Below, in pieces: positions 1 through 34,983 of a stretch of 34,983 bases of DNA (its first letter is position 1; each line of letters begins with the position of its first letter). The translations under genes were made by a program, and so were the position numbers. Source of the DNA: Flectobacillus sp. (lineage in GTDB: Bacteria > Bacteroidota > Bacteroidia > Cytophagales > Spirosomataceae); NCBI GenBank assembly GCA_023255485.1, contig JALRIJ010000003.1, positions 1 to 34,983 of the forward strand. Direction: 5' to 3'. The notes under the pieces were generated by a model that saw only the letters and a program-made list of their open reading frames with translations, was not told the DNA's origin and did no database searches.

Positions 1-971
1 AAAGGTAAAACTGCTGATACCATACAAATAATACCTGCCCAAACGCCAATCCGTAAACGCCCGTCGGTTACTCCTTTTTTCACCAAACGGTCTGCATACC
101 AACCTCCAAAAAGCACGCCTGATACCGAAGAACATACCAACACGCAGCCATAGAAAAAGCCCGCTCTAGGCGTTTCCCAGCCATAGGTTCTACTCACAAA
201 AGTCGGAATCCACGCATTGCAACCGTAGTTAACCAAGGCCGTAGCTGCCGAAGCAAAACACATTAATAAATACGCTTTGGGATATTTAAAAATAATTTGT
301 ACCGACTCACGGAGCGTTAGTTTAACGTCTTCACCATCTTTTTGCAGGGTATTGGTTCTACTTGGTTCTTTGATGGTAAATAGTAGGAGAGCTACCAACA
401 AACCTGGCAAACCCACGTATAAGAAGATTAACTGCCACGGGAAAATTTCTCCAAAAAACGGGACGGTCACCATGCCTTCTGTCGGCAATTTAGCTACGAT
501 ACCTGCCCCAATTAGAATAGCTAAACCAGACCCTAGAAAAACCCCTAAAGAGAAAACACTCATAGCCGTTGCCAAGCGTTTTTTCGGGAATAAATCAGCA
601 ATCATCGAATAAGCAGAAGGTGATAAAGTGGATTCTCCCACTCCTACGCCCATTCTTGCTAAAAAGAATTGTCCATAATTGACCACTCCAGCACATAACC
701 CTGTCATCATCGACCAAATGGTAATTCCCATAATGATGATATTTCGTCTATTTTTTCGATCTGCCAAACGACCAATCATTGCTCCAAAAAGGGTATAAAA
801 TAAAGCAAAACTTAAACCCATCAGCAAACTCATTTGGGTATCACTCAGATGTAAATCCCGCTTAATAGGCTTTACTAATAAACTAAGGACTTGCCTATCT
901 ATGAAGGAAGAAATATTGGCGAGCGTCAGAATAAAGACAGCATACCATGCCTTATACATGTTATTTTTCAT
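1..971 (-). CDS. MFS transporter, Spinster-like (C-terminal part missing)
   Basis: A reading frame starts at ATG 971 on the minus strand and runs off the left edge after about 323 codons, so the last helices are missing. The N-terminus reads MKNNMYKAWYAVFILTLANI and is followed by FIDRQVLSLLVKPIKRDL, the usual TM1-TM2 region of Spinster-type MFS carriers. The loop motif GRLADRKNRRN between TM2 and TM3 is the MFS motif A (G-x-x-x-D-R/K). GVGVGESTLSPSAYSMIADLFPKKRLATA is the TM4-TM5 segment typical of this subfamily, near residues 112-140. At least eight hydrophobic segments are visible. Substrate cannot be told from sequence; relatives carry sugars acids, sphingolipids or other organic anions. 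It is the last visible gene of a minus-strand series and is separated from the acyl-CoA dehydrogenase gene by a hairpin terminator, so it is probably transcribed from its own promoter in 972-1140. Confidence 0.85.
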   Translation of the reverse strand, partial: MKNNMYKAWYAVFILTLANISSFIDRQVLSLLVKPIKRDLHLSDTQMSLLMGLSFALFYTLFGAMIGRLADRKNRRNIIIMGITIWSMMTGLCAGVVNYGQFFLARMGVGVGESTLSPSAYSMIADLFPKKRLATAMSVFSLGVFLGSGLAILIGAGIVAKLPTEGMVTVPFFGEIFPWQLIFLYVGLPGLLVALLLFTIKEPSRTNTLQKDGEDVKLTLRESVQIIFKYPKAYLLMCFASAATALVNYGCNAWIPTFVSRTYGWETPRAGFFYGCVLVCSSVSGVLFGGWYADRLVKKGVTDGRLRIGVWAGIICMVSAVLP

Positions 972-1042
972 CAGGGACTTTAGCTAGAAGATTATCAAGG
1001 GTTGAAATAATAACAAATTTCAATGATTTTTTAGGACTAAAC

Positions 1043-1081
1043 ACAGGTAATTTAATCCAAAAAACAGGCAATTTCAATCAA
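1043..1081. promoter_or_regulatory. Pair of 18-base direct repeats upstream of the MFS gene
   Basis: Two copies matching ACAGGYAATTTMAATCMA at 1043-1060 and 1064-1081 agree at 15 of 18 bases and are offset by exactly 21 bases, about two helical turns. They lie 72-110 bases upstream of the MFS start codon. Spacing of this kind is common for tandem binding sites of one transcription factor. An additional short inverted repeat, TTGAAAT (1002-1008) and ATTTCAA (1017-1023), lies closer to the gene. The role is inferred, not shown. Confidence 0.35.
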
Positions 1082-1143
1082 TTATTATTTTTTAAAGAAA
1101 AAATTTATCTTATTCGCTATACACTATCCTCTGTCTGAAATAA

Positions 1144-1177
1144 AAAAGGGCTTCGCCTTTTACGACGAAGCCCTTTT
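1144..1177 (-). terminator. Intrinsic terminator after the acyl-CoA dehydrogenase gene
   Basis: The arms AAAAGGGCTTCG (1144-1155) and CGAAGCCCTTTT (1166-1177) pair perfectly around a 10-base loop. It sits 20 bases past the stop codon of the acyl-CoA dehydrogenase gene, and the minus-strand read ends in a T run. Confidence 0.8.
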
Positions 1178-1196
1178 CATATTGACTAATCTATTC

Positions 1197-2996
1197 CTAA
1201 AATATATATCCTCCTTTTTCAATCGCTGCATCCGCAAGTCTTCTACGGGCTTCTTTTAAATTGAGCGGCTCTATTTTCGTAAAGCGTTTTAAGCCCATTA
1301 ACATCACTCGTAATTCGTCTCCTTCCGCAAACGACATGATTGCTTCCCGACCTGCATTGGCTGTTTTATTGACGGCTGCATGTAAATAAACCATAGCGGC
1401 ATCTTGCTGTAAACTACAAGCTGCCTCTCCACGAACACCTATCAATTTTTCTACCCGTAACAAAGTCGATTCGGCAATGTAGGTCTCTATCAACATATCT
1501 GCCAAATTCATAATTAACTCCTGTTCCTTTTCAAAGGCAGCCATATATTTTTGAAGTGCTGCTCCTGCTATCATCAAGATTGCCTTCTTCATGTTTTTAA
1601 CTACCTTTTTCTCTTTCACTAAAATACCCTCTTCTTCCTCTACTCCAAAATCAGGAATCGCCATAATTTCTTTGCCTACTGCCATTGCTGCGGGCATTAG
1701 ATTCAGCTCTCCTTTCATGGCTCTTTTCACAATAGTACCAACCGAGAGTAAACGGTTGATTTCGTTAGTTCCTTCAAAAATTCGATTGATTCTTGAATCA
1801 CGATACGCTCTATCCATCGGTGCTTCTGCCGAAAAGCCCATACCCCCATAAATTTGTACGCCTTCATCCACCACGTAATCCAACACTTCTGACCCATGAA
1901 CTTTCATAATAGCACATTCAATCGCAAATTGCTCAACTGCTTTCAATTTTGCTTGTGCAGAATCCATTCCTGAAGCCAATAAATCGACTGTTGCATCGTC
2001 GATATTTTGTCCTGCTCGATAACAAGCTGATTCTGAAGCAAACGTACGTGCATGCATTTCTGCAATTTTATGTTTAATAGCTCCAAAATTACTAATTGAC
2101 GTTCCAAATTGCTTGCGTTCGTTGGCATAGTTAACCGCTTGTGAAGTAACCTGCTTAGATGCTCCAATTACGGCGGATGCTAGCTTGATACGGCCAATAT
2201 TTAGGATATTAACTGCAATTTTAAAACCTCCCTCACGGGTATAAAGCATATTTTCGATAGGAACCTTACAATCGTTAAAGAATACCTGACGAGTAGAAGA
2301 GCCTTTGATTCCCATTTTACGCTCTTCAGCATTCATGGTGATGCCACCAAAACTTTTTTCTACAATAAAAGCTGTCAGCGATTTATCGTTATCAATTTTG
2401 GCAAAAACAATGAACAAATCTGCAAAACCACCGTTGGTTATCCACATCTTTTGTCCGTTGATAATATAATGCTGTCCATCTTCCGACAAAACGGCTTTCG
2501 TTTTTCCCGAATTAGCATCCGAACCTGAGTCTGGTTCTGTCAAGCAATAAGAAGCTTTCCACTCACCCGAAGCCAATAAAGGCAAATATTTATGTTTCTG
2601 TTCTTCTGTACCGTAATATAAAATAGGCAATGTACCAATACCCGTATCCGCCGACAAAGCCACTGAGAAGGAGTGCCCTGCCCCTACGGCCTCTGCAACA
2701 AGTAGCGACGTGTTGAAGTCCATTCCAAAACCACCATATTCTTCTGGAACAGCCGTTCCAAGCAAGCCTAATTCTCCAGCTTTATCCAATAACGATACCA
2801 TCAGACTATTGTCTTTGGCATAATCAATTTCATCTAAGCGAGGATGCACTTCAGTACGAAGAAAATCCAGACAGGTTTGAGCAATCATTTGTTGCTCTTC
2901 TGAAAATTCTTCAGGAATAAAAATATGCGAGGCGTCAATATCTTTTATCAAAAACTCGCCACCTTTGATGGATGTGTTACTTTCCGTGAGTGCCAT
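1197..2996 (-). CDS. Acyl-CoA dehydrogenase, long C-terminal form (FadE-like)
   Basis: Flavoenzyme that makes the 2,3-trans double bond in acyl-CoA, the first step of fatty-acid beta-oxidation, passing electrons to ETF. The 599 residues are longer than the roughly 380 of short- and medium-chain enzymes because of a C-terminal helical extension from about residue 430, as in VLCAD and Bacillus FadE-type proteins. The N-terminal helical domain spans about 30-145. The signature YCLTEPDSGSDA is at 150-161. The middle beta domain follows, and the C-terminal domain holds IYGGMGFSAEAPMDRAYRDSR (near 382-402). RIFEGTNEI follows, where E408 aligns with the catalytic base of VLCAD-type enzymes. The start ATG 2996 lies about 30 bases after a plausible promoter (3023-3053) and a strong palindrome. 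The upstream gene encodes a MarR regulator, probably its regulator. No thiolase or hydroxyacyl-CoA dehydrogenase gene is adjacent. Confidence 0.93.
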   Translation of the reverse strand: MALTESNTSIKGGEFLIKDIDASHIFIPEEFSEEQQMIAQTCLDFLRTEVHPRLDEIDYAKDNSLMVSLLDKAGELGLLGTAVPEEYGGFGMDFNTSLLVAEAVGAGHSFSVALSADTGIGTLPILYYGTEEQKHKYLPLLASGEWKASYCLTEPDSGSDANSGKTKAVLSEDGQHYIINGQKMWITNGGFADLFIVFAKIDNDKSLTAFIVEKSFGGITMNAEERKMGIKGSSTRQVFFNDCKVPIENMLYTREGGFKIAVNILNIGRIKLASAVIGASKQVTSQAVNYANERKQFGTSISNFGAIKHKIAEMHARTFASESACYRAGQNIDDATVDLLASGMDSAQAKLKAVEQFAIECAIMKVHGSEVLDYVVDEGVQIYGGMGFSAEAPMDRAYRDSRINRIFEGTNEINRLLSVGTIVKRAMKGELNLMPAAMAVGKEIMAIPDFGVEEEEGILVKEKKVVKNMKKAILMIAGAALQKYMAAFEKEQELIMNLADMLIETYIAESTLLRVEKLIGVRGEAACSLQQDAAMVYLHAAVNKTANAGREAIMSFAEGDELRVMLMGLKRFTKIEPLNLKEARRRLADAAIEKGGYIF

Positions 2997-3022
2997 AATA
3001 CTTCTATGTTAATTTGTTGTAG

Positions 3023-3053
3023 CAAAATGAAGACTTAGTAAAGTTAACACAAA
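3023..3053 (-). promoter_or_regulatory. Predicted Bacteroidota promoter for the acyl-CoA dehydrogenase
   Basis: On the minus strand TTTG (3053-3050), then 19 bases, then TCATTTTG (3030-3023). This matches the Bacteroidota consensus TTTG-N17-23-TAnnTTTG except for one base of the -7 element. The palindrome at 3058-3081 ends five bases upstream of the -33 element. Confidence 0.45.
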
Positions 3054-3057
3054 AAAA

Positions 3058-3081
3058 AAATGTTATGCAAGCATAACATTT
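3058..3081. promoter_or_regulatory. Perfect 11-base-arm palindrome, likely MarR operator
   Basis: AAATGTTATGC (3058-3068) and GCATAACATTT (3071-3081) are exact reverse complements around AA. It lies between the MarR stop codon and the acyl-CoA dehydrogenase promoter. Its core TATGCAAGCATA is shared with a second dyad ahead of the MarR gene (3641-3654). No T run follows that would make it a typical terminator on either strand, although A-rich flanks are present. MarR dimers are known to bind palindromes of this size. Confidence 0.65.
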
Positions 3082-3121
3082 AAAAAAATCTAAAAAAGTA
3101 TAAAAATAATTACAAAATGAC

Positions 3122-3598
3122 TTATTCTCCTTCTGCTAAGATTGCTAGCTCCGTCAAATCATTTCGATAATTAACCGTTTCAGTGTCAACGATTTGATTA
3201 ATCTGTTTCATTACTTCAAAAAAAGTCTCCAATTTTTCATTACCTATCGTTTCATACACTAGCTTGTTAAACAGTAGGACACCTTGCTTGGCTTCTTCTC
3301 GTTTTTTCTTTCCATATTCTGTCAGAAAAACATTCACAACACGACGGTCATCTTTATCAGCCACTCGCTCAATCCACTTTTTATCCTCCAGCGATTTTAG
3401 GATACGAGTTAAACTTCGAGCTTCTAATCCTAGAGCAGGAGCAATTTTGGTAGCAGGAGTTCCATTTTTATCTATATTCAAAAGAACATAGCCTATTGCC
3501 ATGGTCATGTCAAATTGAGCAGCGTATAAATTATACATTCTACTAATGCCATGCCAGCCAGCCTTAATGTGATGGTCAACGGTTTTATCTGCTTTCAT
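3122..3598 (-). CDS. MarR-family transcriptional regulator
   Basis: Winged-helix dimeric DNA-binding regulator, here inferred to control the adjacent acyl-CoA dehydrogenase gene and itself. Starting at ATG 3598 gives 158 residues, normal for MarR. An in-frame ATG at 3652 would add 18 residues but would run through the dyad at 3641-3654, so the inner start is preferred. After an N-terminal dimerisation helix, the recognition helix region TPATKIAPALGLEARSLTRI lies near 47-66. It is followed by LEDKKWIERVADKDDRRVVN, whose D-D-R-R is the MarR wing signature. The C-terminal helix completes the dimer. A ligand such as an acyl-CoA or free fatty acid would fit the context, but the sequence does not show it. 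The stop codon lies about 40 bases from the palindrome before the next gene. Confidence 0.9.
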   Translation of the reverse strand: MKADKTVDHHIKAGWHGISRMYNLYAAQFDMTMAIGYVLLNIDKNGTPATKIAPALGLEARSLTRILKSLEDKKWIERVADKDDRRVVNVFLTEYGKKKREEAKQGVLLFNKLVYETIGNEKLETFFEVMKQINQIVDTETVNYRNDLTELAILAEGE

Positions 3599-3640
3599 AT
3601 ATATGTATTCATTAAAAAGTGGGAAAAGGCACTTATAATA

Positions 3641-3654
3641 GTATGCACGCATAC
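3641..3654. promoter_or_regulatory. Second copy of the MarR-type operator, before marR
   Basis: GTATGC-AC-GCATAC at 3641-3654 is a perfect dyad 43 bases upstream of the preferred MarR start. It shares TATGCAMGCATA with the palindrome at 3058-3081, which suggests autoregulation. The overlap with a possible longer reading frame is one reason to choose the inner start codon. Confidence 0.55.
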
Positions 3655-3673
3655 CATACTTTTTGATATAAAA

Positions 3674-3696
3674 AAAACAGGCTTATTTCCTGTTTT
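3674..3696 (-). terminator. Hairpin terminator, minus strand
   Basis: AAAACAGG (3674-3681) pairs with CCTGTTTT (3689-3696); on the minus strand the hairpin is followed by a run of seven T. It would end the transcript of the small secreted-protein gene at 3830-4231, leaving a 3' tail of about 130 bases. Confidence 0.55.
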
Positions 3697-3829
3697 CTTA
3701 GCTATGTGAAGTTAATCAAAATTTATGAAACTCGAAACGTTTTTCCCTAGATTAACTCAGGAATGTAAGCATGTGACAGCGGTATTGACCTGCTATTTTC
3801 AGAATTCATGTAAGTCTAATAACGACTTA

Positions 3830-4231
3830 CTAAAACATCCTTTCAACTTTTTTCACCGATACTTTAAAGCGTTTTTCATCTGCTCGATTTCGGATTTTAA
3901 CAATATACTCACCCGATGTAAGGGCATACAATGGCCAGATAATCGCTTCAGTTTTGCTTTTCAGCACGATTTCACAAGGAACACCCATCCCCGAAATAGT
4001 ACAAAGCATAATTTCAGCCTCTTGAACATTATCAGCCCGTACACGTAACATTTCGCCATCTTCCGAGAGATGTACCGTTACAGCATATAGTTTTTTTTCG
4101 CCTTTAGGATTGACCTTAAATGCTGCAATTTCTTTTGGCCTGCTGCCTGCCTGTACCTCTGTAACCGACATATACATACCTACCAAACAAAGCGTTGTTA
4201 TCTTTAGAAGACAAATACAACTTTTTTTCAT
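3830..4231 (-). CDS. Small secreted protein of unknown function
   Basis: A 133-residue protein that I do not recognise. It begins with MKKSCICLLKITTLCLVGMY, a lysine-rich start followed by a hydrophobic stretch, and has a likely signal peptidase site after VQA (about residue 28), so it is probably periplasmic or exported. The mature part of about 105 residues is rich in beta strand. Its end, LTSGEYIVKIRNRADEKRFKV, resembles the last strands of Por/T9SS sorting domains and of small DUF3244-like beta-sandwich proteins (S/P-G-x-Y-x-V/I-K-I). However, the YPNP-type start of a sorting domain is absent and there is little upstream sequence to be cargo. It has its own hairpin terminator downstream. 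The next gene upstream (4463-4999) also encodes a small envelope protein but is 231 bases away and has its own terminator, so the two are not obviously one operon. Confidence 0.7.
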   Translation of the reverse strand: MKKSCICLLKITTLCLVGMYMSVTEVQAGSRPKEIAAFKVNPKGEKKLYAVTVHLSEDGEMLRVRADNVQEAEIMLCTISGMGVPCEIVLKSKTEAIIWPLYALTSGEYIVKIRNRADEKRFKVSVKKVERMF

Positions 4232-4405
4232 CGTTCAATTAATTATAAAGCCCAATAGCGTCCCTAACGGTTCGTTATATTAAGCAAATTGTAAGGATTG
4301 TTTTTATAAAGCAGGTGCGTCTATGTCTTTTAAATCATTGACATTTGTTATTCTTTTTGGTAAAAATATGCATTTTTAATTAAATAAAAGTCATTCCATA
4401 AAAAA

Positions 4406-4440
4406 AAGAGTCTATGGATAATTGATTACCATAGACTCTT
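4406..4440 (-). terminator. Intrinsic terminator after the 178-residue lipoprotein gene
   Basis: AAGAGTCTATGG (4406-4417) and CCATAGACTCTT (4429-4440) pair perfectly around an 11-base loop; on the minus strand a run of T follows. It lies 22 bases past the stop codon at 4463. Confidence 0.8.
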
Positions 4441-4462
4441 CAAAAAGTACAATATTTATTGC

Positions 4463-4999
4463 TTATTTTCCGACTGTATTTCCTCCTAATGTTGTTACTT
4501 TAATTTTCAATTTATTAAAGACTTTCTTCGAAAGCATTAGACGAACTCTAGACTTTTTATAAATTACTAAGTAACGATTGCCTTCATAATCTAATCTTGA
4601 AAAAAGCGGATTACCTGTTTTATCTACTAATTGATAGAAAAACTCACCCTTTTCTCCTGGAATAGGAGCAAAACGTAATTCGCTATCTTGTGAATTTTTC
4701 ACGAAAGAAACCAGAAAATGGCCATTTTCTTCTCGTTGAATTACCCCTGGCGTATTTTTTTCCAGCGAGATACGTTGAATATAGCGACCACTTTTAAACA
4801 CAACCTTACCCGATTGAATATTTGCTTCGCTTGCCGGAATTTCTCTTTCTAAATAAAGAGGATTGTCATTATAAAACTGAATACGAGGAATATCCAAATC
4901 TTGTTCCTGAATCTCGTGCATTAAAGAACCTGTCAAATACACCTTTTTCTGGCAGCTACCAAGGCTTAGTATGGCTAAAAAAAGCAAGACTTTTTTCAT
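4463..4999 (-). CDS. Putative lipoprotein of unknown function
   Basis: A 178-residue protein beginning MKKVLLFLAILSLGSCQKK. The lipobox LGSC puts the lipidated cysteine at residue 16, so it should be anchored in an envelope membrane. The rest has no domain I recognise. It contains many alternating hydrophobic and polar residues (for example KVVFKSGRYIQRISLEK and FFYQLVDKTGNPLFSRL), which suggests a beta-rich fold, and a basic C-terminus with KKSRVRLMLSKKVFNKLKIKV. The start at ATG 4999 is fixed by the signal sequence. The 162 bases upstream include a short dyad, ATGATT-GT-AATCAT at 5055-5068, which could be an operator. The gene ends in its own terminator. Confidence 0.75.
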   Translation of the reverse strand: MKKVLLFLAILSLGSCQKKVYLTGSLMHEIQEQDLDIPRIQFYNDNPLYLEREIPASEANIQSGKVVFKSGRYIQRISLEKNTPGVIQREENGHFLVSFVKNSQDSELRFAPIPGEKGEFFYQLVDKTGNPLFSRLDYEGNRYLVIYKKSRVRLMLSKKVFNKLKIKVTTLGGNTVGK

Positions 5000-5161
5000 A
5001 TTTAATCTAAGATTATGTTTAATTGGTCAACGTCTATAGTATCCCTTAGACATTATGATTGTAATCATTATTGTAAAATAACAAAAACGTAACTGATTTT
5101 CCAACATTGCAGAATGTAACCTTCATTTCTTTGTTGAAGTACCTTAAATATCCTGCTAGTT

Positions 5162-7501
5162 TTAGTGTCCTTTCACAAAATGACGATATTCGCTACATTC
5201 TTTCAACACTTCTGCTTGATACGTTGAATTGGCAAATCGGCTTTTCAATAACGCAAAAGCCTTTGTGTAAGTATTGTCGTAACGTTTTCTTTCTATTTTT
5301 TGTTGGAAAGCGTCGTAATCTTCATTTTCTCCTTGTTCGAGTAAGCTAGCATAAATCGAATAACTTGCTCGTTCACAAAGAGCCACTCCATAACATGCTT
5401 TGGCAGCAAACGCATTATCCGAAGATTTCATGGTTTGTTCAAAATAATCTTTCGCCTTCTGTGCTGTAAAATAGTCTGTCGTATAAGAGTCTTTACTTTT
5501 ACCATTATAACTGCTAATATCAGACACGCCACGCCCACGCTTCGTCATCACCCAAGCATTTCCCCAGTAGCTGATATTATACTCTCCACAAGCCAGCAGA
5601 TAGGTAGCTTCAGCATCATTCGGATTTTTCTTAATTTTTTCGCTTAACGTGTACAGTTGCTGAGCAAAACTTGCGGGAGTGTACGTATTGCGAGTTTTTT
5701 TGTTTGTAAGTGTTACAGCAAAAGGATCATTATTGAAGTAACTTGTCCAAAGTTCTTCCTTGAAAACCGTCGGATTTACCTTCGCCCAAGCCATAGCCGC
5801 AACAGCATAGTTATGTTCAATCAAGGCTCTTCGTCCCAAAAGAGTATAGAGGAAATTAGAGTCAAAACCAACTATTTTTTGTAAACGTTCATCCATTGGA
5901 GTTTTATCTTTCGCCTCAACATACGCAATTACGGCTTGTATCGTTGCCATCGAGGTAGTATCTTCAATAGCATACATATCCTTCTGTGACATATAACCGC
6001 CATATTCAGCACTTGAATTAACCTGATAGGTGTTCATGACACGATATAAATACGCTTTTGCGATTGCAAATGGGGCAAGGGCTGTCGTTGTATTTTTCTT
6101 AGCAGAGCAACTTGAAAACCAACCCGATTTTTTTTCCTCAGAAACTTCTGTTTGAAGGTATTTAGTAGCGATAATCGACCCAGCCTCTGTGAGGGCATTA
6201 CTCATTCTAAAGTCAGTTGGCTTTCTGAACTTTTCCAACAAAGGCACAAGAGTATCCTCCAAGCTAGGTGTGATAACCTTTGCTTCGTTCACCGTTAACA
6301 ACAACTCCTGAATCAGTAGTTGCTTTTTCAAGCCTTCGTTATTTGTTTGCGTCGCTTTAGCTTTGGCCAGAAAGTCATTTGCACTTGAATAGTCTTGCTC
6401 TACATAGGCAATATAAGAAGCGGCTGTTAACCAAAATGCTTTATTAGGCAAGGCAGGGTTGTCAATACATTTAGCTGTAAAATCTTTCAACTTAGTCCAA
6501 TAAGCAAGTGATTTATCCTTGTTAGCCTTTACGAGTGCTTCGTCAGGTTCTTCTCCCCAGAAGCTTACTTGCTTGTAATAGAATTTTTCATTCTTATTAA
6601 TTTCTCTTGCCATAAGCAATTCTATCAACGCATTGCTAGGCTCAAGAGCTACAATTTGCTCTAAAGCATCAATACCTTCTACAGCATCACGAATTCCATT
6701 GAAAGCATAAACGGCGGCTTTTTCATGATTATTTCGACATAGCTTCAAAGCTCCTTCTTGGAATCCAACCCCACGACTACGGATACTCAAATCAGCCTCT
6801 CTTCTACGAGAAGGGCAACGGTCAAAAACCTGGGCAAAGTCATAAAATGCTTGAACAGAATCTCCTAACACCAACTCCGCTCCTGCTTTTCTCGACAAAG
6901 CCCAATCTGAGATATAGGTTTTCTTGGCTAAAGGAAGCACCTTCGTTTTGTATATACGAATCACCTCGTCTAACTTACCCTGCATTCCTGCGGCCTTTAC
7001 TGCTTGAAAAGCATAGCGTTCACGAATAAAAGGGTCTTTTACTGAGGTCAAAATCGCCAAGGGTTTAGTAGCCAATTGTTCTAAAGCAAGGGTATCAACC
7101 GTACTTTCTGCGAGGTAGTCTTCGCTAGTGGTACTCGTGCCATCCAGTTCTTTCACATACGCTAAATAAGTCAATGCCTCCTGATTATTCGTTTTTTTGA
7201 GGTATTGCTCCAAAGCCGTCCCTTTTCCATACAGCGACTTTGCTACTTCTTTTTCAGTAAGCTTATTCTTACAATAAGCAACCCATGCTTTTTCGTTTTC
7301 TAAATCTCCAATATCCAAAGTATCATCGTAGTTATCTTCATCATAGAAAAAACTATTTGATAAGTGATAACGCTTATCTCCTACCTGAATGTGACTACTT
7401 TCTGGCATAAAAAAGCTAAGGAATTCGTCATAATCAGCCATTCCTGGGCCACAAGCTAACAAGGCAAAAATTATCAATAACTTTGCTGATCTACTTGACA
7501 T
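5162..7501 (-). CDS. Large helical-repeat lipoprotein, unknown function
   Basis: Read from ATG 7501 this gives 779 residues. An earlier in-frame ATG (7573) would add 24 residues ahead of the signal sequence and is unlikely. The N-terminus has a hydrophobic stretch ending LLAC, a lipobox with the lipidated Cys at residue 17 (MSSRSAKLLIIFALLACGPG). After a short beta-like segment around GDKRYHLSNSFFYDED, the rest is almost wholly alpha-helical. Many paired helices have A/L-rich TPR- or SEL1-like spacing (for example EDYLAESTVDTLALEQLATK, AAVYAFNGIRDAVEGIDALE, DAEATYLLACGEYNISYWGN). I recognise no named domain. Its start overlaps the stop of the upstream lipoprotein gene by 11 bases, which implies translational coupling and a shared complex or pathway. 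Helical-repeat lipoproteins often act as scaffolds or glycan/protein-binding surface subunits; the role here is unknown. Confidence 0.8.
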   Translation of the reverse strand: MSSRSAKLLIIFALLACGPGMADYDEFLSFFMPESSHIQVGDKRYHLSNSFFYDEDNYDDTLDIGDLENEKAWVAYCKNKLTEKEVAKSLYGKGTALEQYLKKTNNQEALTYLAYVKELDGTSTTSEDYLAESTVDTLALEQLATKPLAILTSVKDPFIRERYAFQAVKAAGMQGKLDEVIRIYKTKVLPLAKKTYISDWALSRKAGAELVLGDSVQAFYDFAQVFDRCPSRRREADLSIRSRGVGFQEGALKLCRNNHEKAAVYAFNGIRDAVEGIDALEQIVALEPSNALIELLMAREINKNEKFYYKQVSFWGEEPDEALVKANKDKSLAYWTKLKDFTAKCIDNPALPNKAFWLTAASYIAYVEQDYSSANDFLAKAKATQTNNEGLKKQLLIQELLLTVNEAKVITPSLEDTLVPLLEKFRKPTDFRMSNALTEAGSIIATKYLQTEVSEEKKSGWFSSCSAKKNTTTALAPFAIAKAYLYRVMNTYQVNSSAEYGGYMSQKDMYAIEDTTSMATIQAVIAYVEAKDKTPMDERLQKIVGFDSNFLYTLLGRRALIEHNYAVAAMAWAKVNPTVFKEELWTSYFNNDPFAVTLTNKKTRNTYTPASFAQQLYTLSEKIKKNPNDAEATYLLACGEYNISYWGNAWVMTKRGRGVSDISSYNGKSKDSYTTDYFTAQKAKDYFEQTMKSSDNAFAAKACYGVALCERASYSIYASLLEQGENEDYDAFQQKIERKRYDNTYTKAFALLKSRFANSTYQAEVLKECSEYRHFVKGH

Positions 7502-8561
7502 TCTGAAATAATTGTGAAATTTGTTCATAAGAGTAACTAGATAAACTGGATTCATCGAGATGATACAAGGCAAATGTAAGTTTTTGATTTGAGATTTTCT
7601 TACACAATAAAGAAGAACCTTTCAAAAGATTATCGAATGGTACTTCTTCTACCTTAATGACATCGCCTTTTCTCAGGGCCAGCCCCAAAGCAACGGTATC
7701 TTGTTGAAGGACAAATTGATGTGCAGTTTGTATATCAAACGGTAGTTTTTTAGACAGTAATACTTTCTCGGTCAGGTTATTAATAAAATACAGGAAGTGA
7801 TTATTACGATACACGATTCCCCAATGAAAAGCTGGCATAACCAAATCGAGGGATAACGGATAGTCTTCCAACTCGTCAATATATTTATCTAAAGTAGCAG
7901 GTTCATAAATCGAATTTAAGCGGTTAAGTTCCTGCCAATCAGACATATTATAGCTCATTAGCATACCCCTATCTACGGGAGGCACGCCTGTTATACTTCG
8001 ATATTTAATTTGATGTAAGCGGATTGTTGCAGACAAAGCAGGTATTTTTTGTTTTAAAGTAGTGAGTAACAAAAAATAATTACGTCGAGTTTTATTCGTC
8101 CAATCGCAATCAATTTGAATTTCTGGCAGTGTCCTTGAAGAAGTTTTCCAAACATTATCCGATAAGTCTTGTACTTTATCCACTATACGTTCAGCTAATT
8201 GACCTACCTGTGATTTATTCAGTTGTAACAACGTTCTATTCGTAATATATACAACAGGGACAACCCGAATTCCCTTAGGCAAAGGAGATTTACTCGTAGT
8301 AAGAGCTTTTGCGACAGGCTTCTTCGCACGTACGTCCCAATCTACGTCAAAAAATTTGACATATAAAGTCGAAATTTTATTATCCGATAGTATTTTTTCT
8401 TCTTTACTAGAAAGTGAAAAATCAGTCTTCCAATAATAAAATGCAGAAGTCACCACCCGCTCCTTTTTCGTATGTTCACAAGCCCAGCAACTACTCAAAA
8501 GACTCACTAGTCCGAAGACCAAGAGTTTATTTTTTTGAAACCATTGACGCTGTAACCTCAT
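7491..8561 (-). CDS. Putative lipoprotein with GH18/DUF3142-like TIM barrel
   Basis: A 356-residue protein with a basic N-terminus, hydrophobic core and lipobox LSSC (Cys at 25). The body has the strand pattern of a (beta/alpha)8 barrel. TLYVKFFDVDWD lies near 65-76, GIRVVPVVYI near 97-106 and LPEIQIDCDWT at 145-155. GMLMSYNMSDW follows at 199-209 and LSLDLVMPAFHWGIVYR at 236-252. The third block lies where GH18 enzymes have DxxDxDxE, but the catalytic Glu position is Thr155. The whole arrangement also resembles DUF3142-type proteins. It may be a non-catalytic or differently catalytic barrel. The gene overlaps the siroheme gene upstream by 35 bases and the helical-repeat lipoprotein gene downstream by 11 bases, so the three are one transcriptional unit. 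The family assignment is tentative; lipoprotein status is fairly secure. Confidence 0.7.
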   Translation of the reverse strand: MRLQRQWFQKNKLLVFGLVSLLSSCWACEHTKKERVVTSAFYYWKTDFSLSSKEEKILSDNKISTLYVKFFDVDWDVRAKKPVAKALTTSKSPLPKGIRVVPVVYITNRTLLQLNKSQVGQLAERIVDKVQDLSDNVWKTSSRTLPEIQIDCDWTNKTRRNYFLLLTTLKQKIPALSATIRLHQIKYRSITGVPPVDRGMLMSYNMSDWQELNRLNSIYEPATLDKYIDELEDYPLSLDLVMPAFHWGIVYRNNHFLYFINNLTEKVLLSKKLPFDIQTAHQFVLQQDTVALGLALRKGDVIKVEEVPFDNLLKGSSLLCKKISNQKLTFALYHLDESSLSSYSYEQISQLFQNVK

Positions 8562-9111
8562 TAAGTACCCTTATTTTTTCTTGGAAATCGCCTTTAATCG
8601 ATTTTCTAATTTCTCGTAAATTTTCTAACAATGTTTGGACGTTTTCTGGGATAATATCATCTAAAAACTCCCTCATCCGTTTTGCCATGGTAGGCGACTT
8701 CCCATTGGTAGAAATAGCTATTTTCAAGTCTCCCTTTTGGACAATAGAACCCAAGTAAAAGTCGCACAAATGGGGGGTATCTGCCACATTACAAAGGAGA
8801 TGGCGTGCTGCGGCAGCTTCTTTGATACTTGCATGCAAGTTAGGATTATCCGTTGCCAAGATAACCACATCTCTGCCATCTAAATCATCCCATTCAAAAT
8901 TTCTATGGCAAAGCACCACCTGAGGATAATCTTTGACAAACTCCAGTAATTCAGGAAGAAACATCCCCGCAACGACTGTCACTTTGGCTTCAGGACTGTT
9001 GTTTAACACAGCTGATAACTTTTCCAGACCCACATTTCCCCCTCCGACAATGAGCAAGTTTAAAACCTCTAACTTTAAAAAAACAGGAAATAATTTATTT
9101 TGACTCTCCAT
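8527..9111 (-). CDS. Precorrin-2 dehydrogenase / sirohydrochlorin ferrochelatase
   Basis: NAD-dependent oxidation of precorrin-2 to sirohydrochlorin, usually followed by iron insertion, in siroheme synthesis for sulfite or nitrite reductase. The 194-residue protein matches the CysG N-terminal/Met8p/SirC family in length. A Rossmann motif LIVGGGNVGLEKL is at 20-32. NVADTPHLCDFYLGSIVQKG follows near 106-125, then LKIAISTNGKSPTMAKRMRE. These are the family's characteristic dehydrogenase/chelatase segments. It has no methyltransferase domain, so a separate CobA-type enzyme must act before it. Start ATG 9111 gives the correct N-terminus (LFPVFLKLE). It is the first gene of a unit whose next two genes encode lipoproteins and overlap it, an unusual partnership. 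Cysteine-synthesis genes at 23882-25624 are the other sulfur genes in the window but are not linked to it. Confidence 0.9.
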   Translation of the reverse strand: MESQNKLFPVFLKLEVLNLLIVGGGNVGLEKLSAVLNNSPEAKVTVVAGMFLPELLEFVKDYPQVVLCHRNFEWDDLDGRDVVILATDNPNLHASIKEAAAARHLLCNVADTPHLCDFYLGSIVQKGDLKIAISTNGKSPTMAKRMREFLDDIIPENVQTLLENLREIRKSIKGDFQEKIRVLNEVTASMVSKK

Positions 9112-9453
9112 CTAAAATTCTTTAAAATATACACTTCGATACCACTACAATAGTAGTCTAACAAAATGATAACCTCATCTTCGGCATGAAAGTTACAAAC
9201 AATTCTATAATAACTCACTAATTAAGACTCCGCTTCTCTACAAAAACAATCAATATTGACTTTTTTATAATTCATTTAAAAAGTTTAAAAAGTTTTCTAT
9301 GGTTAATCGCTTTTCTTAGATTAAATTTACCTGACTAAAAACCCTAATGCCGTAAAATTATGGCTGTTGAGTAGGTACTTTTTTAGTTAAGGAATTATTT
9401 CATGTGTTCGGATTTTGATCTTAACCTAAACTTTTTCTCTAATCATATACCCT
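9112..9453. other. Divergent intergenic region, sirC / T9SS protein
   Basis: This 342-base AT-rich gap separates the minus-strand siroheme gene from the plus-strand T9SS cargo gene, so it must carry promoters for both. I see CAAAATGA at 9163-9170 (TCATTTTG on the minus strand), one base off the -7 consensus, about 50 bases before sirC. No convincing -33 element is at proper distance. No clear TAnnTTTG is found for the plus-strand gene. No RNA gene, repeat or small coding region is evident. Confidence 0.4.
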
Positions 9454-12120
9454 ATGAGCACCATTACTCAGAAATCTTTTTTTGCTTTGTTGTTCTTAGC
9501 TTCATCGCTAGTTACATGGGCAACTACTTCATCTAACAATGAAGGTAAAGCACCGGGAAAATCAAGCGTGGCTGCTGTGCCTGGTCCACCTCAAATTGTG
9601 GATATGAAACCCGTTTCGTGTGGTTATCAAAATCCCAATGACCCTAGTGCAATCATCGAGCTTAAAGCTACTGGTTGTATTGGTGGCAATATGAAATGGT
9701 ACGATTCTAATGACGTTTTCTTAAAGGAAGGGGTAAATCCATTTTACATTACAATCACTGCGGATAAAGAAGTTTATGCTACTTGTACAGACAATGCCGG
9801 CGAAAGCTTGAAGTCAAACCGAGTAGTAGCTAAATATGTTAAAGGTGTTCCTACTGCCCCAACCATCACGATTGAGGGTGACTTAAGATATGCTGTTAAG
9901 TGTGAAGGACAGTCGATGACACTAAAATCAAGTGAAACCAATAGTAGTTATATCTATGAATGGTTTAATACCGCAGGGACTGGAGCTGTTAACCATATCA
10001 TCGACCAAGGTGGTACAGGGATATCAAGCATTACAACAGGAAGAAATGGAGCATACAATTTAACCGTCTATACACCAGAATGTCCTTGGGCTAAACGCCA
10101 ATCAGTTAATACTGTATATGCTAACTTTTTAACGAATCCATCAAAACCTAAAATTACAGGTGATTCTACTTTCTGTGGCGATAAATCAACTTCACTAAAA
10201 GCCGACAGTTCTAAGTTTTCGCAGAAATACAGATGGTTCATCAATGGAACAAAACAAGATACCATTAAATACAGTGCTGTAAAGTTTATCAATAAAACAG
10301 CAAACGTTCAAGTTCAAACTTACTTAGAGCAAGAAGGACAAACTTGTGTTTCGCCTATTTCAGATATTTATAAAGTAAGAGCCTTAGAGGCATCTCCAAA
10401 ACCAATCATTACTTCTTCTAAAAAAGGAGCTGCGATTTGCCAAGGAGATACATTAACGCTAACAGCGACAACTGCGGCAGCTTACAAATGGAACACTGGA
10501 GCAACAACAGGCTTTATTGCAGGAATTAAAGCAGTAGGAAAATATGCAGTTCAGACTTATAGTAAAGATGGCTGTATTTCCCCAACATCAGACACTGTTT
10601 CAATTACCGTTTATACAAGACCAGTAACGCCAACAATCACTTCATCTAAAGCAAATGCAACGATTTGCCAAGGAGATACGCTAAGCTTAACGTCAAGTAC
10701 TGGCTTAAAATATTTATGGAGCGATGGAAGTACCAATCGTACAATCACAGGAATCAACAAAGTAGCTACTTATACCGTACAAACAATTGACATCAATGGT
10801 TGTGTTTCGGATAAATCTGCCGCAACAACTATTAAAGTAAATGCTTTACCAGTAAAGCCTGTTATTACGGCTAGTGGTGCAACTTCATTCTGTGATGGTT
10901 TCTCTGTAACATTGACTTCTACCCCTGAGCTTACTTACACATGGAGTAATTTAAGTACGACTCGTAGCATTGATGTAACGAAAAGTGGCGTGTTCTCTTT
11001 AACAGTGAAAGACGTAAACGGATGTGTATCTCCTAAATCAGATGCAGTAACCGTAACCGTTTATGCTCTTCCTGCAAAACCAACTATTACAGTAAAAGGA
11101 GACGGAAAAACAACTTTCTGTGCGGATAAAACAGCAACATTAGAGGCATCTGACTTGACAAATGGAGAGTTAACTCGTTTCAGATGGAGTACTACAGAAT
11201 CCTCTAAAGCGATTACAGCTAAAACTTCTGACAAATACAGCGTAGTGGTGATAGACCCTCGTGGTTGTGTATCACCAACGTCAGATGTTGTAACAATTAC
11301 CGTATTACCATTACCAGCAGCTCCGACCGTTACGTTTGATGGTGCTGAGTTTGGAGGAAAATCAATTGCTATTTTCTGTTCAAGAGATAACACAGATTAC
11401 ACGAAAGTAAACGGTGTTAACATGCTTGCTACTAGCAATTACGAAGTAACATGGAGTGATGGTACTGTTGGAAAAGCATTAAGTGCGGTTAAAAAATCGG
11501 GAGATTATACTGCGATTGCTACTCAAAAATATACCGATGGTAATGCTTGTGTTTCGTTAAAGTCAGCAGTATTGACAGTATTAGTGAAAGAAAACCCAGA
11601 TGTAGTAGCATCAGGTGCTACGATTGCTAAAGATGGTACGTTTGCTTTAAAAGCGGTAAACTTCCCTGATGGAGGAAACTATGAGTGGAAATATAGCGGT
11701 GCTATTGTAACTGATGCGAATAATGTTGCAGTTACAACAGCTAGTGTAAAAGTTTCTAAATATGGCGACTACATTGCGAGAAGACAAATTGTTTACACAG
11801 TGCCTGCTCCAACAAATCAGCTTGTATGTTACTCTAATTATGTTGGTCCTTTTACATTTAAAGAAGACCCTGATTTTAGAGGATTATCCATCTATCCAAA
11901 TCCAGGAAATGGAGCATTTACAGTAGAAGCGTTAGATAACTTGAAGAATGTTGAAATTTCAATTTATGATTTATTCGGCAGAATCATTTGGTCTAAAACG
12001 TACACAAGTCTTACAACAAAGACTCCTGTTGATTTAACTAACCAACCAATAGGAACTTACTTATTACGTTGTAAAGCAGATGGATTCGATATCACGAAAA
12101 GAATCATCACGAATAAATAA
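9454..12120 (+). CDS. Secreted Ig-like repeat protein with T9SS sorting domain
   Basis: An 888-residue exported protein. Residues 1-23 are a signal peptide (hydrophobic FFALLFLASSLVTWA). The mature protein is a chain of Ig/PKD-like beta-sandwich units. Each has a Pro-rich entry (PxKPxIT), a Cys-x-G/D-x-x-x-x-L strand, a central Tyr/Phe-x-Trp strand, a Y-x-V-x-x-x-D/K-x-x-G-C-x-S-P-x-S-D segment and an exit strand. This leaves two Cys per unit, probably disulfide-linked. At least four good units lie between about 10400 and 11320, with more divergent ones before and after. The C-terminal 80 residues are a type A Por sorting domain: LSIYPNPGNGAFTVEAL, then VEISIYDLFGRIIWSK, then PIGTYLLRC and IITNK. 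This predicts T9SS export across the outer membrane and A-LPS anchoring or release. No enzyme domain is seen, so it is likely an adhesin, stalk or matrix protein. Confidence 0.88.
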   Translation: MSTITQKSFFALLFLASSLVTWATTSSNNEGKAPGKSSVAAVPGPPQIVDMKPVSCGYQNPNDPSAIIELKATGCIGGNMKWYDSNDVFLKEGVNPFYITITADKEVYATCTDNAGESLKSNRVVAKYVKGVPTAPTITIEGDLRYAVKCEGQSMTLKSSETNSSYIYEWFNTAGTGAVNHIIDQGGTGISSITTGRNGAYNLTVYTPECPWAKRQSVNTVYANFLTNPSKPKITGDSTFCGDKSTSLKADSSKFSQKYRWFINGTKQDTIKYSAVKFINKTANVQVQTYLEQEGQTCVSPISDIYKVRALEASPKPIITSSKKGAAICQGDTLTLTATTAAAYKWNTGATTGFIAGIKAVGKYAVQTYSKDGCISPTSDTVSITVYTRPVTPTITSSKANATICQGDTLSLTSSTGLKYLWSDGSTNRTITGINKVATYTVQTIDINGCVSDKSAATTIKVNALPVKPVITASGATSFCDGFSVTLTSTPELTYTWSNLSTTRSIDVTKSGVFSLTVKDVNGCVSPKSDAVTVTVYALPAKPTITVKGDGKTTFCADKTATLEASDLTNGELTRFRWSTTESSKAITAKTSDKYSVVVIDPRGCVSPTSDVVTITVLPLPAAPTVTFDGAEFGGKSIAIFCSRDNTDYTKVNGVNMLATSNYEVTWSDGTVGKALSAVKKSGDYTAIATQKYTDGNACVSLKSAVLTVLVKENPDVVASGATIAKDGTFALKAVNFPDGGNYEWKYSGAIVTDANNVAVTTASVKVSKYGDYIARRQIVYTVPAPTNQLVCYSNYVGPFTFKEDPDFRGLSIYPNPGNGAFTVEALDNLKNVEISIYDLFGRIIWSKTYTSLTTKTPVDLTNQPIGTYLLRCKADGFDITKRIITNK
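10396..11320 (+). repeat. Tandem Ig-like coding repeats of about 76-85 codons
   Basis: Repeated units within the T9SS protein gene. The 19-base string CGATTTGCCAAGGAGATAC occurs identically at 10433-10451 and 10661-10679, exactly 228 bases (76 codons) apart, within otherwise diverged units, which points to a relatively recent unit duplication or conversion. Two further units follow with conserved GGxTGTGTxTC-type coding for G-C-V-S. Confidence 0.75.
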
Positions 12121-12132
12121 AGAATATTCAGA

Positions 12133-12180
12133 GATACAAAAAGAGGGTTGCTTTCGTAAAAGCAACCCTCTTTTTGTATC
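12133..12180. terminator. Bidirectional terminator with 22-bp perfect stem
   Basis: The arms 12133-12154 and 12159-12180 are exact reverse complements around the loop CGTA. T runs leave the hairpin on both strands. It sits between the convergent T9SS protein gene (stop 12120) and the EamA transporter gene (stop 12188) and can end both transcripts. Confidence 0.9.
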
Positions 12181-12187
12181 TACTCTC

Positions 12188-13102
12188 CTATTTTTTCCCT
12201 TTCCAAGAAATCATTAATACCCCGCCGAGTACGATTAATGTCCCAACGACTTGCCATACATTAATTTCTTCTCCTAAGAAAGAAGAAGCCATTACAATGG
12301 TAGCGACAGGACCAATGCTACCAATAATAGAGGCATTAGAAGAACCTATTCGCCGAATACCTTCTGAAATCATAAACGAAGGAATCACCGTTGTAAAAAT
12401 GGCCATTACGATAGATAAGCCGTAAACTTCCATTGGTAAACTAAACAATCCATGTCCCACACTGACCCAATAATGGATTACGACCATCCCCGTTGAAATC
12501 AACATGGCATAACACGTAAAACGCTGTGGCCCTACTCTTGGAATCATCTCCCCACTTCCCATCAAATACAAGGCATAAGTAAAGGCACTCAAAAAAACCA
12601 ATGATGCACCAATGATTACGTTCTTTTGCATCCCAATCTGTAAATCTGGAATAAACGCAATGAACACTCCGATATAAGTAACGACCAATGCGACATATTG
12701 TATTTTTTGAATCTTCTTATTTAAGAAAATACCTGATAAAATTACCACAATCGTCGGATAAATAAACAGCACAATTCGTTCGATGGCAGCGGTGACATAG
12801 CTCAAACCCCAGAAATCAAAAATGGAAGCCAAGTAATAACCCACTAAACCAATCAGTAACATCCAAATCCATTCCTTCCTACTTAGCTTGGGAACATCTT
12901 CCTGTTTTCTATTTTGAAAAAATAGAATTACGAGATAAAAAGGTGCAGAAAATAACATCCGCAATGCCAGTAAGGAAACGGCATCGGCATGATAATGGAT
13001 AAAATTATACCGTACTAAAATAGCTTTTCCTGCAAAAAATACAGCACCAAGAAAGACCAAGATAGCTCCAACTAAAAATTTTGATTTCATTTGATTAAGC
13101 AT
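12188..13102 (-). CDS. EamA/DMT-family transporter
   Basis: A 304-residue inner-membrane protein with ten predicted hydrophobic helices in two fivefold halves, the layout of drug/metabolite transporters with two EamA domains. The first starts LVGAILVFLGAVFFAGKAILV (near 10-30); the second begins around NVIIGASLVFLSAFTYALYL. The segment near ASIIGSIGPVATIVMASSFLGEEI (about 250-273) is the characteristic EamA end motif, followed by a final helix LIVLGGVLMISWKGKK. Substrate cannot be predicted; relatives export amino acids, nucleotides or metabolites. Two Met codons lie close together (13102 and 13090); either could be the start. Upstream lies the terminator of der, so the gene likely has its own promoter in the short gap or is read through weakly from der. 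Confidence 0.88.
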   Translation of the reverse strand: MLNQMKSKFLVGAILVFLGAVFFAGKAILVRYNFIHYHADAVSLLALRMLFSAPFYLVILFFQNRKQEDVPKLSRKEWIWMLLIGLVGYYLASIFDFWGLSYVTAAIERIVLFIYPTIVVILSGIFLNKKIQKIQYVALVVTYIGVFIAFIPDLQIGMQKNVIIGASLVFLSAFTYALYLMGSGEMIPRVGPQRFTCYAMLISTGMVVIHYWVSVGHGLFSLPMEVYGLSIVMAIFTTVIPSFMISEGIRRIGSSNASIIGSIGPVATIVMASSFLGEEINVWQVVGTLIVLGGVLMISWKGKK

Positions 13103-13120
13103 TAGGTTTTAAAACAAAAA

Positions 13121-13146
13121 AGACCCTTCTCACAGGAGAAAGGTCT
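13121..13146 (-). terminator. Hairpin terminator after der
   Basis: AGACCCTTCTC (13121-13131) pairs with GAGAAAGGTCT (13136-13146) with one mismatch and a four-base loop; on the minus strand T-rich sequence follows. It lies about 100 bases past the der stop codon, just before the EamA transporter start. Confidence 0.7.
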
Positions 13147-13245
13147 CTTACTAGCGTAAAGTCATTTAGCACAAGAAGCCATCCTCAGTTCCGAAGAGTG
13201 AGTAAAGCGAGCCAAGAAGTTGCTAAAATCAGTTGCATTGGTATC

Positions 13246-14568
13246 TTATTTTTTACGGAAAAACAATTGAATCGGTACGCCATTGAAGTCAAAGTGTTCA
13301 CGCATTTGGTTCTCTAAATAACGTTGGTAACTTTCACGGATGTACTGTGGTAAATTACAGAACAATACAAACGATGGAGCACGTGTAGGCAATTGAGTAA
13401 TGTATTTAATTTTAATGTGCTTACCTTTCCAAGCTGGTGGTGGATAATTGTCGATAACCTTCAACATCACATCATTCAACTTAGACGTAGCAATTTTTCT
13501 AGTCTTATTCTCATACACTTCCAATACCTTTTCAACTGCTTGGAAAATACGTTGTTTTTCCAACACCGAAGTAAAGATAATTGGCATATAATTTAAAGGT
13601 GCCATTCTCGAACGAATCGCATCTTCAATACGCTTCGAGGTCATTGCATCTTTTTCTACCAAATCCCATTTATTAACCATGATTACCATCCCTTTCTTAG
13701 CTCTATCCGCCATCGAAATAATGTTCATGTCTTGTGCCTGCAAACCAGTCTGAATGTCAATCGTTGTTGCATCAATGATAACTACAGCGACATCACACTC
13801 TTCCATTGCTTTAATTGAACGTAAAATCGAGTAGTATTCGATGTTATCGTCAATTTTTGCTTTACGTCTAATCCCCGCAGTATCTGTAATGATAAAATCT
13901 TTACCAAATAGGGTGTAATGATTATCAATTGCATCACGGGTTGTACCTGCGATATCTGTTACAATACTTCTATCTTTGCCTAATAGTGCATTCAAGAATG
14001 AAGACTTTCCTACGTTTGGTTTTCCAAGAATCGCAATTTTAGGAATCTCCGCATTTGGATTTTCAATTCCTTCTTCTGGGAAATGACTTACTACAGCATC
14101 TAATAAATCACCAGTACCCGAGCCACTTTCTGCTGCAATCGGATACGGTTCGCCCATACCTAACTCATAAAACTCTACCGCAGCAAGTCCTTTTTCGTAC
14201 GTATCTGCCTTATTAGCCACGATATACACAGGCTTTTTAGAGCGACGAAGTACTTGTGCAAATTCCTTGTCCAAATCGGTAATCCCTGTTGAACAATCCA
14301 CTACAAACAAACAAACGGCAGCTTCTTCAATTGCCATTTCTACTTGTTCACGAATTGCTCCTTCAAAGGTATCTTCAGAACCGTGAACGTAACCACCCGT
14401 ATCAATTACGGTAAAAAACTTTCCTGTCCACTCTGCATAACCGTAGTGACGGTCACGAGTAACTCCAGAAACGTTGTCCATAATCGCCTTCTTTTGCTCG
14501 ATAAGACGATTGAAAAATGTTGATTTACCCACGTTTGGGCGACCAACGATTGCAACAATGTTTGACAT
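13246..14568 (-). CDS. der: Ribosome-assembly GTPase Der (EngA)
   Basis: Tandem-domain GTPase essential for maturation of the 50S ribosomal subunit. The 440 residues match the family. The first G domain has the P-loop GRPNVGKST at 9-17, a DTGG G3 motif (about 56) and NKAD (about 119). The second has GKPNVGKSS near 182-190, DTAG with IRRKAKID after it, and NKWD near 298. The C-terminal KH-like domain ends FFRKK, as in most Bacteroidota homologues. Start ATG 14568 places the first P-loop at the normal distance. It lies downstream of era on the same strand with a 180-base gap, so co-transcription of two ribosome-assembly GTPases is plausible. It has a terminator 100 bases downstream. Confidence 0.97.
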   Translation of the reverse strand: MSNIVAIVGRPNVGKSTFFNRLIEQKKAIMDNVSGVTRDRHYGYAEWTGKFFTVIDTGGYVHGSEDTFEGAIREQVEMAIEEAAVCLFVVDCSTGITDLDKEFAQVLRRSKKPVYIVANKADTYEKGLAAVEFYELGMGEPYPIAAESGSGTGDLLDAVVSHFPEEGIENPNAEIPKIAILGKPNVGKSSFLNALLGKDRSIVTDIAGTTRDAIDNHYTLFGKDFIITDTAGIRRKAKIDDNIEYYSILRSIKAMEECDVAVVIIDATTIDIQTGLQAQDMNIISMADRAKKGMVIMVNKWDLVEKDAMTSKRIEDAIRSRMAPLNYMPIIFTSVLEKQRIFQAVEKVLEVYENKTRKIATSKLNDVMLKVIDNYPPPAWKGKHIKIKYITQLPTRAPSFVLFCNLPQYIRESYQRYLENQMREHFDFNGVPIQLFFRKK

Positions 14569-14748
14569 TTTGTACTTGTTTTGAGCTGTTTCCTGAATAC
14601 TTACTCACATTATCCTCCACGACAATTTCAGTATCCAAGCACCTCTACGTTGATAAAAATATACTTTTAAGGGGGTGTAGTGTAAGAGAGTGACTAGAAT
14701 AAATCTAGGTGCTTTCTTTATATATAGATACTAAAGTTACGAATTCAC

Positions 14749-15654
14749 TTAATCCTGACTATAACCAAATGATTTTAACTTTTGGGCTTTTTGTCTCCAA
14801 TCTGGTTCAACTTTGATAAACTGTTCTAAGAATACTTTTTTACCAAAAAACTTCTCCATTGCTTCACGAGCTTCTGTTCCTACTTTTTTGATAGATTCGC
14901 CTTTATGACCAATTAAGATAGCCCGTTGAGTAACTCTTTCAACATAAATTTCAGAAGCAATTCGGATAATTTTATCTTCTTCTTTGAACGAAGTAATCAC
15001 AACTTCGCACGAATAAGGAACTTCTTTCTTATAATTTAAGAAGATTTTTTCACGAATAATTTCAGAAGCAAAGAATCGTTCTGGTTTATCGGTCAATTCT
15101 TCCTTATCGAAATAAGGCGGGTGAATTGGTAATGCTTCAATAACAGAATCAAAAATCTTACCTACGTTTTCCTGTTTCAAGGCAGAAATAGGAATGATTG
15201 CCTGAGTCGGAAAACGTTCACGCCAATGAGCAATCTTTTCTTCAATTTGCTCAGGAGTCGCTAAATCTATTTTATTGATTAACAAAAGTACTGGAACGTG
15301 GTCAATGCGTGCCAATTTATTAATCACATCATCTTCGTCGTACTGTTCAAAAATATCGGTTACAAACAAGATTACATCGGCATCTTCCAAAGAACTATGC
15401 ACGAAAGTCATCATAGATTTGTGTAATTCATATTTGGGCAAAATAATCCCAGGTGTATCAGAATAGACTAATTGAAAATCTGTTCCGTTATGTTGCCCAT
15501 TCAAAATCCCCATAATACGATGGCGAGTTGTTTGAGCTTTTGATGTAATGATAGAGAGACGTTCGCCCACTAAGACGTTCATCAAGGTAGATTTGCCCAC
15601 ATTCGGTTTCCCGACAATACTGACGAATCCTGCTTTATGATTTATTTGTTCCAT
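14749..15654 (-). CDS. era: GTPase Era
   Basis: GTPase with a KH domain that binds the 3' end of 16S rRNA and helps assemble the 30S subunit. The 301-residue protein has the P-loop GKPNVGKST at 15-23, the switch region ITSKAQTTRHRIMG near 36-49, DTPG at 66-69, and NKID near 130. The C-terminal KH domain contains ERVTQRAILIGHKGESIKKVG near 230-250 (GxxG loop GHKG) and ends FIKVEPDWRQKAQKLKSFGY. All are diagnostic for Era. Start ATG 15654 is fixed by the short N-terminus before the P-loop. It lies between the initiator tRNA terminator and der, all on the minus strand. Confidence 0.97.
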   Translation of the reverse strand: MEQINHKAGFVSIVGKPNVGKSTLMNVLVGERLSIITSKAQTTRHRIMGILNGQHNGTDFQLVYSDTPGIILPKYELHKSMMTFVHSSLEDADVILFVTDIFEQYDEDDVINKLARIDHVPVLLLINKIDLATPEQIEEKIAHWRERFPTQAIIPISALKQENVGKIFDSVIEALPIHPPYFDKEELTDKPERFFASEIIREKIFLNYKKEVPYSCEVVITSFKEEDKIIRIASEIYVERVTQRAILIGHKGESIKKVGTEAREAMEKFFGKKVFLEQFIKVEPDWRQKAQKLKSFGYSQD

Positions 15655-15814
15655 TGAATAATGAGAGCGGCGTTAATTGAGACTATAAGTGAATAAGGTA
15701 TTTATCCATAGCCTCAAATTTGCTGCTCAATGAGTACTATCATTCACTTTTTAAGAAAAGACCTAAATCAGAGGAGTAAGACTGTCACCCACTTACTGAA
15801 TTTAGGGAAATGCA

Positions 15815-15842
15815 AAAAGACGAGTCTAATGACTCGTCTTTT
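15815..15842 (-). terminator. Intrinsic terminator of the tRNA gene
   Basis: AAAAGACGAGTC (15815-15826) and GACTCGTCTTTT (15831-15842) pair perfectly around TAAT. On the minus strand the hairpin is six bases after the tRNA 3' end and is followed by T residues. Confidence 0.85.
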
Positions 15843-15848
15843 AATTAG

Positions 15849-15921
<73 letters not shown>

Positions 15922-15935
15922 ATCTTATTGTGATA

Positions 15936-15943
15936 CAAAAGTA
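15936..15943 (-). promoter_or_regulatory. -7 promoter element of the initiator tRNA gene
   Basis: TACTTTTG on the minus strand matches TAnnTTTG and lies 15 bases upstream of the tRNA 5' end. No TTG-type -33 element is found at 17-23 bases, only a T-run ending in G about 33 bases further upstream. Confidence 0.5.
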
Positions 15944-16138
15944 CGAGATTTTTTTTTACCATCCTAATCGAGGCGGCAAAAAAACTGAAAATATTTTTCA
16001 GAACCTCTAATATATATAAAAATAATGAATCTAACAAGCTACTCTTTAGGTATTTACGAGTAATTAATTATTTTTTATTTTTTTGTAAATAAATTAACTA
16101 TTTACGATTAGCACTTAATTAAACAGCATTATTGACGC

Positions 16139-16858
16139 TTAATCCAGCCCCATTTCTAGCTTTGCTCTTCTCACATTCGGATTTATAAGGTCACTTTCTA
16201 CTAATCCATCACGCATTCTGACAATTCGATGGGCATACTGAGCTATATCGTCTTCATGTGTTACCATCACAATGGTATTACCTTTGGAATATAGTTGCTC
16301 AAACAAGTCCATAATCTCATACGAAGTCTTTGAATCTAAATTCCCTGTTGGTTCATCGGCTAATAGAATGGATGGACTGTTCACCAAGGCTCTCGCCACA
16401 GCAACCCGCTGACGTTGCCCTCCCGATAATTCATTAGGTCTATGCCCTGCTCTGTTTTCAAGCCCTACCCCCTTCAATGCAGCCATTGCCAACTCTGTTC
16501 GGTCAGCTTTCGAATACCCTGCATAAATGAGTGGTAATGCGACATTTTCGAGCGAAGTTTGTCTAGGCAATAAATTGAAGGTCTGAAACACAAAACCAAT
16601 TTCCTTATTACGAACAGTCGCCAATTCGTTCTCAGTCATTTGACTTACATCCTGTCCATTTAATACATACTTACCTGTAGTAGGTGTATCTAAACAGCCA
16701 ATTATATTCATTAACGTTGATTTTCCTGACCCCGAAGGCCCCATAAAAGCAACGTATTCGCCTTTATTCACCGAAATTGTTACTGATTTTAGAGCGTCAA
16801 TAACTTCTTCGCCCATAATATACCGCTTTGAAATATTGGTAGTTTCTATGATTTGCAT
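16139..16858 (-). CDS. ABC transporter ATP-binding protein, LolD/MacB family
   Basis: A 239-residue ATPase. Walker [10 protein letters not shown] is at 40-48, the Q-loop [11 protein letters not shown] at 89-99 and the signature [15 protein letters not shown] at 144-158. Walker [14 protein letters not shown] follows at 164-176, then H-loop MVTHED (His201). The sequence after Walker A ([16 protein letters not shown]) and the N-L-L-P-R after the Q-loop are typical of the LolD/MacB/FtsE-like group. That group pairs with FtsX-type permeases for lipoprotein release, peptide or antibiotic export, or signalling to cell-wall enzymes. No permease gene is next to it, so the partner must lie elsewhere. 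The C-terminus is about ten residues longer than LolD. The upstream neighbour is a membrane-TPR gene separated by a hairpin. Confidence 0.92.
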
Positions 16859-16933
16859 AATAGTACGTAACAGCTTGTTCTATGTGAATTTTAGACTCAA
16901 TGTATTAATCTTCTTAAAGCTAACACTAAATAA

Positions 16934-16966
16934 ATGAAAGCCTCCGTCAAAAACGAGGGCTTTCAT
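16934..16966 (-). terminator. Probable hairpin terminator after the membrane-TPR gene
   Basis: The segment 16934-16966 folds as a 14-pair stem with one wobble and one mismatch (ATGAAAGCCTC against AGGGCTTTCAT as outer part). It lies 48 bases past the stop of the gene at 17014. No strong T run follows on the minus strand, so termination efficiency is uncertain. Confidence 0.5.
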
Positions 16967-17013
16967 GATCAGCAAAACTTAATTATTATTAGTACACATT
17001 CAAAGATAAGCCA

Positions 17014-19458
17014 TTAGTGAAATCCCTGTTGTTGTTTTTCGATGAGAGCTAATTTGGCTTGGTATTGAGGTAAAAAACGCTGATAATCGGTAAGCGATAA
17101 TTTTTGTAAAAGGAGTAATGCATCACTCGCATATTCTTTCATACCAACCTCTAAAGCTTGAAGGATATATATATGGTATAATTCGGGACTATCTTTACGC
17201 CACTTCAAAGCATTTGCAATATACTGGTAAGCCTTTTCAGGATGTTTATGTTGATTAAAAACAGTACAAATTTTCGACAACAAACTTGCATCTAAAGGAG
17301 CTTGTTCAACGGCTTTTGTCAGAGCATCCTCTGTACTCAACTTATCAATCGCCAAATAACTAAGGGATTCTTTTTTAATTAACGTATTCAAGAGCATTCC
17401 ATAATACTTATTTTTCTTTGCCGTTGTGTCGCCCGTTGCCCAAGCCTGTAGCTGTTCAAAGGTTAACTGTTTGTCCCCTTTATAATATTGTTGAATAGCA
17501 TGAGCAAATTCCAAGTCTTCGGCATATTGGTCGTTTTCTGCACGATTAGCTAAGGCTCTAAAATCCACTTGCTCACCTTGGTTTTTCACAAACATCGCCT
17601 GATTATATAAGAAAGAAAAGTTAGGGACATTCAGAATGGAATCGCTCAAGTCTGTCTTATATGTTGGTATGGTTGGAGCAACTCCACCTTTAAGTTTCAA
17701 GGCAAGTAAGTTAGCCTGATAGGCATCGTCAGCCAATGTCTTTTCTTCTTGAATTAACTCCTTGATAGTTTTTTCTTTTCCATTTTTCGCCCAAAAAGCT
17801 AATACATTCGCTTCTGGAACAGCCTTATCGTTAGCATTGTCAGCAGCTAAATCATAGAAAATTAGTGCTGAGTCTAACACATGGCTTTTATCATAGAGGT
17901 AAGCTAAATTATTTTGTAACTCGCCACTTTGTGGAAAACGCTTTACTCCTTCTTTTAGCGTAAACAGGGCATCAAAAAAGCGTTCTCCATCGTAAAAAGA
18001 GCGAGCTAATCCTTCATAAGCAAAGGGAGATGGATTTTTAGCTAAGGCTTTTTTAAAGTACAAAGCGGCAGTCTCATTATCGTGTTGTAAAATAGCTAAA
18101 CTCGCTAGTGCATAATTCGTTTTGTGATTTCTGCCCTCAAACGTAGCTGCAATTTTATACTGAATTTCTGCATATTGATAATCTTTTGCACTGGTATAAA
18201 AATCCCCTAATGCGTTATAGTAAGCGGCTTTTGCTTGATTTATGGTAAAAAACTCCTTTAAGGATAACAGAGCAACAACTGCTAAAATCCCTGCAATACG
18301 AATTGCAGAGAGCGGTAAACTCATGGGCTTAAAAACGACCTGATATACATTTAAACCCTGTTTGAACAAAGGCAAAAAGTTGAAAATGGCATACAGTAAA
18401 AACAAGATACCCATCACTAAGTGCGTATAAATGACGGCATCTTCCAGTACTTCAACTAAAGGGTCATTGGCTGTAGCGAAGGCATACGCACAGGTCAATA
18501 TGGAAATAGTTGCTAAACTAATATAGCTAAAAACACCTCCATTTTCAAGACGAAAGCTTGCTCCCAAACTTTTCCCCCGTTGAACAATTCCCCAAATTCC
18601 TAAAAAGGTAGAACAGATCAGTAAAAAGAAAGGATTGATGTATAGAATGTCCCAATCGGTTGTTCCATTTTTATACCAATAAAGCACTAGCAGGTTGAGT
18701 GAATAGAAAAGACTTATCACGGAAAAGTTTAATAACGACTTTGGGCTTTGAGCGGTTGTGGTGATAAATAAAAAGCCTCGTAAGACTTCAAAGGAAACGT
18801 AAAAAATAAAGCAACACGTAAGAAGCAGCCCAATTCCAACTAAATAAGCCGCAAAGTGCATTACTGGAGTGGGCATTGGAGAGTAATGAGAAACCCCAAA
18901 TCCAATGGAAAAGGTAAGCACCAAAAATGAAATAAAACGTACAGAGAATGTAATATCTGGCTTGAACGCATGATAAAAATAGCTAAGTCCACCTAACAAA
19001 AAGATGATGAATAGAGAGAGGTAACTCCCTGAAATATTGAGTAATAAATCCCAATGAAACAAGACTAAAATCTCTACTACAAAGGCCATTGCTAACAAGT
19101 ACCAAAAGCGAGGTAACACCGTAATACTTGCCAAAAATAAAGAAAAAGACCACGCAAAACCCAATACGAAAATCCATGAAGCGGTGATGTTAGGACTCAT
19201 AATCGTTGCAAGAAACTGTCCTGTAACCAAGTAGCTTTTGATTGGGATACTCAACACCTCACCTGTCGCCTTGAATTGTTCTAACAAGGCACTCACCTCC
19301 CCTTGTTCAGAAAGTACTTTCCAGTCTATGACATTCAGCAAGTCGTGGTAATAATAAAAACCAAAAACTCCGACGGCAAGCACTAATTGAATAAAGGCGA
19401 CAAGAAGTTGTATTTTGTTTGATTTTGTCCAATTCGTCCAAAATGAAAGTGACTCCAT
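17014..19458 (-). CDS. Polytopic membrane protein with C-terminal TPR domain
   Basis: An 814-residue protein of unknown function. Residues 1 to about 400 hold roughly ten hydrophobic segments. The first is IQLLVAFIQLVLAVGVFGFYY (about 16-36), then an 45-residue loop outside the membrane, then several closely spaced helices (for example WIFVLGFAWSFSLFLASITVL, YLLAMAFVVEILVLFHW, SLFIIFLLGGLSYFYHAF). From about 405 to the end are TPR-like helical pairs: AAYYNALGDFYTSAKDYQYA, ALAKNPSPFAYEGLARSFYD, and FPQSGELQNNLAYLYDKSHV with canonical alanine and tyrosine positions. TPR repeats suggest a protein-binding platform joined to the membrane. The start ATG 19458 is supported by a hydrophilic N-terminus before the first helix. 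A lone ABC ATPase follows downstream, separated by a hairpin, and shared transcription is not certain. Confidence 0.8.
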   Translation of the reverse strand: MESLSFWTNWTKSNKIQLLVAFIQLVLAVGVFGFYYYHDLLNVIDWKVLSEQGEVSALLEQFKATGEVLSIPIKSYLVTGQFLATIMSPNITASWIFVLGFAWSFSLFLASITVLPRFWYLLAMAFVVEILVLFHWDLLLNISGSYLSLFIIFLLGGLSYFYHAFKPDITFSVRFISFLVLTFSIGFGVSHYSPMPTPVMHFAAYLVGIGLLLTCCFIFYVSFEVLRGFLFITTTAQSPKSLLNFSVISLFYSLNLLVLYWYKNGTTDWDILYINPFFLLICSTFLGIWGIVQRGKSLGASFRLENGGVFSYISLATISILTCAYAFATANDPLVEVLEDAVIYTHLVMGILFLLYAIFNFLPLFKQGLNVYQVVFKPMSLPLSAIRIAGILAVVALLSLKEFFTINQAKAAYYNALGDFYTSAKDYQYAEIQYKIAATFEGRNHKTNYALASLAILQHDNETAALYFKKALAKNPSPFAYEGLARSFYDGERFFDALFTLKEGVKRFPQSGELQNNLAYLYDKSHVLDSALIFYDLAADNANDKAVPEANVLAFWAKNGKEKTIKELIQEEKTLADDAYQANLLALKLKGGVAPTIPTYKTDLSDSILNVPNFSFLYNQAMFVKNQGEQVDFRALANRAENDQYAEDLEFAHAIQQYYKGDKQLTFEQLQAWATGDTTAKKNKYYGMLLNTLIKKESLSYLAIDKLSTEDALTKAVEQAPLDASLLSKICTVFNQHKHPEKAYQYIANALKWRKDSPELYHIYILQALEVGMKEYASDALLLLQKLSLTDYQRFLPQYQAKLALIEKQQQGFH

Positions 19459-19738
19459 AATTAATTTATTAATATTTCAAGAAATGACTTGAGAAATGAT
19501 GAGCGATCCGTAAAAGCAATTGATGACATTTGGAAAAGAAATAAGACGTTCATTTCCAATTCACCAAAGGCGAAATTACCGATTCCATAACGATTTAAGT
19601 TCTTATTTGATATAGGAAAAGGAAAATACTTCAAAAATATTGCTTTATTAGAGTACCAAGGAAAGCTTAAAACTAAATAACATTCAACGAATCCTATACT
19701 TTTTAAGCAAAAAACTGGTAAAAATACAAAATAGAATA
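19459..19738. other. Divergent intergenic region before atpD
   Basis: AT-rich gap carrying the promoter of the minus-strand membrane-TPR gene, and followed by the atpD promoter. On the minus strand TATTTTTG (19639-19632) fits the -7 consensus, with a CTTG 17 bases upstream of it, but that would leave a 5' leader of about 165 bases. No RNA gene or conserved small frame is seen. Confidence 0.35.
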
Positions 19739-19769
19739 TTGGTATTCTGAGATTTACAGAGTAATTTTG
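19739..19769 (+). promoter_or_regulatory. Predicted promoter of atpD-atpC
   Basis: TTG at 19739-19741, 20 bases, then TAATTTTG at 19762-19769 match the Bacteroidota consensus (TTG-N17-23-TAnnTTTG) fully at the -7 element. The predicted transcript starts near 19776, leaving a leader of about 67 bases before the atpD start. Confidence 0.6.
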
Positions 19770-19815
19770 CAGTCAAATGCTGGGGCTTATCATTTTTTCA
19801 GTCCCAAACACTTGA

Positions 19816-21360
<1,545 letters not shown>

Positions 21361-21376
21361 AGTTTAAGAGTAGATG

Positions 21377-21443
21377 AGTTTATGAGTTTAAGGTTGCATA
21401 GCTATTGAACTCATAAACTTCAACACTCACAAACTCATAAACT
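21377..21443 (+). repeat. Inverted-repeat element with two alternative right arms, atpD-atpC gap
   Basis: AGTTTATGAGTT at 21377-21388 is the reverse complement of AACTCATAAACT, which occurs twice, at 21408-21419 and 21432-21443. Only one of the two hairpins can form at a time in the mRNA. No T tail follows the first hairpin, so it is not a standard terminator. It fills the 91 bases between the two subunit genes and may stabilise or partly block the transcript to set subunit stoichiometry. Confidence 0.6.
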
Positions 21444-21451
21444 TTGAAAAA

Positions 21452-21682
21452 ATGACTTTAGATATCATTACTCCCGACCAAAAAGTGTTCTCTGGTGAAG
21501 TAGAAGTTGTTACTCTTCCAGGTACAAATGGTTCTTTTCAAATTTTGAAAGACCACGCTCCTATCGTTTCTACTTTAGGAAAAGGCACTTTGCTAGCTGA
21601 TAAGCAAGCATTTGTAATTGACGGTGGTGTAGTTGAGGTTGCCAATAATAAAGTATTAGTTTTAGCTGAGGCTTTGTTATAA
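21452..21682 (+). CDS. atpC: F1F0 ATP synthase subunit epsilon, short form
   Basis: The 76 residues comprise only the N-terminal ten-strand beta-sandwich domain (MTLDIITPDQKVFSGEVEVV, then TLPGTNGSFQILKDHAPIVS, ending VVEVANNKVLVLAEALL). The C-terminal helical hairpin that inhibits the enzyme in E. coli-type subunits is absent. The start, directly after the element at 21377-21443, gives the expected Met. The gene follows atpD and ends in a strong terminator at 21703-21738, closing a two-gene operon. Short epsilon subunits are common in Bacteroidota; the lack of a C-terminal domain implies that ATP-hydrolysis control does not use the epsilon arm here. Confidence 0.95.
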   Translation: MTLDIITPDQKVFSGEVEVVTLPGTNGSFQILKDHAPIVSTLGKGTLLADKQAFVIDGGVVEVANNKVLVLAEALL

Positions 21683-21702
21683 GCAATAATTACCAACAAT
21701 AT

Positions 21703-21738
21703 AAAAGAGGCATAGATTATACAATCTGTGCCTCTTTT
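21703..21738 (+). terminator. Intrinsic terminator of atpD-atpC
   Basis: The 16-base arms at 21703-21718 (AAAAGAGGCATAGATT) and 21723-21738 (AATCTGTGCCTCTTTT) pair with one G-U wobble and a four-base loop; T-rich sequence follows. It lies 20 bases past the atpC stop codon. Confidence 0.85.
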
Positions 21739-21905
21739 GTTTTACCTCAACTTCTTCCAATAGTCCTACGTACTTGTACAAAAGTAGTTGATATTTATTT
21801 TCTTGTCAAAGACTAATAGCAAGATTATTAAATTCATAATTTTAAATTATTACTTATAACTATTTTATTATCAATAAATTAAATACTTAGTTAAGCCATT
21901 TCAGA

Positions 21906-21937
21906 TTTGGGATAGTTATCCAAAATAAATATCTTTA
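21906..21937 (+). promoter_or_regulatory. Predicted promoter of the DUF1569 gene with dyad in the spacer
   Basis: TTTG (21906-21909), 20 bases, then TATCTTTA (21930-21937) match the Bacteroidota consensus except the last -7 base. The spacer contains the dyad GGATA-GT-TATCC (21910-21921), which could bind a small regulator. The predicted leader is about 35 bases. Confidence 0.45.
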
Positions 21938-21978
21938 TATAGAAAACGGATTATCTCACTAAACAAACCACTGAAAAT

Positions 21979-22437
21979 ATGGCATACCCTTCTATCTTTG
22001 AGGCATCTACTACGGCTTCTTTTTTACAACGTATCAGCAACTTAACAGCCACGACTCCTGCGAAATGGGGAAAAATGAACGTGGGGCAAATGATGGCTCA
22101 CTGTGCTGTTCCTTATGAGCAAATATTCGGAGAAAATACGGACAGACCTCCGTTCTTAATGCGTGTACTAGTTCAGTTACTTTTCAAAAAAGGAATGGTT
22201 AATGACGTTCCTTACAAACAGAACCTTCCCACTGCTCCTAGTTTTGTCAAGGCAGATACACACGACTTTGAACGAGAAAAAAGTAGATTAATCAACTACA
22301 TTAAAAATGTAGAAAAAATGGGAGAAGAATCCTTTGAAGGAATGAAATCAAATTCGCTAGGAACACTCAAAGCAATCGAATGGAATAATCTTTTATATAA
22401 GCATCTAGATCATCACCTAAAGCAATTTGGGGTGTAA
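21979..22437 (+). CDS. DUF1569 / DinB-like protein
   Basis: A 152-residue cytoplasmic protein with the DinB-like four-helix bundle pattern. The family's motif appears as AKWGKMNVGQMMAHCAVPYEQ (about 28-48). His41 and C-terminal His142, His145 and His146 (NLLYKHLDHHLKQFGV) are potential metal ligands, matching the three-His site of the DinB superfamily. The reaction of DUF1569 members is unknown; other superfamily members are thiol-dependent transferases and isomerases. The gene stands alone between two terminators and has a good predicted promoter upstream. Start ATG 21979 agrees with the promoter position. Confidence 0.82.
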   Translation: MAYPSIFEASTTASFLQRISNLTATTPAKWGKMNVGQMMAHCAVPYEQIFGENTDRPPFLMRVLVQLLFKKGMVNDVPYKQNLPTAPSFVKADTHDFEREKSRLINYIKNVEKMGEESFEGMKSNSLGTLKAIEWNNLLYKHLDHHLKQFGV

Positions 22438-22440
22438 TAA

Positions 22441-22476
22441 AAAAAGCCTCTCAGAAATACATCTAAGAGGCTTTTT
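22441..22476. terminator. Bidirectional terminator between DUF1569 and aldolase genes
   Basis: AAAAAGCCTCT (22441-22451) and AGAGGCTTTTT (22466-22476) pair, extended inward by three pairs after one mismatch. T runs follow on both strands. It lies between convergent genes ending at 22437 and 22495. Confidence 0.85.
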
Positions 22477-22494
22477 TATGATTGTTATACAATC

Positions 22495-23580
22495 TTATGC
22501 TAAGTATTGATTTGCGTTAGCTGCGTTCAAATCTTCAAATGCTGCTTTCAAACGAGTGACAAATGTCTCTTCACCTTTGCGTAACCAAACACGTGGATCG
22601 TAGAATTTCTTGTTTGGAGCATCTTCCCCTGTTGGGTTACCGATTTGTCCTTGTAAATATCCTTCTTTCTCTTTGTAGAAGTTTAAGATACCTTCCCAGA
22701 ATGCCCATTGTAAATCTGTATCAATGTTCATTTTGATTGCACCATAAGAAAGAGCTTCACGGATTTCTTCACGAGAAGAACCAGAACCACCGTGGAATAC
22801 GAAGTTGATTGGTTTCTCAGCAGTTAATGAATATTTTTCTTTGATGTATTCTTGAGAGTTGTGTAAGATAACTGGAGATAATTTCACGTTACCTGGTTTG
22901 TACACACCGTGAACGTTACCGAATGCAGCTGCAATCGTAAAACGGTGAGATACTTTGCTCAATTCTTCGTAAGCATAAGCTACTTCTGAAGGCTGAGTAT
23001 ATAATTTAGAAGAATCAACATCTGAGTTATCAACACCGTCTTCTTCTCCACCTGTTACACCTAATTCAATCTCTAAAGTCATGCCCATTTTAGCCATTCT
23101 TTCAAGATACTTAGCACAGATTTCGATATTTTCTTCTAATGGCTCTTCCGAAAGGTCAATCATGTGAGAAGAGAACAATGGCTTTCCGTGTTCTGCATAG
23201 AATTTCTCACCTGCATCCAATAAACCGTCTAACCAAGGTAATAATTTCTTAGCACAGTGGTCAGTGTGTAAAATTACTTGAACACCATATACTTCTGCCA
23301 ATTGGTGAACGTGATGAGCTCCTGAAATTGCACCAGCGATAGAAGCTTCTTGGTTGCCATTTGGTAATGATTTACCTGCATAGAATTGAGCTCCACCGTT
23401 TGAGAATTGGATGATTACTGGAGAGTTTACCGCTTTCGCAGCTTCTAATACACCATTAACCGTATCAGTACCTGTAACGTTTACCGCAGGTAATGCAAAT
23501 TGGTGTTTTTTCGCAATTTCAAACAGTTCTTGAACTGCATCACCATGTAAAACTCCTTTCTGAGTAGCTAAACTTGACAT
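22495..23580 (-). CDS. fbaA: Class II fructose-bisphosphate aldolase
   Basis: Zinc-dependent cleavage of fructose 1,6-bisphosphate into DHAP and glyceraldehyde 3-phosphate in glycolysis and gluconeogenesis. Starting at ATG 23580 gives 361 residues, close to E. coli FbaA (359); an earlier in-frame ATG would add 23 residues of unrelated sequence. The metal/active-site motif VILHTDHC is at 103-110 (Asp107, His108). LEIELGVTGGEEDGVDN follows, then FGNVHGVYKPGNVKL with a zinc-ligand His, and FVFHGGSGSSREEI with a second His and the phosphate-binding loop. KMNIDTDLQWAFWE is near the end. These are class II type A features. The -7-like element at 23638-23645 gives a leader of about 50 bases. It is transcribed divergently from the cysteine-synthesis genes. 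Confidence 0.96.
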   Translation of the reverse strand: MSSLATQKGVLHGDAVQELFEIAKKHQFALPAVNVTGTDTVNGVLEAAKAVNSPVIIQFSNGGAQFYAGKSLPNGNQEASIAGAISGAHHVHQLAEVYGVQVILHTDHCAKKLLPWLDGLLDAGEKFYAEHGKPLFSSHMIDLSEEPLEENIEICAKYLERMAKMGMTLEIELGVTGGEEDGVDNSDVDSSKLYTQPSEVAYAYEELSKVSHRFTIAAAFGNVHGVYKPGNVKLSPVILHNSQEYIKEKYSLTAEKPINFVFHGGSGSSREEIREALSYGAIKMNIDTDLQWAFWEGILNFYKEKEGYLQGQIGNPTGEDAPNKKFYDPRVWLRKGEETFVTRLKAAFEDLNAANANQYLA

Positions 23581-23881
23581 AATTATAATTTTTCTTGTTA
23601 AAACGTAAAGTACGCAATATTGTGGATAATTGTAGCTCAAAAATAACAATTTCTCCTTGCTTTTTCTTTTTTTTACAAAAGATTATTTGGTAATAACGGT
23701 TGCAAAGGGCTGATACCCCAAGCACTCTACTTTTGCTTTTGATAATTGCTCTAGTATATTCGGACTATTACCGTAATTTTGTTATTTAGTACGAATCAAT
23801 TACTTAACAAACGTGTTTATTACTAGCCATTCAGCTAATCATTTTGTGCTGTAATATCGTTCATTTTTATTACATATTTCT
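23581..23881. other. Divergent intergenic region, aldolase / cysE
   Basis: This 301-base gap holds -7-like elements for both directions. For the minus strand there is TATTTTTG (23645-23638) before the aldolase gene. For the plus strand there are TACTTTTG (23728-23735) and TAATTTTG (23774-23781) before cysE. TTG trinucleotides occur 25 bases upstream of each plus-strand element, longer than the usual 17-23 spacing. No dyad, RNA gene or small coding frame stands out. Confidence 0.4.
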
Positions 23882-24679
23882 ATGTTACCATCAGATTTTT
23901 TAACTTCTCTGTGCCAAAAGCACTCCACTCCCCAAAGCTTCCCTCCCACTTCGGCGGTGAAGCTCTTATTTTCGGACATTATGTTTACGTTGTTCCCAGA
24001 ACAAACGCAAAAACATTGTGGATGCTTGGAAGAGTTACAGGAAACCTTTAATCTGTTGGAACAACGATTAGCGACCTTATTAACCTCAATGCAAGAACAC
24101 TTAGAGGAAGATGCCAAGGTCATTGCTGCGAATTATATTCAAGGATTACCCGAAATCTATCGAATTTTATTAACCGATATACAGGCAATTCTTTGGGGTG
24201 ACCCCGCCGCCCAAAGTGAATATGAGGTCATTAGAGCCTACCCCGGCTTTTATGCCATTACTTTTTATCGCTTAGCTCATGCTTTATTGCAGTTCAATGT
24301 TCCTCTTTTGCCTCGTATTTTAACGGAATATGCTCACTCCAAAACAGGTATTGATATTCACCCTGGAGCTGAAATTGATGAATATTTCTTTATCGACCAC
24401 GGTACAGGAATCGTAATTGGAGAAACAACCCACATTGGCAAACACGTTAAAATTTATCAGGGAGTTACCCTAGGAGCATTATCGGTTAGCAAAGAAATGG
24501 CTTCGATGAAACGTCACCCTACAATTGAAGATTCGGTTGTAATCTATTCTGGAGCAACTATTTTAGGAGGAGAAACCATCGTAGGAGCAAACTCCATCAT
24601 CGGCGGTAATGTTTGGCTTACCAAAAGCGTTCCTCCTAAAACGAAGATTTACCATCAAGAACAAGTAAAAATATTTTAA
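23882..24679 (+). CDS. cysE: Serine O-acetyltransferase
   Basis: Transfers acetyl from acetyl-CoA to L-serine, giving O-acetylserine for cysteine synthesis. The 265-residue protein has an N-terminal helical domain (about 1-130) and a left-handed beta-helix. Active-site residues are Asp158 and His160 in GIDIHPGAEID, and His173 in FIDHGTGIVIGET. Hexapeptide repeats continue through IVGANSIIGGNVWLTKSVPPKTKIY. The C-terminus IYHQEQVKIF is short. The DKMH-like CoA contact of this family is represented around GVTLGALSVSKEM. The start at ATG 23882 follows a promoter-like element; it gives a longer helical N-terminus typical of EpsC-type enzymes in Bacteroidota. The cysteine synthase gene follows 57 bases on, so the pair is an operon for the two-step route. 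Confidence 0.93.
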   Translation: MLPSDFLTSLCQKHSTPQSFPPTSAVKLLFSDIMFTLFPEQTQKHCGCLEELQETFNLLEQRLATLLTSMQEHLEEDAKVIAANYIQGLPEIYRILLTDIQAILWGDPAAQSEYEVIRAYPGFYAITFYRLAHALLQFNVPLLPRILTEYAHSKTGIDIHPGAEIDEYFFIDHGTGIVIGETTHIGKHVKIYQGVTLGALSVSKEMASMKRHPTIEDSVVIYSGATILGGETIVGANSIIGGNVWLTKSVPPKTKIYHQEQVKIF

Positions 24680-24736
24680 AAAGCGAACGGCTTCTGGCAC
24701 TACGCTTTTGCCTTTGCAACATTTATAAAAAGAAAA

Positions 24737-25624
24737 ATGGCTACATTATTAGATCTAGTAGGCAATACGCCCCTCGTTGAGTTAAATAAAATTAATCCGA
24801 ATCCGAAGGTAAAAATCTATGGAAAATTGGAGGGAAATAACCCTGGCGGTTCGGTAAAAGACCGTGCTGCGTATGGCATGATTAAAGGTGCTTTGGAAAG
24901 AGGCGAGATTACACCAGGAATTAAACTGATTGAAGCAACTTCTGGAAATACAGGCATTGCTTTGGCGATGATTGCCCGTCTATTTGATATTGACATCGAA
25001 TTGGTCATGCCCGAAAACTCTACTCGTGAACGTGTTTTGACAATGGAAGCTTTTGGAGCAAAAGTAACCTTAACTCCTTCGGAAGTGGGTATTGAAGGTT
25101 CTCGTGATTATGCAGAAGCTAGAGTAGCAGAAGGTGGTTATTTGATGTTAAATCAATTTGCGAATCCTGATAACTACATGGCTCATTACCATTCGACTGG
25201 CCCAGAAATTTGGCGTGATACCAACCAAGAAGTTACGCACTTTGTGAGTTCGATGGGCACAACGGGCACAATTATGGGTACATCTAAATATCTTAAAGAG
25301 GTAAATCCTGCTATCCAGATTGTAGGTTGTCAACCGAGTGAAGGGGCAAAAATCCCAGGGATTCGTCGTTGGCCTACGGAATATTTACCCCAAATCTATG
25401 ACCCTGCCCGAGTAGATAGAATCATGGATATTTCGGAAGAAGAAGCTCGTGCGATGGCAAATACCCTTGCCCGTGTAGAAGGGGTTTTTGGTGGAATGAG
25501 TAGTGGCGGTGCTGCTTCTGCGGCCGTGCGTTTGGCTCAAGAATTAGAAAGTGGCGTTATTGTCTGCATCATCTGCGACCGTGGCGACCGCTATTTGTCT
25601 AGCGATTTATTTGGAGGAAATTAA
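24737..25624 (+). CDS. cysM: Cysteine synthase, CysM-type
   Basis: PLP enzyme that makes cysteine from O-acetylserine and sulfide (or thiosulfate in CysM enzymes). The 295-residue length matches CysM. The PLP lysine is Lys41 in NPGGSVKDRAA. The phosphate/substrate loop is EATSGNTGIALAM near 67-79, and the GTTGTIMGTSKYLKE segment is near 173-187. The stretch PGIRRWPTEYLP (about 210-221) is typical of CysM rather than CysK, as is the shorter C-terminus IICDRGDRYLSSDLF. The start ATG lies behind cysE by 57 bases. With cysE it forms a cysteine-biosynthesis operon ended by a strong terminator. Whether thiosulfate is a substrate cannot be told from sequence alone. Confidence 0.94.
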   Translation: MATLLDLVGNTPLVELNKINPNPKVKIYGKLEGNNPGGSVKDRAAYGMIKGALERGEITPGIKLIEATSGNTGIALAMIARLFDIDIELVMPENSTRERVLTMEAFGAKVTLTPSEVGIEGSRDYAEARVAEGGYLMLNQFANPDNYMAHYHSTGPEIWRDTNQEVTHFVSSMGTTGTIMGTSKYLKEVNPAIQIVGCQPSEGAKIPGIRRWPTEYLPQIYDPARVDRIMDISEEEARAMANTLARVEGVFGGMSSGGAASAAVRLAQELESGVIVCIICDRGDRYLSSDLFGGN

Positions 25625-25629
25625 TCGCT

Positions 25630-25668
25630 CAACGAAAGGCTTCTTTCAACATACGAAGCCTTTCGTTG
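25630..25668 (+). terminator. Hairpin terminator of cysE-cysM
   Basis: CAACGAAAGGCTTC (25630-25643) and GAAGCCTTTCGTTG (25655-25668) pair perfectly around an 11-base loop. No long T run follows, but the stem is strong and lies six bases past the cysM stop. Confidence 0.75.
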
Positions 25669-25747
25669 CGTAGTTGCTGGTACCAACGTCGTGTGTTCAA
25701 TTCTACTGCTCATTCCTTTGAGGTAATCACTTGCCTGTTGTTTATTT

Positions 25748-26821
25748 ATGAACCAAAAATTAAACCGTTTCGAAAATAACTTTGATTTTATCCGTCTTGT
25801 TGCCGCAATGATGGTAACGTTTGGCCATGTTTTCCCACTTGTCGGAAGATACCATGAAGAAATGTTAGCAAGAATTTCTGGAGGATATATTACAGGAGGA
25901 AGTGGCGTTTCTGTATTTTTTAGTATTAGTGGCTACTTGATTTGCCAAAGTATCTTATACAGTAAAAATTATTATTCGTATCTGTGGAAACGCCTAGTCA
26001 GACTTATTCCTGGGCTCTGGGTGGTTCTTTTTTTACTTACCTTTCTTGTGGGGCCTATCTTAACAGACTTACCTTTATCAGAGTATTTTAAGAATAGAGA
26101 CTTATTTCGTTTTCTTAAAATGGCTAAAATGTACCCCTATTATAAAGATTTACTCCCAGGGGTTTTTCAGCATAATCCGCTCACAAACATCAACGGTTCA
26201 CTATGGACAATTGCTTATGAGTTTACGATGTATCTTGTATTACTCGTATTGAGTATGGGTAAATTGTTGGAAAAAAGAGGAGTGTTAGTAGTACTGTTTG
26301 TTGTAGGACTAGGGTGTTATTATGCTATTCTCCAAAACACCGAACGATTTATCTTTTGTGAAAACTATCTTATTCCTGTATTACACCTAAAGCTAAATGC
26401 TTTACTGGAATTTGGACTATTTTTCTGGGCGGGAATGCTCTTTTACTTATACCAAGAAGTTATCCCTTTGCATATCGGTTTATTCGCATTGGCACTTTTT
26501 ATTTGGCTAGGACTTGGTCGTTTTGAACTCATAGGGCCTGCTGAAATTAAGACAGTATCACTCGTATGTATCCCTTACATTGTTTTTTACTTAGGATTCA
26601 AGAAAGGCATACTCAATAACTTTGGCAAATATGGAGACTTCTCTTACGGATTTTATATCTATTCGTTTCCTGTGCAACAACTTATTATCGCTTATTACGG
26701 ACCGAACTTGGGAATTTTCACTAACTTTTTCCTTGTCTTAGCGATTGTTTTTCCCCTAAGCTATTTCTCATGGCATGTAATCGAAAAGCAAGCCTTAAAG
26801 TATAAAAGCTTATTTGATTAG
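25748..26821 (+). CDS. Acyltransferase 3 family membrane protein
   Basis: A 357-residue integral membrane acyltransferase (AT3/OafA-like) expected to move acyl groups to a carbohydrate outside the cytoplasmic membrane. About ten hydrophobic helices are visible. The N-terminal motif NNFDFIRLVAAMMVTFGHVF (about 9-28) has the Arg and His of the AT3 R-x10-H type active-site pattern. GSGVSVFFSISGYLI follows at about 51-65. A third conserved block is NINGSLWTIAYEFTMYLVLL near 147-166, with the S-L-W-T-I/L-x-x-E segment that marks the family. No SGNH domain is fused to its C-terminus. Substrate is unknown; no glycan cluster surrounds it. It has its own terminator and starts 80 bases after that of cysM, so it is a single-gene unit. 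Confidence 0.9.
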   Translation: MNQKLNRFENNFDFIRLVAAMMVTFGHVFPLVGRYHEEMLARISGGYITGGSGVSVFFSISGYLICQSILYSKNYYSYLWKRLVRLIPGLWVVLFLLTFLVGPILTDLPLSEYFKNRDLFRFLKMAKMYPYYKDLLPGVFQHNPLTNINGSLWTIAYEFTMYLVLLVLSMGKLLEKRGVLVVLFVVGLGCYYAILQNTERFIFCENYLIPVLHLKLNALLEFGLFFWAGMLFYLYQEVIPLHIGLFALALFIWLGLGRFELIGPAEIKTVSLVCIPYIVFYLGFKKGILNNFGKYGDFSYGFYIYSFPVQQLIIAYYGPNLGIFTNFFLVLAIVFPLSYFSWHVIEKQALKYKSLFD

Positions 26822-26835
26822 TCGATGTAGCAACA

Positions 26836-26866
26836 AAAAAAGCCCCGCATGTTGCGAGGCTTTTTT
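26836..26866 (+). terminator. Intrinsic terminator of the acyltransferase gene
   Basis: AAAAAAGCCCCGCA (26836-26849) and TGCGAGGCTTTTTT (26853-26866) pair with one mismatch and a three-base loop; a T run follows. It lies 14 bases past the stop codon. Confidence 0.85.
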
Positions 26867-26965
26867 ACTTTTATTAGAGCATTTGATAGTAAAACGCTAA
26901 TCAATATGTTTTTGTTGCACGTTTGAAAAACTATTAAATAATTTTTCATTTTGTTTTTATTTTTT

Positions 26966-27014
26966 TTCAAAGCCTTATTTATAGGTCTCTGAGACCTGTA
27001 AATAGGGCTTTGAA
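26966..27014. repeat. Near-perfect 49-base palindrome
   Basis: Two 24-base arms (26966-26989 and 26991-27014) are reverse complements except for two positions, around a single centre base. Outer part: TTCAAAGCC against GGCTTTGAA; inner part: AGGTCTC against GAGACCT. It lies past the acyltransferase terminator on one side and 66 bases downstream of the DUF1080 stop on the other. It could terminate the minus-strand DUF1080 transcript, but the expected T run is missing. Confidence 0.7.
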
Positions 27015-27023
27015 CGTTCTTGA

Positions 27024-27070
27024 AACGGGTTAAAACCCGTTGACCCTCTGAAACGAGTTAAAACTCGTTT
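27024..27070. repeat. Two adjacent related palindromes with compensating bases
   Basis: AACGGGTTAAAACCCGTT at 27024-27041 and AAACGAGTTAAAACTCGTTT at 27051-27070 are perfect dyads 27 bases apart. They share the frame TGAAACG-N-GTTAAAAC-N-CGTT with the variable base G in the first copy and A in the second. The opposite arm changes from C to T, so pairing is kept. The set lies 10 bases downstream of the DUF1080 stop codon on the minus strand. They look like REP-type elements. Confidence 0.7.
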
Positions 27071-27079
27071 ACCCAGTCC

Positions 27080-27805
27080 TTACAACTGTTTGATTTTGAT
27101 GTTTCTAAACCATACTTTGTTACCGTGGTCTTGAAAAACAATATGCCCTTTGGTGAATGTACCCCAGTTTTCCATTCCTTTGAATTTGCTGTTTGCCACT
27201 AATGCTTTATATTCATCGCTATGAATGTTGTATTCAATCACCATACGACCGTTCAGATACAATTTAACGAGTCCATTTTTTTGAGAAATCATGGCATGAT
27301 TCCATTCGCCAACTGGTTTGACGTTTTCGGGTGCATACTTAATCAAATCGTACAAATTGCCTGCACGGTGTTTATCAATTTTACCATCTGGATGACCGTC
27401 GTTATCCAATACCTGAAATTCTGGACCTGTATTCCAAGAATAAGGATGTTTTTGAGCATCGTCTTCTTGAGCATTGAAAATAATTCCTGAGTTTCCACCC
27501 TCTGAAATTTTCCAATCACACACAAATACAAAGTTTTCATACACGGCATCCGTCGTGATTTCTCCTCCGCCTTTGGTATTCCAGCCGTCCATGACGCTAT
27601 TATCCAACATAATGGCATCGTCCGATACTTTCCATGCAGTGCCTAAATCTTTCTTGTTAAAATTTCTCCAGCCGTTTAGGGTTTTACCATCAAAAAGCAA
27701 TTTCCAGCCTTGTTTTTGCTCTTTGGGAGTTAAAGAGTTTAGTTTCTGAGCTTGCATCGAAAACGACGTGACGAAACAAGCCACGATTACAACTAGTTTT
27801 TTCAT
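27080..27805 (-). CDS. Secreted DUF1080 (3-keto-disaccharide hydrolase-like) protein
   Basis: A 241-residue exported protein. Residues 1-19 are a signal peptide (KLVVIVACFVTSFSMQA). The mature part has the jelly-roll pattern of DUF1080. GWKLLFDGKTLNGWRNF is at about 33-49, then ENFVFVCDWKISEGGNSGIIFNAQ, then TGPEFQVLDNDGHPDG, and WNHAMISQKNGLVKLYLNGR. The end VWFRNIKIKQL is typical. DUF1080 members include 3-keto-glycoside hydrolases acting on oxidised disaccharides, which suggests a sugar-degrading role in the periplasm or outside. No neighbouring 3-dehydrogenase or hydrolase gene supports a specific substrate. It has a -7-like promoter element with a dyad over the predicted start of transcription (27910-27944), and palindromes downstream. 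Confidence 0.9.
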   Translation of the reverse strand: MKKLVVIVACFVTSFSMQAQKLNSLTPKEQKQGWKLLFDGKTLNGWRNFNKKDLGTAWKVSDDAIMLDNSVMDGWNTKGGGEITTDAVYENFVFVCDWKISEGGNSGIIFNAQEDDAQKHPYSWNTGPEFQVLDNDGHPDGKIDKHRAGNLYDLIKYAPENVKPVGEWNHAMISQKNGLVKLYLNGRMVIEYNIHSDEYKALVANSKFKGMENWGTFTKGHIVFQDHGNKVWFRNIKIKQL

Positions 27806-28114
27806 TTTAAAAATGATTAATAGCTATTAAGTAAGAATGCAAAATTATGAATTTTAAATTTTGAACGATTACTTGTTAACTAAATGAATGTTAATTGAGT
27901 GATTGGGATATTTAGGTATCGTACCTAAATCGTCAACAAAAGTATCTATTTCACACAAGAATGCTATTCTGACTTATCGTTGCTCGGAATTTACGATTAT
28001 TCTTGTCTTTCGGCGAAGATTCGGCAAAAATTTCGGAAATTGCGATTCTTTTGCTTTGCTCGACGATTGAGCAAGCACTATTATGAGTTGAACATATCTA
28101 AAATACCATTCCAA
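27806..28114. other. Divergent intergenic region, DUF1080 / rRNA methyltransferase
   Basis: A 309-base gap holding the dyad and promoter element at 27910-27944. The part from 27980 to 28114 is open in the frame of the methyltransferase from a TTG codon, but its translation (rich in Phe, Arg, Cys) does not resemble the family and is taken as leader. No RNA gene is seen. Confidence 0.5.
27910..27944 (-). promoter_or_regulatory. -7 element plus 21-bp dyad operator before the DUF1080 gene
   Basis: On the minus strand TACTTTTG (27944-27937) is a full match to TAnnTTTG. Seven bases on, the perfect dyad ATTTAGGTA-TCG-TACCTAAAT (27910-27930) spans the predicted +1 to about +21. The 9-base arms resemble the TTTAGG...CCTAAA halves of DtxR/MntR/SirR-type metal-regulator boxes. 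A TTG-type -33 element at the standard distance is not seen. A repressor here would block the minus-strand DUF1080 promoter; control of the plus-strand methyltransferase gene is also possible. Confidence 0.5.
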
Positions 28115-29353
28115 ATGAAGTTACATCGCTCTTTGACTGACGCTGTGGTTACGACCCTCCAAGAAATTTTCGTAAATAAACGTCAGGCAGACCGTGCTAT
28201 TGAATACATATTAAAATCAAATAAGAAATGGGGTGCAAGAGATCGTGGATTTATTGCTGAAAACACCTACGAAATTGTTCGCTGGTGGAGATTACTCACG
28301 TTTGTGATTGATGCTCCTTCCGCTATTGAAGACTTAGAACGTACTCATTTTTATCATTGTTTAGGAGCTTGGCTCTTATTAAAGGAACGCCATGCAGGCT
28401 ATGAAGCCTCTTTGAGAACGTTGCCAGAATGGACTGAATTTGAAAGTTTAGACGTAAAGGCAATGGACGAGCGTTATGAAGAAGCTCGTCAAACCAGAAA
28501 AATCATTGAGTCGATTCCCGATTGGATGGACGAATTGTGTGAAAAAGAATTGGGTACTGCTTGGGATAAGGAATTAATGGCGATGAACGAGCCCGCTCCC
28601 GTGGTGCTTCGTGCCAATACGATTAAAACGAATCGTTTGTACTTACAAGACTTATTAGAGGAAGAAGAAATTGAGAGTTCTATCAATAACGAAGCCCCCG
28701 ATGCGGTTATCTTGAGAGGTCGCCCGAATGTATTCAAAACGGAATTCTTCAAGGAAGGTTTTTTTGAAGTTCAGGATACTGGCTCGCAATTAATTGCTCC
28801 TTTCTTGGACGTACAACCTGGCATGCGTGTAATTGATGCCTGTGCTGGTGCAGGAGGCAAAACTTTACATCTTGCGGCTTTGATGCAAAACAAAGGACGT
28901 ATCATTTCGATGGATGTGGAAGAGCGTAAATTATTAGAATTACAAAAACGTGCCAAACGTGCTGGAGCCACCAATATCGAAACTAAATTGATTGAAGGTA
29001 AAACCATCAAGCGTTTGCAAGATTCGGCAGACCGTTTGTTATTGGATGTTCCATGTTCGGGTTTGGGTGTGTTGCGTCGTAATCCTGATGCTAAATGGAA
29101 AATTACTCCTGAATTTATCGACAACCTCCGCCTTGTGCAGTGGGATATATTAAGTCGGTATTCTGCCATGTTGAAAAAGGGTGGAAAAATGGTTTTTGCC
29201 ACTTGTAGTATTTTACCTTCTGAAAGTGAAAATCACGTACAACGTTTATTAGCAGAACAACCTGATAAATGGGAATTGTTAAAAGAACATCGTACCTCTC
29301 CTGCTGAGGATGGCTATGATGGGTTTTACATGGCTTGTTTATTGAAGAAATAA
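28115..29353 (+). CDS. RsmB/NOP-type RNA m5C methyltransferase
   Basis: SAM-dependent methyltransferase that makes 5-methylcytosine in RNA, probably 16S rRNA. The 412 residues from ATG 28115 give an N-terminal NusB-like helical domain (KLHRSLTDAVVTTLQEIFVN, then WGARDRGFIAENTYEIVRWW). Next comes a RNA-binding linker (VLRANTIKTNR), then the Rossmann catalytic domain. Motif I is VIDACAGAGGKTLHLAALM (near 239-257) and an acidic SAM-ribose residue lies in ISMDVEE. The catalytic cysteines are Cys314 in LLLDVPCSGLGVLRRNP and Cys364 in FATCSILPSESENHVQ, the two-Cys mechanism of RsmB/NSUN enzymes. The end EDGYDGFYMACLLKK is usual. An upstream TTG at 27980 keeps the frame open, but ATG 28115 marks the conserved N-terminus. 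The exact target base cannot be assigned. A terminator follows at once. Confidence 0.93.
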   Translation: MKLHRSLTDAVVTTLQEIFVNKRQADRAIEYILKSNKKWGARDRGFIAENTYEIVRWWRLLTFVIDAPSAIEDLERTHFYHCLGAWLLLKERHAGYEASLRTLPEWTEFESLDVKAMDERYEEARQTRKIIESIPDWMDELCEKELGTAWDKELMAMNEPAPVVLRANTIKTNRLYLQDLLEEEEIESSINNEAPDAVILRGRPNVFKTEFFKEGFFEVQDTGSQLIAPFLDVQPGMRVIDACAGAGGKTLHLAALMQNKGRIISMDVEERKLLELQKRAKRAGATNIETKLIEGKTIKRLQDSADRLLLDVPCSGLGVLRRNPDAKWKITPEFIDNLRLVQWDILSRYSAMLKKGGKMVFATCSILPSESENHVQRLLAEQPDKWELLKEHRTSPAEDGYDGFYMACLLKK

Positions 29354-29360
29354 GAACTAG

Positions 29361-29388
29361 AGACTTCGCAAATGCGAAGTCTTTTTTG
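29361..29388 (+). terminator. Intrinsic terminator of the methyltransferase gene
   Basis: AGACTTCGCA (29361-29370) and TGCGAAGTCT (29373-29382) pair around AA, followed by TTTTTT at 29383-29388. It lies eight bases past the stop codon. Confidence 0.92.
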
Positions 29389-29705
29389 TTTAAATTACAT
29401 GAGCCTATTGATACGTTATCTACTTTTCGACGGCACAAAAACGGGTCTATCTACACAGCTCCTCACCTCCTCCTCATACGTTCGAAAAAACACTTAAACT
29501 ATTTATTCCTATTTTTAGTCGCTTATCCCATTTTTTACTTTCACTATTTCAAGAAAAAAAAGGACATTAAAAAATCCTTAATATAGATGTAGGTACACAT
29601 AATATTAGACCCCCTGATTATAACGCTATGTTAATCCAAGACTAACACACGGCTTAATCTAGGATTGTAAGTTTGTTCTTCAAATAAATCAAACTTCAAT
29701 CAAAT
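29389..29705 (+). other. Upstream region of the SusC/SusD operon
   Basis: This 317-base AT-rich stretch holds the susC promoter region. The -7 element TAAGTTTG is at 29668-29675. A weak five-pair inverted repeat, AAGGA...TCCTT, lies near 29560-29580. No sigma/anti-sigma genes or extracytoplasmic-function promoter could be recognised, and no RNA gene is seen. An 83-codon frame crossing it is considered spurious because it starts inside the methyltransferase gene and runs through its terminator. Confidence 0.4.
29668..29675 (+). promoter_or_regulatory. -7 promoter element of the susC-susD operon
   Basis: TAAGTTTG is a full match to TAnnTTTG. It lies 31 bases before the susC start codon, so the predicted leader is about 24 bases. 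No TTG is seen 17-23 bases upstream, which may indicate that an activator is needed. Confidence 0.45.
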
Positions 29706-32700
29706 ATGAAACTAAACTTTTTACCAACTAATGTATGCCTTTGGCTCATTACTTTTCTGATGCTCGGAAATGTGGTAATGGCACAGGACAATGTAATTAC
29801 GGGACAGGTTTCCGAACAAAACGGAACAGGTCTTGCGGGAGTTAACATTTTAATCAAAGGAACAAGTAAGGGTACTGTAACAGGTGCAAATGGTAGCTAC
29901 AAATTGACTGCTCCTAAAGATAAAGCAGTACTAGTTTTCCGTTACGTAGGTTTCACAACGCAGGAAGTACCTGTAAATAACCGCTCTGTTGTCAACGTAA
30001 CATTGACAGAAGATACTCGTCAATTGGAAGAAGTTTTAGTAACAACGGCTTTGGGTATCAAAAAAGACGTTCGTACTACGGGGGTTTCTATCCAAAGTAT
30101 GGAAGGTACTGCCATCACCAAGGCACGTGAACCAAACCCTATCAATGGTTTAGTAGGTAAGATTGCAGGTTTAACAGTGGGTGCTTCTTCTGAATTATTA
30201 GGAAGTCCAGCCTTAATCCTTCGTGGTAATACCGATTTATTATTCGTTATCGACGGTGCTCCTATCAACTCAGATACTTGGAACATCAGTCCAGACGATA
30301 TTGAAACTTATACGGTATTAAAAGGTGCATCGGCATCGGCTTTATACGGTTCTCGTGGTAAAAACGGAGCTATCTTAATTACGACAAAAAGAGGAACAAA
30401 AGACAAAAGAGGTTTCTCAGTAGAAGTAAATACGAGCCAAATGATGGAAAGTAGCTTCTTGACAATTCCAGAAGTACAAGATTTATATGGCCCTGGTGAC
30501 CACGGTGTTTACGCTTTCGGTAACGGACGTGGTACTGGATTAAATGATGCAGACTATGATGTTTGGGGACCAAAATTCAGTGGACAGCTAATCCCGCAGT
30601 ATGATAGCCCAGTGGTTGATGGTGCTTCATTTACGACTACTTTCCCAACTGGTAAATCTTTTACTAGTAATCGTCAGCCAACTCCTTTCATTGCTAGAGG
30701 TGCAAACAATTTAAGAAGATTTATTCAGACAGGTATTTTATCAACTAACAACGTCGCTATTTCTTCGGTAGGTGAAAAATATGACTTGCGTTTTTCAGTA
30801 TCGCATAACTATCAAAAAGGACTAGTTCCTAATACTGAATTAAACAGCACAACGTTGAAAATGACTACTGGGTACAACTTCTCAGACAGACTACGTTTTG
30901 AAGGAGATGTTCAAGTGAACAGACAATACACGCCAAACTATCCAGATGTTAACTATGGCCCTAACTCAATGATTTATAACATTATCCTTTGGGGTGGTGC
31001 TGACTGGGATATTGACCAAATGAAAAACTACTGGCAACCAGGTAAAGAAGGTGTTCAACAAATCTATGCAGAATATACTCGTTACAATAACCCGTGGTTT
31101 ATGGCTAAAGAATGGTTGAGAGGTCACTACAAGACAGACATCATTGGTCAAACATCATTACGTTACAAAATTGCAACTGGTATTGATGCAACTATCCGTA
31201 CTCAGTTTTCTACATGGGGAATGTTAAGAAATGAAAAGTTACCTTATTCAATGACAACGTATGGTAGAGAAGAAGGACGTGGCGACTACCGTGAAGACCG
31301 AAGAAACCTATTCGACAGCAATACCGACTTATTGATTAAAGTAAACAAAAACATCACTCCAGACTTAGTGGTTAATGGTGTTGCAGGTGGTAACATTCGT
31401 GTATTTAACTACAATTCGAACTATACGAGTACCGATTACTTAAACGTTCCTGGTGTTTATAACTTCGCTAACTCTGCCAATCCTGTAAAAGTTTCTAACT
31501 TCTTATCGGACATGCAGGTATATTCAGCTTATTACTCTGCTGACTTTACGTACAAGAACTTCTTGACGCTTTCTACAACGGGTCGTATGGATAAACTTTC
31601 TACTTTACCAAAAGGAAACAATACCTACTTCTATCCATCAGTTGCTGTAAGTACCGTAATTTCTGACTATGTAACTTTACCAGACGCAATCAGTTTCTTG
31701 AAAGTTCGTGGGTCATATGCCAACGTAAAAGATGGTCTTACACAAGAAAAGATTGGTTCAACCCCAGGCTCAGCATTCCCTGTTGGTTATGGAGTGAATT
31801 ATAACTCATCTTACGGAGGACCTTCTTACGAAAACTCAGCAGTTTATGGAACATCATTAGTCTATAATAATCAAACGGCTGCTTATTATACGAACGCAAT
31901 AAACAACCCAAATATTAAACCAAATAGTACTTCTCAGACGGAAATAGGGCTAGATGCTCGCTTCTTAAGAAATCGTTTGACATTTGATGCGGCTTACTTT
32001 ATCAGTGAAGATGGTCCAAGAATCTTTAGTTTACCATTATCAACGACTTCGGGTTATTCATCAGCTTTGGTAAACGGTATCAAAACCCAGAAAAAAGGTA
32101 TTGAACTTTCATTGACAGGACAAGTAATCAAAGATTTACGTGGTTTCAACTGGTCTGTTTTGGCTAACTGGTCAACATACAAAGAAATCTTGACAGACAT
32201 CTATCCTGGTATCACACAATTACCTTCTTCTTATTTTGTAGGAAGCAGTAGCGATGCTCGTTTCATCCAAATTGGTGATAGAATTGACGCTTATTATACT
32301 AGAACTTATGCACGCACAGCGGATGGCAAAATCATCAACGATGCAGGTGGTCGTCCGATTATCAACCCTACCCCTCAATTTGTAGGAAATACGAACCCTG
32401 ACTGGGTATGGGGTATCAACAATAAATTTTCGTACAAAGACTGGAACTTCAGCTTCCAATTTGACGGTCGTGTAGGCGGTGTAATTTCTGATTATGTTGA
32501 GCAAAAATCATGGGCAGGTGGTCGTATCATCAACACAGTACAAGGAGATATGGGTGTTGCACGTGAACAAGATGTATTGGGCGTAAAATCATGGATTGGC
32601 GAAGGTGTTAGCATTGCAAATGGTGGTGCATTGAAATACGATGCACTTGGAAACATTACCAACTTTAGCGAACTAACTTTTGCAACTAACACCACTAAAA

Positions 32701-32987
32701 CATTCTTACAAGATTATGTAGCACGTACTTATGGATTTGATGGTGGAAACATGATGAGCCGTACCTTCGCTAAGTTACGTGAAATCACGATTGGTTATTC
32801 TTTACCACATTCATTAACGAAAAAATTAGGTATTCAATCGGCAAACGTTTCTTTAGTAGGGCGTAACTTATTGTATTTCGCAGAACGTACAGACATCGAT
32901 TTAGACCAATACACATCAGGCGGTCGTTCGGGCTTACAAACCCCAACAACTCGTCGTTTTGGTATCAACTTAAATTTAGTATTCTAG
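29706..32987 (+). CDS. SusC/RagA-family TonB-dependent outer-membrane transporter
   Basis: TonB-driven outer-membrane porter that takes up oligosaccharides, peptides or similar large nutrients together with a SusD lipoprotein. The 1093-residue protein has a signal peptide (1-27, ending VVMAQD). A carboxypeptidase-regulatory-like beta-sandwich covers about 30-115 (ITGQVSEQNGTGLAGVNILI, then GTVTGANGSYKLTAP). The TonB-box-like EEVLVTTALGIKK follows near 119. The plug then spans about 130-240 (LVGKIAGLTVGASSELLGSP, TYTVLKGASASALYGSRGKN). The rest is a 22-strand barrel ending RFGINLNLVF with a terminal Phe. ASALYGSRGKNGAILITTKRG is the SusC hallmark. The partner susD gene follows after 145 bases. 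No SusE/SusF, glycoside hydrolase or regulator gene lies next to it in the window, so the substrate is unknown. Confidence 0.96.
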   Translation: MKLNFLPTNVCLWLITFLMLGNVVMAQDNVITGQVSEQNGTGLAGVNILIKGTSKGTVTGANGSYKLTAPKDKAVLVFRYVGFTTQEVPVNNRSVVNVTLTEDTRQLEEVLVTTALGIKKDVRTTGVSIQSMEGTAITKAREPNPINGLVGKIAGLTVGASSELLGSPALILRGNTDLLFVIDGAPINSDTWNISPDDIETYTVLKGASASALYGSRGKNGAILITTKRGTKDKRGFSVEVNTSQMMESSFLTIPEVQDLYGPGDHGVYAFGNGRGTGLNDADYDVWGPKFSGQLIPQYDSPVVDGASFTTTFPTGKSFTSNRQPTPFIARGANNLRRFIQTGILSTNNVAISSVGEKYDLRFSVSHNYQKGLVPNTELNSTTLKMTTGYNFSDRLRFEGDVQVNRQYTPNYPDVNYGPNSMIYNIILWGGADWDIDQMKNYWQPGKEGVQQIYAEYTRYNNPWFMAKEWLRGHYKTDIIGQTSLRYKIATGIDATIRTQFSTWGMLRNEKLPYSMTTYGREEGRGDYREDRRNLFDSNTDLLIKVNKNITPDLVVNGVAGGNIRVFNYNSNYTSTDYLNVPGVYNFANSANPVKVSNFLSDMQVYSAYYSADFTYKNFLTLSTTGRMDKLSTLPKGNNTYFYPSVAVSTVISDYVTLPDAISFLKVRGSYANVKDGLTQEKIGSTPGSAFPVGYGVNYNSSYGGPSYENSAVYGTSLVYNNQTAAYYTNAINNPNIKPNSTSQTEIGLDARFLRNRLTFDAAYFISEDGPRIFSLPLSTTSGYSSALVNGIKTQKKGIELSLTGQVIKDLRGFNWSVLANWSTYKEILTDIYPGITQLPSSYFVGSSSDARFIQIGDRIDAYYTRTYARTADGKIINDAGGRPIINPTPQFVGNTNPDWVWGINNKFSYKDWNFSFQFDGRVGGVISDYVEQKSWAGGRIINTVQGDMGVAREQDVLGVKSWIGEGVSIANGGALKYDALGNITNFSELTFATNTTKTFLQDYVARTYGFDGGNMMSRTFAKLREITIGYSLPHSLTKKLGIQSANVSLVGRNLLYFAERTDIDLDQYTSGGRSGLQTPTTRRFGINLNLVF

Positions 32988-33018
32988 TATCAAGAAGTAG
33001 TGATTATAAATTTTGGCT

Positions 33019-33080
33019 GTTGAATTTTGGATTTAATAAACTCATTATCAATAAATTAAATCCAAAATTTAAAATTCAAC
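33019..33080 (+). repeat. AT-rich hairpin with alternative pairings, susC-susD gap
   Basis: AATTTTGGATTTAA (33023-33036) is the exact reverse complement of TTAAATCCAAAATT (33056-33069). In addition GTTGAATTTT (33019-33028) pairs with AAAATTCAAC (33071-33080). The left arm bases 33023-33028 are used in both, so two structures compete. It lies in the 145-base gap between the two operon genes and may affect the ratio of SusC to SusD by stabilising mRNA ends or slowing transcription. Confidence 0.55.
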
Positions 33081-33132
33081 ATTTTGCATTACTCCTTATA
33101 TGATTTATCCGTTTTAACTCGTCACAACAACA

Positions 33133-34635
33133 ATGAATATAAAACATATTTTTTCAGCACTTTTGGTAGCAACCATGTTTCTAAGCAGTTGCGAAAAACC
33201 ATTTGACTCTTTAGAACAAGACCCAAACAGAGCCGTGTCTGCTCCACCTTCGTTGGTACTAAACGGAGTTTTAAATAATATCTACGGTAGCGTTACAGGT
33301 AGCCCTTGGGGAGCAGAACAACGTTGGAATCAGTTTTATTGCTCGAATTACAATTACTATTCGACTAACGAATATAGCTGGACAACAACAGGACTAACTT
33401 ATGCTACCTTGAAGAACGTTATCAAGATGGAAGAAGAAGCCCTAAAAGCAGGTGCTGCAACGGTTAACCCTTACTCGGCTCTTGGTAAATTTATGAGAGC
33501 GTATTTCTTCGAGAATATGACCAAAAAGGTAGGTGATTTACCGCTTAATGAAGCCTTATTAGGTTTGGGTAATTCTGCTCCTAAATACAATACGCAGAAA
33601 GAAATTTATGTACAGGTTTTGAAATGGTTAGATGAATCAAATAGTGAATTAACAACCTTAATCGCAGCAGGAAATAAAACCTTGGCAGGTGATATTTACT
33701 TAGGAAATGACCTTCGTAAATGGCAGAAAGTGGTAAACTCATACAAATTACGTGTATTAGTGAGTTTAAGTGCTAAAGAAGCGGATGCTGATTTGAAAGT
33801 AAAGGAACGTTTTGCGGAAGTGTTAGCTAACCCAACAAAATTCCCAGTTCAAGAGAATGCGGATGATAATTTACAATATATCCATAATGCTGTAAATAAA
33901 TATTCTCGTAATCCTGATAATTTAGGGAACAATGCAACTCGTGAGAATATGGCAAAAACATACATTGACTTATTAGTTGCAAGAAAAGATCCTCGTGTAT
34001 TTGTCGTAGCAGAGCCAGCAGAAGCAAAGTTAAAGGCTGGTTTTAAGGCAACTGATTATGAGGCTTACGTAGGAGCTAGTTCTGGCGAAGACTTGGCCGA
34101 TATGTCCACAAAAGCATTACAAGGAGAATATTCATTCTTAAACCGTAAACGCTATTATTCAAATTATGTAGGAGAAGCTGTAGCGATTTTAGGTTATTCA
34201 GAAACTTGCTTTAACATCGCAGAAGGTATTGCAAGAGGTTGGGCTAATGGTGACGCTAACGCATATTACACAAAAGGTATCAGTACAAACATGGCGTTCT
34301 ATGGTATTACCGACGCTACTACCCTAGCAACTTACTTATCAGGAAGCTTAGTGAAATTTGCCGGAAACAATGCAACAGGTATAAACCAAATAATTACTCA
34401 ACGTTACATTGCCTTTGCTCAAAACTCAGGAATGGAAGCATGGTTCAATCAGCGTAGAACAGGAGTTCCAGTATTCTTAACAGGAGTTGGTACAGGAAAT
34501 CAAGGTGTAATGCCAAAAAGATGGCAGTACCCTTCGTCTGAATTAACAACAAACGGGACGAACTTAACAACAGCGTTAAAAAGCCAATACAGCGGAAACG
34601 ACAACATCAACGATTTGATGTGGTTGTTAAAGTAA
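33133..34635 (+). CDS. SusD/RagB-like nutrient-binding lipoprotein
   Basis: A 500-residue outer-membrane lipoprotein that forms the lid on the SusC porter upstream. The N-terminus MNIKHIFSALLVATMFLSSC is an SPase II signal with the lipidated Cys at 20, and is followed by FDSLEQDPNRAVSAPPSLVL, a SusD-like_2-type start. The body is helix-rich with TPR-like segments (AEGIARGWANGDANAYYTKG) and the terminal block AWFNQRRTGVPVF (about 435-447), which resembles the SusD-family W-N-E/Q-R-R-T-G motif. Near the end PKRWQYPSSE is the usual RxxYPxxE motif of SusD proteins. It appears to be the smaller SusD_2 subtype. Start ATG 33133 lies 145 bases after susC. A terminator directly follows, so the operon holds just this pair. 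Confidence 0.95.
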   Translation: MNIKHIFSALLVATMFLSSCEKPFDSLEQDPNRAVSAPPSLVLNGVLNNIYGSVTGSPWGAEQRWNQFYCSNYNYYSTNEYSWTTTGLTYATLKNVIKMEEEALKAGAATVNPYSALGKFMRAYFFENMTKKVGDLPLNEALLGLGNSAPKYNTQKEIYVQVLKWLDESNSELTTLIAAGNKTLAGDIYLGNDLRKWQKVVNSYKLRVLVSLSAKEADADLKVKERFAEVLANPTKFPVQENADDNLQYIHNAVNKYSRNPDNLGNNATRENMAKTYIDLLVARKDPRVFVVAEPAEAKLKAGFKATDYEAYVGASSGEDLADMSTKALQGEYSFLNRKRYYSNYVGEAVAILGYSETCFNIAEGIARGWANGDANAYYTKGISTNMAFYGITDATTLATYLSGSLVKFAGNNATGINQIITQRYIAFAQNSGMEAWFNQRRTGVPVFLTGVGTGNQGVMPKRWQYPSSELTTNGTNLTTALKSQYSGNDNINDLMWLLK

Positions 34636-34657
34636 AATAAAACCAAACCACTTGTCT

Positions 34658-34690
34658 AAGCGTAGTCCTTTATTGGGCTACGCTTTTTTA
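34658..34690. terminator. Terminator of the susC-susD operon
   Basis: AAGCGTAGTCC (34658-34668) and GGGCTACGCTT (34675-34685) pair with one G-U wobble and a six-base loop, followed by TTTTTA. It lies 22 bases past the susD stop and is also in position to end the minus-strand gene to the right. Confidence 0.88.
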
Positions 34691-34715
34691 TTTCGTGTCC
34701 TATCAACCAATCCAT

Positions 34716-34983
34716 TTACAACGCTTGCATTGTATGAGCTAACTTAGCCGTAAATAGTTCCGAACCATGCTTATTCAAATGCTGTGAATTATAAAAATAC
34801 CTCCGCTGAAAGCAAAGACTATCGTTGGTATAATCTAAAAAAGTAGCCTTGTATTTAAGGGCAGTTGCTTTCCAATAATCCACAAATACCTGTTTGTTTT
34901 TGTACAAAGGCTGTACTTCATAATACTCAGGAGCATAAAGTAATATAAGTTTGATGCCTTCTCGTTGACAATCAGCAGCGAAC
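34716..34983 (-). CDS. SGNH-hydrolase-like protein, C-terminal fragment
   Basis: A minus-strand frame open from the right edge to the stop at 34716, giving the last 88 complete codons of a longer protein. The visible part reads CQREGIKLILLYAPEYYEVQ, then FVDYWKATALKYKATFLDYT, and ends with YFYNSQHLNKHGSELFTAKLAH. This is the last portion of an SGNH/AlgX-like domain: a beta strand ending in APEY, a D-Y-T loop, and the H-L-N-x-x-G-x-x-x-F block carrying the catalytic-type His. Where relatives commonly have Asp three residues before His, the sequence has Asn (NSQH). SGNH proteins of this kind often work as acetyl-esterases or acetyltransferases on surface glycans. The N-terminal part is beyond the window, so membrane attachment and start are unknown. 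It converges with susD and is probably unrelated to it. Confidence 0.7.
   Translation of the reverse strand, partial: FAADCQREGIKLILLYAPEYYEVQPLYKNKQVFVDYWKATALKYKATFLDYTNDSLCFQRRYFYNSQHLNKHGSELFTAKLAHTMQAL

Follow-up and report, generated by a model that had tools for sequence, protein, structure and literature searches.

A conserved pair of overlapping genes in Bacteroidota encodes a predicted GH18-fold barrel protein and a TPR-like solenoid protein

Three overlapping genes

The window analyzed here is a stretch of 34,983 nucleotides from a Flectobacillus contig, in which three genes overlap in succession on the minus strand. The siroheme gene (8527-9111, minus strand) encodes a 194-amino-acid precorrin-2 dehydrogenase/sirohydrochlorin ferrochelatase of the CysG N-terminal type. 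Its product scores 112.8 bits against TIGR01470, for which the cut-off is 62.3, and matches PF13241 and PF14824 above their cut-offs. It is followed by the barrel gene (7491-8561, minus strand), whose 356-amino-acid product is predicted to be an envelope lipoprotein (Cys25) with a TIM barrel of the GH18 fold. The third, termed the TPR gene (5162-7528, minus strand), encodes a TPR-like helical solenoid protein of 788 amino acids, counted from a start supported by homology.

A previous sequence-only reading described these open reading frames and a 35-base overlap of the siroheme and barrel genes (8527-8561), and all are present, on the minus strand. The same reading placed the start of the TPR gene at 7501 (5162-7501, minus strand, 779 amino acids), which gives an 11-base overlap with the barrel gene (7491-7501). 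This second overlap was probably understated. The ATG at 7528 yields a protein beginning MNKFHNYF, and the closest relatives, among loci L002-L004, begin MNKLKNYI and MNKLTNSF. We therefore read the TPR gene as 5162-7528, and its overlap with the barrel gene is then 38 bases (7491-7528, minus strand), a length that is conserved in the family.

The siroheme gene is an incidental neighbor

When public genomes were scanned, one for each species, at least 565 barrel-related stretches emerged, and 80 loci were retained. No siroheme gene was detected in any of these 80 related loci, beside the barrel gene or further away. Among 101 genomes of the same family, 100 have a siroheme gene and 49 have a barrel gene. 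The two genes are within 1 kb of each other in only one of the 49 barrel-holding genomes, which is the window genome itself, and their 35-base overlap was likewise observed there only.

Two related loci suggest how this arrangement arose. L002 retains a block consisting of the barrel gene, the TPR gene, and genes for a 178-amino-acid lipoprotein, a 133-amino-acid protein, MarR and a 599-amino-acid protein, with a different gene upstream. In L100, the siroheme gene adjoins a relative of the divergent gene found at 9454-12120 of the window. Each of these loci keeps one block, so two older blocks have been joined in the window.

A three-gene unit tying siroheme synthesis to both envelope proteins would account for the exact 35-base overlap in the window, and the siroheme and barrel genes do share a contig in 11 other genomes of the family, at distances of 12-46 kb by visual reading of the coordinates. 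However, such a unit is contradicted by the neighborhood counts and by the separate blocks of L002 and L100, and we consider it extremely improbable. We therefore reject a linkage of the siroheme gene to the pair. The gene is an incidental neighbor, placed there by a local accident and without a part in the function of the pair, as was foreseen in the suggestion of operon hitch-hiking.

The barrel and TPR genes form a conserved pair

A TPR gene was detected by blastp in 66 of the 80 barrel loci, and a profile search added L080. The TPR proteins of these loci are 19-50% identical to that of the window. Among the other 13 loci, five (L027, L034, L050, L071 and L073) stop 0-1089 bases past the barrel gene. 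The remaining eight (L026, L030, L046, L048, L049, L051, L052 and L057) are long enough, yet they lack a TPR gene; in all eight genomes, a TPR gene is present elsewhere. The pair is apart or interrupted in four of the 66 loci (L012, L032, L060 and L064), where 209-4651 bases separate the stop codon of the barrel gene from the point at which the repeat frame opens.

A similar picture emerges from 197 genomes of the class, in which the barrel profile matches 41 genomes and the TPR profile matches 42 (38 strongly and 4 weakly). The weak TPR matches (G003, G005, G007 and G184; E 5e-5 to 7e-4) were left out as generic TPR. The barrel is present in all 38 genomes with a strong TPR-profile match, and 38 of the 41 barrel genomes carry the TPR gene. 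This co-occurrence has a Fisher p of 1.6e-37 over the 197 genomes, or 1.7e-32 if the four weak TPR matches are counted, with relatedness uncorrected. The two genes form an adjacent, same-strand pair in 35 of the 38 genomes holding both, and G095, G104 and G062 have two adjacent pairs apiece. Thus, the neighborhood comparison proposed together with the sequence-only reading found the genes usually together rather than apart. These data strongly support the view that the barrel and TPR genes are a co-inherited, conserved pair across many Bacteroidota, and the supposition that they belong together holds.

Several genomes depart from this pattern. The genes are on separate contigs in G016, G162 and G192. 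Matches to the barrel profile occur without the TPR profile in G031, G081 and G102, the last being a frame of 43 residues. Genome G043 has two extra tandem TPR genes without a barrel, and G082 has a decayed pair together with an intact lone barrel gene, such that the sole TPR copy found there is the decayed one. No natural fusion of the barrel and TPR proteins turned up. The absence of a fusion and these eight genomes are counterpoints to a functional pair.

Clustering of neighbor genes across loci revealed no third conserved partner, as no other gene recurs beyond 17 loci. The most frequent neighbors, as named by eye from their sequences, are RecQ-like (17 loci), sugar-isomerase-like (13 loci) and AroQ-like (12 loci) genes, and their association looks like local synteny rather than partnership. 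A plasmid search with the barrel protein produced no match.

The overlap of the two genes is also conserved, despite the low identity of the TPR proteins. With start codons picked by rule, the barrel and TPR genes overlap by 32-47 bases, mostly 35 or 38, in 49 of the 66 two-gene loci. As a control, only 6 of 426 other same-strand neighbor pairs from the same loci overlap by 26-50 bases (Fisher p 5e-46, relatedness uncorrected). The barrel/TPR overlap is therefore not due to chance. The overlaps best documented for translational coupling are those of the -4/-1 type (PMC10666635), and the barrel/TPR overlap is longer. Its conservation points to translational coupling, though of a kind other than the best-documented one, and the pair is a natural test case for coupling beyond the usual overlaps of 1-4 bases.

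The barrel has a GH18 fold but lacks the catalytic glutamate

The AlphaFold model of the barrel protein has a pLDDT of 95.1 and a pTM of 0.89, and the TIM-barrel fold covers residues 34-356. The best Foldseek match is SleL (E 4.3e-11). At E<=0.001 there are 40 PDB matches, and all but one of them (39) belong to chitinases or GH18-type proteins, going by title or by what is known of the protein. VIA-align superimposes the model on a chitinase with a Z of 19.8 over 285 residues (rmsd 3.9), and all 50 VIA rows are chitinases or of GH18 type. The model agrees with the original description of a TIM-barrel-like protein, and these two comparisons narrow it to the GH18 fold.

By sequence, the relationship is distant. 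PF00704, the Pfam model of GH18, does not match the window barrel at E<=1, and among 71 barrel members it matches 2 at E<=0.1 (best 0.025). When compared by hhalign with GH18 proteins from related genomes, the segment IDCDWT pairs with IDIDWE, with a probability of 7% and an E of 0.005. Because this profile-profile match is weak, GH18 kinship rests on the fold. PF11340 (DUF3142) scores 14.3 bits against the window barrel, below its gathering cut-off of 30; at E<=0.1 it finds 12 of the 71 members, the best with an E of 8e-4. Searches by sequence for solved relatives of the barrel and TPR proteins found only chance-like or designed-TPR matches. Neither family is named in Pfam or NCBIfam, in agreement with their first description as uncharacterized.

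Conservation was assessed in an alignment, A1, of 71 barrel members (the window and 70 of the 80 loci; mainly truncated, N-containing or oddly started sequences were left out). In GH18 enzymes, the glutamate of the DxDxE motif is the proton donor, and an aspartate of the motif and a tyrosine hold the N-acetyl group. The place of this motif, at strand 4 (residues 148-151 in the model), is occupied in the window by residues 149-155, Q-I-D-C-D-W-T (8097-8117, minus strand). At position 155, the column of the GH18 glutamate, there is threonine in 48 members, serine in 22 and asparagine in 1. By contrast with this column, D151, C152, D153 and W154 are each found in all 71 members. After strand 6, Y204 (71 of 71) and N205 (69 of 71) are encoded at 7947-7952 (minus strand), a site that we equate with that of the M-x-Y-D/N motif in GH18 enzymes. 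Other invariant residues are Q149, T179, R181, Q184 and N216, whereas H183, D300 and E305 are near-invariant.

The barrel is thus confidently predicted to be a GH18 fold without the GH18 catalytic glutamate. Loss of the catalytic acid and retention of the sugar cleft are the hallmark of chitinase-like lectins. This pattern is why we prefer a role in binding; the main rival is an unusual enzyme. As a counterpoint to any pseudo-enzyme assignment, another residue could offset the missing acid.

The TPR protein is a predicted helical solenoid

The model of the TPR protein, of fair confidence (pLDDT 84.5), is all-helical and has the form of an antiparallel helix-pair solenoid. The initial description as a helical-repeat protein is therefore upheld, and the predicted solenoid is TPR-like. 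In Pfam, the window protein matches only TPR_17 (E 0.23), and its relatives match TPR_16 with E values down to 4.5e-8 and TPR_2 with a best E of 3.5e-7. TPR_2 reaches E<=0.1 in 11 of the 52 members that make up alignment A2 (the window and 51 of the 63 loci with a TPR gene; the rest were left out, mostly because they were truncated, contained N or had an odd start).

The top VIA row is the TPR domain of OGT (Z 11.3, 293 residues, rmsd 10.1), and the structural neighbors, which include LbcA and SprE, are TPR solenoids at a Z of approximately 8-11. For modeled helical repeats, such values show architecture, not kinship. Counted from 7501, Cys17 (codon at 7451-7453, minus strand) and Cys769 are present in all 52 members, Cys709 in 48 and Cys255 in 47.

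Anchoring and location

Both proteins had been called lipoproteins, and the two calls fare differently. That for the barrel is well supported in the window, where LLSS-C25 fits a PROSITE-like lipobox pattern, as do 38 of the 71 members. That for the TPR protein is weaker, in that 7 of the 52 members fit the strict PROSITE-like pattern. The LLA-C of the window misses it because, by our own reading, a lysine lies 10 residues before the cysteine. Since many TPR relatives carry the invariant first cysteine without a classical lipobox, this residue may serve some role besides lipidation.

In five Runella loci, the barrel has no lipidation cysteine and stands at the C-terminal end of a longer open frame, 841-885 codons in length. 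The N-terminal part of this fusion has 7-9 hydrophobic segments. The Runella membrane fusion is another way to anchor the barrel, and it replaces the lipid anchor. Relatives of the membrane part are present in 52 of the 101 family genomes, including the window genome, mostly as frames of approximately 480-600 residues. For the membrane part of the Runella fusions and for those relatives that are encoded alone, Pfam searches produced nothing convincing. Because the lipid anchor is exchanged for a protein that resembles those of the inner membrane, the barrel presumably works in the periplasm rather than on the cell surface.

Proposed function and alternatives

We propose, tentatively and at somewhat less than an even chance, that the pair is a self-contained envelope unit, in which a GH18-derived, glycan-binding barrel forms a complex with a TPR scaffold and the overlap couples translation. 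We infer that both proteins are exported, and they would be anchored in the envelope on its periplasmic side. The barrel would be a pseudo-glycosidase that binds carbohydrate and takes hold of an N-acetylated glycan, either peptidoglycan or an exported polysaccharide. The solenoid would hold the barrel, and might present the barrel or its bound glycan to a further envelope machine. The overlap would ensure that the two proteins are made together. A fuller version of the proposal is that Bacteroidota possess a widespread envelope system of two proteins that has not been described before. In it, a non-hydrolytic, GH18-derived barrel would serve as a receptor or guide for glycans and would be bound to a TPR solenoid of its own, with coupling by overlap and an exchange of anchor in Runella. 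This version is possible, but a little more doubtful.

Alternatively, the barrel might be an active glycosidase or sugar-modifying enzyme with a non-canonical acid, and the TPR protein would regulate it as in PgaA/PgaB. The invariant residues (Q149, D151, D153, W154, T179, R181, Q184, Y204 and N216) exceed what retention of the fold needs, and the near-invariance of H183, D300 and E305 adds to this argument. A precedent is that the TPR domain of PgaA raises both activities of PgaB (PMC9384988). However, the position of the GH18 acid is threonine, serine or asparagine in 71 of 71 members, and no recurring polysaccharide synthase or porin gene was recognized beside the pair; we therefore regard an active enzyme as rather unlikely. 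A role in the cell wall is also conceivable, whereby the TPR protein would hand wall enzymes to a protease or a synthesis machine, in the manner of LbcA or NlpI, and the barrel would sense the wall. SleL, the best Foldseek match of the barrel, is a spore-cortex (peptidoglycan) lytic enzyme. LbcA, a structural neighbor of the modeled TPR protein (Z 9.7 over 460 residues, rmsd 16.5), is an outer-membrane lipoprotein with 11 TPRs that activates CtpA (PMC8764530). Given that a Z of approximately 10 is common among helical repeats and that no recurring protease gene was recognized beside the pair, such an adaptor is unlikely.

Less probable again is that the two proteins are mere operon partners that are co-transcribed but act separately. 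The lack of a fusion or of a direct sign of contact is compatible with separate action, as is the existence of a few genomes with the barrel and without the TPR gene. On the other hand, the overlap is conserved, and co-occurrence survives separation of the genes in 8 of 8 genomes. A relationship of the TPR protein to SprE/PorW would make the pair an accessory of the type 9 secretion system (T9SS). The translocon of the T9SS includes SprE, a lipoprotein with TPRs (PMC10994853), and the SprE chain 8gl8_I ranks fourth in Foldseek (E 2.4e-3) and has a VIA Z of 9.9 over 381 residues. However, the TM-scores are 0.15-0.18 with rmsd values of 12.9-23, and the A2 profile does not detect the SprE chain (8gl8) at E<=1. 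In addition, the T9SS is widespread in the phylum Bacteroidota, whereas the barrel is found in only 41 of 197 class genomes. An accessory of this system is very unlikely.

We thus favor the envelope unit with a glycan-binding barrel and a TPR scaffold. There is nothing unusual in the link to siroheme. The pair is a genuine system that is widespread and has no name. It is present in about one in five of the class genomes sampled, it has no Pfam or NCBIfam name or stated function that we found, and a literature search on this barrel/TPR pair found nothing. If the barrel is a pseudo-glycosidase with a TPR scaffold, the pair would be a new glycan-handling module in the Bacteroidota envelope, and a clear example of an enzyme fold that has been turned to binding.

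Comparison with known systems

The barrel shares with GH18 chitinases and N-acetylglucosaminidases (SleL, YdhD and a Chromobacterium violaceum chitinase) the TIM barrel, a motif where strand 4 ends, and a Y-N after strand 6. It differs from these enzymes in having threonine, serine or asparagine in place of the catalytic glutamate in all 71 members, and identity in the structural matches is approximately 7-16%. The chitinase-like lectins SPG-40/MGP-40, insect IDGF2 and AgBR1 also share the GH18 fold and are among the structural matches of the barrel, but what remains of the motif in the barrel family is different, namely QxDCDW[T/S]. Chitinase-like lectins are secreted animal proteins and are not known to have a TPR partner. 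The likeness to DUF3142 (PF11340) is a weak profile match limited to barrel residues 123-177.

PgaB and the TPR domain of PgaA, which act in PNAG export, are a comparable pair of a sugar-active barrel and a periplasmic TPR scaffold (PMC9384988). However, PgaB combines a deacetylase domain with a hydrolase that is active, and PgaA doubles as the export porin; neither feature is seen in the window pair. LbcA-CtpA and SprE/PorW resemble the pair in that long TPR lipoproteins serve as adaptors at the outer membrane (PMC8764530, PMC10994853). No sequence relation of LbcA or SprE/PorW to the window TPR protein was found, and in place of a GH18-fold barrel these systems have a protease or the T9SS translocon as the partner. 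Although the window proteins can be assigned to neither family, their nearest working analogs are PgaB with the TPR domain of PgaA, and LbcA with CtpA.

Genes around the barrel-TPR pair

In the window, the overlapping genes for the GH18-fold barrel protein and the TPR-like solenoid protein are followed on the minus strand by genes for a predicted lipoprotein of 178 aa, an exported protein of 133 aa and a MarR regulator (3122-4999). This order, from the pair into the three genes, is shared only with two related loci, L002 and L003, and the three genes are outside the wider barrel-TPR pair. A gene for an 814 aa protein and an atpD-like gene lie near the pair both in L002 and in the window (17014-21360), the atpD-like genes being 93% identical. 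The wider region is therefore loosely conserved.

Variants of the pair in other genomes

In genome G082, both genes of one pair (contig C4, 34076-37219) have decayed through stop codons, as if lost together; a second barrel gene, on contig C67, is intact. Genome G043 holds two tandem copies of the TPR gene without a barrel gene (L123:3824-8450), as well as a normal pair at another site.

In five Runella loci (L006-L010; for example, L007:8507-11029), a membrane domain of ~480 residues precedes the barrel in a single fusion protein. Many relatives encode this type of membrane domain in a gene of its own, and the window's genome is among those that do (contig C248, 397-1845; locus L121).

Related pairs also occur in metagenome-assembled genomes labeled Spirochaetales (L056), Chlorobiota (L060) and Azovibrio (L062). 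Because L062 resembles locus L058, the Azovibrio label looks like a binning error.
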